50,306 nt of DNA from Anaerocolumna aminovalerica (lineage in GTDB: Bacteria; Bacillota; Clostridia; Lachnospirales; Lachnospiraceae). The notes under the pieces are model-generated. The model did not search any database. It saw nothing but the letters and a program-made list of their open reading frames with translations, and was not told where the DNA came from. Positions 1-50,306 of this stretch are shown piece by piece. The translations under genes were made by a program, and so were the position numbers. Each line of letters opens with the position of its first letter. Position 1 is the first letter of the stretch. The stretch is taken from positions 1 to 50,306 of the forward strand of contig NZ_FOWD01000032.1 of NCBI RefSeq assembly GCF_900115365.1, given 5' to 3'.

Positions 1-350
1 TAAAAACAGCCGAATCATCGGGTATTACCGAATTTGAGAAATGTGCATCTACATATCGAAATTGGTCAAAAGAGATATTGAATGCGTTTAAATATGGGCT
101 CACAAATGGACCAACAGAAGGATTTAATAACAAAATAAAGGTGCTTAAACGTAACTCTTTTGGAATCAAAAATTTCAGAAGGTTCCGAACCAGAATTTTA
201 CATTGTACTAGATAATTTTAAAGAGACTGACACGGAGGTTTATTTCGTGTACCCAAAAACAGATAATTATAAGTAGAATATCAAAAAGGCTCTAATACCA
301 GTTGTAAAGTGGGTTCCAAGGGAACCCACCCCAAAACTTGACAAAGAGCC
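1..350 (+). mobile_element. Right end of an ISL3-family insertion sequence
   Basis: The window opens inside an insertion sequence. It contains the 3' end of a transposase gene, about 70 bases of AT-rich DNA, and then a terminal region ending in TTGACAAAGAGCC at 338-350, which read outward-in starts GGCTCTTTGTCAA, typical of ISL3-family ends. A GGCTCT/AGAGCC pair (289-294 with 345-350) encloses a 9-bp hairpin (GTGGGTTCC-AAG-GGAACCCAC, 310-330). The left end and the target duplication partner lie outside the window, so the family call rests on the protein tail and the terminal bases. Confidence 0.7.
3..215 (+). CDS. ISL3-family transposase, C-terminal fragment (starts before the window)
   Basis: An open frame enters from the left edge and stops with TAA at 213-215, giving about 70 residues. 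It contains NGPTEGFNNKIKVLKR followed by a basic FRRFRTRILH tail. This is the characteristic C-terminus of ISL3-type DDE transposases (a [TP]EGxNNKIKxxKR motif near the last catalytic Glu). The start codon is outside the window, so it cannot be judged whether the whole gene is intact. It lies just inside the IS end at 350, as expected for the last gene of the element. Confidence 0.8.
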   Translation, partial: KTAESSGITEFEKCASTYRNWSKEILNAFKYGLTNGPTEGFNNKIKVLKRNSFGIKNFRRFRTRILHCTR

Positions 351-381
351 AAAAGAAAAAACCCTTGAAAATCAAGGGTTT
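351..381 (-). terminator. Terminator of tRNA-Gly
   Basis: On the minus strand a 10-bp stem (AAACCCTTGA with TCAAGGGTTT, 3-base loop) is followed by a T-rich run (TTTTTTCTTTT). It sits 6 bases after the tRNA 3' end. The insertion sequence ends at 350, exactly where the T-run finishes. Confidence 0.8.
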
Positions 382-387
382 GATGCA

Positions 388-459
388 AGCGCGAGACGGG
401 ATTCGAACCCGCGACCCTCGCCTTGGCAAGGCGATACTCCACCACTGAGCCACTCGCGC
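388..459 (-). tRNA. tRNA-Gly (anticodon GCC)
   Basis: Read on the minus strand, the sequence folds as a tRNA. The 7-bp acceptor stem is GCGCGAG with CTCGCGC. The anticodon arm CGCCT-TGCCAAG-GCG presents GCC for glycine, and the T-arm carries the GGTTCGAATCCC core. The discriminator base is T, normal for tRNA-Gly, and CCA is not encoded. A TTGACA / TATATT promoter lies upstream and a terminator directly downstream, so it is probably a single-gene transcription unit. Confidence 0.95.
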
Positions 460-500
460 ATATAAGATTTTGTTGTATGTGTTTTACAAGCACGTGTTAT

Positions 501-529
501 AATATACCATATACAATAGATTTTGTCAA
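501..529 (-). promoter_or_regulatory. Promoter of tRNA-Gly
   Basis: Minus strand -35 TTGACA (plus strand 524-529), 17-bp spacer, -10 TATATT (501-506). The tRNA 5' end is about 42 bases downstream. Confidence 0.7.
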
Positions 530-858
530 TAATAAAAATATAAATTATTTTAGAGAATTTTATCCTGAATAATTGAAGCGATAAGAGATAGAAGAGTAGT
601 AATTCAATCACAACTTCAAACTAAATCTATGGAATATAAAACTCTAAATACTAGAGGATCAAAGTTTGTCTAAAATCAGCTGTCACAGTTTTGTAAACAT
701 TATTGTTTAAACCAAATCGTGACAGCCATCATTATTGTTTATATTATAAAAGGTATGCTATCAAAAAGCCTCAAAATATTGAATTATCAAAAAGTTATTC
801 CACAGACCTTTCTTCCACAGACCTGGTCTTTATCCAACTCACTTCTTAACCTTCAAGC
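530..858. other. Non-coding interval with one hairpin
   Basis: No credible gene is present. An inverted repeat GCTGTCAC / GTGACAGC (679-686 with 719-726), with a second small AAACA-TTATTGTTT foldback inside, may be the terminator of the leftward exo/endonuclease gene ending at 859. On that strand a TTTTA run follows the stem. A short direct repeat, TCCACAGACCT, occurs twice around 797-826. Confidence 0.5.
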
Positions 859-1635
859 TTATATATTCTTTAATACTACACTAACAGGATAATGATCCGA
901 TAAATAAATTCCATTATCACAATCCTTCCATATCTCACGTTCACTGCATTCCAAACCGGAAGAAACTACTATATAATCTATCTTTTCAGGGGGTTCCATT
1001 CTTCCATAATCATGAAATGTCCCTTCCATCCCCGAAGTAAGATCTCTTAAAAAATCACTTTTTTCAATTAGCTGTATTTCAGGGGAGTCAGGATATCCGT
1101 TAAAATCTCCGGTTAATATCATCTCAATTTTTCCATACCCTGCCTGTTCTTTTTGTTCCACTGTTTTTTTCATGTGTTTTAGTATTTGATCCATACCAAG
1201 TACCCTTGCTTCACTTCCCTCATGGTCTAAGTGGGTATTTAAGAGATAATATACTTTTTCCGTCTCTAAGTCCTGGAAGAATAATTCAGTAACCGATCTT
1301 GGACACATACTTTGCTTTTCGTATCTGGTTCCGGGTACCTCAGGAGTTAAAGACAGCCAAAAAGTATTCATAGATATTAGCTGAAATTTATCTTTCTTAA
1401 TGGCCACGGTGTTTTGTTCGCCCTTTAAGTCTTTTTCCCTGCCACAGCCCAGAATGTAATAATCCCTTAAATTCTCTTTAAGCCAGCTGGCTACATGGGG
1501 TAATACTTCCTGAAAACAGACTATGTCTGCATCTTCTTTATATAATTTCTTTAAAATGATATCTTTTCTATTTTGAAAATTATTATTACCATCTTGATTG
1601 TAATCACAACGGATATTAAATGTTACCACCTTCAT
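859..1635 (-). CDS. Endonuclease/exonuclease/phosphatase-family protein
   Basis: This 258-residue protein is of the Mg-dependent EEP superfamily, whose members hydrolyse phosphodiesters or phosphoesters in nucleic acids, inositol phosphates or sphingomyelin. Family motifs are in order: an N-terminal TFNIRCD strand, CFQEV with the metal-binding Glu, a central TGDFNG and a C-terminal SDHYPV with the catalytic Asp-His. There is no signal peptide or membrane segment, so it is probably cytoplasmic. The start was set at the ATG (1633-1635) preceded by a GAGG ribosome site at good spacing; a further upstream ATG at 1696-1698 lacks one. The substrate cannot be told from sequence. Its neighbour, the GH94 gene, runs in the same direction 79 bases upstream, so the two may be cotranscribed. 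Confidence 0.85.
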   Translation of the reverse strand: MKVVTFNIRCDYNQDGNNNFQNRKDIILKKLYKEDADIVCFQEVLPHVASWLKENLRDYYILGCGREKDLKGEQNTVAIKKDKFQLISMNTFWLSLTPEVPGTRYEKQSMCPRSVTELFFQDLETEKVYYLLNTHLDHEGSEARVLGMDQILKHMKKTVEQKEQAGYGKIEMILTGDFNGYPDSPEIQLIEKSDFLRDLTSGMEGTFHDYGRMEPPEKIDYIVVSSGLECSEREIWKDCDNGIYLSDHYPVSVVLKNI

Positions 1636-1714
1636 AGGCTTTTCCTCACTTTTGAAATAAAAATAATTATTTAAACTTATAAAGATATAATCTATCAACT
1701 GAATTATCGAATGC

Positions 1715-4700
1715 TTATTTCTTTAAGTAAATATGAAATTCATTGTTTTTCTCCGCAGCTTTTAAGAAGACATCTTGTGAAATTTCAAATCCGCCATTTC
1801 GGTATTGATTTTTAATGTAATTACCAGGAAGTTCTTCGTTGCCTGATTTTATACAAATTGGCTGCTCCATATTATTATCTATATGATAGATAAAGGAGAC
1901 AGTTTTTCCATAGCAGGTATACTGAAAGGAAACTCCATCTAAATCCTCTGCTATGACAGGATCTATATGTATAAATCTATGTTTAAAACGAATACCCAGT
2001 AAGTCGGCGATAATTCTTCGAATATAGATTCCAGGGCCGCTGGAATATAGTCTCCAACCACCTTTTACACATATGTCACCAGTTCTTAATTTATCAAAAT
2101 TAGCCGCATATTCATAGCGGTCATAAAAACATCCTTCTGAGCTGCTATAGTATACATTACTTTGGCGTGTTAATGCATTTGGTACATACTTAGTAAGCAG
2201 GACAGGAGTAATGCGCATCAGTGCATCCCAGGCTTTTTCTGCCAATCCTAAAGTAGCAGAGGCTTCAATATAGCGAATATGCGCATGAACATATTGCAGA
2301 CTGATTTCTCTGCCCACATTGGCTGCTTGTTCTGCTCTCAAAAAGATTTTGCTGATTCCTCCGTTATAGCTGGCAGGATGATCCATCAGGCGGACACCAT
2401 CGGGACAAGATAAATGTTGGTGGATAATTTCCATATTGCGGGCTGCCAGCTCAGGTTCTGCCAATTGGGCAATAATACTTCTGGTTAATGGCAGTAAACG
2501 GTACTGAATGGATGTTTCTGTATCCCTGGGATGCAGCATATATTTCATATGCTCCTCAGACTCTCTGTAAAGAAAGCCGGCTATGACCCCATCTTTTATC
2601 AGATACCGATAGAAAGATTCTTTAATTTCCTTAGCCATGCGGGAAAGGTTCTTTGCAAAAGCTTCATCCCTATGGGAAACAGAATTACTCAACAGTTCCA
2701 GTGTTTGCATAGCAAGTGCCTGTGTCCAAGCACTCACCAGGTTTTCTCTTAACTTTATATTGGCAGGCTGTAAAGTGTCGTCCCAATCTCCGCCGGCATA
2801 GGAGATAAGAGCTGTACCGGGAAGATAACGATTCTTTATGGCATCTACAGCACGCTTTATATGAAGCAATATGGTTTCAGGCTTATTGGCAGGCAATGCA
2901 TCCTGTGCAGTGCGGTAATCCACAACTTCTTCCAGAATAGACGAATCCCCGGTAGCCTGTATATAATCACTGATGGCTTTTAAGGGCCAAAATACTACAT
3001 CACCATGGCAGTCATCCTGATGCATAGGATAAAGATCAAACATAAACCATTGAGGCCATTCAAAATTTTGATCAATCTGATGAGAGAATAAGGTTAATAA
3101 TATGTTTCGCACAAGTTGATAGTGCTGGGTAGTTAAGAAAAATTCTATAGGGCCCTGGCACACATCACGAGTACCCCAAGCTGCACCACCAGATTGTTCA
3201 AGTCCGTGTGGGGAAGCAAAATGGATTAAAGCGTCATGTGCATACCAGTATATAATAGCATTTAATTTCTCTGCTGTAAGGGGGATACCATTTGGAGCAC
3301 TTAACTTAAAATTGCCTGTTAAGCTGTCATAGTATTTATGATAAGCTTCCTTTTGAGCCGGATAATCATAGCTGTCCAGAAAAGGAATCTCATTTCTGCT
3401 ATCATAGCCCTGTATTATAATATCAAAATTGGAGCTATCTGGTATCATAACAGACAAAAGAGAGGGATTTATAGTAGTATTCTCTTCAAAGAAGATACTA
3501 TCATCTGTTATAGTACTATTTTTAGGAATTCTCATACGAAAATGAAGGTCAGGATAAAAAGAATTTGTAATAACATCTGAAGATGGATGAATCTGTATTA
3601 TATTATCTTCTTTTTCTAACACAATGTCGTTTTCATATTCATTTGGCCCTACAGTAAGTTGGTGAGTAACAATAAAATCATATTTTCTATTATTTACAGA
3701 TCTGACTTTTAGAACTATCTCCGGTCGGTTATACATGGCAAATGTAGTTATGATTAGAATATCCTCATCCAGCTGATAGTACCAGGTACTTCCTGATACA
3801 TCCATTTCATAGGCAGCAGGTAATGTAAGCTGTCTGTAGAAATCACCGATTTTGACATAGATTCTTTGCCCGCTGTTTTTTTCTACGTTTAATAGCCCTC
3901 TATGGTTGGATAGCAGCTTATTATAAGTCGTGTTGCCCACTACCAGTTGACAGTTAAATAAACCATAGATATAGTTAGTGGAGCTGACCACCCCTTGAGG
4001 TACTTTTGTTAAATCAAAGTTTGTCATCAGAATATGTCCATGTGGACGTTCTGTTATCAATTCTTTTGATTGTAAAACCACATGACTATTTGTGGGGGTG
4101 AAAAAGGAAAGTAATGAATCACCTTCTTTTTCCTCCAGTATCCTATGAGGGAAATATTTGTTCAACTGTTCCATATTCCATTGTTCAGATGCATAAGGAG
4201 TTCCTGTTTTAGTAAGAGAGGGCACTTTAACAGGCTGGAAACTCTGGGGTTCACTGGATGTATAGGCTTTATGTAATTCCTGTAGGTATTCTATTTCTTT
4301 AATAGCTTCCGGATGATTGGATTTGCAGATACCGTAAAAGGAAAATTGTTTCGTACCGGATAAGGAAAATGTCTCCGTTTGAAGTGCGGTATGTGACAAT
4401 TCATATTGTTTGTTTTTACTGGGAAGATTGCTAAGCAATGCTTCTGGAATATTGGTTTTCTTATAAGAAAGGCCAAAAAACTGTGTTCCATCAGTAGAAT
4501 AAGCTGTGGAACGTATTCCAAGACTTCCTTGCTGCAAATAAGGATAGGTACCTTCCTGTTCCATATTTTGTCTGGAACAAATAACATATCCCCAATCCCC
4601 TTCAAAAATACTGTGTCCTAAATATTGTGCCGCATATAGTTCGTTTGTATTTACACTTCCCTTTGAGCCAATTCCGATATCCTGGGAATAGATAATATCA

Positions 4701-5056
4701 GCTTTGTTACATTCACCCTTTAAAGAGATATCCCAAAACCAGATGCCATATGGGGTTAAGCGAAAAGTAACAGTATAGCTGATCTGTTCCGCAATTCCTT
4801 CAAAAACAAGGGAAGAATTACTTGATTTTAAACTACTTTTGGATGCTGATCCAATTAATGGATAAAAATTAAGTGAATCGTCTTTGTATATTCGAAGGTA
4901 TATATTATTGGTCGAACCATCTAATGTATTACCTCGAAAAGCATTAATCAGAATGGATTCATGAATCCATTCAAAACTGTCTCCTCCGGGTAAAAAAGTA
5001 AAATTGCTGTTACCGTTTTTCAAGGCTATAGGAGCAGACAAAGTTTTTAGTATCAT
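1715..5056 (-). CDS. GH94 glycoside phosphorylase, probable 1,2-beta-oligoglucan phosphorylase
   Basis: This 1113-residue cytoplasmic enzyme has the GH94 (alpha/alpha)6-barrel signatures: a WGTRDVCQGP segment near residues 627-636 and GGDWDD at 755-760, which carries the expected general-acid Asp. GH94 enzymes cleave beta-glucosides with inorganic phosphate to give alpha-glucose 1-phosphate. The unusual length matches the 1,2-beta-oligoglucan phosphorylases described from Listeria innocua and Lachnoclostridium phytofermentans rather than the roughly 800-residue cellobiose phosphorylases. The divergent genes (two permeases, binding protein, LacI, GH3) resemble the Listeria beta-1,2-glucooligosaccharide operon, which supports that substrate. 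A GGAGG site precedes the ATG, and a TTGACA/TATACT promoter and an operator lie just upstream. Another beta-glucan linkage remains possible. Confidence 0.85.
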   Translation of the reverse strand: MILKTLSAPIALKNGNSNFTFLPGGDSFEWIHESILINAFRGNTLDGSTNNIYLRIYKDDSLNFYPLIGSASKSSLKSSNSSLVFEGIAEQISYTVTFRLTPYGIWFWDISLKGECNKADIIYSQDIGIGSKGSVNTNELYAAQYLGHSIFEGDWGYVICSRQNMEQEGTYPYLQQGSLGIRSTAYSTDGTQFFGLSYKKTNIPEALLSNLPSKNKQYELSHTALQTETFSLSGTKQFSFYGICKSNHPEAIKEIEYLQELHKAYTSSEPQSFQPVKVPSLTKTGTPYASEQWNMEQLNKYFPHRILEEKEGDSLLSFFTPTNSHVVLQSKELITERPHGHILMTNFDLTKVPQGVVSSTNYIYGLFNCQLVVGNTTYNKLLSNHRGLLNVEKNSGQRIYVKIGDFYRQLTLPAAYEMDVSGSTWYYQLDEDILIITTFAMYNRPEIVLKVRSVNNRKYDFIVTHQLTVGPNEYENDIVLEKEDNIIQIHPSSDVITNSFYPDLHFRMRIPKNSTITDDSIFFEENTTINPSLLSVMIPDSSNFDIIIQGYDSRNEIPFLDSYDYPAQKEAYHKYYDSLTGNFKLSAPNGIPLTAEKLNAIIYWYAHDALIHFASPHGLEQSGGAAWGTRDVCQGPIEFFLTTQHYQLVRNILLTLFSHQIDQNFEWPQWFMFDLYPMHQDDCHGDVVFWPLKAISDYIQATGDSSILEEVVDYRTAQDALPANKPETILLHIKRAVDAIKNRYLPGTALISYAGGDWDDTLQPANIKLRENLVSAWTQALAMQTLELLSNSVSHRDEAFAKNLSRMAKEIKESFYRYLIKDGVIAGFLYRESEEHMKYMLHPRDTETSIQYRLLPLTRSIIAQLAEPELAARNMEIIHQHLSCPDGVRLMDHPASYNGGISKIFLRAEQAANVGREISLQYVHAHIRYIEASATLGLAEKAWDALMRITPVLLTKYVPNALTRQSNVYYSSSEGCFYDRYEYAANFDKLRTGDICVKGGWRLYSSGPGIYIRRIIADLLGIRFKHRFIHIDPVIAEDLDGVSFQYTCYGKTVSFIYHIDNNMEQPICIKSGNEELPGNYIKNQYRNGGFEISQDVFLKAAEKNNEFHIYLKK

Positions 5057-5084
5057 ATAGTTACCTCCTTCATAAAAATGAGTG

Positions 5085-5096
5085 GAAACATTTCCA
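5085..5096. promoter_or_regulatory. LacI-type operator for the GH94 gene
   Basis: Near-perfect 12-bp palindrome GGAAACATTTCC, placed between the leftward promoter (-10 at 5107-5112) and the GH94 start codon at 5056. The same core recurs at 5314-5325 on the rightward side, which suggests one regulator, most simply the LacI-family protein at 9086-10120, controls both arms. Confidence 0.65.
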
Positions 5097-5106
5097 ATTA
5101 CAAAGA

Positions 5107-5135
5107 AGTATACAAGAACATAAATTATATGTCAA
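5107..5135 (-). promoter_or_regulatory. Promoter of the GH94 gene
   Basis: On the minus strand: -35 TTGACA (5130-5135), 17-bp spacer, -10 TATACT (5107-5112). The operator GGAAACATTTCC begins 10 bases downstream of the -10, a typical roadblock position. Confidence 0.75.
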
Positions 5136-5266
5136 GAAAAATTAGTAATTATGATGCAGAAATGCATCTGACAAAAAATATTAAAAAGAATAGGAGATAT
5201 CAGTCAATAGCTTGTCTTGGTTAATATGCATAAAAAAAAATAATTTATATAAATATAATTAACATA

Positions 5267-5295
5267 TTGACAAAAAAACATGAATAGATTATTAT
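5267..5295 (+). promoter_or_regulatory. Promoter of the beta-glucan uptake operon
   Basis: -35 TTGACA (5267-5272), 17-bp spacer, -10 TATTAT (5290-5295). The operator at 5314-5325 lies just after the expected transcription start. Confidence 0.7.
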
Positions 5296-5313
5296 AAACA
5301 TATCAAAACTAAA

Positions 5314-5325
5314 GGAAACGTTTCC
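5314..5325. promoter_or_regulatory. LacI-type operator for the uptake operon
   Basis: Perfect 12-bp palindrome GGAAACGTTTCC with the central CG typical of LacI-family operators. It sits between the rightward promoter and the first permease gene and pairs with the related site at 5085-5096. Confidence 0.7.
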
Positions 5326-5387
5326 AATTGTATTTCATTAATTTTTATTTTCCTAGTTTTGATAATAAAAAGAATGGAGGAACGGAA

Positions 5388-6320
5388 TTGAAAGTAAAGC
5401 AGGGTTTCCGTGTATTTGGAAAAGAAATACGTAGGAATTGGGTTATGTTCCTTATGCTTTTACCGGCAATCGTATATTTTATTATATTTTCTTATATCAC
5501 GATGCCAGGGGCATATGTCGCCTTCGTCAACTACAATCCCACAAAAGGAATTTTTGGAAGTGATTTCGTAGGTTTCAAAAATTTCGAATTTTTAATAAAG
5601 AATGGTGATCTTTGGAGAATAACAAAAAATACATTATTATACAATGTGGTGTTTTTAATTTTAAGCCATTCTTTTCAAATTGTATTGGCTATTATGTTAT
5701 CTGAAATAACCGGTAAATATTTTAAAAAGGTATCTCAATCGGTAATTTTACTCCCACATTTTATTTCTTACGTTGTAGTTGGAGTTTTTGCGTATAACTT
5801 TTTTAATTATGATAACGGATTTATAAATTCCATCTTGGTAAATATGGGTATGGAGAGATTTCCTTTTTACACTAATCCTGGGATATGGAAATACATAATT
5901 GTCTTCTTTTACATGTGGAAGACTACCGGATATGGAATGATTGTATATTTGGCAGCAATTACAGGTATTAACAGTGAGATTTATGAAGCTGCCTATATAG
6001 ATGGGGCCAGTCGTTTTCAAAGAATTCGTTACGTAACGGTTCCGCTTCTTAAACAGACCTTTGTTTTATTAGTATTATTTGGTCTGGGAGGCATCTTGAG
6101 AGGATCTTTTGATTTGTTTTATAATCTGATCGGTACCAATTCACTCCTTTATCATCAGACGGATATTATTGATACTTATGTTTATCGTAGTTTAATTGGT
6201 TCCTTTAACTTTTCATCCAGTGCAGCTGTAGGTCTGTATCAGTCTGTGTTTGGTTTGATTCTGGTTCTGACTATTAATATGATAGTTCGTAAGTTAGAAC
6301 CGGAAAGTGCATTGTTTTAA
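5388..6320 (+). CDS. Sugar ABC transporter permease (LplB-like, first subunit)
   Basis: This 310-residue membrane protein has about six hydrophobic segments, starting with VMFLMLLPAIVYFIIFSYI. Its cytoplasmic loop YEAAYIDGASRFQRIRYVTVP is the EAA motif that contacts the ATPase. It belongs to the MalF-type permeases that work with large lipoprotein binding proteins. The start is taken as TTG at 5388, eight bases after an AATGGAGG ribosome site. A TTG at 5328 in the same frame overlaps the operator and has no ribosome site. It lies in one operon with the next permease and the binding protein. No ATPase gene is present, so a shared MsmK/MsmX-type ATPase encoded elsewhere is likely. Uptake of beta-1,2-glucooligosaccharides is inferred from context. 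Confidence 0.88.
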   Translation: MKVKQGFRVFGKEIRRNWVMFLMLLPAIVYFIIFSYITMPGAYVAFVNYNPTKGIFGSDFVGFKNFEFLIKNGDLWRITKNTLLYNVVFLILSHSFQIVLAIMLSEITGKYFKKVSQSVILLPHFISYVVVGVFAYNFFNYDNGFINSILVNMGMERFPFYTNPGIWKYIIVFFYMWKTTGYGMIVYLAAITGINSEIYEAAYIDGASRFQRIRYVTVPLLKQTFVLLVLFGLGGILRGSFDLFYNLIGTNSLLYHQTDIIDTYVYRSLIGSFNFSSSAAVGLYQSVFGLILVLTINMIVRKLEPESALF

Positions 6321-6336
6321 TAAAAGGAGGCAGAAG

Positions 6337-7248
6337 ATGAAAAAAAGTCATCAAAATGGTAATTCCATCAAAATGAGCAAAGGTAATCGGACTTTGAATA
6401 TTATTTGCTATGTGGTTGTGGGAATTTTCGCTATAACTTGCCTTTTCCCATTCGCATTAATGATTTCTTCTTCCTTTATGAAAGAAAAAGAAATTGTTGC
6501 AGAAGGGTACAAGTTATTCCCTAAAGAGTTAAGTATTGCAGCTTACAGATATTTACTGGATAATCCTACAAAGCTTATTAATGCTTATAAAGTTACTATA
6601 ACAACTACTGTGGTAGGTACAGTTCTTGGTTTAGTTGCCATGTCTATGGCAGGATATGTACTTAATCGTAAGGATTTTAAATATCGAAATTTCTTTTCCT
6701 TTTTTATATACTTCACTACCTTATTTAGTGGCGGTTTAGTACCTACTTATATTTTAAATGTAAGGTATCTTCATTTAAAGGACAGTTTATGGGCAATGAT
6801 ACTTCCGGGGCTGATTAGTGCCTGGTCCATATTCTTAATGAGAAACTTTATGAAGTCTATACCGGATGAATTGTATGAATCCGCCATGATGGACGGTGCA
6901 GGTGCTTTCACCATATACAGGAAAGTCTTTATGCCGTTAGCAATTCCTTCATTAGCTACTGTAGGACTATTCCTTGCTTTAGGATACTGGAATCAATGGT
7001 ATAGTGCCAGCTTATATATTGATACACCATCCAAGTATCCGTTACAGTATTATCTCCAGAAGATGATTAATCAAACAAATATTGAAGCTTTAACAAGTCA
7101 GGGGCATTTTATTGATGCTGAAACTTTACCAACCCAGTCGGTGAAGATGGCAACAGCAGTATTAACTACGGGACCGATTATTTTATTATATCCATTTGTA
7201 CAGAAGTATTTTGTGACCGGACTTACTATGGGTTCCGTAAAAGGGTGA
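6337..7248 (+). CDS. Sugar ABC transporter permease (YtcP/MalG-like, second subunit)
   Basis: This 303-residue integral membrane protein is the partner of the preceding permease. It opens with a hydrophobic segment (ICYVVVGIFAITCLFPFALM) and has the EAA loop YESAMMDGAGAFTIYRKVFMPL and the typical C-terminal QKYFVTGLTMGSVKG of this family. The ATG at 6337 follows AAAGGAGG and starts 16 bases after the previous stop, which points to cotranscription. An in-frame ATG at 6307 inside the upstream gene lacks a ribosome site. It probably forms the heterodimeric channel that takes oligosaccharide from the lipoprotein encoded next. Confidence 0.88.
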   Translation: MKKSHQNGNSIKMSKGNRTLNIICYVVVGIFAITCLFPFALMISSSFMKEKEIVAEGYKLFPKELSIAAYRYLLDNPTKLINAYKVTITTTVVGTVLGLVAMSMAGYVLNRKDFKYRNFFSFFIYFTTLFSGGLVPTYILNVRYLHLKDSLWAMILPGLISAWSIFLMRNFMKSIPDELYESAMMDGAGAFTIYRKVFMPLAIPSLATVGLFLALGYWNQWYSASLYIDTPSKYPLQYYLQKMINQTNIEALTSQGHFIDAETLPTQSVKMATAVLTTGPIILLYPFVQKYFVTGLTMGSVKG

Positions 7249-7345
7249 GCAAGCAGCGAAAGTGAATTGCTAATATCCGCATAAACTAGAAATTATAGGC
7301 TTTACTTTTGAGAGGAAGGCTTATAAAATAAAAGGAGGAAAAAGT

Positions 7346-8911
7346 ATGAAATTAAAAAAAGTTATGTCTGGTATTTTATGCCTTGTTATGGCCATCACGT
7401 TATTAGCGGGATGTGGAAAAAAGGCAAACACCAATGAAACAGGAAATCAGACTGAGAAAACTGAGAACAAGTCTGAGGGGGATGTGGATTTATCCGAGCA
7501 TGTAACACTAGTTATGTATCTTTATGGTTCAGCAGGGGTGGCTAATGATGATATTTTGGCAGAAATTAATCGTAAGCTGACAGAAGATATTAATACATCC
7601 ATTGAAGTCAAGTACATTGACTGGGGTGATATCGGTACAAAGTATCCATTAATCTGGGCATCCAATGAAGCTTTTGATATGGCATATGCATCAATTAACA
7701 CAGCCGTACCATTCTACACATTAGCAAAGCAGGGTTCCTTATATGATATTACAGATATTGTTGATAAGTATACTCCTACATTGAAGGATACAGTTCCTGA
7801 ATCAAGTTGGGCTGCAACTTCATCAGAAGGTAAAATTTACGGAGTACCTACCCTTGGTTCAGGTTATACCAGTACGGGATTTGTTTACAATAAGGAGAAT
7901 TGTAAAAAATGGGGAATCAGTGAAGTTACAGATTTAGAATCCATGATTGCATATTGTGATGCTTCCGTAGCTCACGGCATCTATCCTTTCAATGGTAATG
8001 CTGATATCTTTAGGGATTTTTATAAAATGCTAATAGAAACTACTGGAAACTGGGTTCCTGCTCCTGGTATATCAACAGAAGAAATGCATTTAGTAACCCG
8101 TGATTACAAGAACTATAAAGATATTATTCACCCGGCATTCACTGATGAATTCGCACAGTTTGTAACAATGATGGATGAATGGGAAGCAAAGGGTTATTGG
8201 CCTAAGGATATTCTATCCTCTTCAACCGGTGATAAAGAAATGTATAAGAATGGGCAATCTTCTTCTTATATAACACATATGGGAGACTGGACAGGAAACT
8301 ATACTAATATTCATGGTAAATTACAAGATCAGGATATTGATGCATGGTATTTTGCAGAAGATCATAATAAAATAATGAAAAGTTCACCGGCACAGGATAT
8401 TACAGTTGTAAATGCTAATTCAAAATATCCGGAAAGATGTGTTATGGCAATTGAAAAATTCTTAACAGATAAATCTTACTACAATTTATGGCAGTCTGGT
8501 ATTGAAGGACGCCAATACGAAATTGTAGACGGTTATCTTGAAAAACCTGCAAGTTTTGATGAAAGCGTAGATGCAGGAGGTTTTTCAGCATGGGCATTCA
8601 GCAACGCTGAATTTAAGATTCCATTAAGAACAGAACATCCAAGCCGTTACGAAAAAATGGAAGAGTGGAGTAAGACATATCTTAGTGATCCTTACACCGG
8701 ATTCAGCTTTGATCCTTCCAAAGTAAGTACAGAACTTTCAGCTATTTCTAACGTAAACTCAACGCTTGGTATTCAGCTTATGTTAGGTAAAACTGATAAT
8801 GTAGAAGCTGCAATAGAAGAATACAGAAATCAATTAAAGAGAGCAGGTATTGATGCAGTTATAGAAGAAGTAAATAATCAATTAGCATCCTTTACACAGG
8901 TTGTAAAATAG
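7346..8911 (+). CDS. Extracellular solute-binding lipoprotein (oligosaccharide)
   Basis: This 521-residue secreted protein has a lipoprotein signal: basic MKLKKV, a hydrophobic stretch, then lipobox LLAGC with the lipidated Cys at residue 23. A Ser/Thr/Glu/Asn-rich tether follows. The large size and the body (VTLVMYLYGSAG near residues 52-63, many aromatic residues) fit the family 1 / DUF3502-like sugar-binding proteins that pair with LplB/YtcP-type permeases. It should sit on the outer face of the membrane and deliver oligosaccharides. A beta-1,2-glucan ligand is inferred from the GH94 and GH3 neighbours. It is third in the operon after a 97-base gap, preceded by AAAGGAGG, and followed by a strong hairpin. 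Confidence 0.88.
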   Translation: MKLKKVMSGILCLVMAITLLAGCGKKANTNETGNQTEKTENKSEGDVDLSEHVTLVMYLYGSAGVANDDILAEINRKLTEDINTSIEVKYIDWGDIGTKYPLIWASNEAFDMAYASINTAVPFYTLAKQGSLYDITDIVDKYTPTLKDTVPESSWAATSSEGKIYGVPTLGSGYTSTGFVYNKENCKKWGISEVTDLESMIAYCDASVAHGIYPFNGNADIFRDFYKMLIETTGNWVPAPGISTEEMHLVTRDYKNYKDIIHPAFTDEFAQFVTMMDEWEAKGYWPKDILSSSTGDKEMYKNGQSSSYITHMGDWTGNYTNIHGKLQDQDIDAWYFAEDHNKIMKSSPAQDITVVNANSKYPERCVMAIEKFLTDKSYYNLWQSGIEGRQYEIVDGYLEKPASFDESVDAGGFSAWAFSNAEFKIPLRTEHPSRYEKMEEWSKTYLSDPYTGFSFDPSKVSTELSAISNVNSTLGIQLMLGKTDNVEAAIEEYRNQLKRAGIDAVIEEVNNQLASFTQVVK

Positions 8912-8916
8912 ACAAT

Positions 8917-8998
8917 AAAAGAGCTGTTGCACAACAATGATTGGCATTCTGGGTACATATATGAATCAAGAATGCCAGTTTTTGCAGCAGCCTCTTTT
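8917..8998 (+). terminator. Nested hairpin after the binding-protein gene
   Basis: An outer stem AAAAGAG-CTGTTGCA / TGCAGCAG-CCTCTTTT encloses an inner stem TTGGCATTCT / AGAATGCCAG. It begins 6 bases after the stop and ends in CTCTTTT, so it probably terminates or thins out transcription before the LacI gene. Confidence 0.6.
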
Positions 8999-9085
8999 AA
9001 ATAAAATAAATATCATTTAAGATGAAAATTTATCTTGATAAATTATTTATTCTGATAAAGTTTTTGTCGATACTGGAGGTACATG

Positions 9086-10120
9086 ATGGCAAATATCAAT
9101 ATTAAGGATATAGCAAGATTATCGGGTGTAGGTATTGCGACAGTTTCTCGTGTAATAAATCAGACAGGTTCAGTTAGTGATAAAACAAAAAAGAAAGTAA
9201 TGGATGTAATTAATGAATACAATTACATTCCTAATAACAATGCCCGGAATCTAAAATTGACTCAATCTGAAAATATTGCACTGATTGTCAAGTACATGTC
9301 CAATCCATTTTTTATTAAGATGATGGATGTAATCGAAATCGAAATGGCATCCAGAGGATATCCCCTTCTGATTCAAAACGTAGATGAAACATCCGATGAA
9401 CTTGACACCGCAATCAGTGAATCTATGCACAGTAATTTATGCGGAGTAATTATTATGGGAGGTTCATTCTCCTCTTATACGGAAGCAAAGTTTAAACAGC
9501 TTGGAATTCCATGCGTTCTTCTTACAGTAAGTTCTGAAGGAAATGTTGACCCATCCCTTTACTCCAGTGTGATTATTGATGATGAAATAGAAGCCTATAA
9601 AGCAACTAAATATTTGATTGAAATGGGACATAAAAATATAGGGTTTTTATATAAGGATGTAGCCGGTTTAGTTACACCGAATATATTACGGTATCAAGGA
9701 TATAAAAGAGCATTAGAAGAAAGTGGAATACCCGTAGATGATAACTTGATCTCTACCGGAATTCCTGTAAATGGTTCAGGCTTTCGTGCAGGATTCCTGA
9801 CTATGAAGCAGTTAATGCAAAGAAATCCTTCCATGACTGCTGTTTTTGCCTTTTCCGACGTATTGGCAATTGGAGCTGCAAAGGCCGCATTAGCTGGGGG
9901 AAAGAAGATTCCGGATGATATATCCATTATAGGATTCGACGGAATAGAAATGACTGAGTTCTATAATCCGGCTTTGGATACTGTGTACCAGCCTGCAACT
10001 GAAATGGCTTTATCTGCAGTATCATTGTTGCACGGAATGATGAACGGAGAGAGATCACAGCACATGGTGTATGACTCTGTAATTTTAAAAAGAGGTTCCG
10101 TTAAAAAAATACTTGGATAG
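9086..10120 (+). CDS. LacI-family transcriptional regulator (beta-glucan locus)
   Basis: This 344-residue repressor has an N-terminal helix-turn-helix (NIKDIARLSGVGIATVSRVI) with the LacI hinge region at residues 45-60 and a periplasmic-binding-like effector domain (IALIVKYMSNPFF; FAFSDVLAIGAAKAA; IIGFDGIEM). The second of two adjacent ATGs is chosen because it lies 6 bases from the GGAGG; the first would leave only 3. The gene sits between the binding-protein gene and the GH3 gene, 43 bases before the latter, so LacI and GH3 are probably cotranscribed. The likely targets are the GGAAAC-NTTTCC palindromes at 5085 and 5314, with a glucooligosaccharide or its breakdown product as inducer (inference). 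Confidence 0.9.
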   Translation: MANINIKDIARLSGVGIATVSRVINQTGSVSDKTKKKVMDVINEYNYIPNNNARNLKLTQSENIALIVKYMSNPFFIKMMDVIEIEMASRGYPLLIQNVDETSDELDTAISESMHSNLCGVIIMGGSFSSYTEAKFKQLGIPCVLLTVSSEGNVDPSLYSSVIIDDEIEAYKATKYLIEMGHKNIGFLYKDVAGLVTPNILRYQGYKRALEESGIPVDDNLISTGIPVNGSGFRAGFLTMKQLMQRNPSMTAVFAFSDVLAIGAAKAALAGGKKIPDDISIIGFDGIEMTEFYNPALDTVYQPATEMALSAVSLLHGMMNGERSQHMVYDSVILKRGSVKKILG

Positions 10121-10163
10121 AATAACACATTACAGTACTGTGTATGACAGAAAGGAACGTGCA

Positions 10164-12368
10164 ATGGAGCAACACAAATTAAAAGAATTAGTTAAAAACA
10201 TGAGCCTTACAGAGAAAATAAATCAGCTCTTACAGGTGACCAGCGGATTTTTTATAGATGAAACAGTGCTTACCGGGCCAATCAGGGAAAATGGAATAAC
10301 GGAGGAAAGTATTTCACAGGCAGGCTCGGTAATCGGTTTATTAGGTGCAAAAAAATATAAAGAAATACAGGATGCTTACATAGAAAAACATCCTCATAAA
10401 ATTCCACTGTTAATTATGATGGATATTATCAATGGATTCCGAACCATATTCCCTATTCCTTTAGCACAAGGAGCTACCTTTGAGCCGGAATTATCAAAAA
10501 AATGCGCAGAGGTAGCAGCCAAGGAATCTGCTGTTTCCGGAGTCCATGTTACTTTTGCACCAATGGTTGATTTAGTCAGGGATGCCAGATGGGGAAGAGT
10601 AATGGAATCTACTGGTGAGGATACAAAGTTGAACAGTGACTTTGCAACTGCAATGGTGGAGGGATTTCAAGGAGATAATGTAGGACAGGAATTCAAAATC
10701 GCAGCTTGCGTAAAACATTTTGCCGCATACGGTGCTCCCACCGGAGGAAGAGAGTACAACACGGTAGAACTTTCAGAGAATACCCTTAGAGGCTATTATC
10801 TTCCGGCTTACGAAGGGGCTATAAAAGCTGGAGTAGAAATGGTAATGACATCATTTAATACGTTAAATGGAATTCCCTCTACCGGCAACAGATGGCTTAA
10901 TCGAGATATACTGCGGGATGAGATGGGGTTTAATGGAGTACTGATATCTGACTGGGCAGCTATAGAAGAATTGCAATATCATGGATATGCAAAAGATCGA
11001 AAAGAAGCAGCAGGAGTGGCTATGAATGCCGGTGTAGATATTGACATGATGACAGGAATATATAGTAAAAACCTTGCCTCTCTTATAGAAGAGGGTACAG
11101 TAAAGGAAGAGCTGTTAGATGAGGCGGTTCTTCGGATCCTTAACTTAAAAAATAAATTAGGCTTATTTGAAAATCCATATAAAGATGCAGATGAGATAAA
11201 AGAAAAAGAAATTATACTATGTGATGAACATAGACAAGTTTCTTTGGAAGCAGCGGAAAAGTCCTTTGTTCTATTAAAGAATAATGGAATTCTTCCTATA
11301 AAAAAGGAAGATAAGGTAGCATTCATTGGCCCCTTTGTTCATGAAAAGGAAATATACGGTACATGGTCAATGCTTGGAAGACCGGAAGATACGGTATCCA
11401 TAGCAGATGGGGCAGAGAAATATAGAATGGATTATGAGATGACTTTTGCCAAAGGATGTAACATTCTTGGAGAGGAAGATAGAAACTTAATTCCGGAGCA
11501 CCATTATAAGAAGATTATACAGGAAGACCAGGATAGAATGCTAAAAGAGGCAGTAGAAGCAGCAAAGAATGCAGATAAGGTAATATTAACATTAGGAGAA
11601 CACCGCTGTATGTCTGGTGAAGCTGCCAGCCGGGCGGAATTAACTTTACCGAAAGCTCAGGAAAAATTGCTCCATGCTATATATGAAGTGAATCCTAATA
11701 TTGGGGTAATTCTTTTCACTGGCAGACCTTTGGATTTACGGGAAGTATCAGAAAAATCCAAAGCAATATTAAATGTATGGATGCCTGGAACAGAGGGAGG
11801 CAATGCTATTCTTAATGTTCTTACCGGAAAGGTTAGCCCCAGCGGAAAGCTGCCTATGAGTTTTCCATACTGTGTAGGTCAGGTACCGGTTCATTATAAT
11901 GAGTATTTTACCGGCAGGCCTTATAATCCAGGAACCGGAGAAAAAGAATATAAATCTAATTATAGAGATATTCCCAATGCCCCTCTTTATCCCTTTGGAT
12001 ATGGGCTTAGTTATGCAAAGTTTCAATATTCTGACCTTAAGTTAAGTAAGGATATCATGAATGAAGAAGAGACTCTTGAGGCATATGTTACTATAAAAAA
12101 TGAAGGAGAATATGAGGGAACAGAGACAGTTCAGCTCTATATCAGAGATTGTGCAGGTAGTGTAGTCCGTCCGAGAAAAGAACTGAAAGGTTATCAGAAG
12201 GTGGATTTGCAACCTGGTGAAGCGAAAAGAGTAACTTTTCAGATTACGGAAGAAATGTTACGATTCTGTAAGGCGGATTTAACCTTTGGCAGTGAAAAAG
12301 GTGAATTCCATGTGTTTGTTGGCACTGACAGCAGTACAGAAGAATATGTTACATTTGAATTAATATAG
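10164..12368 (+). CDS. GH3 beta-glucosidase
   Basis: This 734-residue protein has the standard three-part GH3 build: an N-terminal TIM barrel, an alpha/beta sandwich (about residues 375-600) and a C-terminal fibronectin-III-like domain (about 640-734). The nucleophile is Asp263 in ISDW. Substrate-binding elements KHFAAYG and GRVMESTGED are present. There is no signal peptide, so it acts in the cytoplasm on imported oligosaccharides. In the Listeria beta-1,2-glucan locus a GH3 enzyme of this size hydrolyses sophorose-type oligomers, and the same role is inferred here beside the GH94 phosphorylase. The ATG at 10164 is preceded by AAAGGA; an earlier in-frame ATG overlaps the LacI gene. A bidirectional terminator follows. 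Confidence 0.9.
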   Translation: MEQHKLKELVKNMSLTEKINQLLQVTSGFFIDETVLTGPIRENGITEESISQAGSVIGLLGAKKYKEIQDAYIEKHPHKIPLLIMMDIINGFRTIFPIPLAQGATFEPELSKKCAEVAAKESAVSGVHVTFAPMVDLVRDARWGRVMESTGEDTKLNSDFATAMVEGFQGDNVGQEFKIAACVKHFAAYGAPTGGREYNTVELSENTLRGYYLPAYEGAIKAGVEMVMTSFNTLNGIPSTGNRWLNRDILRDEMGFNGVLISDWAAIEELQYHGYAKDRKEAAGVAMNAGVDIDMMTGIYSKNLASLIEEGTVKEELLDEAVLRILNLKNKLGLFENPYKDADEIKEKEIILCDEHRQVSLEAAEKSFVLLKNNGILPIKKEDKVAFIGPFVHEKEIYGTWSMLGRPEDTVSIADGAEKYRMDYEMTFAKGCNILGEEDRNLIPEHHYKKIIQEDQDRMLKEAVEAAKNADKVILTLGEHRCMSGEAASRAELTLPKAQEKLLHAIYEVNPNIGVILFTGRPLDLREVSEKSKAILNVWMPGTEGGNAILNVLTGKVSPSGKLPMSFPYCVGQVPVHYNEYFTGRPYNPGTGEKEYKSNYRDIPNAPLYPFGYGLSYAKFQYSDLKLSKDIMNEEETLEAYVTIKNEGEYEGTETVQLYIRDCAGSVVRPRKELKGYQKVDLQPGEAKRVTFQITEEMLRFCKADLTFGSEKGEFHVFVGTDSSTEEYVTFELI

Positions 12369-12444
12369 GGGATATAATTATAGATAAAATAAAACTACTT
12401 GCGGCAATAACAGCTTATCAGTAGATGCTTAATATTTCAGAAAA

Positions 12445-12483
12445 AAACCTATGCTATACTTTTGTAATAGCATAGGTTTTTTG
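12445..12483 (+). terminator. Bidirectional terminator between GH3 and hypA
   Basis: A 13-bp stem AAACCTATGCTAT / ATAGCATAGGTTT is flanked by A7 on the left and T6 on the right. It can therefore stop both the rightward GH3 transcript and the leftward hypA transcript. Confidence 0.85.
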
Positions 12484-12525
12484 CTGTGTTGTTTCAAATC
12501 TAGAAATAGGGAATTGTTTTGGATT

Positions 12526-12867
12526 TTAATAGCATACAATTTCTTTAATAAAGAATTCCTTGCCGCTTAGTACCTCAATATTTCTGCCATTGCATATTGG
12601 ACATCTGCCTTCATATTCCAAGAATTTAAATACTTTATTACAGCTTTTGCATAAACCATTGGCAGGCAGAATCTCGATATTCAATTCTGAGCCGTCCAGA
12701 ATCGTTCCTTCTACAGCGACAGGGTAGAGGGATTTCATATACTTTGGTATCATGGAAGAGAGTTCTCCGATTTGTAATACTAAGGTTACAATGCTTTCAA
12801 CTTCATTTTCTGCTGCATACCGTTCAACACTTTTCACCACTTCCATAAGAACCCCTATTTCGTGCAT
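12526..12867 (-). CDS. hypA: HypA, nickel chaperone for hydrogenase maturation
   Basis: This 113-residue protein has the size of HypA/HybF proteins, which pass nickel to the large subunit of NiFe-hydrogenase (or to urease in some species). The N-terminal MHEIGV carries the Ni-binding Met1-His2-Glu3. A C-terminal zinc site is formed by Cys73, Cys76, Cys89 and Cys92. The start was moved to the ATG at 12865-12867, preceded by GGAGGAGAG, because Met-His-Glu must be N-terminal for nickel binding. It is the last gene of a leftward unit, hypB - flavoprotein - hypA, separated from the middle gene by about 144 bases. No hydrogenase structural gene is in view. Confidence 0.93.
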   Translation of the reverse strand: MHEIGVLMEVVKSVERYAAENEVESIVTLVLQIGELSSMIPKYMKSLYPVAVEGTILDGSELNIEILPANGLCKSCNKVFKFLEYEGRCPICNGRNIEVLSGKEFFIKEIVCY

Positions 12868-13011
12868 ATAACTCTCCTCCATTTATATTTTCATGTTTTA
12901 TTTTAATATGTATATCATTGTAAGAACTAATAAGATGATAAGAGTCCTAAGATTATTATAGGAATATATAAATATATTTTATATACCTCATGGTTAATAA
13001 GTTAATCTATT

Positions 13012-15690
13012 TTATTTATTCCTTAAAAGATTCTTAGCTTTTTTCATAATTATTTTACCTTTTCTCTTCAGGATATGCTTTACAACTATCGGTTTTAGAT
13101 CCTCAAAAGCCACTCCTTCTCCGTCGTATTTGCGAATCAGTGAAATTGCATCAAACTTACATCTCATGGTACAAGCACCGCATCCAACACATAGGTATTC
13201 ATCCACCACTGTTGCACCACAGCTTAGACAGCGTTCCGTTTCTTTTTTCACTTGTTCATCTGTAAAGGTTGAACGAGGATCTTTAAATGTACTTTTTGAT
13301 GAAACACCGGCAATATGGCCGGCACTTTGTCTTGGCTGGCGGTCATAATCACCCAAATTCAGATTCTCTTTATCGAAAGCGTGGTATTCTCGTCTGTCTC
13401 GGCCGATAATCATACTTTGACCGGGCTGTACATAGCGGTGTATGGAGATGGCTCCTTGTTTTCCTGCTGCAATTGCATCAATAGCGAATCTGGGACCTGT
13501 TAAAACATCTCCTCCTGTAAACACATCCGGTTCTCCGGTTTGATAGGTAAAAGGATCTGCCTTGATGGTTCTGTTGGGGTTAAGTTCTATTCCGGATCCC
13601 TCAATCAAGCTTCCCAAATCAATGGATTGACCCACTGATAGTAATACATGGTCAGCCTTAACGGTAATAACATCTGATTCATCATAGATGGGGTTGAATT
13701 TACCATTTTCATCATATATGGAAATACATTTCATAAATTCAACACCTGCAGTACGTCCATTCTCTATAAGAATACGCTTTGGTCCTCTGGAATTGTTAAT
13801 AATAATACCTTCTGCCAAAGCTTCTTCGATTTCTTCTGCCAAAGCCGGCATGTCTTCACGGCTTTCCAGACAGAACATATTAACTTCAGATGCTCCGGTT
13901 CTTACAGCAGTTCTTGCAACATCAATTGCAACGTTTCCTCCTCCGATTACCACAGTCTTTCCGTTAACAGTTAAATCATTACCAAGGTTTATATTACGTA
14001 AGAATTCAACACCGGTAATTACACCTTCACTGTCTTCACCTTCGATTCCAAGTTTTCTTCCTGCCTGTGCTCCGATTGCAAGATAGAAAGCTTTATATCC
14101 CTGTGCTCTTAAGTCTTTTAGGCTGATATCCTTACCCACTTCTACCTGGGTTTTAAACTGGACGCCTAATGCCCGTAATACCTCAATTTCTGAATTTACC
14201 ACATTTTTTTCCAATCTGAACGAGGGGATGCCTAAAGTCAGCATGCCTCCAAGTACTTTTTGTTTTTCAAATACCGTAACCTGATAACCATCAATTGCCA
14301 GGTAGTAAGCGCATGAGAGTCCGGCAGGGCCGGCACCGATTACAGCTATCTTTTTACCATATTCATGTCTTTTCTCTGGAACATAACGGTTTTTCATGTT
14401 TAAATCCTGTTCAGCAATGAATTTTTTAATTTCATCAATGGCAATAGGAGAATCAATATCACCTCTGGTACAGGCAGATTCACATTTTCTTGGACAGATA
14501 CGGCCACAGACTGCAGGAAAGGGATTTTCGTGTTTAATCAATTCCAGAGCTTCGGTATATCTTCCCTGAGAAGCCAGCTTTATATAACCCTGAATGGAAA
14601 TATGAGCAGGACATTCTGTCTTGCAGGGGCTGGTACCGCTTTCAACAACATTTAATCGGTTGGTACGGTAATCCGGATTCCATTTGTCCGGACCCCATTC
14701 CGTATCTCTGGGAGTTTCTGTTTTCTTTACGGGGAGAGGTTTCACTGCACATAGTTTTTGACCAAGCTGAAGAGCGTTAACCGGACAGGTTTCCACACAT
14801 TCTCCACAGGCAACACATTTTTCCTTATTTACATGGGAAACATAGTTGGAACGCACCATATCTACATTTTTGAACATGGAAGCAGTTCTTAAAGACAGAC
14901 AGGAGCAGCCACAGCAATTACATATGGCATGGGTTTTACCAGAACCGTCAAGATTGGGAATCTGATGCATTAAGCCATTTTCTTCTGCTCTTTTTATAAT
15001 TTCAAATGCTTCTTCTTTGGTAATCTGACGTCCTCTTCTGGTACGGATATAGTATTCTGCAGCATGCCCCATCTGAATGCACATATCTTCTTTAAGATGG
15101 CCGCAGCCTTCCCCCATAGCTTCCCTTGCTGTACGGCAAGAGCAGTCAGATACCGAGAAGATATGGTTGTCATTCAGATATTTTGATACTTCTTCATAGG
15201 TAGCTCTTCTGGTTTCCCCGTCTATTGCCTGTTCTATAGGGATAACTCGCATTAAGCCTACACCAACAGGAAATGCTCCGGTTGTCTTAGGCCCCCGGAC
15301 TCTTCCATATGCCTCAAAAGCTTCTGCAATCTGTGGGTATTTCTTAACATTCTCCTTGTTGTTAACCATCATTTCCATAATACCCGGTACCCAGGTGTCA
15401 TACCAGTAGTTATCAACTCCGTTGATTTGATTGACAAAGCAAACACCGGCCTTTGCCAGTTCCCACAGAAGCTTTTCTGTTTTTTTTACCGGTTTGCCGC
15501 ACAGAGGTGCAAGCTCAGCAGCGGTAGATTTTTTACGTATTTCCATGCATAGGGCAACTTCCGCCATTTCCTCAGTTACTACCGGTTCCAGAATCAAGTA
15601 CTCCGGGTCTGTTTCTGTAATACCGGATTTAGAACCCATTTTCTTTCTGCTGATATGATTTGCAAGTTCCAATACCTTCCTATTTACCAT
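13012..15690 (-). CDS. Multi-[4Fe-4S] FAD/NAD(P)-dependent oxidoreductase (GltD-like)
   Basis: This 892-residue protein is built from several electron-transfer modules. Residues 1-270 form an unassigned Cys-rich domain (SDCSCRTAR, CGHLKEDMC and CNCCGCSC). Next is a ferredoxin motif CVACGECVETCP near 293-304, then the Fe-S domain typical of glutamate synthase small subunit and dihydropyrimidine dehydrogenase (CKTECP, CGRICPRKCESAC). A two-dinucleotide-fold flavoprotein follows (IGAGPAGLSCAYYL for FAD; VIGGGNVAIDVARTA for NAD(P)H). The C-terminus has a second ferredoxin (CLSCG...CVGCGACTMRC). It is soluble and probably moves electrons between NAD(P)H and ferredoxin or an unknown partner. The start at 15690 follows GGGAGG. 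Its place between hypA and hypB suggests a link to a nickel enzyme. The exact reaction is unknown. Confidence 0.8.
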   Translation of the reverse strand: MVNRKVLELANHISRKKMGSKSGITETDPEYLILEPVVTEEMAEVALCMEIRKKSTAAELAPLCGKPVKKTEKLLWELAKAGVCFVNQINGVDNYWYDTWVPGIMEMMVNNKENVKKYPQIAEAFEAYGRVRGPKTTGAFPVGVGLMRVIPIEQAIDGETRRATYEEVSKYLNDNHIFSVSDCSCRTAREAMGEGCGHLKEDMCIQMGHAAEYYIRTRRGRQITKEEAFEIIKRAEENGLMHQIPNLDGSGKTHAICNCCGCSCLSLRTASMFKNVDMVRSNYVSHVNKEKCVACGECVETCPVNALQLGQKLCAVKPLPVKKTETPRDTEWGPDKWNPDYRTNRLNVVESGTSPCKTECPAHISIQGYIKLASQGRYTEALELIKHENPFPAVCGRICPRKCESACTRGDIDSPIAIDEIKKFIAEQDLNMKNRYVPEKRHEYGKKIAVIGAGPAGLSCAYYLAIDGYQVTVFEKQKVLGGMLTLGIPSFRLEKNVVNSEIEVLRALGVQFKTQVEVGKDISLKDLRAQGYKAFYLAIGAQAGRKLGIEGEDSEGVITGVEFLRNINLGNDLTVNGKTVVIGGGNVAIDVARTAVRTGASEVNMFCLESREDMPALAEEIEEALAEGIIINNSRGPKRILIENGRTAGVEFMKCISIYDENGKFNPIYDESDVITVKADHVLLSVGQSIDLGSLIEGSGIELNPNRTIKADPFTYQTGEPDVFTGGDVLTGPRFAIDAIAAGKQGAISIHRYVQPGQSMIIGRDRREYHAFDKENLNLGDYDRQPRQSAGHIAGVSSKSTFKDPRSTFTDEQVKKETERCLSCGATVVDEYLCVGCGACTMRCKFDAISLIRKYDGEGVAFEDLKPIVVKHILKRKGKIIMKKAKNLLRNK

Positions 15691-15718
15691 TGAATACCTC
15701 CCTTTCAACTATGTAATA

Positions 15719-16390
15719 TTACTTTCCGTTCCATCTTTTTACTTCCATACTCAGCCAGTCAGCAAATTCTCCAATACCTTCTCCGGTTTTTGCTGAGATT
15801 GTTATAATTTTAACATTTGGATTCAAATTTTTTACACGTTCTATACATTTATCTAAGTCAAATTCGAAATACTCCAGTACATCTATTTTGTTGATTAACA
15901 GCACATCTGTAATCTGAAACATCAAAGGATATTTCAATGGTTTGTCGTCCCCTTCCGGAACACTGAGAATCATGGCATTCTTAGAGGAACCGGTATCGAA
16001 TTCTGCAGGGCATACCAGGTTTCCCACATTTTCCAGAATGACAAGATCCATATCTTTTGTATTCAGACCTTCCAATCCTTGCTTTGTCATATCTGCATCA
16101 AGGTGGCACATGCCTCCGGTATGAAGCTGGATTACCTTAACTCCGGTATCTGAGATGGTATGAGCATCCACATCAGAATCAATATCTGCCTCCATAACAC
16201 CTATCTTCATTTCATCTTTCAGCAGGTTAATTGTTTTAACAAGAGTAGTAGTCTTACCTGATCCTGGTGACGACATCAGATTTAACAGGAAAGTATTTTG
16301 GTTTTTTAATTCTTCCCTCAGAAGATCCGCTTGCCGATTGTTATCTTCAAAAACACTTTCTTTAATTTCAAGAATTTTAAATGGTTTCAT
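15719..16390 (-). CDS. hypB: HypB, GTPase for nickel insertion
   Basis: This 223-residue SIMIBI-class GTPase has the P-loop SSPGSGKTT at 40-48, a switch segment EADIDSDVDA, LVILENVGN and the base-recognition INKID. The metal site at the dimer interface is complete: Cys95, His96 and Cys127. The His-rich or CxxCGC N-terminal nickel store seen in some HypB proteins is absent. It cooperates with HypA to load nickel into hydrogenase large subunit in the cytoplasm. It is the first gene of the leftward unit, preceded by GAGGAG, and lies 28 bases before the flavoprotein gene. A TGGT-N3-ACCA operator sits 33 bases upstream of its start, so control by the divergent GntR protein is likely. Confidence 0.93.
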   Translation of the reverse strand: MKPFKILEIKESVFEDNNRQADLLREELKNQNTFLLNLMSSPGSGKTTTLVKTINLLKDEMKIGVMEADIDSDVDAHTISDTGVKVIQLHTGGMCHLDADMTKQGLEGLNTKDMDLVILENVGNLVCPAEFDTGSSKNAMILSVPEGDDKPLKYPLMFQITDVLLINKIDVLEYFEFDLDKCIERVKNLNPNVKIITISAKTGEGIGEFADWLSMEVKRWNGK

Positions 16391-16419
16391 ATGTTTCTCC
16401 TCTCAAGTATGCTAGTTGT

Positions 16420-16436
16420 ATCTGGTCATACCAGAT
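16420..16436. promoter_or_regulatory. GntR/FadR-type operator upstream of hypB
   Basis: A perfect 7-bp inverted repeat ATCTGGT-CAT-ACCAGAT contains the TGGT-N3-ACCA core typical of FadR-subfamily GntR regulators. A second copy of the core is at 16564-16574. Confidence 0.7.
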
Positions 16437-16563
16437 TATATCCTTTACTACTATTATCTACCTAATATGAAGTAAGTCAATATAGCTGTATTTATTCAGC
16501 GTTTTAGATAATATATCATCTTGTATTTAAGCAAATAATACAATATAACTGGGCTGTGGTATC

Positions 16564-16574
16564 TGGTCAGACCA
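16564..16574. promoter_or_regulatory. GntR/FadR-type operator upstream of the regulator gene
   Basis: The core TGGTCAGACCA, preceded by the same GTATC/GTATC-like flank as the site at 16420. It lies 21 bases before the gntR start codon, suggesting autoregulation and joint control of both divergent units. Confidence 0.7.
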
Positions 16575-16595
16575 ATATCAGAAAGGAGACGTTAC

Positions 16596-17300
16596 ATGGA
16601 GTTTACAAAATTATCTGCCCCATCCATAAAAGAATTATTTGTCCGGGAACTGGAAGGAATGATATTATCCGGAAAATTAGCTATAGGTGAGAAACTGCCT
16701 CCGGAAAGAGAGATAGCTAATTCCATGCAGATTAGCAGAGGCGTGGTAAATAGCGGTGTCCTGGAATTATCCAGAAAAGGCTTCTTAACCATAAAGCCCC
16801 GAGTTGGAACCTTTGTTGCGGATTATCGCCGAAACGGAACAATGGAAACTTTAATATCCATTCTTCATTATAACGGAGGGGTATTACGCTCAAGTGAGAT
16901 TCGTTCCATTCTGGAAATTCGTCTTGCATTAAGTGAGCTGACATTAAAGCTTTCAATTCCGAAACTTACTCAAAAGGAAATGGAAACCCTGCGCAAATTT
17001 ACCGATGGAATTGCAAAAGCCTCTACAAACAGAGAAGCCAGTGAGAATGCCTTTTGTTTCCACCATGAGCTGGCTGTATTATCAGGGAACATGTTGACTC
17101 CTTTAATCTATTATTCTTTTAAAGATGCTGTTATTATTTTATGGGAAAGATTTTGTAATCTTCATGGACGGGAAAAATTATATCATAATACCCATATTCT
17201 TTGTCAGCTAATAGAAAAACGTGATGTGGAAGGTGCTATACAATGGTCGGAGGAGAAAGTGAAGGAGTGTATTATTGGAAAAGACCAGATCTATTATTGA
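16596..17300 (+). CDS. GntR-family regulator, FadR/FCD subfamily
   Basis: This 234-residue protein has a winged helix at residues 8-75 (ELEGMILSGKLAIGEKLPPE, then REIANSMQISRGVVNSGVLE) and an all-helical FCD ligand domain from about 95 (RSILEIRLALSELTL; FHHELAVLSGN). FCD regulators usually bind small organic acids or a metal-coordinated ligand and repress neighbouring genes. It starts at an ATG behind AAAGGAG. It is divergent from hypB, and identical-core operators lie upstream of both starts, so it probably controls the hypB-flavoprotein-hypA unit and itself. The effector is unknown. The permease gene 223 bases downstream could also belong to its regulon. Confidence 0.9.
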   Translation: MEFTKLSAPSIKELFVRELEGMILSGKLAIGEKLPPEREIANSMQISRGVVNSGVLELSRKGFLTIKPRVGTFVADYRRNGTMETLISILHYNGGVLRSSEIRSILEIRLALSELTLKLSIPKLTQKEMETLRKFTDGIAKASTNREASENAFCFHHELAVLSGNMLTPLIYYSFKDAVIILWERFCNLHGREKLYHNTHILCQLIEKRDVEGAIQWSEEKVKECIIGKDQIYY

Positions 17301-17451
17301 GTAAAGCTTAACTAAGAAATCACTGACAAATGGTGGTAAAGGATTAGCAGGAACAGATACAGCTATTGGGTTAATAATTACGGATCAGTACATTAAAATA
17401 TGATTGAATAATTGCCTGCCATATAGTATAATTTACAATTGATTGCCTTTA

Positions 17452-17483
17452 TATGAAAATAGTAAAAACTTCATATTTTCATA
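17452..17483 (+). promoter_or_regulatory. Inverted repeat in the leader of the permease gene
   Basis: A perfect 10-bp inverted repeat TATGAAAATA / TATTTTCATA with a 12-base loop, ending 40 bases before the permease start. It could be an operator or a leader hairpin. No T-run follows, so a terminator is unlikely. Confidence 0.45.
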
Positions 17484-17523
17484 CTATTTGCACTTCTAAA
17501 TTAGTATACATAAGGAGAAAAAA

Positions 17524-18804
17524 ATGGAAACAAAAACGATAGCAATTGTACTTTTTGCGCTTACTTACTTATCTTTATTGGTATTTCCTAAAATAAGAGC
17601 TTATATAGCCTTAGTATCTGCAGCAATCTTTGTGATTTTAGGAATATTGCCTTTAAATCAGGTGTTGGAAACGGTAGACTGGAACGTAATCTTAATGATT
17701 GCAGGTACTATGGGGGTTGTAACTTTATTTATTGAATCTAAAATGCCATCCTTATTGGCAGACTTTATTATTGAAAAAACCCCGAATGTAAAATGGGCAA
17801 TTGTTTCATTAGCGTTATTTGCAGGATTTATATCTGCTTTTGTTGATAATGTTGCAACTGTATTAATGGTTGCTCCGGTAGCTTTAACTATAGCAAAGAA
17901 GCTTAAGATATCTCCGGTACCAAGTGTTATAGCCATTGCAATATCCTCTAATCTTCAAGGTGCCGCTACTTTAGTGGGAGATACTACTTCCATTTTACTT
18001 GGTGGCCATGCAGACATGAATTTCTTGGATTTCTTTTTCTTTAGAGGAAAACCAGGCTTATTCTGGATTGTTGAAATTGGAGCATTGGTATCTACTTTTG
18101 TTTTATTATTTTTATTCAGAAAAGAAAAGCAACCTGTTAAAACAATGGAAAGAACAGTTGTTACAGATTATTTTCCTACGGTGCTATTAGTAGGGATTGT
18201 TGTTCTGTTAATTATTGCGTCCTTTATACCAATGGAATATAAACCTGCGACTATTAATGGTTTAATCTGTGTAGGCCTTATGCTAATTGGTGTTATTCGT
18301 AAGTTTATTATAGAAAAAGATACAAAAGTATTTGGAGATGTGTTAAAAGAAATTGACTATACAACCATACTTTTATTAGCAGGTTTGTTTATCGTTATTG
18401 GTGGTATTAAAGAAGCAGGTGTTATTGAAGACATTAGCGAACTTTTTATAAAAGCAAGTAAAGATAATGTTTTTGTTATATTTACTTTAATTGTATGGGC
18501 TTCCGTAATAATTTCAGCCTTTATCGATAATATTCCATATGTTGCAACCATGTTACCGGTAACACAAGGAATTGCAGCGGCATTAAATATCGATCCTTAT
18601 ATTTTATACTTTGGCTTATTGATTGGAGCTACACTTGGCGGTAATATTACCCCTATTGGAGCATCCGCCAACATAACAGGTATTGGTATATTACGAAAAG
18701 AAGGTTATGAAGTTAGTGCGAAACAATTTATGAAAATAAGTGTACCGTTTACACTGGCGGCTGTTGCAACAGGATATATTCTCACCTGGTTAATCTGGAA
18801 ATAG
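17524..18804 (+). CDS. ArsB/NhaD-superfamily permease (SLC13-like)
   Basis: This 426-residue polytopic membrane protein has about 11-12 hydrophobic segments in two repeated halves. Each half carries a related re-entrant motif: SAFVDNVATVLMVAPVA near residue 104 and SAFIDNIPYVATMLPVT near 336. NLQGAATLVGDTTSILLG and GGNITPIGASANITGIG match the ion-transporter superfamily that includes ArsB arsenite pumps, NhaD Na+/H+ antiporters and SLC13 carboxylate carriers. The substrate cannot be assigned. No arsR or arsC gene is nearby, which argues against an arsenic role. The ATG follows AAGGAG. The leader contains a 10-bp inverted repeat. Confidence 0.8.
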   Translation: METKTIAIVLFALTYLSLLVFPKIRAYIALVSAAIFVILGILPLNQVLETVDWNVILMIAGTMGVVTLFIESKMPSLLADFIIEKTPNVKWAIVSLALFAGFISAFVDNVATVLMVAPVALTIAKKLKISPVPSVIAIAISSNLQGAATLVGDTTSILLGGHADMNFLDFFFFRGKPGLFWIVEIGALVSTFVLLFLFRKEKQPVKTMERTVVTDYFPTVLLVGIVVLLIIASFIPMEYKPATINGLICVGLMLIGVIRKFIIEKDTKVFGDVLKEIDYTTILLLAGLFIVIGGIKEAGVIEDISELFIKASKDNVFVIFTLIVWASVIISAFIDNIPYVATMLPVTQGIAAALNIDPYILYFGLLIGATLGGNITPIGASANITGIGILRKEGYEVSAKQFMKISVPFTLAAVATGYILTWLIWK

Positions 18805-18884
18805 TTTTAACTGATATAATAGATTAAGTAACATCATAAAAAATTATGCATAAGTTAACTTAGATAGATCCCAGGGGGAAATAT

Positions 18885-19571
18885 ATGCTAAGTTATGAAA
18901 TTCAGGTAGAAGAGATAGAAGTAAAAGGTATTCTGTACTATAAGGATACGGTTATGCTTAATTATACGATTCGTTATCCTCAATTTATATCTGACATGTT
19001 TCGTTTGTTTATAAAAGATATAAACTTGTATTACCGGATACGCGCATTACTCTTTGAGAAAGAACAAATACAAGAATTATATAATCTGGCAAAAGAACAG
19101 TATGAAGATTCCTTAAAGAATAATTTTCCCTTTCATCCCTATGAAGTAGTGATGGAATTTACTATAACATATAACCAAAACTGCTTCCTTAGTTTGTATT
19201 CGGAAACCTATCAATACACCGGCGGTGCTCATGGAATGACCACAAGAGTATCGGAAACATGGGATTTGGAACATAGAAGAAAATCAAAGCTAAGTGATTT
19301 TATTTCAGTAAGAGATTTACGGGAATTCCTGATCAGGAATATTCTGAATCAAATTGAAGAGGAAATACGAAAAGGAAATAGCTTTGTGTATTTTGAGGAT
19401 TACAAAAAACTTGTGGAAGAAAACCTGAATATGGATAATTTTTATTTAAGCAATGAGGGATTGGTTATTTATTTTGGATTATATGAAATTGCACCTTATG
19501 CAAGCGGAATTCGTACTTTTACCATTCCTTATACAGCAGAGGGTATAATTCCACCTTGCTGTGAGAAATAA
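18885..19571 (+). CDS. DUF3298-domain protein, cytoplasmic form
   Basis: This 228-residue protein of unknown function has a C-terminal DUF3298 (RsiV-like) domain. It is recognisable by the QYTGGAHGMTTRVSETWDLE segment at about 110-130 and the closing YEIAPYASGIRTFTIPY. The N-terminal half resembles the DUF4163/PdaC region that often precedes it. DUF3298 proteins are usually secreted or form the extracellular domain of anti-sigma factor RsiV, which binds lysozyme. Here there is neither a signal peptide nor a membrane segment, and no sigma factor gene is adjacent, so that role is not supported. The ATG is preceded by AGGGGGA. Confidence 0.8.
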   Translation: MLSYEIQVEEIEVKGILYYKDTVMLNYTIRYPQFISDMFRLFIKDINLYYRIRALLFEKEQIQELYNLAKEQYEDSLKNNFPFHPYEVVMEFTITYNQNCFLSLYSETYQYTGGAHGMTTRVSETWDLEHRRKSKLSDFISVRDLREFLIRNILNQIEEEIRKGNSFVYFEDYKKLVEENLNMDNFYLSNEGLVIYFGLYEIAPYASGIRTFTIPYTAEGIIPPCCEK

Positions 19572-19580
19572 TTTAAATTT

Positions 19581-19713
19581 AAAGGGTTATATTTTTAGCT
19601 GAATAATACTAACCTCCGAGACTTAGAGAAAAATTGGAAAATGCATATAAGGGCTTTTCCAGTTTTTCAAGACCATATGGAGATTAGCTTAAGTCTAAAA
19701 ATAATAACCCTTT
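19581..19713. repeat. 133-bp long imperfect hairpin element
   Basis: Ends AAAGGGTTAT-ATTTTTAG and CTAAAAAT-AATAACCCTTT are inverted copies with one extra base. Inside, CTAACCTCC (19610-19618) pairs with GGAGATTAG (19679-19687), and GAAAAATTGGAAAA pairs with TTTTCCAGTTTTTC. The whole segment folds back on itself. It lies in an otherwise empty gap between convergent genes (DUF3298 and tag). It may be a MITE-like element, a structured RNA, or an elaborate bidirectional terminator. Confidence 0.65.
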
Positions 19714-19876
19714 TTCTTAAATATATTATGTATAATCAGAGTAGAAATTGAAAATGGCATAGTAAAAAGTGAAGGTTCTAATCCTCCCTTACGTTGTTTA
19801 TGGGTATATTTTTTGGTTGAACTACCTTCGTTGTAATAATAAAGGAATTATCCATATTTGGTATTGTTCGGATAGT

Positions 19877-20437
19877 TTATTGGTTACGAAAACTGCATGA
19901 TAACAAGTGGTCATTGACCATTCCTATGGATTGCATGAATGCATAAATTGTAGTAGATCCTACAAACTTAAACCCTTCTTTTTTTAATTGCTTGCTGATT
20001 GTTTCTGACAAAGGTGTACTTGCAGGAACATCTTCAATCTTTTCCCATCTATTAATGATAGGTTCATAATCCACGTAGCTCCATAGAAATGCATCCAAGG
20101 AACCATACTTTTCACATAATTTAAAGTACATTTTTGCATTATGAACTACAGCGTTTACTTTGAGGCGGTTTTTAATTATACCATCATTCAATAATAAGAC
20201 TTCTATCTTTTCTTCGTCATAGTTCACTAGTTTTTCAGGAATAAAATCATCAAAAGCCTTACATAACGTATCCATTTTAGTAAGAATGGTAGACCAGCTT
20301 AATCCTGCTTGTTTTCCTTCTAAAATGAGCATTTTAAATAACTCGTTGTCATCATGGACAACTTTTCCCCACTGAGTATCATGGTATTGTTTTTCCAGTT
20401 CACTCTTATTTGCCCAATCACATCTAATAATCTCCAT
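19877..20437 (-). CDS. tag: DNA-3-methyladenine glycosylase I
   Basis: This 186-residue protein of normal Tag length removes 3-methyladenine from alkylated DNA as the first step of base-excision repair. The structural zinc site is complete: Cys6 and His19 at the N-terminus (RCDW; QYHDTQWG) and His177 and Cys181 at the C-terminus (NDHLLSC). The family segment LFKMLILEGKQAGLSWSTIL, with the catalytic Glu, is present at about residues 33-52. It starts at an ATG behind a GAGG site and is monocistronic on the minus strand, convergent with the DUF3298 gene. Confidence 0.95.
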   Translation of the reverse strand: MEIIRCDWANKSELEKQYHDTQWGKVVHDDNELFKMLILEGKQAGLSWSTILTKMDTLCKAFDDFIPEKLVNYDEEKIEVLLLNDGIIKNRLKVNAVVHNAKMYFKLCEKYGSLDAFLWSYVDYEPIINRWEKIEDVPASTPLSETISKQLKKEGFKFVGSTTIYAFMQSIGMVNDHLLSCSFRNQ

Positions 20438-20739
20438 ATAATTTACAACCTCGTATTTAATATTTTTAAGTAGAATTAATGCTTTTACAATTTCTTATAT
20501 TATACAATAAAATACTCTATCGGAAAAGCAGTTTGTATTCTATACAAAGATTGCATTATCTGAACCTTGAAGGAGAATAAAAGATACCCATATTTACTTA
20601 AATACATTCCGGATTAGATAAAAAACCTTTAAACCTGTTGGAAGAATCAGTTGTATTCATTAGGTAGTTCGGTTATAATAATTTTAATAAGAACAACTAT
20701 GGGATTGTAAGATGATCTTATGATAGAGGAGGATACCGT
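20438..20739. other. Divergent intergenic gap between tag and the Nudix-like gene
   Basis: This holds the upstream regions of both genes. I see no gene, no clear hairpin and no confident consensus promoter pair here, only AT-rich blocks (for example GGTTATAATAATTTT around 20672). Confidence 0.4.
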
Positions 20740-21135
20740 ATGGAAAAATATAAAATAATGGTAAAAGGGATTGTTCAGTATGAGGACAAGTATTTAATAA
20801 TTAAAAAATGGTATGACGATAGAATTGGGAATCCTTTTCAATGGGAATTTATTGACGGTAAAATTGAGTTTGGTGAAATACCTGATAAAGGGGTAGTTCG
20901 TCTTATTTTTGAAAATACAGGATTATCCGTTCAAATTAATAAAATACTATATACATGGTCTTTTATGGTGGGAGATACTTGTAACATTGGCATAAGCTAT
21001 TTATGTATGTCCGGTTCTGATGTAGTAGTTCTTTCTGAAGATTTAAATGATTACAAGTGGGTTACAAAAAATGAATTCAATAATTACATAGAAAACAAAG
21101 CAATTCTGGAGGATATTGAAAGAGCAGAATTATAA
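20740..21135 (+). CDS. Nudix-fold protein with a degenerate Nudix box
   Basis: This 131-residue protein has the Nudix fold layout (MVKGIVQYEDKYLIIKK at the start, QWEFIDGKIEFGE, then a C-terminal WVTKNEF). Aligned to the GX5EX7REUXEEXGU box, Gly40, Glu46, Arg54, Glu58 and Gly61 are kept. The Glu after Arg54 is Leu55, and the second Glu of the EE pair is Asn59. These two positions normally bind catalytic magnesium, so ordinary Nudix hydrolysis may be lost, and the protein could instead bind a nucleotide or be a very divergent hydrolase. The ATG follows GAGGAGG. A 17-bp hairpin follows the gene. Confidence 0.75.
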   Translation: MEKYKIMVKGIVQYEDKYLIIKKWYDDRIGNPFQWEFIDGKIEFGEIPDKGVVRLIFENTGLSVQINKILYTWSFMVGDTCNIGISYLCMSGSDVVVLSEDLNDYKWVTKNEFNNYIENKAILEDIERAEL

Positions 21136-21163
21136 AAGTGATTTCTTAAATAATGAAGTATAT

Positions 21164-21201
21164 ATTCTGAGCTGATTTTAATGGTAAAATTAGCTCAGAA
21201 T
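21164..21201 (+). terminator. 17-bp hairpin between the Nudix-like gene and pyrC
   Basis: ATTCTGAGCT-G-ATTTTA and TAAAAT-T-AGCTCAGAAT form a nearly perfect 17-bp stem with loop ATGG. There is no good T-run after it (TTCTGAATAATG). It may terminate the upstream gene poorly, protect its 3' end, or act in the pyrC leader, which begins about 80 bases downstream. Confidence 0.45.
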
Positions 21202-21279
21202 TTCTGAATAATGCTTTCTGGCTTTTATGATTTAAACAGAAGCTGTGTTTTCGGATAAAAATGAAAGGATGGTTCCATT

Positions 21280-22554
21280 TTGTCAATTTTAATTAAAAAT
21301 GGGTATGTTTTAGACCCGTCAACAGGGTTAGAAGGTAAAAGGGATATATTCATAAAGGAAGGTGTCATAAAGGAAGTAGCCGCTGATATCAATGAAGAGG
21401 CAGAACGGGTAATTGATGCAGAAGGTATGTATGTAATGCCGGGATTTATTGATTTGCATGTACATTTAAGAGAGCCTGGATATGAGTACAAGGAAACTAT
21501 AGCAACCGGTGCCATGGCGGCGGCAAGGGGTGGTTTTACTACTATATGCCCTATGCCTAATACTAATCCAACTATTGATAATGACCAAATGATTGAATAT
21601 TTGCTTTTAAAAGCAAAGAAAGAAGCCGGTGTAAATATTCTTCCAATCGGCGCAATCACAAAAGGCCAGCAGGGACATGAGCTGGCAGATATAGAAAGCA
21701 TGGCAAAAGCCGGTGCGGTTGCATTAAGTGAAGATGGCAAATCCGTTATGAATACAGCTCTTTACTTGGAGAGTATGAAACAAGCCAAGGCTGCCGGCAT
21801 ACCAATATTTGCCCACTGTGAGGACAAGGATCTGGTTCAGGGTGGAGTTATGAATGAAGGTGCAAAATCCAGGGAATTAAAGTTACCGGGTATTAGTAAT
21901 GCTGTAGAAGATGTAATTGCCGCAAGAGATATTATTATGGCAAAGGAAACAGGAGTACAATTACATCTGTGTCATTGTTCCACAAAGGATAGTATTACTT
22001 TTATTAAACTGGCAAAAGAAGGGGGACTACCGGTTACCGGAGAAGTATGCCCTCATCATTTTACCTTATCCGATGAAGATATACCGGGGGATGACAGCAA
22101 TTACAAAATGAATCCTCCTTTAAGAAGTAAAGAAGATGTACAAGCATTAAAAGAAGCTTTAAGAGATAATATTATAGATGTAATAGCAACAGATCACGCT
22201 CCTCATAGTGAAGCAGAAAAAGAAAAATCAATGGCAGAATCACCTTTTGGTATTGTAGGATTAGAAACGGCTTTTTCATTAACCATGAGGGAACTTGTGA
22301 ATACGGGATATTTAACTCCAATGGAAATGGTAGAAAAATTAAGTACCAATCCTGCAAAAATATTGGGAATTGATAAAGGAAGTCTGGCAGCAGGTAAAAT
22401 TGCAGATATCACCATTGCCGATCCCAAAGAAGAATATGCTATTAATGTAAATGAATTTGCTTCAAAAGGAAAAAACTCTCCTTTCCATGATAGAAAAGTA
22501 GTTGGAAAAGTAAAAACTACAATTGTTGCAGGTAAGATTGTTTATAAGGAATAA
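21280..22554 (+). CDS. pyrC: Dihydroorotase
   Basis: This 424-residue type I dihydroorotase of the amidohydrolase superfamily catalyses the reversible cyclisation of carbamoyl-aspartate to dihydroorotate in pyrimidine synthesis. The metal-binding DLHVHLREPG (Asp58, His60, His62), a central HCEDKDL, the HLCHCS histidines and the catalytic ATDHAPH loop are all present. The start is TTG at 21280, 10 bases after AAAGGA; no in-frame ATG gives the conserved N-terminal strand SILIKNGYVLDP. pyrF follows after 80 bases, so the two probably form an operon. pyrK, pyrD and pyrE are not in the window. No PyrR-type attenuator was recognised. Confidence 0.95.
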   Translation: MSILIKNGYVLDPSTGLEGKRDIFIKEGVIKEVAADINEEAERVIDAEGMYVMPGFIDLHVHLREPGYEYKETIATGAMAAARGGFTTICPMPNTNPTIDNDQMIEYLLLKAKKEAGVNILPIGAITKGQQGHELADIESMAKAGAVALSEDGKSVMNTALYLESMKQAKAAGIPIFAHCEDKDLVQGGVMNEGAKSRELKLPGISNAVEDVIAARDIIMAKETGVQLHLCHCSTKDSITFIKLAKEGGLPVTGEVCPHHFTLSDEDIPGDDSNYKMNPPLRSKEDVQALKEALRDNIIDVIATDHAPHSEAEKEKSMAESPFGIVGLETAFSLTMRELVNTGYLTPMEMVEKLSTNPAKILGIDKGSLAAGKIADITIADPKEEYAINVNEFASKGKNSPFHDRKVVGKVKTTIVAGKIVYKE

Positions 22555-22634
22555 ATAGAATATGCAGATTGTAGATTTCATAATGTTTAATTATTGTTAA
22601 TGATTTATTTTATAAATGTATGTATGGAGGAATT

Positions 22635-23567
22635 ATGATCGATAAGTTAATAAGAAAAATAGAAGAAAATAAAGCACCCATTGTAGTGGGATTAGATCCT
22701 ATGTTATCCTATATACCGGATCATGTAAAGGAAGCTGCCTATAAAGAAAAAGGAGAAACTTTAGCAGGAGCAGCAGAAGCAATTTGGCAGTTTAATAAGG
22801 CTATTGTAGATTCCACTTATGATTTAATACCTGCTGTAAAACCGCAGATTGCTATGTATGAGCAGTTTGGTATTGAAGGTTTAATAGCTTTTAAAAAGAC
22901 CGTCGATTACTGTAAAGAAAAGGGGCTAGTAGTAATTGGTGATATCAAAAGAGGTGATATTGGCTCCACATCAGCAGCATACGCAATGGGACACTTAGGT
23001 AAGGTGCAGGTAGGAAATAATTCCTTTTATGGATTTGATGAGGATTTTGTAACAGTGAATCCATATCTAGGTTCTGATGGTGTTGTGCCATTTATAGATG
23101 TATGTAAAGAAGAGAAGAAGGGACTATTCATTCTTGTTAAGACCTCCAATCCTTCCAGCGGAGAATTCCAGGATCAATTGATAGATGGAAAACCTCTATA
23201 TGAACTAGTTGGAGAGAAAGTAGCACAGTGGGGTGAACTCCATATGGGAAGTGAGTATAGCTATATTGGTGCTGTTGTTGGTGCAACGTATCCAGAAATG
23301 GGTAAAATATTAAGAAAAATCATGCCAAAGACCTATATCTTAGTTCCTGGTTATGGTGCCCAGGGCGGTAAAGCAGAAGATTTGGTACACTATTTTAATA
23401 AAGATGGGTTAGGCGCAATTGTAAATTCCTCCAGAGGTATTATAGCAGCATATAAACAAGAAGCTTATGCGAAATTTGGTCAAACGGCCTACCCAGACGC
23501 TTCCAGACAGGCTGTAATAGATATGCGGGAAGACATTATGAGTGCACTTGTAAATGCAGGAAAATAA
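22635..23567 (+). CDS. pyrF: Orotidine 5'-phosphate decarboxylase (type 2)
   Basis: This 310-residue enzyme converts OMP to UMP, the last step of de novo UMP synthesis. The longer type 2 form (over 300 residues) is normal for clostridia. The catalytic signature DIKRGDIGST lies at residues 103-112 with the Asp-Lys-Asp charge network. PAVKPQIAMYEQFG and LVPGYGAQGG (phosphate loop) also match the family. The ATG at 22635 lies behind TGGAGG; the ATG at 22620 in the same frame overlaps the ribosome site and is rejected. It is second in the pyrC-pyrF unit. Confidence 0.95.
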   Translation: MIDKLIRKIEENKAPIVVGLDPMLSYIPDHVKEAAYKEKGETLAGAAEAIWQFNKAIVDSTYDLIPAVKPQIAMYEQFGIEGLIAFKKTVDYCKEKGLVVIGDIKRGDIGSTSAAYAMGHLGKVQVGNNSFYGFDEDFVTVNPYLGSDGVVPFIDVCKEEKKGLFILVKTSNPSSGEFQDQLIDGKPLYELVGEKVAQWGELHMGSEYSYIGAVVGATYPEMGKILRKIMPKTYILVPGYGAQGGKAEDLVHYFNKDGLGAIVNSSRGIIAAYKQEAYAKFGQTAYPDASRQAVIDMREDIMSALVNAGK

Positions 23568-23953
23568 TCATATAAAAGAAGAGAATGTAAATTATTTTGT
23601 AAACCTCCCTTGGATTAATGAAGAATACCTGGGTATAAATTAATTAATTAAGTTATATGTATAATTGCACTCGATAAGAGAAGCTGTCACTGAAAGTTGG
23701 CAGCTTCTGTCTCTTGGTAACCTAGTAAAAATGTTCCTGAGTTATCCTACCTTGATTATCCCAATTAAAAAAGCCGTCTCACAACCTAGCTGAAGTTCCC
23801 ACTTTTGTTATGTAACGACTTTTTTCAATTTCAATCCAATGTATACAGGTCATGTACTTTATAAGTTACGACCTCAGAAACCCTTAAATTATAAGGCTTA
23901 ATCCATTGTAAATCATTAGATATGTGTCGAATTTTATGCCCTTTTATTTTAAA
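23568..23953. other. Convergent gap between pyrF and a lipoprotein gene, with two hairpins
   Basis: No gene seen. A stem AGAAGCTGTCA / TGGCAGCTTCT (23679-23707) could end the pyr transcript, though no T-run follows. A second foldback (23767-23826) with arms AAAAAAGCCGT / ACGACTTTTTT is flanked by runs suited to termination in either direction and may serve both convergent genes. Confidence 0.5.
23767..23826. terminator. Probable bidirectional terminator
   Basis: AAAAAAG-C-CGT...AAC pairs with GTT...ACG-A-CTTTTTT around a loop of about 25 bases. It lies between the convergent pyrF and lipoprotein genes. The stem has a mismatch, so strength is uncertain. Confidence 0.5.
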
Positions 23954-24316
23954 TTACTTTTTTTCAAAATTCAATACTGCACCATCCTGATCTATGGACA
24001 ATACATTACCATCTTTAGTGAAGACCATTGTCTCGCCACCCTCACTAATGGTTACTTCATCTCCATCTACTTTGAAGGTACCTTCTGAAGTATCGCCGTC
24101 TGCTGTAACAGTAACTTTACCATCTGTTTTAAATTCAATAACAAATTCACCCATTCCAATTTCTTCAGCGGATAATTCTATACCTAAAGATTCTGCGCTT
24201 GCCAAAACCCATGAAGTATTATCGATATCTGTCTTTTTCTTGCTTCCACAACCAACTAAAAGTAAACTAAATAATAAAACTATAAATAATACAGATAGAA
24301 CTCTTTTCTTCATCAT
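23954..24316 (-). CDS. Small secreted lipoprotein of unknown function
   Basis: This 120-residue protein has a lipoprotein signal: MMKKR, a hydrophobic stretch rich in Leu, and lipobox LLVGC with lipidated Cys23. The mature part begins SKKKTDIDNTSWVL and consists of short beta-strand repeats (GKVTVTADGDTSEGTFKVDG; DEVTISEGGETMVF; GNVLSIDQDG). This is the pattern of small lipocalin-like or META-like lipoproteins common in Lachnospiraceae. It should be anchored outside the membrane. No function can be assigned. Two adjacent ATGs follow GGGAG; either may be used. It appears monocistronic. Confidence 0.75.
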   Translation of the reverse strand: MMKKRVLSVLFIVLLFSLLLVGCGSKKKTDIDNTSWVLASAESLGIELSAEEIGMGEFVIEFKTDGKVTVTADGDTSEGTFKVDGDEVTISEGGETMVFTKDGNVLSIDQDGAVLNFEKK

Positions 24317-24536
24317 TTCTCTCCCTTATTTTTAATTATTCGACACTAATTTATTTTATATTAATTACCATATCTTTCTATAGGTATTATTTCTCATATA
24401 CATTATAACGGTAATATGCATCTCGGTAAAATTCCTGATCTGAAGGTCCAAGTTTTATTTCTTATGTTTTTGAACACGTAATGATAACCAACTTGTCTTT
24501 GATACCTATATACAGAATTTTCTCCACCCAGTTAAT

Positions 24537-24606
24537 AAAAATGCTGCTACAGTTTTGTTATTCTTCGTCTTTAAGTTCAGAATCATAAAACTGCAACAGC
24601 ATTTTA
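24537..24606 (-). terminator. Terminator of the metB-patB unit
   Basis: An imperfect long stem with arms AATGCTGCTACAGTTTT and AAAACTGCAACAGCATT and an inner loop containing TTGTTATTCTTCG. On the minus strand it is followed by a T-run. A related copy of the whole hairpin, including the loop, lies at 48318-48394. Confidence 0.7.
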
Positions 24607-24627
24607 TATAATTTATAAAATTTAGCC

Positions 24628-24681
24628 CATATATAAATGTTAGTTCATATATAAATGTTATTCCATATATAAATTTAATTC
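24628..24681. repeat. Three 18-bp tandem repeats
   Basis: The unit CATATATAAATGTTAGTT is repeated as CATATATAAATGTTATTC and CATATATAAATTTAATTC, head to tail, ending 8 bases before the patB stop codon on the opposite strand. Confidence 0.8.
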
Positions 24682-24689
24682 ATGTCTAA

Positions 24690-25865
24690 TTATAAACTGT
24701 GAACGGCCTCTTTTAATTGTTCTAACGCTTTCACTAAAGTCTCACGCTGACAGGCAATATTAATTCTTTGGAATCCGCTGCCCTCAGGGCCGAACATGGT
24801 ACCGGCATCTAGCCAAAGACGGGCTTTTTGTAAAATCAAGTCTTCCAATTCCTCTTCTGAAAGCTGCAAGGCATTAAAATCTACCCATAACAGATAAGTA
24901 CCTTCTGGTTCCACAAGTTTTATTTGAGGAATGTTACTTTTAATATAATCTTTTGCATAATTTAAATTCTCTAGAAGATATTGCTTTAGCCCGGAGAGCC
25001 ATTCTTCACCGTATTCATAAGCTGCCTGACAGGCTATGAGTCCCATGGCATTTAACTGGCTGTAACCGGTTTTTCTGATTTCTTCTTTAAATGAAGCCTT
25101 TAATGCCGGATTTCCTATTAAAATATTGGATGCCTGAAGTCCTGCCAGATTAAAAGTTTTACTTGGTGCGGTACAGGTAACGGTTCTGTCAAAAAATTCC
25201 GGCTTTATACTTGCAAAGACTGTGTGCACATGACCGGGATAGATAAAGTCAGCATGTATTTCGTCAGAAACCACAAGGACATTATGCTTTACACATATGT
25301 CTCCCAGTTTTACTAATTCTTCTTTTCTCCATACCCGTCCAACAGGGTTATGAGGATTACATAGAATAAATAATTTTACATTATGATCAATAATGTTCTT
25401 TTCAAAGTCATCATAATCTATGTGATAAGAGCCATTTTCATAAACCAGCGGACTATTTATTAATAAACGGTTATTGGAGGTAATGGATTCTGAGAAGGGA
25501 TAATAAACAGGTCTTTGAATTAATACAGCATCTCCCTCTTTTGTAAATGCACGAATTGCCATGGCAATAGCAAATACAACACCCGGAGTCTTTACAAGCC
25601 AACTTCTTTCAATATTCCAATGATAGTGTGAGGAAAACCATTTTTTTAAAGTATCAAAATAAACTTCCTTTACTTCTGTATAGCCAAAGATACCATGGTT
25701 ACCTGCTTTCACTAAGGCTTCTGTAACTTCTGGTACCGTTGGGAAATCCATATCTGCCACCCAAAGGGGTAGAACATCATCAGGTTTTCCTCGCTCCGGG
25801 GCAAAGTCATACTTTATTGAATTGGTATTCTTACGATCAACTAGTTTATTAAAATCAAATTTCAT
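24690..25865 (-). CDS. PatB/MalY-type C-S lyase (cystathionine beta-lyase)
   Basis: This 391-residue fold-type I PLP enzyme is of the MalY/PatB group, which splits C-S bonds in cystathionine or cysteine to give homocysteine or sulfide, pyruvate and ammonia. The PLP lysine is Lys236 in APSKTFNLAG. ILCNPHNPVGRVW, VVSDEIHADF and a late QRINIACQR (substrate Arg) complete the aminotransferase pattern, and LPLWVADMDF is the MalY-group N-terminal signature. Its ATG lies inside the end of the upstream gene (11-bp overlap) behind AAAGGAGG, so the pair is translationally coupled. Transaminase activity is the alternative, but the N-terminal signature and the partner gene favour C-S lyase. Confidence 0.9.
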   Translation of the reverse strand: MKFDFNKLVDRKNTNSIKYDFAPERGKPDDVLPLWVADMDFPTVPEVTEALVKAGNHGIFGYTEVKEVYFDTLKKWFSSHYHWNIERSWLVKTPGVVFAIAMAIRAFTKEGDAVLIQRPVYYPFSESITSNNRLLINSPLVYENGSYHIDYDDFEKNIIDHNVKLFILCNPHNPVGRVWRKEELVKLGDICVKHNVLVVSDEIHADFIYPGHVHTVFASIKPEFFDRTVTCTAPSKTFNLAGLQASNILIGNPALKASFKEEIRKTGYSQLNAMGLIACQAAYEYGEEWLSGLKQYLLENLNYAKDYIKSNIPQIKLVEPEGTYLLWVDFNALQLSEEELEDLILQKARLWLDAGTMFGPEGSGFQRINIACQRETLVKALEQLKEAVHSL

Positions 25866-27009
25866 AACTTTCCTCCTTTGATAATGCCTGAGCTAAATCT
25901 GTAATTAAGTCATCTGCATTTTCAAGCCCCACAGATAATCTTAATAATTTTTCATTGATACCTCTCGCCAACCGATCTTCTAAAGGTATATCCGCATGAG
26001 TCTGATATATGGGATAGGTAATTAAAGATTCCACACCACCTAAGCTTTCTGCAAATAAAATAAGATTCAGGCGTTCTAATAAATTCCTGGCAGTTTCTTC
26101 CGTATCCACTTCAAAAGAAATCATAGAGCCAAATCCTTTTCCTTGCCTTTTTGATACTTCATAATCTTTATGAGTTGGAAGACCAATATAATAAACTTTT
26201 TTCACCTTTTCCTGTGTGGTAAGCCAGCCGGCAATCTTCATTGCATTTTCCTGCTGTTTATCCATACGTACGGCTAAAGTTTTAATTCCTCTGATTAATA
26301 GCCAACTATCAAATGGAGACAGGCAAGAACCGGTGGTCTTATAGATATATCGAAGTTTTTCAGAAAGTTCTTTACTATTAGTTACTAAGAATCCGGCTAA
26401 AGTATCGTTATGACCGCATAGATACTTGGTACCGCTATGTAGTACAATATCTGCACCTAAGTTAAGAGGCTGCTGGTAATAAGGTGTTAGGAATGTGTTA
26501 TCTACAATTAAGATAAGATTATTTGCTTTTGCTAATTCAGCCATAGCAGCAATATCCGTTACAACCATAGTGGGATTGGTAGGTGTTTCAATATAGATCG
26601 CTTTTGTTTCAGGGTTAATATGTTTTTTTACTTCCTCAATATTTGAGGTATCTATTGCACTGAACTTTAAACCATTCTTTTTGTTAATATTTTCAAAAAG
26701 GCGGAGAGTACCACCGTATAGATCATCAGAAACAATAATATGATCGCCAATTGAAAATAATTCCATAAGTGCAGTAATGGCTGCCATACCCGTTGGGAAT
26801 GCCAGGGCATCAATACCATTTTCTAATGCAGCAATGGTCTGTTCTAAATATTCTCTTGTTGGATTTTGTACACGGGAATAATCATAGCCTGTACTTTTCC
26901 CCACACCCAGATGAGCAAAGGTTGCAGATTGATAAATTGGAACGCTGACAGCACCGGTATTATGAGTATTATTCTTAGCTCCATGTATACAGAGGGTTGT
27001 TATGTCCAT
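25855..27009 (-). CDS. Trans-sulfuration PLP enzyme (cystathionine gamma-synthase/lyase family)
   Basis: This 384-residue Cys/Met-metabolism PLP enzyme has the PLP lysine Lys195 in HSGTKYLCGH, the cofactor contacts YSRVQNPT and FPTGMAA, and the late GGVESLITYP family signature. It could be cystathionine gamma-synthase (MetB), cystathionine beta-lyase (MetC) or gamma-lyase. The partner PatB-type lyase makes a MetB-like role plausible, giving a two-step route to homocysteine, but sequence alone does not settle this. It is first in a two-gene leftward unit, with an AAGGAGG site and a consensus promoter about 85 bases upstream. Confidence 0.9.
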   Translation of the reverse strand: MDITTLCIHGAKNNTHNTGAVSVPIYQSATFAHLGVGKSTGYDYSRVQNPTREYLEQTIAALENGIDALAFPTGMAAITALMELFSIGDHIIVSDDLYGGTLRLFENINKKNGLKFSAIDTSNIEEVKKHINPETKAIYIETPTNPTMVVTDIAAMAELAKANNLILIVDNTFLTPYYQQPLNLGADIVLHSGTKYLCGHNDTLAGFLVTNSKELSEKLRYIYKTTGSCLSPFDSWLLIRGIKTLAVRMDKQQENAMKIAGWLTTQEKVKKVYYIGLPTHKDYEVSKRQGKGFGSMISFEVDTEETARNLLERLNLILFAESLGGVESLITYPIYQTHADIPLEDRLARGINEKLLRLSVGLENADDLITDLAQALSKEESYEI

Positions 27010-27093
27010 TAAATTTGTGTCCTCCTTTTGTTAAAATAGAAGATTTATAGTTATTCATATAGGTATACTATAAATTATAATAAAATTGTTATG

Positions 27094-27122
27094 AGTATAG
27101 CAAAATATAAGAAATCTGTCAA
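27094..27122 (-). promoter_or_regulatory. Promoter of the metB-patB unit
   Basis: Minus strand -35 TTGACA (27117-27122), 17-bp spacer, -10 TATACT (27094-27099). The leader is about 80 bases long and AT-rich. I found no S-box or T-box features in it. Confidence 0.75.
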
Positions 27123-27397
27123 CATTGTAATTACAAGTACTTAGGTCAATAGTCATTATAAGTGATTCAATCATACTGGATAAATGTATTAGGTGGGTGA
27201 TGACTAAATTAATTATTGAGAATAAAATTTCAGAGTGTAGGTCTGTAGATTTGTATAGTAACAGAAAAAGTTGTTAGATTCTAAAAATATAATCTAAAAG
27301 GGATGCAAAACATTGTAACTTTGCATCCCTTTCTTTTGCGTTTTATTGAACTTATTTAGGAACAGATACAAGTTGACAGATAGAATAAAAGTAATGT
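27123..27397. other. Gap between metB promoter and uxaC
   Basis: Apart from the uxaC terminator at 27294-27335, I see nothing here. Confidence 0.4.
27294..27335 (-). terminator. Terminator of the lacI-uxaC unit
   Basis: Stem AAAGGGATGCAAA / TTTGCATCCCTTT with an 8-10 base loop. On the minus strand it is followed by TTTTAGATTATATTTTT. It lies 63 bases after the uxaC stop. Confidence 0.8.
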
Positions 27398-28798
27398 TTA
27401 AAAATTAAAATATCCCTTGCAATTATAATAAGAGATATCCTGTACCATACTTCCTAAAGTTTCTATATCATCAGGGTATTCCCCATTCTCTACCCATTTA
27501 CCAATCATATCACAGAGAATCCGTCTGAAATATTCGTGCCTGGTATAGGAAAGAAAACTTCTGGAGTCTGTAAGCATGCCAATAAAGTTAGATAGAAGTC
27601 CTAGGTTTGCAAGGGAGGACATCTGTTCTACCATACCAAGTTTGTGGTCGTTAAACCACCAGGCACTACCCTGTTGAATCTTACCTATTGCTGAAGAATC
27701 CTGAAAACAACCAAGAAGGGTACCAATCATAGCATTATCCTTTGGATTCAGAGAATAGATGATTGTTTTAGGCAGCTGGCCGGTAACATTTAAAGCATTT
27801 AAGAAGGAAGCCATCTGAGTAGATGAACTATAGGAATTAATACAATCAAATCCTGTATCAGGGCCTAGTCTATGAAACATTAACTCATTATTATTACGTA
27901 AGGTACCATAATGTAATTGCATTACCCAGCCTAATCTATGATATTCACGGCCTAAGAATAATAAAATTGCAGTTTTGAATTGTAATTGTTCTTTTTCATT
28001 TGGAATTACTCCATCTTTTCTATTTTGAAAAATTGATTCGATTTCTTCCATAGAAGCTGGCTGATACATCACGAAATCAAGTGCGTGATCAGATACTTTA
28101 CATCCCATGGAATCAAAATAGCCAAGACGGTTACTTAGAGCGTTACAAAGTGAACTGAAACCAGTAATAGGAATATTGCTTACTATTGATAGTTTATCTA
28201 TGTATTCACTAAAGTCAGGTTTTTCAATATTGATGGCTTTATCAGGACGGAATGCTGGAAGGACTTTTGTTTCAATTGTTTCATCCTCTTTAATTTTTTG
28301 ATGCCATTCCAGGGAATCAATTGGATCATCCGTAGTACAGATAAGTTCCACATTAGATTGTCTGATAATATTACGAACACTCATAGATGGGGTATTTAAC
28401 TTATCATTGCATGTATTCCATACCATCTCTGCGGTTTTTTCATTCAGTATTCCATTGTAATCAAAATAGCGCTGTAATTCTAAATGACTCCAATGATAAA
28501 GAGGATTTCCAATTGCCTTTTGTAAAGTCTTTGCCCACATCTTGAATTTATCTTTATCGGTCCCATTCCCTGTAATGTATTTTTCATCTACACCATTGGA
28601 ACGCATCTGGCGCCATTTATAATGGTCACCTCCAAGCCAGACCTGAGTAATATTATCAAATGTTTTATCCTCAGCAATTTCTCTTGGATTGATATGACAG
28701 TGGTAATCAATAATAGGCATCTTCGATGCATAATCATGATATAAAACTTTTGATGTTTCGGTAGATAACAAAAAATCTCTATCCATAAATTGTTTCAT
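27398..28798 (-). CDS. uxaC: Uronate isomerase
   Basis: This 466-residue cytoplasmic amidohydrolase-fold enzyme converts D-galacturonate to D-tagaturonate and D-glucuronate to D-fructuronate. The metal-binding DYHCHINP is at residues 31-38, and GGDHYKWRQMR, the LHYGTLRNNN strand and the late SLANLGLLSNFIGMLTDSRSFLSYTRHEYFRR are characteristic of UxaC. Its ATG overlaps the stop of the upstream LacI gene (ATGA), so the two are translationally coupled. It takes the galacturonate released by the divergent pectin genes into the hexuronate pathway. The next enzymes (tagaturonate reductase, altronate dehydratase) are not in the window. Confidence 0.96.
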   Translation of the reverse strand: MKQFMDRDFLLSTETSKVLYHDYASKMPIIDYHCHINPREIAEDKTFDNITQVWLGGDHYKWRQMRSNGVDEKYITGNGTDKDKFKMWAKTLQKAIGNPLYHWSHLELQRYFDYNGILNEKTAEMVWNTCNDKLNTPSMSVRNIIRQSNVELICTTDDPIDSLEWHQKIKEDETIETKVLPAFRPDKAINIEKPDFSEYIDKLSIVSNIPITGFSSLCNALSNRLGYFDSMGCKVSDHALDFVMYQPASMEEIESIFQNRKDGVIPNEKEQLQFKTAILLFLGREYHRLGWVMQLHYGTLRNNNELMFHRLGPDTGFDCINSYSSSTQMASFLNALNVTGQLPKTIIYSLNPKDNAMIGTLLGCFQDSSAIGKIQQGSAWWFNDHKLGMVEQMSSLANLGLLSNFIGMLTDSRSFLSYTRHEYFRRILCDMIGKWVENGEYPDDIETLGSMVQDISYYNCKGYFNF

Positions 28799-29820
28799 AA
28801 TAAACTCCTTATGTCTTTACTAAAATTTGTGGTATTTCTAATAATCAGATCCGTAGAGATGACTGTTCGATTTGGAACAGTATTCCCAGATAAAACTCTC
28901 ATTAATGTTCCTACTGTTGTAAGACTTAAAGTTTCCACATGGTTATCAACGGAAGTTAGTTCAGGCTCACAACAACTTGCTAAAATAGAATTATTATACC
29001 CAATTATACTTAACTCTTCTGGTACAGAAATTCCTTTGGTTTTTGCATATTTTAATGAGCCAACAGCTAAGAGATCTTCAGATGTAACAATTCCATCAAA
29101 AACTAATCCATCTTCAGATAACTTTAACAACCGATCTTTTACTTTTTCAATATTATTTGGACAGGATTGGATATAAACTTCATCTATCGTGGACTGTTTG
29201 GTGAGAATGGCCTCTTTATATCCCTTCATTTTCTGGATACCACTATAGGATTTCGTAGTGTATAGATACAATATATTTTTACGTCCTTCCTTTAATAGAA
29301 GTGAAGTCGCATTGTAAGTAGCCTGCTGGTCGTCGCATAAAGTACAATAAATATTTGGCTTGTTCAGGTAACCATTAATCAACATAACCGGCACTTCTTT
29401 AGCAGCTTCCATGATATAGGAATTATCCTTTACATTTGACTCTAAATAACTGGAACCGATTAATATAACCGCATCAATACGTTTTGATAATAAAAGATTC
29501 AGATAGTTCTGTTTGTTCTTTAGTTCATACCCAGTACAACAAAGAAAAGAATCATATCCATTTTTTCTTAGTTCCTGTTCAATATAATAAACAGCGTTTG
29601 CTAAAAAAGGATCTGAAGAATCAGTACACATGATACCTACCGTATTCATTGTATTTAAACCTAAACCTCTGGCAAAAACATTAGGTGTATACCCTAATTC
29701 TTTCATAATGGAAAGTACTTTTTCCTTTGTTTTTTCACTTACGTTTTGATTCCCATTAATTACTCTGGAAACAGTTGCAATGGAAACACCAGCTTTATCT
29801 GCTACGTCATAAATATTCAT
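28795..29820 (-). CDS. LacI-family regulator of the pectin island
   Basis: This 341-residue repressor has an N-terminal helix-turn-helix (MNIYDVADKAGVSIATVSRV) and a periplasmic-binding-type effector domain (NTVGIMCTDSSDPF; VTSEDLLAVGSLKYA; IIGYNNSILA). It starts at an ATG behind GGAGG. The stop overlaps the uxaC start. TGTAA-N4-TTACA operators at 29913 and 30107 flank the divergent gap and match the usual LacI-family half-site, so it probably represses both itself/uxaC and the rightward pectin operon. A uronate or pectin breakdown product would be the natural inducer (inference). Confidence 0.92.
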   Translation of the reverse strand: MNIYDVADKAGVSIATVSRVINGNQNVSEKTKEKVLSIMKELGYTPNVFARGLGLNTMNTVGIMCTDSSDPFLANAVYYIEQELRKNGYDSFLCCTGYELKNKQNYLNLLLSKRIDAVILIGSSYLESNVKDNSYIMEAAKEVPVMLINGYLNKPNIYCTLCDDQQATYNATSLLLKEGRKNILYLYTTKSYSGIQKMKGYKEAILTKQSTIDEVYIQSCPNNIEKVKDRLLKLSEDGLVFDGIVTSEDLLAVGSLKYAKTKGISVPEELSIIGYNNSILASCCEPELTSVDNHVETLSLTTVGTLMRVLSGNTVPNRTVISTDLIIRNTTNFSKDIRSLL

Positions 29821-29912
29821 AGATTATCCTCCAAGCCAAGTGAAATCCAGCTCTGATTTTACATGGCGCTAAATTCAGCTGAAAGTATTTTTCTTTCATA
29901 CTACCTTGAATA

Positions 29913-29926
29913 TGTAATCGCTTACA
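29913..29926. promoter_or_regulatory. LacI-type operator, leftward side
   Basis: TGTAATCGCTTACA, 14 bp with half-sites TGTAA and TTACA, located 93 bases before the leftward lacI start. It shares its right half-site and surrounding CAATTTT flank with the site at 30107. Confidence 0.7.
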
Positions 29927-30071
29927 ATTTTAATACATGTTTCTCAACACGGTTTTAAATATTATACTATATATTATTTTATAACGCAATATGATCAAAG
30001 AAGTAATTTTGTGAATTCTAATAATAAATTTACATTATTATTGCTAAAATTAGAAATATTGGCTAACAACA

Positions 30072-30100
30072 TTGACATATTATGTGAATGCTAGTATTAT
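30072..30100 (+). promoter_or_regulatory. Promoter of the rightward pectin operon
   Basis: -35 TTGACA (30072-30077), 17-bp spacer, -10 TATTAT (30095-30100). The operator at 30107-30120 covers the expected transcription start. Confidence 0.75.
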
Positions 30101-30106
30101 AAACAA

Positions 30107-30120
30107 TGTAAACGCTTACA
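30107..30120. promoter_or_regulatory. LacI-type operator, rightward side
   Basis: TGTAAACGCTTACA, a near-perfect 14-bp palindrome. It begins 6 bases after the -10 box of the pectin promoter, a classical repression position. It also resembles a CcpA cre site, so carbon catabolite control through the same box is possible. Confidence 0.75.
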
Positions 30121-30153
30121 ATTTTGTATGTTTTTTTGACAAAGGAGATTGTT

Positions 30154-30180
30154 ATGGAAGTATTAAATAAGGGTATTTAA
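30154..30180 (+). CDS. Possible 8-residue leader peptide
   Basis: ATG GAA GTA TTA AAT AAG GGT ATT TAA (MEVLNKGI) follows a strong AAAGGAG site at ideal spacing, about 35 bases into the predicted transcript and 130 bases before the first real gene. It may be a translated leader, or the stub of a lost gene. There is no proof that it is translated. Confidence 0.3.
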   Translation: MEVLNKGI

Positions 30181-30312
30181 AAAAGGATAGACCGACCAAT
30201 TGAAGTTTTTAGTAAACAGTAATGACAAATAAAGAACAGGTTAGAACAATCATAGAAATTAGGAGTTAAGCAAATACCTAATAACCAGCTATTTAATTAA
30301 AGGAGGAGGTTT

Positions 30313-31164
30313 ATGTTAACTTTTGGTGTAAGAGCTCATGATATGGATAAAGTCCCTTTTGCAGAACTGATACAGGATATTCATAAGAGAGAGGTAGAGT
30401 GTATTCAATTGGCATTAAAAAAGTCAATTACGGAATTTAATGTTTCTAACGAAGCTTTAACTCCTGGATTAGCTGCCTATATGAAAAATATTTTGGACAA
30501 TAATCATGTAAATATTGCGGTTCTTGGATGTTATCTGAATCTGGCAACTCCGGATAAAATACAACTTGAGAAGAATATAGAAACCTATAAGGCAAATATA
30601 AGATTTGCAAAATATTTAGGGTGTGGAATGGTTGGAACTGAGACAGGGGCATTAAATACGAAATATGAATTTTCTCCTGAAAATCATTCAGACAAAGCAT
30701 TGGAGATATTTATACATAATTTAAGGGATATCGTTACATATGCAGAAAAGCTTGGAGTTATTATTGGAATTGAACCAGTTGTAACACATATTGTTTCTAC
30801 TGTAGAAAGAGCAAAGGCAGTATTAGATACGATTGATTCACCTAATCTTCAGATTATCTTTGATCCGGTAAATTTAATTTCAGTAGATAATTATAAAGTC
30901 CAAGAACAGATGATGGTGGATGCTTTTGACTTAATAGGCCAAGAGATTAGTGTAATTCATATGAAGGATTTCCTCATTGAGGGGAATGAAAAGAAGAAAG
31001 CACCCATAGGAAAAGGTATGTTTAAATTAGAAAAATTATTATCTTTATTAAAAGAGCATAAACCATATATACAAATATTAATGGAGGATATAGAGCCTTC
31101 TTATATTAATGAAGCCAGAGATTACATTATGGATGTATTTCATAATATAAGGGAAACGAGCTAG
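30313..31164 (+). CDS. Sugar phosphate isomerase/epimerase-like TIM-barrel protein
   Basis: This 283-residue protein belongs to the xylose-isomerase-like (AP endonuclease 2) TIM-barrel superfamily. The four metal ligands expected are seen at the ends of strands: Glu154 (GIEPV), Asp184 (IFDPVN), His216 (VIHMKD) and Glu258 (LMEDIEP). Members isomerise or epimerise keto-sugars and sugar acids. As first gene of the pectin operon, it may act on a uronate or an unsaturated uronate derivative, for example 5-keto-4-deoxyuronate (inference; kduI is not seen). The ATG follows AAAGGAGGAGG. It is cytoplasmic. Confidence 0.82.
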   Translation: MLTFGVRAHDMDKVPFAELIQDIHKREVECIQLALKKSITEFNVSNEALTPGLAAYMKNILDNNHVNIAVLGCYLNLATPDKIQLEKNIETYKANIRFAKYLGCGMVGTETGALNTKYEFSPENHSDKALEIFIHNLRDIVTYAEKLGVIIGIEPVVTHIVSTVERAKAVLDTIDSPNLQIIFDPVNLISVDNYKVQEQMMVDAFDLIGQEISVIHMKDFLIEGNEKKKAPIGKGMFKLEKLLSLLKEHKPYIQILMEDIEPSYINEARDYIMDVFHNIRETS

Positions 31165-31224
31165 ATAATATTGATAATAAAGCATTAATGGAGAAAATTA
31201 TATAATTTTGGGGAGGTTTCTTAA

Positions 31225-32223
31225 TTGGAGATCAATAATAGGATTACAGTATCAAAAGATTGGAAAGGCGATTATAGAACTATAAAAGAAGCGTTAAATG
31301 CAATACCTGACAACAATTCTGCACCAGTGAAAATATTTATATACAATGGTATCTATGAAGAAAAACTAGTGATTAATAAACCATATTTAACTATGGAAGG
31401 AGAATCGGCAGAAGGAACTATTATTACTTATAGTGATTATGCAAGAATGGTTATGCCTGATGGCGAATTAAGAGGCACCTTTCGAACTGCCACAGTAATG
31501 ATTGATACTCATAATGTTGCTGTAAAGAATATAACTATTCGTAATGAGGCAGGCCCTGGCTATCTGGTAGGACAAGCGATTGCTTTATATGTGGATGGGG
31601 ACCGTCTGGAATTTGATGGGTGCCGTATCGTTGGAAACCAGGATACCTTATTTACTGGACCGTTACCTTTGTCACCATTAGTTCATAAGGGCTTTGTGGG
31701 TCCGAAAGAACATGCTCCAAGAAATCATGGAAGGCAGTATTTTAAAGATTGTTATATAGAAGGAAATGTTGACTTCATCTTTGGAAGCGCAACCACTTAT
31801 TTTGAAAATTGTGAAATTTTTACCAAATGTGTAAATAGGATGGAGGAGCATGAAAACCAAACAGGTGTTAAGGGTTATATAACGGCTCCTTCCACCCCTC
31901 AGGATAAAGAGTATGGGTATGTTTTTTATGAATGTAATTTTACCAGCGATTGCCCGCCGAAAACAGTATACCTTGGACGGCCATGGAGAAATTACGCTAA
32001 GGTAGTTTTAATCAGATGCCACCTTGGAGCACATATTAAAGAAGAAGGTTGGTGTGACTGGAACAAAGAAGATGCCCATGAAACAGTTCTTTTTGGAGAA
32101 TTTGAGAGTTCCGGTAGTGGGGCAGAGGGTATCCTGACTGGAAGAAGAGTTCCCTGGTCTAAACAGTTAATGAAAGATGAATCATTACTTTATTCTAGAG
32201 ATATAGTTTATAATCATTCATAA
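31225..32223 (+). CDS. Pectinesterase (CE8), cytoplasmic
   Basis: This 332-residue right-handed beta-helix protein is of the CE8 family. It removes methyl esters from homogalacturonan, releasing methanol. All catalytic residues are present: Gln139 and Asp140 in NQDTLF, the nucleophile Asp183 in VDFIFGSA, and Arg252 and Trp254 in LGRPWR. There is no signal peptide, unlike most plant-attacking pectinesterases, so it should act on imported methylated oligogalacturonides. The start is TTG at 31225 behind GGGGAGG. It is followed 15 bases later by the AraC-type regulator. Confidence 0.93.
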   Translation: MEINNRITVSKDWKGDYRTIKEALNAIPDNNSAPVKIFIYNGIYEEKLVINKPYLTMEGESAEGTIITYSDYARMVMPDGELRGTFRTATVMIDTHNVAVKNITIRNEAGPGYLVGQAIALYVDGDRLEFDGCRIVGNQDTLFTGPLPLSPLVHKGFVGPKEHAPRNHGRQYFKDCYIEGNVDFIFGSATTYFENCEIFTKCVNRMEEHENQTGVKGYITAPSTPQDKEYGYVFYECNFTSDCPPKTVYLGRPWRNYAKVVLIRCHLGAHIKEEGWCDWNKEDAHETVLFGEFESSGSGAEGILTGRRVPWSKQLMKDESLLYSRDIVYNHS

Positions 32224-32238
32224 AGTGAGGGAGTTTCT

Positions 32239-34476
32239 ATGAAAACAAATAGTAATAATGCACAGTTCATGTTCCGTATGGTGTTTTCCTATAGTACTGT
32301 ACTTATTATATTATTAATTATGGGTGTTAATTTATACAATATAAGTATTAATAATGTACGTTCTGATATAAGAAATCAGAATAAACTTATGCTGCAAAAT
32401 GCAATTCGGAAATTGGATGCTGATCTAACAACGATGGATGCTTTAGCAGGTCAGGTGGCTTCTAATTCAAAATTAGTGACACTTGCTAACAAACCGGATA
32501 ATAAAGATAAAGATTATTATCTGTTAGCATCATTTGTAAAGGATGATTTGTCAGTATTTATTCATACTGAGAATCTCCTTCCTATTGATAATTATTTTAT
32601 CTATCTGCAACAATCAGGATATGTATTATCTTATTCCCAGTTTACGGATATGGAAAGTTATTATAATAGTAAGAGAATGTTTATGCCGGAACAGTATGAT
32701 GACTGGCTGAATAAGATGAATGATTCTGATTATAACCGTAAGTTTATCTCCCTGGGACATTATATGAATAAAACAAATTCCTCTTATCTTTATATGCTTC
32801 CACTTAAAAATTATACATTAAGGGATATCCCAGCTGTCATATGCTTTGAAATAGATATAAACAAGCTGACTCGAATCTACAGCGATTTGAATCTTTTTAA
32901 TTCAGGGTATCTATATGCTACCAATAATGAAGGTGAAGAAGCCTTTGTACTTACTGAAAATGATACAGGTGAGATTTCAGCTGATATTTTAAAGAATTTA
33001 ACTTATAAGGATGGTCTTTCTGAATATGAACAGGATAACAATGAAATGTTAGTAACTTACAGTGATTCTGAATATAATAAATGGAATTATTATCTGGTTC
33101 AGCCCGCAGTTGAAGCCTTATACTCATTAGAACAGTATAGGGATATATTTGTATTTATTATTTGTTTGGCACTATCCATAGGATTTTTGCTAATACTTTT
33201 CCTCTCAAAAAGAAATGTAAAACCAATGATTGCTCTCAATAATGAATTAAAGAATACGATTACCAGGCAAAGATCCCTTCAGATGATAGTGGATGAACAA
33301 AAACCAATCATACAGCAGTCCTATTTAAGCCGTATTATGCATGGGGGAATCTCTTCTCTAAAAGAGTTGGATTATGCAAGACAATATTTGAGTATATCAA
33401 CAGATCATCGTAAGTTCTCTATTTTATATATTATCGTTTATGTAAATCAGTATGAATTACAATTGGAAAATTCAGCGATCATCGGGCCAAATACGGAAAA
33501 CTATGATGAGATTATAAAGTTTGCAATAGGTAAGTATTTTAAAGAAGAGGTACATATTTATCAACCTGCTGAACGTGAATATGTATTACTATTATCCAAT
33601 GAGGAAGAGGAAGAGGATAAACAGGCCTCCCAAAAAGTTAAAGAGGTATTTAAAGGGTTCCATGAATATCTGATGGATAGTTATTCTATATGGAGTTTTG
33701 CAGGATTAGGCAACTGGGATAGTGATCTGATGGTAACATGGAAATCTTATCAACAGGCCAATGAAGTTGTTAATTATGCGACAAAAGATCATATTGTGAA
33801 AACCTATGCATGTATTAAACGTGATACGAATGTTTTTTATTATCCTATGGAGTTAGCTGGTCAGCTTACAAACTTTATCACAATTGGAAATGAGAGTCAG
33901 GTCCTTGAGATTTTTAAAGTAATCCGTCATGAGAATATGGAAGAACAATCACAATCAGTAAATATGATGAAATGTTTATTCTCCGATATAAAAAATACAT
34001 TGTTTAAGATTCGATTTACAATTCAGACAGATGAGAAAAATAAGGATGAATTAAAGGCAATTGATGCCATGTTTGAAGAACATATGTCATTAAAGCTTTG
34101 TGAAGATATTGCACTTAGTCTCTGCAGGCTATATGGGAATAAGTGTTCAAGAAGCCAACTAATTACAAATATCAAGAAGTATATTTTAGATAATTATAAT
34201 GATCCATCTCTTTGTTTAAATAAAATTTCAGATGAATTCCTAATCTCAGAAAGTTATTTTTCTTATCTTTTTAAAGAAGAAACGGGGGAAAATTTCTCAA
34301 CTTATTTAGAGCGTATTCGAATGGAACAGGCAGTTCAGTTAATTAAAGAATCGGATATTAATATAAGTAACCTATACCAGGAGATAGGCTATAATAATTC
34401 TAATACATTCCGACGTGCATTTAAAAAGATTTACGGAATATCTCCTAAGACAATGCGAGATGTAACAAATAATTAA
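32239..34476 (+). CDS. Membrane-anchored AraC-family regulator
   Basis: This 745-residue protein has a transmembrane segment at about residues 14-36, an extracellular region of about 250 residues, and a second membrane segment (IFVFIICLALSIGFLLILFL, about 299-318). A cytoplasmic linker follows, and an AraC-type double helix-turn-helix occupies the last 100 residues (SESYFSYLFKEETGENFSTY; YNNSNTFRRAFKKIYGISPK). This layout is typical of Firmicutes one-component regulators that sense an outside ligand, often an oligosaccharide, and activate the adjacent transporter operon. It starts at an ATG behind GAGGGA. The likely target is the promoter region of the binding-protein gene at 35456-35683. Confidence 0.9.
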   Translation: MKTNSNNAQFMFRMVFSYSTVLIILLIMGVNLYNISINNVRSDIRNQNKLMLQNAIRKLDADLTTMDALAGQVASNSKLVTLANKPDNKDKDYYLLASFVKDDLSVFIHTENLLPIDNYFIYLQQSGYVLSYSQFTDMESYYNSKRMFMPEQYDDWLNKMNDSDYNRKFISLGHYMNKTNSSYLYMLPLKNYTLRDIPAVICFEIDINKLTRIYSDLNLFNSGYLYATNNEGEEAFVLTENDTGEISADILKNLTYKDGLSEYEQDNNEMLVTYSDSEYNKWNYYLVQPAVEALYSLEQYRDIFVFIICLALSIGFLLILFLSKRNVKPMIALNNELKNTITRQRSLQMIVDEQKPIIQQSYLSRIMHGGISSLKELDYARQYLSISTDHRKFSILYIIVYVNQYELQLENSAIIGPNTENYDEIIKFAIGKYFKEEVHIYQPAEREYVLLLSNEEEEEDKQASQKVKEVFKGFHEYLMDSYSIWSFAGLGNWDSDLMVTWKSYQQANEVVNYATKDHIVKTYACIKRDTNVFYYPMELAGQLTNFITIGNESQVLEIFKVIRHENMEEQSQSVNMMKCLFSDIKNTLFKIRFTIQTDEKNKDELKAIDAMFEEHMSLKLCEDIALSLCRLYGNKCSRSQLITNIKKYILDNYNDPSLCLNKISDEFLISESYFSYLFKEETGENFSTYLERIRMEQAVQLIKESDINISNLYQEIGYNNSNTFRRAFKKIYGISPKTMRDVTNN

Positions 34477-34492
34477 TATGAGGAGGAATAGA

Positions 34493-35455
34493 ATGAATTA
34501 CATACCTAGGGTGAAACCGGAAGATGTGGGGGTATCACCGGATTCTATAAAGCGCTTTGTTAAACGATTAGAAGATTTAAAACTACCTATGCATAGTATA
34601 TTAATTGCAAGACATAGGCAGCTCATTTATGAAGGGTATTATGAACCATATAAAGGGGATTCCTTACATCGGATGTATTCAATTAGTAAGAGTTTTATCT
34701 CTGTTGCCATTGGGTTATTGGCAGATGAGAGACGGATTTCATTAGAAGATCCTATTATTAAATACTTTCCTGAAAAATTACCTGGGGACCTTCACCCTTG
34801 GATTAGAAAAATGACCATTAAGGATATGTTACGAATGCAAACATGTCACTATAAAACTACTTATAAAGAAGATTTAACGAAGGACTGGGTAGAAAGTTTC
34901 TTTATTAAAAAACCTCATCATGAGCCAGGCACTATATTTCGATACGATACTTCATCCAGTCATACTCTAGGTGCTTTGGTTGAAAAACTTACGAAAAAAC
35001 CTATCCTTGATTATATGAGGGAGAAATTCCTTGAGGAAATCGGCTTTAGTAAAGATGCTTATATGTTAAAAGATCCATTTGGAATATCCATGGGAGGGAG
35101 CGGGTTAGTGGCAACTCCTATGGATATCATGAAATTTGCCATGTTAATCATGAACGATGGAAGATTAGGGGAGAGACAACTGGTACCTGCATGGTATATA
35201 AAAGAAGCTACTTCCCATAAAACAGATAATAAAGTAGAGGGTGCAATATTTGAGGAAACCTTAGGTTACGGATATCAGTTTTGGTGTATCAGTCATGGTG
35301 GCTTTGCCTGTTATGGATTGGGCGGACAACTGGCTATATGCCTTCCCAAACAGGATATTATATGTATTACTACTGCAGATACTACCTGTATAAAAGATGG
35401 CAATCAATATATTTATGACAGCTTATATGAAGAAATCCTTCCTTTCTTAATATAG
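34493..35455 (+). CDS. Beta-lactamase-like serine hydrolase (possible esterase)
   Basis: This 320-residue protein of the class C beta-lactamase / family VIII esterase group has Ser63-Ile-Ser-Lys66 as the SxxK motif (MYSISKSF) and a Tyr151-containing RYDTSSSH in place of the usual YSN. A late HGGFACYGLGGQ matches the third motif region. There is no signal peptide, so it is cytoplasmic and a resistance role is unlikely. Within a pectin operon, deacylation of acetylated or feruloylated oligosaccharides is a reasonable guess. The ATG at 34493 follows AGGAGG. An ATG at 34478 in the same frame overlaps that site and is rejected. Confidence 0.82.
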   Translation: MNYIPRVKPEDVGVSPDSIKRFVKRLEDLKLPMHSILIARHRQLIYEGYYEPYKGDSLHRMYSISKSFISVAIGLLADERRISLEDPIIKYFPEKLPGDLHPWIRKMTIKDMLRMQTCHYKTTYKEDLTKDWVESFFIKKPHHEPGTIFRYDTSSSHTLGALVEKLTKKPILDYMREKFLEEIGFSKDAYMLKDPFGISMGGSGLVATPMDIMKFAMLIMNDGRLGERQLVPAWYIKEATSHKTDNKVEGAIFEETLGYGYQFWCISHGGFACYGLGGQLAICLPKQDIICITTADTTCIKDGNQYIYDSLYEEILPFLI

Positions 35456-35683
35456 AGATTAAAATTTAAGGATTATATTCTATTCATAAAAATTCTCTTT
35501 TTATATCATTTACTTAGAAAATTGTAATAATTGATAAAAAAAGCCTTATTTAAAGCCTGTATACACAAGAAATGCACGCTGCAAAAATATTGTCTCTTGT
35601 TTTTGTTGTGAATATCGTGATATATTCGGACTGTGATTTGGAGAAGGTCATGCAAAAACAACAAAAAGTAAAAGGAGGTTTTT
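35456..35683 (+). promoter_or_regulatory. Control region of the pectin transporter genes
   Basis: This 228-base gap contains an imperfect palindrome GAATATCGTGATATATTC at 35610-35627, about 55 bases before the binding-protein start, and an AAAGGAGG ribosome site. No clear -35/-10 pair stands out, as expected for an activator-dependent promoter. Binding by the AraC-type protein encoded just upstream is inferred. Confidence 0.4.
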
Positions 35684-37255
35684 ATGAGAAAGTTTAGTAA
35701 AGTATTAGCTCTTACACTTGTACTTACAATGGTTATGTCATCAGTATTAACCGGGTGTAAAAAAGAAAATGGAACAGAGGAAACACAAACAAAAACACAA
35801 ACACAAGGCGCTACCCCCCAGGCAGACCAAGAAGCTGAGATTGAAAAACCTAAGAAGATTACGATCATGGTTGATGGTACACTATTTACCAAGGCAAATG
35901 GCCGTGATGCATTCGAAGCGAAATGGGAAGAATTATCTGGAATTGATTTAGAAATTATCCAACCTGATCATGATGCTTATTATGATGTAGTTGGACAGAC
36001 CCTTGCAAGCGGTGATTGGCCAGATGCAATTCTTTTAAGTTCTACTTTTTATTCAGGATATGCGGAAGAAGGAGTTCTATGGGATATGACAGATTTCTGG
36101 GAGAATTCTGAATTAAAAGCTTCAGGAAGAATTAATAACGAAGCTATAACAGATAGCTTATATATAGATGGTAAGCTTTACGGACTATCTCCGGCCCGTG
36201 GTAACGGTTGTATTACCTATGTAAAGAAAGCATGGCTTGAAAATGTAGGTTTGGATGTTCCAACTACATATGATGAATATATTGCTATGTTAGATGCATT
36301 TACGAAAGGTGATCCAGACAACAATGGCATAGATGGAGATACATATGGAGTATCCAGTGCAGGTTTGATCGGTGTAGAAGCACCATATACCAACTATCTG
36401 CCGGAATTCTATCAGGATGCCTTTCCCAGTTTTTACAAAAATGCAGATGGACAATGGGTAGATGGGTTTTCAGAAGAAGCAATGGCAGGAGCATTGGGAA
36501 GGCTGAGAGATGCTTATGAAAAAGGATATATTGACAAAGAATCTCTCACAAATGGTACAAGTGACTGCCGTAATAAATTCTATGAAGATAAGTTTGGTGT
36601 ATTCACTTACTGGGCTGGAACATGGGCCACTAATATGAGAACAAATCTTGAAGCAAATGGTTTCGATGGAGAATTAATTCCAATTGAACCAATTAAAGAA
36701 GTGGGTGCTTATCTTGAAAGACAAGCACCAGTATGGTGTGTTACTGCTAAAGCTGAAAATCCAGAAGGTGTAGCTAAATATTTTATTGAATCTATGCTTG
36801 ATGGCGGCGAAATGCAGCAATTATTTACATATGGTGTAGAAGGTACTCACTGGTCTACAAAAGAGGAAGAAGTATGTGGAAAAATATATGAAGAAGGACA
36901 ATTCCACATGTTAGAAAACTTGGAGACAAAAGGTACTCAGTATACAAAGAACCATATCGATCCTCTTTTATCCATTGGTAATTTCACTGCATTTGAAGAT
37001 CCAGGTGCAGAGCAGGTAACTGCAGATACAAGAATATCCCAGGAAACCTTTAATAATCATTCCAAAGTAGTACAACTAGTTCCTTCCACAGATGTAATGA
37101 GCCAGTACAATGGTGATTTAACAACATTAAAGAGAGAAATTATTGCCAATGTTGTAACTCAGGGTATTTCATTTGAAGATGAAATGAAGAGATATGAAGA
37201 AGAAGGCGGAGCAGAATGGTCGAAAGCTATCGTTGATTCTCTGAATGCAAAATAA
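35684..37255 (+). CDS. Extracellular solute-binding lipoprotein (pectin oligosaccharides)
   Basis: This 523-residue lipoprotein has a basic start MRKFSK, a hydrophobic stretch, and lipobox VLTGC with lipidated Cys25, then a Thr/Gln/Lys-rich tether (residues 28-45). The body is a family 1-type sugar-binding fold (ITIMVDGTLFTKANG; DWPDAILLSSTFYSGYAEEG). It contains DPDNNGIDGDTYG at about residues 206-218, a calcium-binding-like Asp/Asn loop common in this subgroup. It is anchored outside the membrane and feeds the two permeases that follow. The ligand is inferred from the operon to be a rhamnogalacturonan or galacturonan oligomer. Confidence 0.9.
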   Translation: MRKFSKVLALTLVLTMVMSSVLTGCKKENGTEETQTKTQTQGATPQADQEAEIEKPKKITIMVDGTLFTKANGRDAFEAKWEELSGIDLEIIQPDHDAYYDVVGQTLASGDWPDAILLSSTFYSGYAEEGVLWDMTDFWENSELKASGRINNEAITDSLYIDGKLYGLSPARGNGCITYVKKAWLENVGLDVPTTYDEYIAMLDAFTKGDPDNNGIDGDTYGVSSAGLIGVEAPYTNYLPEFYQDAFPSFYKNADGQWVDGFSEEAMAGALGRLRDAYEKGYIDKESLTNGTSDCRNKFYEDKFGVFTYWAGTWATNMRTNLEANGFDGELIPIEPIKEVGAYLERQAPVWCVTAKAENPEGVAKYFIESMLDGGEMQQLFTYGVEGTHWSTKEEEVCGKIYEEGQFHMLENLETKGTQYTKNHIDPLLSIGNFTAFEDPGAEQVTADTRISQETFNNHSKVVQLVPSTDVMSQYNGDLTTLKREIIANVVTQGISFEDEMKRYEEEGGAEWSKAIVDSLNAK

Positions 37256-37272
37256 GATATAATGTAAATGTG

Positions 37273-37318
37273 GGGAGGGGCAAGGGAATAAGGTATCACT
37301 TTTTGCCACTCCCTTTTT
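37273..37318 (+). terminator. Intercistronic attenuating terminator
   Basis: Stem GGGAGGGGCAA / TTGCCACTCCC (one mismatch) followed by TTTTT, between the binding-protein and permease genes. Partial termination here would give more binding protein than permease, as in many sugar ABC operons. Confidence 0.7.
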
Positions 37319-37350
37319 GAACTTTTCAAGAGGAAGGGAAAACTGGATAG

Positions 37351-38304
37351 ATGAGCAGAAATAAGAAAGAAAAGACTGTGGTTAGTACAAAACCACTCAG
37401 GACTAGAATATATATACATAGATGGTTTTATTTAATGATTCTTCCGGTATTGGTATTTGCCATAATATTTTTCTACCTGCCAATGTTTGGAATCAGGTAT
37501 GCATTTTTTGAATATAAGGGTATTTTAGAACCAGTATTTGTTGGATTTGAGAATTTTAAAAAAATGTTTTCTATGGCCGGATTTTGGTCGGCTTTTAGAA
37601 ACACTATGGAGCTAAGTATTATTAAATTAATTGTTAATACAGGTGCAGCAGTAATTATTTCATTATTGTTAAATGAAATTACAGGCTTGAAGTTTAAAAA
37701 AGCTGCCCAGACAATTATATATCTTCCCCACTTTATGTCCTGGGTTGTTACTGCATCTGTATTTGCATTAATTTTATCACCAACCCAGGAAGGATTAGTG
37801 AATTCCTTTTTAACCAGTCTCGGTTTTGTAGAAAAAGGTGCTGAAATATATTTTTTAGGAAGTAACAGATGGTGGCGTCCAGCTTATTATATCATTAATA
37901 TATGGAAAGAAACTGGATGGGGTACGATTATATTCATGGCAACATTAGCAGGGATTAATCCGGAACAATATGAAGCAGCGTCCATTGATGGTGCCGGAAG
38001 GTGGAATAAGATGCGATTTATTACTTTGCCAGCACTTGCTAATACAATTATTACAGTACTTATATTAAACCTTGCAAAAATAATGAATCTATTTGAATCT
38101 GTTTTCGTATTACAAAATGATGCGGTAGTCAGACAATCAGATGTACTTCAGACTTACATATATACTCAGACATTTAATAGTGGGGCTTTGCCAAACTATG
38201 GTTACACAACAGCAGTAGGTCTTGTTAAATCTTTAGTAGCTTGTGCCCTTGTTCTGATATGTAATTATGCAAGTAAAAAAGTTAGAGGCCGTGGAATTGT
38301 ATAG
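37351..38304 (+). CDS. Sugar ABC transporter permease (LplB-like)
   Basis: This 317-residue membrane protein has about six transmembrane segments (WFYLMILPVLVFAIIFFYLP first) and the EAA loop YEAASIDGAGRWNKMRFITLP. It is the same type as the permease at 5388 but clearly diverged. It works with the adjacent YtcP-like subunit. As in the first locus, no ATPase gene accompanies the pair, so a general sugar ATPase (MsmK/MsmX type) must be shared. The ATG lies 9 bases before the next downstream codon block and follows a weak GGAAGGGA site. Expression is probably damped by the hairpin at 37273. Confidence 0.88.
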   Translation: MSRNKKEKTVVSTKPLRTRIYIHRWFYLMILPVLVFAIIFFYLPMFGIRYAFFEYKGILEPVFVGFENFKKMFSMAGFWSAFRNTMELSIIKLIVNTGAAVIISLLLNEITGLKFKKAAQTIIYLPHFMSWVVTASVFALILSPTQEGLVNSFLTSLGFVEKGAEIYFLGSNRWWRPAYYIINIWKETGWGTIIFMATLAGINPEQYEAASIDGAGRWNKMRFITLPALANTIITVLILNLAKIMNLFESVFVLQNDAVVRQSDVLQTYIYTQTFNSGALPNYGYTTAVGLVKSLVACALVLICNYASKKVRGRGIV

Positions 38305-38313
38305 GAGGGCAGG

Positions 38314-39168
38314 ATGATGAAGAGAGAAAAGAAAAAAAAGAAGATTACATTGTTTTCCGTATGTTTGGCAATTGTTTTTTTACTGGTATGTTTTTTAATG
38401 ATCGTACCACTTTGGAAAGTATTTGTGGACTCATTAGATCTTCATACTGCTTATGGTATGAAAATGTGGCCTAAGAAATTTGGGTTTGACGGATATATTT
38501 CCGTATTTACAAATCCAACCTTGTATCAACCTCTGTTAGTATCGGTTATAACAACGATTGCAGGTACATTTATCGGATTGATTTTATCCACTTTTGGTGC
38601 CTATGTTTTGATTCAATGGGAGATGCCAGGGAGAACATTTATCGCTAATATGTTGTTATTTACCATGATTTTCAGCGGTGGTATGATTCCTACATACCTG
38701 GTTATTAATAACTTACATTTAACCAATACACTATGGTCAGTTATATTAGTTCCAGCATTAAATGTATATAATCTGGTACTAATGCGTAATTTCTTTGAGG
38801 GTATTCCTGTGAGTCTATTCGAGTCGGCAACCATTGATGGCTGCACTCCAGTGGGGATATTTTTTAGAATTGTACTTCCGCTATCGAAAGCAGCATTAGC
38901 AGCAATTGGTCTTATGTTTGCTGTGAGTTACTGGAATGACTATACAAATTATAAATTATATATTACCAATTCGGATTTATATAATTTTCAGATGAAGTTA
39001 AGAAGTGTTATTTTAGGCAGTGATTTACCAATAGCTAATGGTTCAGCTACAGCAAATACAGTTAAAAATGCAGCTACTATGGTAGCAATCATTCCATTTA
39101 TGATTCTCTATCCATTCTGCCAGAAATATTTTGTAACTGGTGTAAATATTGGAGCGGTGAAAGAATAA
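38314..39168 (+). CDS. Sugar ABC transporter permease (YtcP-like)
   Basis: This 284-residue integral membrane protein has a first hydrophobic segment ITLFSVCLAIVFLLVCFLMI, the EAA loop FESATIDGCTPVGIFFRIVLPL and the C-terminal QKYFVTGVNIGAVKE of this family. It starts 9 bases after the previous stop behind AGGAGGG; either of two adjacent ATGs could be used. It forms the channel with the LplB-like subunit and receives substrate from the lipoprotein encoded upstream. Confidence 0.88.
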   Translation: MMKREKKKKKITLFSVCLAIVFLLVCFLMIVPLWKVFVDSLDLHTAYGMKMWPKKFGFDGYISVFTNPTLYQPLLVSVITTIAGTFIGLILSTFGAYVLIQWEMPGRTFIANMLLFTMIFSGGMIPTYLVINNLHLTNTLWSVILVPALNVYNLVLMRNFFEGIPVSLFESATIDGCTPVGIFFRIVLPLSKAALAAIGLMFAVSYWNDYTNYKLYITNSDLYNFQMKLRSVILGSDLPIANGSATANTVKNAATMVAIIPFMILYPFCQKYFVTGVNIGAVKE

Positions 39169-39228
39169 CGTCTGACTTAAAATATTGGGAATAAACTTGG
39201 TAGTTGATTTGTTGACTTGGAGGACAAT

Positions 39229-39939
39229 ATGAGTAGAATTTTTTGGGCCGGTGATTCCACAGTAAAGGAGAATGATTTTACCACCTATCCTCAAACAGGG
39301 ATCGGCCAGGGAATAAGACTTTTTATTAAAAAAGAGATTGAAATTATAAATCATGCTGAAAATGGAAGAAGTACCAAGTCATTTCTGGACGAATTTCGTT
39401 TGGCAGCAATATATAATGATATAAAAGAAGATGATTTTTTATTCATTCAATTCGGACATAATGATTCTAAAATAGAAGATCCAAGCAGGTATACGAAAGC
39501 TTTTGGTGACTATCAGGAAAATTTAGAGAAGTTTGTTAACGCAGCCAGAAATAAAATGGCTCATCCTGTATTTATTACACCACTTTGCAGAAGGTATTTT
39601 GTAGATGAAACTCATCTGGAGGAAAAAATTCATGGAGACTATCCAAAAGCAATGATAGAAACAGGGAAAAAACTTAAGGTACCGGTCATTGATCTATTCT
39701 CCATGAGTAGGGAATTCCTGCTGAAAGTGGGAGATGAAGGCAGCAAAAGGTATTTTATGCATTTAGCGCCTGATGAATATTCTAATTACCCTGATGGCCT
39801 TACGGATAATACTCATTTAAAATATGAAGGGGCAGTGGCCTTTGGGGGACTTGTTGCAAAGGGACTTAAGGAACTTGGAGATATCTATTGGAATCTATTA
39901 ATAGAACCAGAGAGATTAGACATTGGGCTAAAGGTTTAG
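39229..39939 (+). CDS. Rhamnogalacturonan acetylesterase-like SGNH hydrolase (CE12)
   Basis: This 236-residue SGNH/GDSL esterase has the nucleophile Ser10 in AGDSTV, the Gly/Asn oxyanion residues in GHNDSK (Asn78), and the Asp193-His196 pair in DNTHL. This pattern matches the YesT/RhgT group that removes acetyl groups from rhamnogalacturonan I. It has no signal peptide, so it acts on imported acetylated oligomers. The ATG at 39229 follows TTGGAGG; the upstream TTG at 39217 is part of that ribosome site. It stands between the transporter genes and the first GH43 gene in the same operon. Confidence 0.9.
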   Translation: MSRIFWAGDSTVKENDFTTYPQTGIGQGIRLFIKKEIEIINHAENGRSTKSFLDEFRLAAIYNDIKEDDFLFIQFGHNDSKIEDPSRYTKAFGDYQENLEKFVNAARNKMAHPVFITPLCRRYFVDETHLEEKIHGDYPKAMIETGKKLKVPVIDLFSMSREFLLKVGDEGSKRYFMHLAPDEYSNYPDGLTDNTHLKYEGAVAFGGLVAKGLKELGDIYWNLLIEPERLDIGLKV

Positions 39940-39987
39940 GAGTCTCTTGGCTGAATGTCAAATTATCGAGAAAGCAGAGGAACATTC

Positions 39988-41565
39988 ATGGGAGAAAAAT
40001 TATTATGGAAAGCGGATTTAGGAGATGGATCTTTTAGAAATCCCATTCTTTTTGCAGATTATTCGGATCCTGATGTGATTCGGGTAGGTGATACATACTA
40101 TATGACTGCATCCAGTTTTAACTATACACCTGGCCTTCCTTTATTAATTTCAAAAGATTTAGTGAACTGGAAATTAAAGAATTATGCAGTAGAAAATATA
40201 AATTATGATACCTATAAAAATCCGGCTCATGCAAAAGGAATATGGGCACCTGCTATCCGCTTTCACCATAATAAATTTTATATTTATTATGGAATGCCAG
40301 ATGAAGGTATCTTTATGGTAAGTGCAGAGAATCCTTTGGGCAAGTGGAGTGTTCCAATCTGTGTGCTGGAAGGCAAAGGGCTGATAGACCCTTGCCCTTT
40401 TTGGGATGAGGATGGGAATGCTTATGTAATTCACGGATATGCCAATAGCCGTATTGGATTTAAAAGTATATTAGGAATATTTCCTATGTCTTACAATGGG
40501 GAGAAAGCTATAGGAGAAGATAAATTTATATTTAATGGAACGAAAACACAACCAACCATAGAAGGACCTAAGATCTATAAAAGAGATGGGTATTATTACA
40601 TCTTCGCTCCAGCTGGCGGAGTTAAAACAGGCTGGCAGACAGTATTGCGATCCGAAAATATCAACGGTCCTTACGATGAAAGGATTGTAATGCATCAAGG
40701 TGCTACTTCTATAAATGGTCCCCATCAGGGAGGTTTAGTAGATACACCAAGTAATGAGGAGTGGTTTCTTCATTTTCAGGACAAAGGTGTCTATGGACGA
40801 ATTGTTCACTTGCAACCTGTCAGGTGGAGAGATGGGTGGCCGGTCATTGGAGAAAGTCCAGAAGAAACAAGCCTGGGAGAGCCGGTTCTAATCCATAAGA
40901 AACCGGGTGGAAATCCTGTGTGGGATCCTGCTTATCTAGATGCAAGTGATGATTTCAAGAAGAAAGAACTATCTCTCCAATGGCAATGGCTTGGTAATCA
41001 CAGACAAGAATTCTATTCTTTATCAGAAAGAATGGGATATTTACGTATGTATAGCCTGAATCCATCCGGTAATGATCCGGTAACCCTTTGGCAATCTTCA
41101 AATGTACTGACACAAAAGATTGTATGTCCGTCTTTTAAAGCAGAAATAAAGATGGGGATACAAGGGTTAGGTGAGAAGGAACAGGCAGGAATGGTATTAA
41201 TGGGTGGCCAGTATGCTTATCTTGCAGTAAGAAAGAAACAGAATAACTTATCTGTAGTTTATGTTGAATCTTTCGGAGAAAAGGATGTCAGGGAAGAGAA
41301 AGTGATTATGGAGAGGTTAATCTCTAATGATATATCTGAAATTATTATCAAGCTTATTTTTCATGAGAATAAAGGGGAGCCTGTTGCCGGATTTTGTTTT
41401 AGTGTGAATGATGGAACCTATATAGAAACAGGGTATACCTTTGTGCCTTCAAAGCATACCTGGGTAGGCTCCAGATTAGGGCTATTCTCTATTGCCTTAG
41501 ACAATAAAGAGAAACATGGATATGCAGATTTTGCTTATCTAAAGGTAGATGCATTTGAAGGATGA
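39988..41565 (+). CDS. GH43 glycosidase (arabinosidase/xylosidase type)
   Basis: This 525-residue protein has an N-terminal five-bladed GH43 propeller and a C-terminal beta-sandwich (about residues 310-525) of the kind in longer beta-xylosidases. The catalytic triad is visible: base Asp27 (DYSDPDV), Asp134 (LIDPCP) and acid Glu192 (IEGPKI). There is no signal peptide. It probably removes arabinose, xylose or galactose side units from pectin fragments; the exact sugar is not readable. The start at 39988 follows AGAGGA and gives an N-terminus like other family members. An in-frame ATG at 39955, 12 bases from an AGGAG, would add 11 residues and cannot be excluded. Confidence 0.88.
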   Translation: MGEKLLWKADLGDGSFRNPILFADYSDPDVIRVGDTYYMTASSFNYTPGLPLLISKDLVNWKLKNYAVENINYDTYKNPAHAKGIWAPAIRFHHNKFYIYYGMPDEGIFMVSAENPLGKWSVPICVLEGKGLIDPCPFWDEDGNAYVIHGYANSRIGFKSILGIFPMSYNGEKAIGEDKFIFNGTKTQPTIEGPKIYKRDGYYYIFAPAGGVKTGWQTVLRSENINGPYDERIVMHQGATSINGPHQGGLVDTPSNEEWFLHFQDKGVYGRIVHLQPVRWRDGWPVIGESPEETSLGEPVLIHKKPGGNPVWDPAYLDASDDFKKKELSLQWQWLGNHRQEFYSLSERMGYLRMYSLNPSGNDPVTLWQSSNVLTQKIVCPSFKAEIKMGIQGLGEKEQAGMVLMGGQYAYLAVRKKQNNLSVVYVESFGEKDVREEKVIMERLISNDISEIIIKLIFHENKGEPVAGFCFSVNDGTYIETGYTFVPSKHTWVGSRLGLFSIALDNKEKHGYADFAYLKVDAFEG

Positions 41566-41679
41566 AAATATTCATAGGATTAGTGCTGATATGTAATTAT
41601 AAGAATCAATGTTAGATGAAATTATGGAAATATATAAGGCAAGGTAGTTAAAAAGACAAATGAAGATAGAAGGAGAGTC

Positions 41680-43608
41680 ATGATAGAAGACAGAATGAAG
41701 ATAGAAGAAGCTATATTAAGGGAGAACCTGGATCTATTAAAAGAAATATTAGCAGAAGATCCTTCTACCATTGATTATAGGGATGAATCAGGAGTTTGTA
41801 TGAGTTTTATTGCTGCAAAAACTGGTAATCTCAGTATTGTAAAGTATATTGTTGAATATTCCAGAGCCAGTATGAACACGGTAGATTCAAAGAATCGAAA
41901 CATATTACATTATGCTGCAATGTCTGGAAATCCCCAATTAGCCAAATATCTGGTTGAAAAGGTTGGATTATCCCCTGTTACTCCTGATGTAGATTTAATT
42001 ACTCCCTTTGAGATTGCTCACGAGAAAGGGTATGAAAAATTAGAAAAATATTTTGAACAAATCTGTGGTGCCGGGCTAAGTGAAATGTATAAAAATCCAA
42101 TCCGTACTGGTTTTTACCCTGATCCTTCTATTGTAAGGGTTGGAGAGGATTATTATATGGTGAATTCCTCTTTTATATATTTTCCTTGTATTCCAATATC
42201 CCACTCAAAAGATTTAATACATTGGCATATTATAGGATTTGCAATAACAAATCCTGACTGGTCATATCTGGATCATCTTGAAGGAGGGCGGGGGTATTGG
42301 GCACCAGATATCTCTTACTATGAAGGACGGTTCTATATTACGGCCACTTACCGTTTGAATGATAACGGCAGGATCTATCGGAAACAAATGGTGGTATCTT
42401 CTGAAAAACCAGAAGGTCCTTATAGTAAACCTGTATTCATTGATGAAGATGGAATAGATCCTTCTATCTTTAATGATGAGGATGGAAAAAGATATATGCT
42501 ATTAAACCGTGGAGCAAGAATCTTTGAATTAAATAAAGATGCAACCAAACAGATATCAGAAGCAAAGCTTTTATATTATGGAGACCAGAAACGAGCACCG
42601 GAAGGTCCTCATCTATTAAAGAAAGACGGATTTTATTATTTATTTTTAGCAGAAGGTGGAACTGGACCAGGCCATAGAATTACAGTAGCACGCTCTGGAA
42701 CTTTATTTGGCAATTATGAACCATGTCCTTACAATCCTATCATGGCTCAATGGGATGAGAAAGCAGGTATTAGCAGGTGTGGCCATGGTAAGCCGGTACA
42801 GACCCAGAATGGAGAATGGTACATGGTCTATCTGTGCGGCCGAATGCTTGGAGATGGATATACGATTCTAGGCAGAGAAACAGCTCTGGATCCAATACAA
42901 TGGACTTTAGATGGCTGGCCAATTGTGAATGGGCTTAAGGGTCCAAGTACATTGCAGAAGAAACCGAACTTACCGGAATGTATCTGGGAAAATAGGGATT
43001 TTGATGATTTTGATGATGATAGCCTTAGTGTAGATTGGGTGTTTCCAAGGCCCCCAGAAAGAAATGGGATACAATTAAAGAATAGTAAGTTATGGATCAG
43101 AGGGAGTAAAGCACCTCTTAATTCCATAGAAGCCCGCAATATTGTCTTAAGACGTCAGAAAGATTTCGTATTTACTGCTGAAACAAAAATGCTGGTAGTA
43201 CCTATGTATCCAGGACAGGACGCGGGACTTATCTGTTACTATGATGAGAATTCATGGGTAAAGTTTGGTGTATTTGCTGCTTCTGATGGCAGCCGGTACA
43301 TAAAATTAGCGGAACATATTGGGTTAGAGGATTTTCACTCCAGAGAAGCTGTAGTACTAAATTCCAATGAGAGAGAAATATATTTACAGGTTCGAACCAA
43401 TTATTTACGACGTGAATTTTATTATAGTATGGATGGAGTAAGCTATTCCTGTTTTACAACCCTTAACCCTGTTACTTATTTAAGTGATGAAGGACTTAAG
43501 ATGGGGAAACGTTTTACTGGAGCGATGGTAGGGATGTATGCTTATGGAGGGGAGAAGGATTTAGAAGTACCTTTTGAGTATTTTAGATATATAAGTGGCA
43601 GGCATTGA
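41680..43608 (+). CDS. GH43 glycosidase with N-terminal ankyrin-like domain
   Basis: This 642-residue protein opens with about 130 residues that look like three to four ankyrin-type repeats (GVCMSFIAAKTGNLSIVKYI; RNILHYAAMSGNPQLAKYLV; LITPFEIAHEKGYEKLEKYF). A full GH43 domain follows, with Asp148 (YPDPS), Asp260 (GIDPS) and Glu308 (APEGPH), and a C-terminal beta-sandwich to 642. There is no signal peptide, so it is cytoplasmic. GH43 side-chain removal from pectin or arabinan fragments is likely. The ankyrin part probably binds another protein. The junction has no stop or frameshift, so this is a true fusion. It starts at an ATG behind AAGGAGAG and its stop overlaps the ABC gene's leader. Confidence 0.88.
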   Translation: MIEDRMKIEEAILRENLDLLKEILAEDPSTIDYRDESGVCMSFIAAKTGNLSIVKYIVEYSRASMNTVDSKNRNILHYAAMSGNPQLAKYLVEKVGLSPVTPDVDLITPFEIAHEKGYEKLEKYFEQICGAGLSEMYKNPIRTGFYPDPSIVRVGEDYYMVNSSFIYFPCIPISHSKDLIHWHIIGFAITNPDWSYLDHLEGGRGYWAPDISYYEGRFYITATYRLNDNGRIYRKQMVVSSEKPEGPYSKPVFIDEDGIDPSIFNDEDGKRYMLLNRGARIFELNKDATKQISEAKLLYYGDQKRAPEGPHLLKKDGFYYLFLAEGGTGPGHRITVARSGTLFGNYEPCPYNPIMAQWDEKAGISRCGHGKPVQTQNGEWYMVYLCGRMLGDGYTILGRETALDPIQWTLDGWPIVNGLKGPSTLQKKPNLPECIWENRDFDDFDDDSLSVDWVFPRPPERNGIQLKNSKLWIRGSKAPLNSIEARNIVLRRQKDFVFTAETKMLVVPMYPGQDAGLICYYDENSWVKFGVFAASDGSRYIKLAEHIGLEDFHSREAVVLNSNEREIYLQVRTNYLRREFYYSMDGVSYSCFTTLNPVTYLSDEGLKMGKRFTGAMVGMYAYGGEKDLEVPFEYFRYISGRH

Positions 43609-43622
43609 GTTCGGAGGAAAAA

Positions 43623-45356
43623 ATGGAACAAACCAATAATCATACATTAAGAAAGTTATTTGAGTATTACAAGGGACATTATTATAAATTTATATTATCA
43701 GGCATATTCTATGCGATTAAACATAGTCCAACATGGGCGATGCCTATTGTTATCGCTAATATTGTTAATCATGTGACATTTGGAAAGAGTAACGTTATAC
43801 AATTAGTTCTATTGAATGGGGCTAATATGGCGGGGTTGATCCTCTTAAATGTTCCTATGAATTATCTTCATACCCATTTTCGTAGTTATGCTATAAGATC
43901 CGTAGAAGCTAATTTAAGAAATTCTTTAGTACGTAAGTTACAGCAATTATCCATATCCTATCATAAAGATATGGAAGCAGGACGTTTACAATCTAAGATT
44001 ATACGTGATGTGGAGAATGTTGAAACCTTATCTTCACAGTTGTTTGTAAGTTTATTAAATATACTGATTAATATTGTAGTTGCTCTGGGAATCACAGTGA
44101 TAAAGAATCGAATTGTATTTGTCTTTTTTCTATTAACCATTCCAGTTGCTGCTTTGACTATTGTTGCATTTCGAAAACGGATAAATAAACAGAATCATAA
44201 GTTTCGTAAAGAAATGGAGGAGACTTCTGTTAAGTTCATGGAGATGGTAGAAATGATTCCTATAACCAGGGCTCATTCCCTTGAAAAGGTGGAAGTAGAG
44301 AAGATGGAAAACCAGGTCAAACATGTAGCAGAAGAAGGGTATCATTTGGACATTATTCAGGCAAACTTTGGATCAGTAAGCTGGGCCATTTTTCAGATAT
44401 TTCAGGTAGGGTGCCTGGTTTTTACCGCCTTTCTGGCACTAAAGAAGCAAATTCAGGTTGGTGACATCGTACTCTACCAAAGTTATTTTGCTACGATAGT
44501 GAATCAGGTATCCTCATTAATTACCTTAGTGCCTGTCATATCCAAAGGTTTGGAATCTGTATCCAGTATTGGTGAAATTCTTGATGCACATGATATTGAA
44601 GATAACAGTGGGAAATTAAAATTAAAAAGTATAGATGGAGTTTATGAATTTCATGATGTTAAATTCTCCTATAATGAAGAGGATAATATTCTTAATGGTA
44701 TCAACCTTTTGGTAAAACCTGGTGAGACTATTGCACTTGTGGGTGAATCTGGTGCTGGTAAATCTACTATTTTAAACATGGTCATTGGTTTTATCCTTCC
44801 AAAGTCAGGAGATATGTTCATTGATGGACATAACATGAAAGAGATAGATCTTAGAACATATCGGAACCATATCGCAGTTGTACCTCAGAATACTATTCTT
44901 TTTTCAGGTTCCATCCGGGATAATATTACATACGGCTTAACTTCTTATTCTGAAAAACAATTAACAGAAGTAATAAAAGCAGCTAATCTATCAAGTGTCA
45001 TTGAAGCATTACCAGATGGTCTTGATACTATGATCGGGGAACATGGAGATAAGCTTTCAGGTGGTCAGCGCCAGCGGATTTCTATTGCAAGAGCGCTTAT
45101 CCGTAATCCGAAAGTGATTATTCTGGATGAAGCAACTTCAGCTTTGGATAGTTTATCGGAGAAACTAATACAGGATGCATTAAACAATCTAATTAAGAAT
45201 AAAACAACTTTTATAGTGGCCCATCGGTTATCCACTATTCGCCAGGCTGATAAGATCTGTGTAATTAAAAATGGGGTGTGTGCTGAATGTGGTACTTATG
45301 AAGAACTTATGGAACTTAGAGGAGCGTTTTATCAAATGAAATCGATACAGTCTTAA
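43623..45356 (+). CDS. ABC half-transporter (membrane domain fused to ATPase)
   Basis: This 577-residue protein has an N-terminal six-helix ABC exporter domain (about residues 20-300) and a C-terminal ATPase with Walker A GESGAGKST (374-382), Q-loop VVPQNT, signature LSGGQRQR (478-485) and Walker B VIILDEATSALD (498-509). It is complete and probably works as a homodimer. Exporters of this type move lipids, peptides or drugs outward, and some move oligosaccharides. It is not the ATPase partner for the binding-protein permeases, which need a separate MsmK-type subunit. The ATG at 43623 follows GGAGGA, 14 bases after the ankyrin-GH43 stop, so the two are tightly coupled. Confidence 0.92.
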   Translation: MEQTNNHTLRKLFEYYKGHYYKFILSGIFYAIKHSPTWAMPIVIANIVNHVTFGKSNVIQLVLLNGANMAGLILLNVPMNYLHTHFRSYAIRSVEANLRNSLVRKLQQLSISYHKDMEAGRLQSKIIRDVENVETLSSQLFVSLLNILINIVVALGITVIKNRIVFVFFLLTIPVAALTIVAFRKRINKQNHKFRKEMEETSVKFMEMVEMIPITRAHSLEKVEVEKMENQVKHVAEEGYHLDIIQANFGSVSWAIFQIFQVGCLVFTAFLALKKQIQVGDIVLYQSYFATIVNQVSSLITLVPVISKGLESVSSIGEILDAHDIEDNSGKLKLKSIDGVYEFHDVKFSYNEEDNILNGINLLVKPGETIALVGESGAGKSTILNMVIGFILPKSGDMFIDGHNMKEIDLRTYRNHIAVVPQNTILFSGSIRDNITYGLTSYSEKQLTEVIKAANLSSVIEALPDGLDTMIGEHGDKLSGGQRQRISIARALIRNPKVIILDEATSALDSLSEKLIQDALNNLIKNKTTFIVAHRLSTIRQADKICVIKNGVCAECGTYEELMELRGAFYQMKSIQS

Positions 45357-45496
45357 TAGTCAATCAATAGTCTAAATTATAAATAAATAAACGAAACTGC
45401 TTAAATGAACTTAAATGTATTTATTTGATTATATGCAAAATAGAAACAATTTTATTCTGGAATTAACATTCTTACATCAATGGAAAGGAAGAAACA

Positions 45497-46588
45497 ATGA
45501 AATTTTATAGATATACAGATAATTATTTAAAGCATTTCCAGGGAGAAATGAAGAAATGGAATTATGAAGACGGCTGCGTGTTAATGGGGTGTGTTCTCCT
45601 ATATCAGGCAACTGGAGATGAGAAATATCAGGAATTTGTTCTAAAATATCTTAATGAATACATAACCAATGAGGGTACCATAAAGTATTACGAGGAAGAG
45701 AAATATAACATCGACAGTATTAATACAGGAAAAGTATTGTTCCATGCTTATGAGTGGACTGGAAGAGAAAAATATAGAAAGGCAATAGAAGTATTGATGA
45801 ATCAACTCCGTAAACATCCAAGAACAAAAAGCGGAAACTTCTGGCACAAGATGATTTATCCCAATCAAGTCTGGTTGGATGGACTATATATGGCACAACC
45901 ATTCTACATGATGTATGAAACCAAATATAATAAGAAGGAGAATTATAGCGATATCATTGAACAATTTAAAAATGTAAGAAAATATCTTTATAATGAAGAA
46001 AAAGAACTATATTATCATGCCTATGACCAGTCAAAAGAACTCTTTTGGGCGGATAAAGAAACCGGACAGTCTCCAAACTTCTGGCTTCGTTCTATGGGAT
46101 GGTACCTTATGGCACTGATTGATGTAATGGATGAGATGGAGGAATCTATCTTTGAACATTACAAAACATTAGAAGATTTATTCCGTGAGGCAATAAAAGG
46201 AATCCTAAAATATCAGGATCCAAAAAGTAAATTATTCTATCAGGTAATAGACAGAGCTGATATTAAGGATAATTACCTCGAGACTTCCGGCTCTGCTATG
46301 ATTGGATATTCTATTCTAAAGGCATGTAGAAAAGGTGTATTATTAAAAGAAAAATATCAGGAAATGGGTGAAGTAATCGTAGATTCTCTGACAGAAAATA
46401 TGTTGATAGAGGAAGATGGAACATTAAAATTATCTAATATGTGTTCTGTTGCTGGACTAGGTCCTTCTGATAATCCACGTCGTGATGGAAGTGTGGAATA
46501 TTATCTGTCAGAGCCAATTGTATGTGATGATCAAAAGGGTGTTGGGGCTTATATGATGGCATATGCACAGAAATTAATGATTTTCTGA
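45497..46588 (+). CDS. GH105 unsaturated rhamnogalacturonyl hydrolase (YteR/YesR-like)
   Basis: This 363-residue (alpha/alpha)6-barrel enzyme of family GH105 has the general acid Asp128 in QVWLDGLYMAQPF. Other signatures are FWHKMIYP, YHAYDQS, SPNFWLRSMGWYL and the late YLSEPIVCDDQKGVGAYMMA. Members hydrolyse the unsaturated galacturonyl residue left at the non-reducing end by rhamnogalacturonan or pectate lyases, giving a 4-deoxy-keto-uronate. It is cytoplasmic. This implies lyases act outside the cell, from genes not in this window. It starts at an ATG behind AAAGGAAG after a 140-base gap. Confidence 0.93.
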   Translation: MKFYRYTDNYLKHFQGEMKKWNYEDGCVLMGCVLLYQATGDEKYQEFVLKYLNEYITNEGTIKYYEEEKYNIDSINTGKVLFHAYEWTGREKYRKAIEVLMNQLRKHPRTKSGNFWHKMIYPNQVWLDGLYMAQPFYMMYETKYNKKENYSDIIEQFKNVRKYLYNEEKELYYHAYDQSKELFWADKETGQSPNFWLRSMGWYLMALIDVMDEMEESIFEHYKTLEDLFREAIKGILKYQDPKSKLFYQVIDRADIKDNYLETSGSAMIGYSILKACRKGVLLKEKYQEMGEVIVDSLTENMLIEEDGTLKLSNMCSVAGLGPSDNPRRDGSVEYYLSEPIVCDDQKGVGAYMMAYAQKLMIF

Positions 46589-46696
46589 TCTGGAAATAAA
46601 TTAAGTTACATAATAAAACCTTGAAATTTTTATTTCATACAAATGTATAAAACCCTGGTGTGAAGTTTTACCTACAAGTGAAAGGAAAATGGTTCA

Positions 46697-48244
46697 ATGA
46701 AACTTAAGATTATTTATCTAACATCAAGAAATGCTGTATTAGAGATCAATGATGGAGGTATTTTTCATACAAAAGCTCCATATTCACTTAAGCTAAATGG
46801 AGAAGATTATGGAACTACCGATAGAATCATTACGGGTATCTATAATTTAAAACCTGATTCAGAGTATATTCTGTCAATCGAGAATAATGATATACAGAAC
46901 AGTATTACTTTTACCACCTTATCTGAGTCTTATACTCTTAATGTAAAAGATTTTGGTGCAAGGGGGGATGGAAGTAATGATGATACCTGTTGTATTCAGG
47001 CTGCCATCATGGCATGTCCTGAGAATGGAAGAGTATATATACCAGAAGGAACTTATCGGATTACAAGTATCTTTTTAAAAAGTAATCTAAGACTGGAGAT
47101 TGGGAAAGGTGCTGGGCTTAAAGCTTACACATCAACGGAAAACCACCCGATTATGCCTGGTCTAATTCAAAACTACGATGAAACAGAGGAATATAATCTT
47201 GGAACCTGGGAGGGAAATCCTCTTACTATGTATTCAGGAATCATTCACGGAATCAATGTAGAGAACGTAGTGATATATGGTCAGGGTATCATTGATGGAA
47301 ATGCCAATTATGATAATTGGTGGAAAAATCCAAAAGAAAAAGGGATTGCATGGCGTCCACGAACTATATTTTTACAGCAATGTAATAATGTTGTGATTGA
47401 GGGAATTACAGTTCAGAATAGTCCAAGTTGGACCGTTCATCCCTATTTTAGTAAAAATTTAAAATTCATAGGAATGTCCATTATAAATCCCAAGGATTCA
47501 CCAAACACGGATGCCTTAGATGTGGAATCCTGTTGTAATGTGGATATTACAGGGGTGTATTTTAGTGTAGGGGATGATTGTATTGCTATAAAATCCGGTA
47601 AGATATATATGGGTGCAAAATATAAAACACCTTCAAAATCGATTACCATTCGTCAGTGCTGCATGAGAGATGGACATGGTTCCGTTACCATTGGCAGTGA
47701 AATGGCTGGAGGGGTTCAGGATTTAACTGTGAAAGACTGCATATTCCTTGATACCGACCGTGGTCTTCGGATTAAGACCAGAAGAGGCAGAGGAAAAGAT
47801 GCCATTATTGACAATGTTGTATTCGACCATATCAAGATGGATGGGGTCATGACACCTTTAGTTGTAAACTGCTTTTATTTCTGTGATCCAGACGGGCATA
47901 CGGCTTATGTCCGGGACAAAGCTCCAATGCCAGTGGATGAACGTACTCCGGAGATAAAACAGTTGTTCTTTCGTAATCTGGAATGTAAGAACTGCCATGT
48001 GGCAGCAGTATATATCTACGGCCTTCCAGAGAAAAAGATTGAAGAAATAATCCTTGAAAATATCTTCTTTGACTATGCTGAGGATACCAAATCCGGAATG
48101 CCTGCTATGATGGATGACTTGGAACCGGTGAGTAAGATGGGAGTGTTCATTCATAATGTGGAGAAGCTTACTATGAAGAATGTAGTGGTAAAAGGGCAGG
48201 TTGGTGAGGATATAATCTTAAGAAATGTTGATCATATTATATAG
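46697..48244 (+). CDS. GH28 polygalacturonase-family enzyme, cytoplasmic
   Basis: This 515-residue protein has an N-terminal fibronectin-III-like domain of about 80 residues (ending ITFTTLSE) and a right-handed beta-helix. The GH28 active site is complete: NTD at 270-272, Asp293-Asp294 in GDDCIAIKSG, His327 in DGHGS and RIK at 358-360. Without a signal peptide it should cleave galacturonate from imported oligomers, most likely as an exo-enzyme, since the bacterial exo-group (PehX-like) carries this N-terminal domain. Rhamnogalacturonase activity is the alternative. It is the last gene of the operon, followed by a strong hairpin terminator. Confidence 0.93.
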   Translation: MKLKIIYLTSRNAVLEINDGGIFHTKAPYSLKLNGEDYGTTDRIITGIYNLKPDSEYILSIENNDIQNSITFTTLSESYTLNVKDFGARGDGSNDDTCCIQAAIMACPENGRVYIPEGTYRITSIFLKSNLRLEIGKGAGLKAYTSTENHPIMPGLIQNYDETEEYNLGTWEGNPLTMYSGIIHGINVENVVIYGQGIIDGNANYDNWWKNPKEKGIAWRPRTIFLQQCNNVVIEGITVQNSPSWTVHPYFSKNLKFIGMSIINPKDSPNTDALDVESCCNVDITGVYFSVGDDCIAIKSGKIYMGAKYKTPSKSITIRQCCMRDGHGSVTIGSEMAGGVQDLTVKDCIFLDTDRGLRIKTRRGRGKDAIIDNVVFDHIKMDGVMTPLVVNCFYFCDPDGHTAYVRDKAPMPVDERTPEIKQLFFRNLECKNCHVAAVYIYGLPEKKIEEIILENIFFDYAEDTKSGMPAMMDDLEPVSKMGVFIHNVEKLTMKNVVVKGQVGEDIILRNVDHII

Positions 48245-48317
48245 GGCTTCATAAAGATAAAAATCCAGTAACTATGGGGTGTAAAGTACTACATTAGTAT
48301 TATATATCAAATTTCAT

Positions 48318-48394
48318 GAAAAATGCCGTTACATTTTTGTTATTCTTCGCCTCTAAGTTCAGAATGACAAAAAAATTTTGTAACGGCATTTTTC
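48318..48394 (+). terminator. Terminator of the pectin operon, copy of the patB terminator
   Basis: A 15-16 bp stem GAAAAATGCCGTTACA / TGTAACGGCATTTTTC with T-run. Its loop TTGTTATTCTTCGCCTCTAA is nearly the same as that of the hairpin at 24537-24606. Confidence 0.8.
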
Positions 48395-48597
48395 CACTTC
48401 TGAAACCTGTAAGGCGTTAAAATCAATAGATGAGTACCTTCCGTTCAATAAATTTTATCTGAGGAATGTATTTTTACCTGCAATTACATGGACGGGATAA
48501 ATAAAATCAGCAGGTATTTCATCAGATATCACAAGACATTATGTTTTACGCAAATGTCCCAGTTTTAATAAATTCTTCTTTTCTATATACCTGTCCT
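48395..48597 (-). pseudogene. Decayed fragment of a PatB/MalY-like C-S lyase gene
   Basis: This segment is recognisably derived from the same sequence as the C-terminal and middle parts of the gene at 24690-25865. For instance, CTTCTGAAACCTGTAAGGCG corresponds to the stretch near 24863-24882, and AATAAAATCAGCAGGTATTT to that near 25241-25260. Roughly 280 bases between these two parts are missing, and the frame is broken. It is not a functional gene. It lies immediately after a copy of the matching terminator hairpin. Confidence 0.75.
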
Positions 48598-48598
48598 T

Positions 48599-48858
48599 TT
48601 CTAGCCAGCCATTTTTCTAAAAGGTATATCCCCATGGGTCTGCTACATAGGATAGGATTAACAATTTAACTCCCCCTAAGCTTTCTGCAAATAAAATATT
48701 GTTTAGGCATTCTAATAAAGTCCTGTAGTTTCTTCGGTGTCCACTTCAAAAGAAATCATATAGCTAAATCCTGTTCCTTGCCTTTTCGATACTTCATAAT
48801 CTTTATGAGTTGGAAGACCAATATAATAAACTTATTTCACCTTTTCCTGTGTGGTAAG
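48599..48858 (-). pseudogene. Decayed fragment of a MetB/MetC-like gene
   Basis: This matches the C-terminal third of the trans-sulfuration gene at 25855-27009 (counterpart about 25960-26222). The last 80 bases (48778-48858, for example CATAATCTTTATGAGTTGGA) are almost identical to 26142-26222, while the part before is visibly more diverged with small indels. No open frame survives. It continues the order terminator - patB - metB of the functional copy, and ends abruptly at GTGGTAAG. Confidence 0.8.
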
Positions 48859-49486
48859 GCAAAATTTATAAAGTTAATAATAAGTAATATGTAGTAATAA
48901 ATAACTATTATTTAATAAGAAATTGAAAAAATATCTCTAAAAATGTATAATAAAGTAATGGAAATATATTCAAGTTAAAATTATTAATTCTATTTCTATT
49001 TTTTATTGCCCTATATTATTACACTAGGAGAAATAGAAGAATTAAATAACAATAGTAACTTTATCTACAAATTTATTTTCTACAATAACATATACTAATT
49101 CAACGTCTTTCTGCATAAATACGATTTTTATGCCATCATATAAATACATAAAATAATCTTAGGAAAAAAGATAAATTGTAGTTTTAAAAAATTACTTATT
49201 TTCTTATGCTTTAATATATTCACCTTCGTTTTATAAAAAATGTAGAGGTTAATATAAAATATCTTAATCAAAAAAAGATAAACAATAACAGCTGAACTTT
49301 CATCCCTACATATATTATCATGAGTAATAAGGTAATGGAAAATATTTAAATTAGAAATATTAAGTTAAGCAAATAGTTTGGCAAAGTTTTAAGAATAGGA
49401 GACAACCATTCTTACAGCTATTGAGGTAAACAACAGGGGATTTGTGCTAAGTACAAATACGCGGACTTTGGAAGGATGTTAACAAG
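48859..49486. other. Gene-poor AT-rich stretch with an old repeat copy
   Basis: No functional gene seen. Around 48985-49066 there is a diverged copy of part of the small membrane-protein gene found at 49487 and 50167 (TTTCTATTTTTTATTGCCCT and GAATTAAATAACAATAGTAA segments). A 35-codon open frame on the minus strand (49042-49149) overlaps it but has no ribosome site. Confidence 0.5.
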
Positions 49487-49947
49487 ATGAATAAAATAAA
49501 AAAAGGAAAAATTAGAACAAGAACAAAAGTTATAATAGGTAATTTTATTTCTATTTTATAAGATAGTATCGCCCTATCTTATTATACCAAGGGAAATACA
49601 GGAATTAAATAATAATAGTAACTTTCCCTACAAATTTCTTTCGCCATTAGAAGAGTTTGATGATGAGGGTTTGGAAATAGAAGCAATAGAGTATGGAGCT
49701 ATGTATGTAGACTTACGAGGAGATTATATTATATTTGAAGGATATCCTGATTTATCTAATTCCTTTAAATTAACTTATCTAAGTATAGATAGTCCTGAGT
49801 TTTTATTATTGGAATTCGTGCTGGTGATAATATGACAATTGTGATCGCATTATGAAAGAAAATGGGTATAAACGAAAAAAACATATAGAGATAATTATGA
49901 GTATTAAAAGGAAAAATTTGCATATTCCCTTGCAACAAATAGAATAG
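49487..49947 (+). pseudogene. Frameshifted copy of a small membrane-anchored protein gene
   Basis: It starts ATG with MNKIKKGKIRTRTKVIIG, like the intact copy at 50167. It then loses frame where GGTGTAATTTTA has become GGTAATTTTA, giving a stop soon after. Further in, a long readable stretch (NNNSNFPYKFLSPLEEFDDE and IEYGAMYVDLRGDYIIFEGY) is followed by at least two more frame breaks, with GIRAGDNMTIVIAL and KENGYKRKK in shifted frames. The ancestral protein would be about 150 residues with an N-terminal membrane anchor. Family unknown. Confidence 0.7.
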
Positions 49948-50166
49948 ATAGAGAGGTTGAGTTGTGGAAAAGCTTAAAGCTTTTGTTATATCTACAAGGA
50001 GTTTAGATTGGTTTCATAAAGGTTACTACAAATAAAATTAGAAATGGGGATGGGTATGAAACAAAAGAAGAGATATTGAGATAAAGGAGGATATGTTACA
50101 ATAAAAAATTAATGGATTTGTGCTATTTGCAAAGCCGCGGACTTTAAAAGGGAGCATGTTAACAAG

Positions 50167-50306
50167 ATGAATAAAGTGAAAAAAAGAAAAATCAGAACAA
50201 GAACAAAAGTTATAATAGGTGTAATTTTATTTCTATTTTTCAAGATAGTATCGCCCTATCTTATGACACCAAGGGAAATTAAAGAGTTAAATAATAATAT
50301 GAACTT
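50167..50306 (+). CDS. Small membrane-anchored protein, N-terminal part (runs off the window)
   Basis: An open frame starts at ATG 50167 and continues to the window edge. It encodes a basic start (MNKVKKRKIRTRTK), a hydrophobic segment (VIIGVILFLFFKIVSPYL) and then TPREIKELNNN. The upstream 50 bases, including GTGCTA, GCGGACTTT and ATGTTAACAAG, are shared with the broken copy at 49487, so a whole unit with its leader was duplicated. It appears to be the surviving member of a triplet. No function is recognised. The usual AGGAGG is replaced by a weak AAGGGAG 12 bases upstream. Confidence 0.6.
   Translation, partial: MNKVKKRKIRTRTKVIIGVILFLFFKIVSPYLMTPREIKELNNNMN

Follow-up and report, generated by a model that had tools for sequence, protein, structure and literature searches.

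A conserved ankyrin-type domain on a family 43 glycosidase of Anaerocolumna aminovalerica and its possible coupling to a second GH43 enzyme

The ankyrin-bearing enzyme and its locus

The window, as the whole analysed stretch of 50,306 nucleotides is called here, belongs to contig NZ_FOWD01000032.1 of Anaerocolumna aminovalerica. An open reading frame at exactly 41680-43608 encodes a protein of 642 amino acids, hereafter Ank-GH43, with an ATG start and an AGGAG a few bases upstream. It lies in an island with the following features.

35684-39168, + strand: sugar importer, consisting of a solute-binding protein (35684-37255) and permeases (37351-38304 and 38314-39168), from synteny
39217-39939, + strand: GDSL esterase, a recurrent cluster member (Pfam Lipase_GDSL_2; synteny)
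39955-41565, + strand: GH43u, a second GH43 + GH43_C2 enzyme of 536 amino acids, immediately upstream of Ank-GH43 (Pfam; tree)
41680-42075, + strand: ankyrin-type domain (Ank) of Ank-GH43, residues 1-132 with repeats at about 1-131 (Pfam Ank_2, Ank_4, Ank and Ank_3; orthologue alignment and conservation)
42088-42921, + strand: catalytic domain GH43 of Ank-GH43, residues 137-414, with D148, D260 and E308
43003-43590, + strand: GH43_C2 domain of Ank-GH43, residues 442-637 (PF17851, E 3.9e-41)
43623-45356, + strand: ABC protein of the exporter type with membrane and ATPase domains (Pfam ABC_membrane and ABC_tran; synteny)
45497-48244, + strand: pectin genes, encoding a GH88-family protein (45497-46588) and a GH28 enzyme (46697-48244) (Pfam)

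The binding protein of the importer is assigned by Pfam and the NCBIfam matches of the permeases are below the cut-off, while for the GDSL esterase the NCBIfam match to pectin acetylesterase PaeY falls far short of the cut-off. The ABC gene likely starts with the ATG at 43623, as inferred from a GGAGG box, that is, 14 bases past the stop of Ank-GH43, which is the spacing given in an earlier sequence-only reading of this DNA. A large part of the gene order of the island is found again in relatives. A gene for an ABC protein of the exporter type is found repeatedly downstream in these catabolic clusters; in 10 of the 27 displayed loci, it lies no more than three genes past Ank-GH43 and in the same orientation.

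The ankyrin-type domain is matched by Ank_2 with an E-value of 3e-11 and 44.2 bits (Pfam cut-off 27.3), and also above the Pfam cut-offs by Ank_4 (3.8e-9), Ank (1.4e-6) and Ank_3 (4.1e-6); Ank_5 (1.8e-4) is under its cut-off. A chance origin of the repeats is ruled out by these matches. With borders set by eye, the domain consists of a degenerate repeat 1 (about residues 1-34), repeat 2 (35-68), repeat 3 (69-102), and a capping repeat 4 (103-131). The single Ank_2 match found in the genome of A. aminovalerica is that of Ank-GH43. The catalytic domain is complete, since Glyco_hydro_43 (PF04616) aligns over its positions 1-288 of 288 to residues 137-414 (E 8.9e-82). D148, D260, and E308, which we take to be the GH43 base, pKa modulator, and acid, are kept in all 28 aligned orthologues; the assignment is consistent with PDB titles that name D15, D128, and E187 mutants, as query residue 137 aligns with chain residue 4. 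The earlier description of about 130 ankyrin-type residues in front of a complete GH43 domain with its three catalytic acids is therefore borne out by the Pfam domains and by these 28 orthologues.

No signal-peptide-like N-terminus was seen among 24 Ank-GH43 N-termini, GH43u, and three intact fusions of the two enzymes, and the top 15-residue hydropathy in these N-termini is 1.55 versus 2.31 for the solute-binding protein of the window. Therefore, Ank-GH43 is probably cytosolic, in agreement with the cytoplasmic setting proposed before. The gene context suggests hydrolysis of pectic side chains as its putative activity.

AlphaFold places helices at the expected ankyrin sites, with a mean pLDDT of 58 when the domain is folded alone and almost without relatives; in the full model, pLDDT stays below 50 across almost the whole stretch of residues 1-145. 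In Foldseek searches, the top matches of the low-confidence domain model include ankyrins, none of them at E <= 0.001, and GH43 enzymes are among the best 50 matches of the whole model. Since the AlphaFold confidence is low, the ankyrin fold is assigned from the sequence.

The best PDB sequence relative of Ank-GH43 is 6ms2 (527 bits), which is BlXynB, a GH43 enzyme from Bacillus licheniformis (PDB codes: 6ms2 and 6ms3). Its GH43 and C2 domains align to residues 135-639, with 47% identity in the Foldseek alignment. However, the match starts at chain residue 28, leaving no room for an ankyrin domain, and BlXynB has a longer loop at the position that corresponds to about residue 230 of Ank-GH43. 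Closer at hand, the nearest well-supported sister group is a clade of Ank-less GH43 enzymes from the same family (10 rows, 47-49% identity), in which the GH43 motif is preceded by only 5-18 residues and the loop near 230 has four extra residues. Human glutaminase (PDB codes: 5u0k and 5uqe) is likewise a metabolic enzyme with its own ankyrin repeats and a weak Foldseek match (5u0k, E 0.49), but the enzyme is unrelated, its ankyrin repeats lie at the C-terminal end, and the resemblance is one of principle only. Among the titles and abstract starts listed in searches of open-licence papers, no description of a bacterial Ank-GH43 protein was found.

Distribution and origin of the architecture

Ank-GH43 is a conserved architecture, of which 28 readable cases were found in the family and order samples and in Monoglobus pectinilyticus; the same fusion is thus found in other genomes, as the sequence-only reading had proposed to check. 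In the family sample of 299 genomes, 25 match the Ank query: 20 have a readable Ank-GH43 (G093 among them), one is cut at a contig end (G277), and four match by ankyrin proteins without GH43. G277 is counted among the 21 genomes of the family sample used below, and left out of the 28 readable cases. The order sample of 116 genomes gave 10 matches, seven of them new. M. pectinilyticus, placed in the order Monoglobales by its record, has one Ank-GH43, which is annotated merely as a family 43 glycosylhydrolase and sits among housekeeping genes. Its record (L116, NZ_OY725742.1) is labelled a plasmid; as it carries era, recO, scpB, and valine--tRNA ligase, it looks like a piece of the chromosome.

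Among the 398 genomes of the phylum sample, the Ank part was matched in two genomes, both from the family of the window, and in none outside it; the matches outside the family (1e-12 limit) begin past the Ank domain, and the Ank profile gave no match to 18 loci from the phylum search. A match in Enterococcus raffinosus spanning residues 3-621 was rejected, since the protein is a plain GH43 enzyme of 514 amino acids and the match extends beyond it into the gene before. A whole-protein search of genome contigs returned four relatives, all Ank-less, and a search of a viral collection returned one distant GH43.

The weak Ank matches in G031, G157, G173, and G276 were also rejected as Ank-GH43, since the proteins concerned, whose sequences were inspected by reading, have no GH43 match. 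Other ankyrin proteins were encountered along the way. Tandem genes for ankyrin-rich proteins occur in two genera (L107:6827-10087 in G276 and L111:4935-8024 in G173), the first genes encoding 324 and 337 amino acids and the second genes 755 and 686, and similar long ankyrin-rich proteins are encoded in G157 (L108) and on another contig of G173 (L045). G024, from the genus of the window, encodes an ankyrin protein of 381 amino acids (L110:9380-10525) with a piece of HSP70 at residues 2-44 (Pfam E 2e-10), an odd fusion of an HSP70 fragment and ankyrin repeats.

The first of two trees grouped 20 rows with Ank in a clade (98/95) separate from 10 Ank-less relatives (99/99). In a second tree, which included all 28 cases and more Ank-less rows, the 28 Ank-bearing rows and the Ank-less G039 formed a clade with support of 100/97. 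The 28 rows without G039 had support of 49/88 and were recovered in 46% of 200 bootstrap trees, a low support that reflects the very long branch of G039 and a bootstrap that had not settled. Since the 28 rows and G039 form one clade, the simplest reading is that Ank was gained once. Overall, Ank-GH43 is an orthologous GH43 family without signal peptides, found in genomes with pectin genes, with an N-terminal Ank domain that was apparently acquired in a single event. The domain is present in 28 of the 29 rows of the clade, so that the domain recognised in the sequence-only reading is both real and conserved. G039 is the sole row without it; its GH43 enzyme (L130:1520-2962) shares several residues with the Ank clade, has a long branch, and likely represents either a loss of Ank or an early offshoot, placed on the margin of the clade or just within it. 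In the genome of G039, no GH43u match was found at 1e-60.

Association of Ank-GH43 with GH43u

GH43u lies directly upstream of Ank-GH43 on the same strand in nine of the 28 cases (the window, G055, G266, G033, G174, G041, G132, G119, and G778). In three more, the two are joined in a single frame as GH43u-Ank-GH43, with 1178 (G194), 1126 (G045), and 1128 residues (G271). By Pfam, each of these intact fusions has two GH43 and two GH43_C2 domains with Ank in between, and their N-terminal halves are GH43u orthologues, as judged from the tree and from 562-703 bits against GH43u of the window. In G271, the fused chain replaces the two genes in the same gene order, after the GDSL gene. A fourth fusion, in G093 (L038:8003-11447), is broken within the C2 region of GH43u, by either a sequencing error or a real break. 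The other 15 cases have no adjacent GH43u; in G768, it is upstream with two genes in between, and in G024, it is about 9 kb upstream. A GH43u-type gene is present somewhere in the genome in 27 of the 28 cases, the exception being G253, where G041 is counted by a neighbour with a split match and Monoglobus by another record of the same strain. The best PDB relative of GH43u is a bifunctional GH43-CE protein from Bacteroides eggerthii (PDB code: 6mly), in which a GH43 domain is likewise joined to a second enzyme; its fused partner is named as an esterase-type domain, whereas GH43-Ank-GH43 has a second GH43.

The enzyme pairs, 15 in all, were concatenated for a tree, on which the four fusions require three changes, two of them forced by the starred branches. 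Forcing the four into one clade costs 24.65 log units (AU p 0.0034, an optimistic value as the tested group was picked after an earlier tree), and a single fused clade is rejected on these alignments. Label shuffling gave a value as low in 143 of 500 trials, and the fusions show no more clustering than shuffled labels do. The first Ank repeat of the window is intact, as in solo orthologues, which in this post hoc comparison argues against Ank-GH43 of the window being a split-off fusion.

Co-occurrence by itself is less telling. GH28 is found at 1e-60 in all 21 Ank-GH43 genomes of the family sample. Among GH28-bearing genomes, GH43u is found in 18 of 21 with Ank-GH43 (19 of 21 if G041 is counted) versus 17 of 46 without it (p 0.0002, uncorrected for relatedness); these tallies were made by hand from match lists and the tests were computed. 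However, GH43u is also found in all seven genomes that hold only the complete Ank-less sister enzyme, and the partnership of the two enzymes is thus independent of Ank. Because the Ank-less relatives share this trait, the mere presence of GH43u in the same genomes was set aside as an argument for a role of Ank. GH43u is upstream-adjacent or fused in 13 of 28 Ank-GH43 cases versus 1 of 10 Ank-less ones (Fisher p 0.059, uncorrected for relatedness; the 10 rows omit the partial match in G039, with which the control is 1 of 11). Adjacency or fusion of GH43u is the sole feature that separates the Ank group from the Ank-less group, and the difference is borderline.

Possible roles of the ankyrin domain

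The leading account, plausible although short of probable, is that Ank serves as a coupling or docking domain between GH43u and Ank-GH43 in a cytosolic pair, and the two enzymes may be physically paired intracellularly. On the usual view, pectic oligosaccharides taken up by bacteria are degraded to completion in the cell by separate enzymes. In the proposed arrangement, Ank would be docking module and architectural spacer at once, with C-terminal repeats that would run into the first part of its own GH43 domain through the short conserved joint, and with an N-terminal side that would be the attachment site of GH43u, covalent in some relatives and non-covalent in the window. Both GH43 enzymes would then work as one cytosolic unit, clipping side residues from pectic oligosaccharides delivered by the adjacent importer, the substrate being suggested by the gene context only. 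The full form of this proposal, an intracellular scaffold in which the two enzymes have repeatedly become one chain and otherwise form a non-covalent pair, with pectic oligosaccharides passing between the sites, is a speculative extension and rather unlikely as a whole. If the coupling is true, two proteins and a single natural fusion would suffice to test directly an intracellular glycosidase assembly built on a conserved Ank coupler, and a catabolic enzyme from a bacterium would be employing ankyrin repeats in an unusual way. The natural GH43u-Ank-GH43 chains show which enzyme occupies which side of Ank.

Several observations count against a coupling to GH43u. Neighbouring genes can fuse without contact between their proteins; more than half of the cases (15 of 28) have no adjacent GH43u, G253 has Ank without a close GH43u, and the gene in M. 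pectinilyticus is in a housekeeping locus. Ank is conserved to about the same degree in solo, fused, and adjacent cases (Ank/GH43 identity ratios of 0.62, 0.66, and 0.59). The concave positions of the classical binding groove, which we assume from designed ankyrins to be the partner-binding positions, are the less conserved ones in Ank-GH43 (1.54 bits over 17 positions versus 2.53 over the 74 others). The conserved sites include the loops that follow the second helix in each of repeats 2 and 3 (EYSxxSxN and ExVGLSPxxGD), outside the classical groove. Such a pattern is more in line with a fixed structural contact of Ank, with its own GH43 domain or with a partner, than with binding through the classical groove.

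Nearly as likely as the coupling to GH43u, and consistent with the same loops, is a role of Ank in cis only, in which the domain packs on its own GH43 or C2 domain and, with no partner protein involved, moulds the entrance to the active site or affects stability or self-association. Ank is present throughout the clade, G039 apart, regardless of whether GH43u is adjacent; the joint into GH43 is conserved among orthologues; and the Ank clade differs from the Ank-less sister clade by a loop near residue 230 that is shorter by four residues and by fixed differences in GH43 and C2. However, clade-specific residues are to be expected on any long branch, and a role in cis only leaves the repeated fusion of GH43u onto the N-terminal side of Ank unexplained. 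Even in that case, Ank would be a GH43 accessory domain for which no description was found in the open-licence titles and abstract starts searched.

Ankyrins commonly bind proteins, and some solo loci lie outside pectin clusters, so that Ank might dock on another partner encoded elsewhere or mediate homo-oligomers; with no candidate found and with variable classical binding positions, this appears improbable. The sequence-only reading had suggested a tether to a protein of the island, either the ABC protein or another enzyme. The second option stands in the form of GH43u, which is fused in several relatives: if the partner of Ank is an island protein, GH43u would be a better candidate than the downstream exporter. 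Anchoring to the ABC protein would accord with the recurrence of its gene downstream, but of the 27 displayed loci only four have this gene immediately downstream in the same orientation, some others have it on the opposite strand, none has it fused, and the membrane domain is of the exporter type, which makes the ABC protein a very unlikely partner. Least credible of all is a functionless domain accreted by chance, as might be read from the first repeat, degenerate in several members, and from the lack of Ank in G039, since the mean information over the 28 rows, 1.27 bits for residues 1-42 and 3.46 for GH43, is 2.55 for residues 43-100 and 2.20 for residues 101-132, above that of C2 (2.01).
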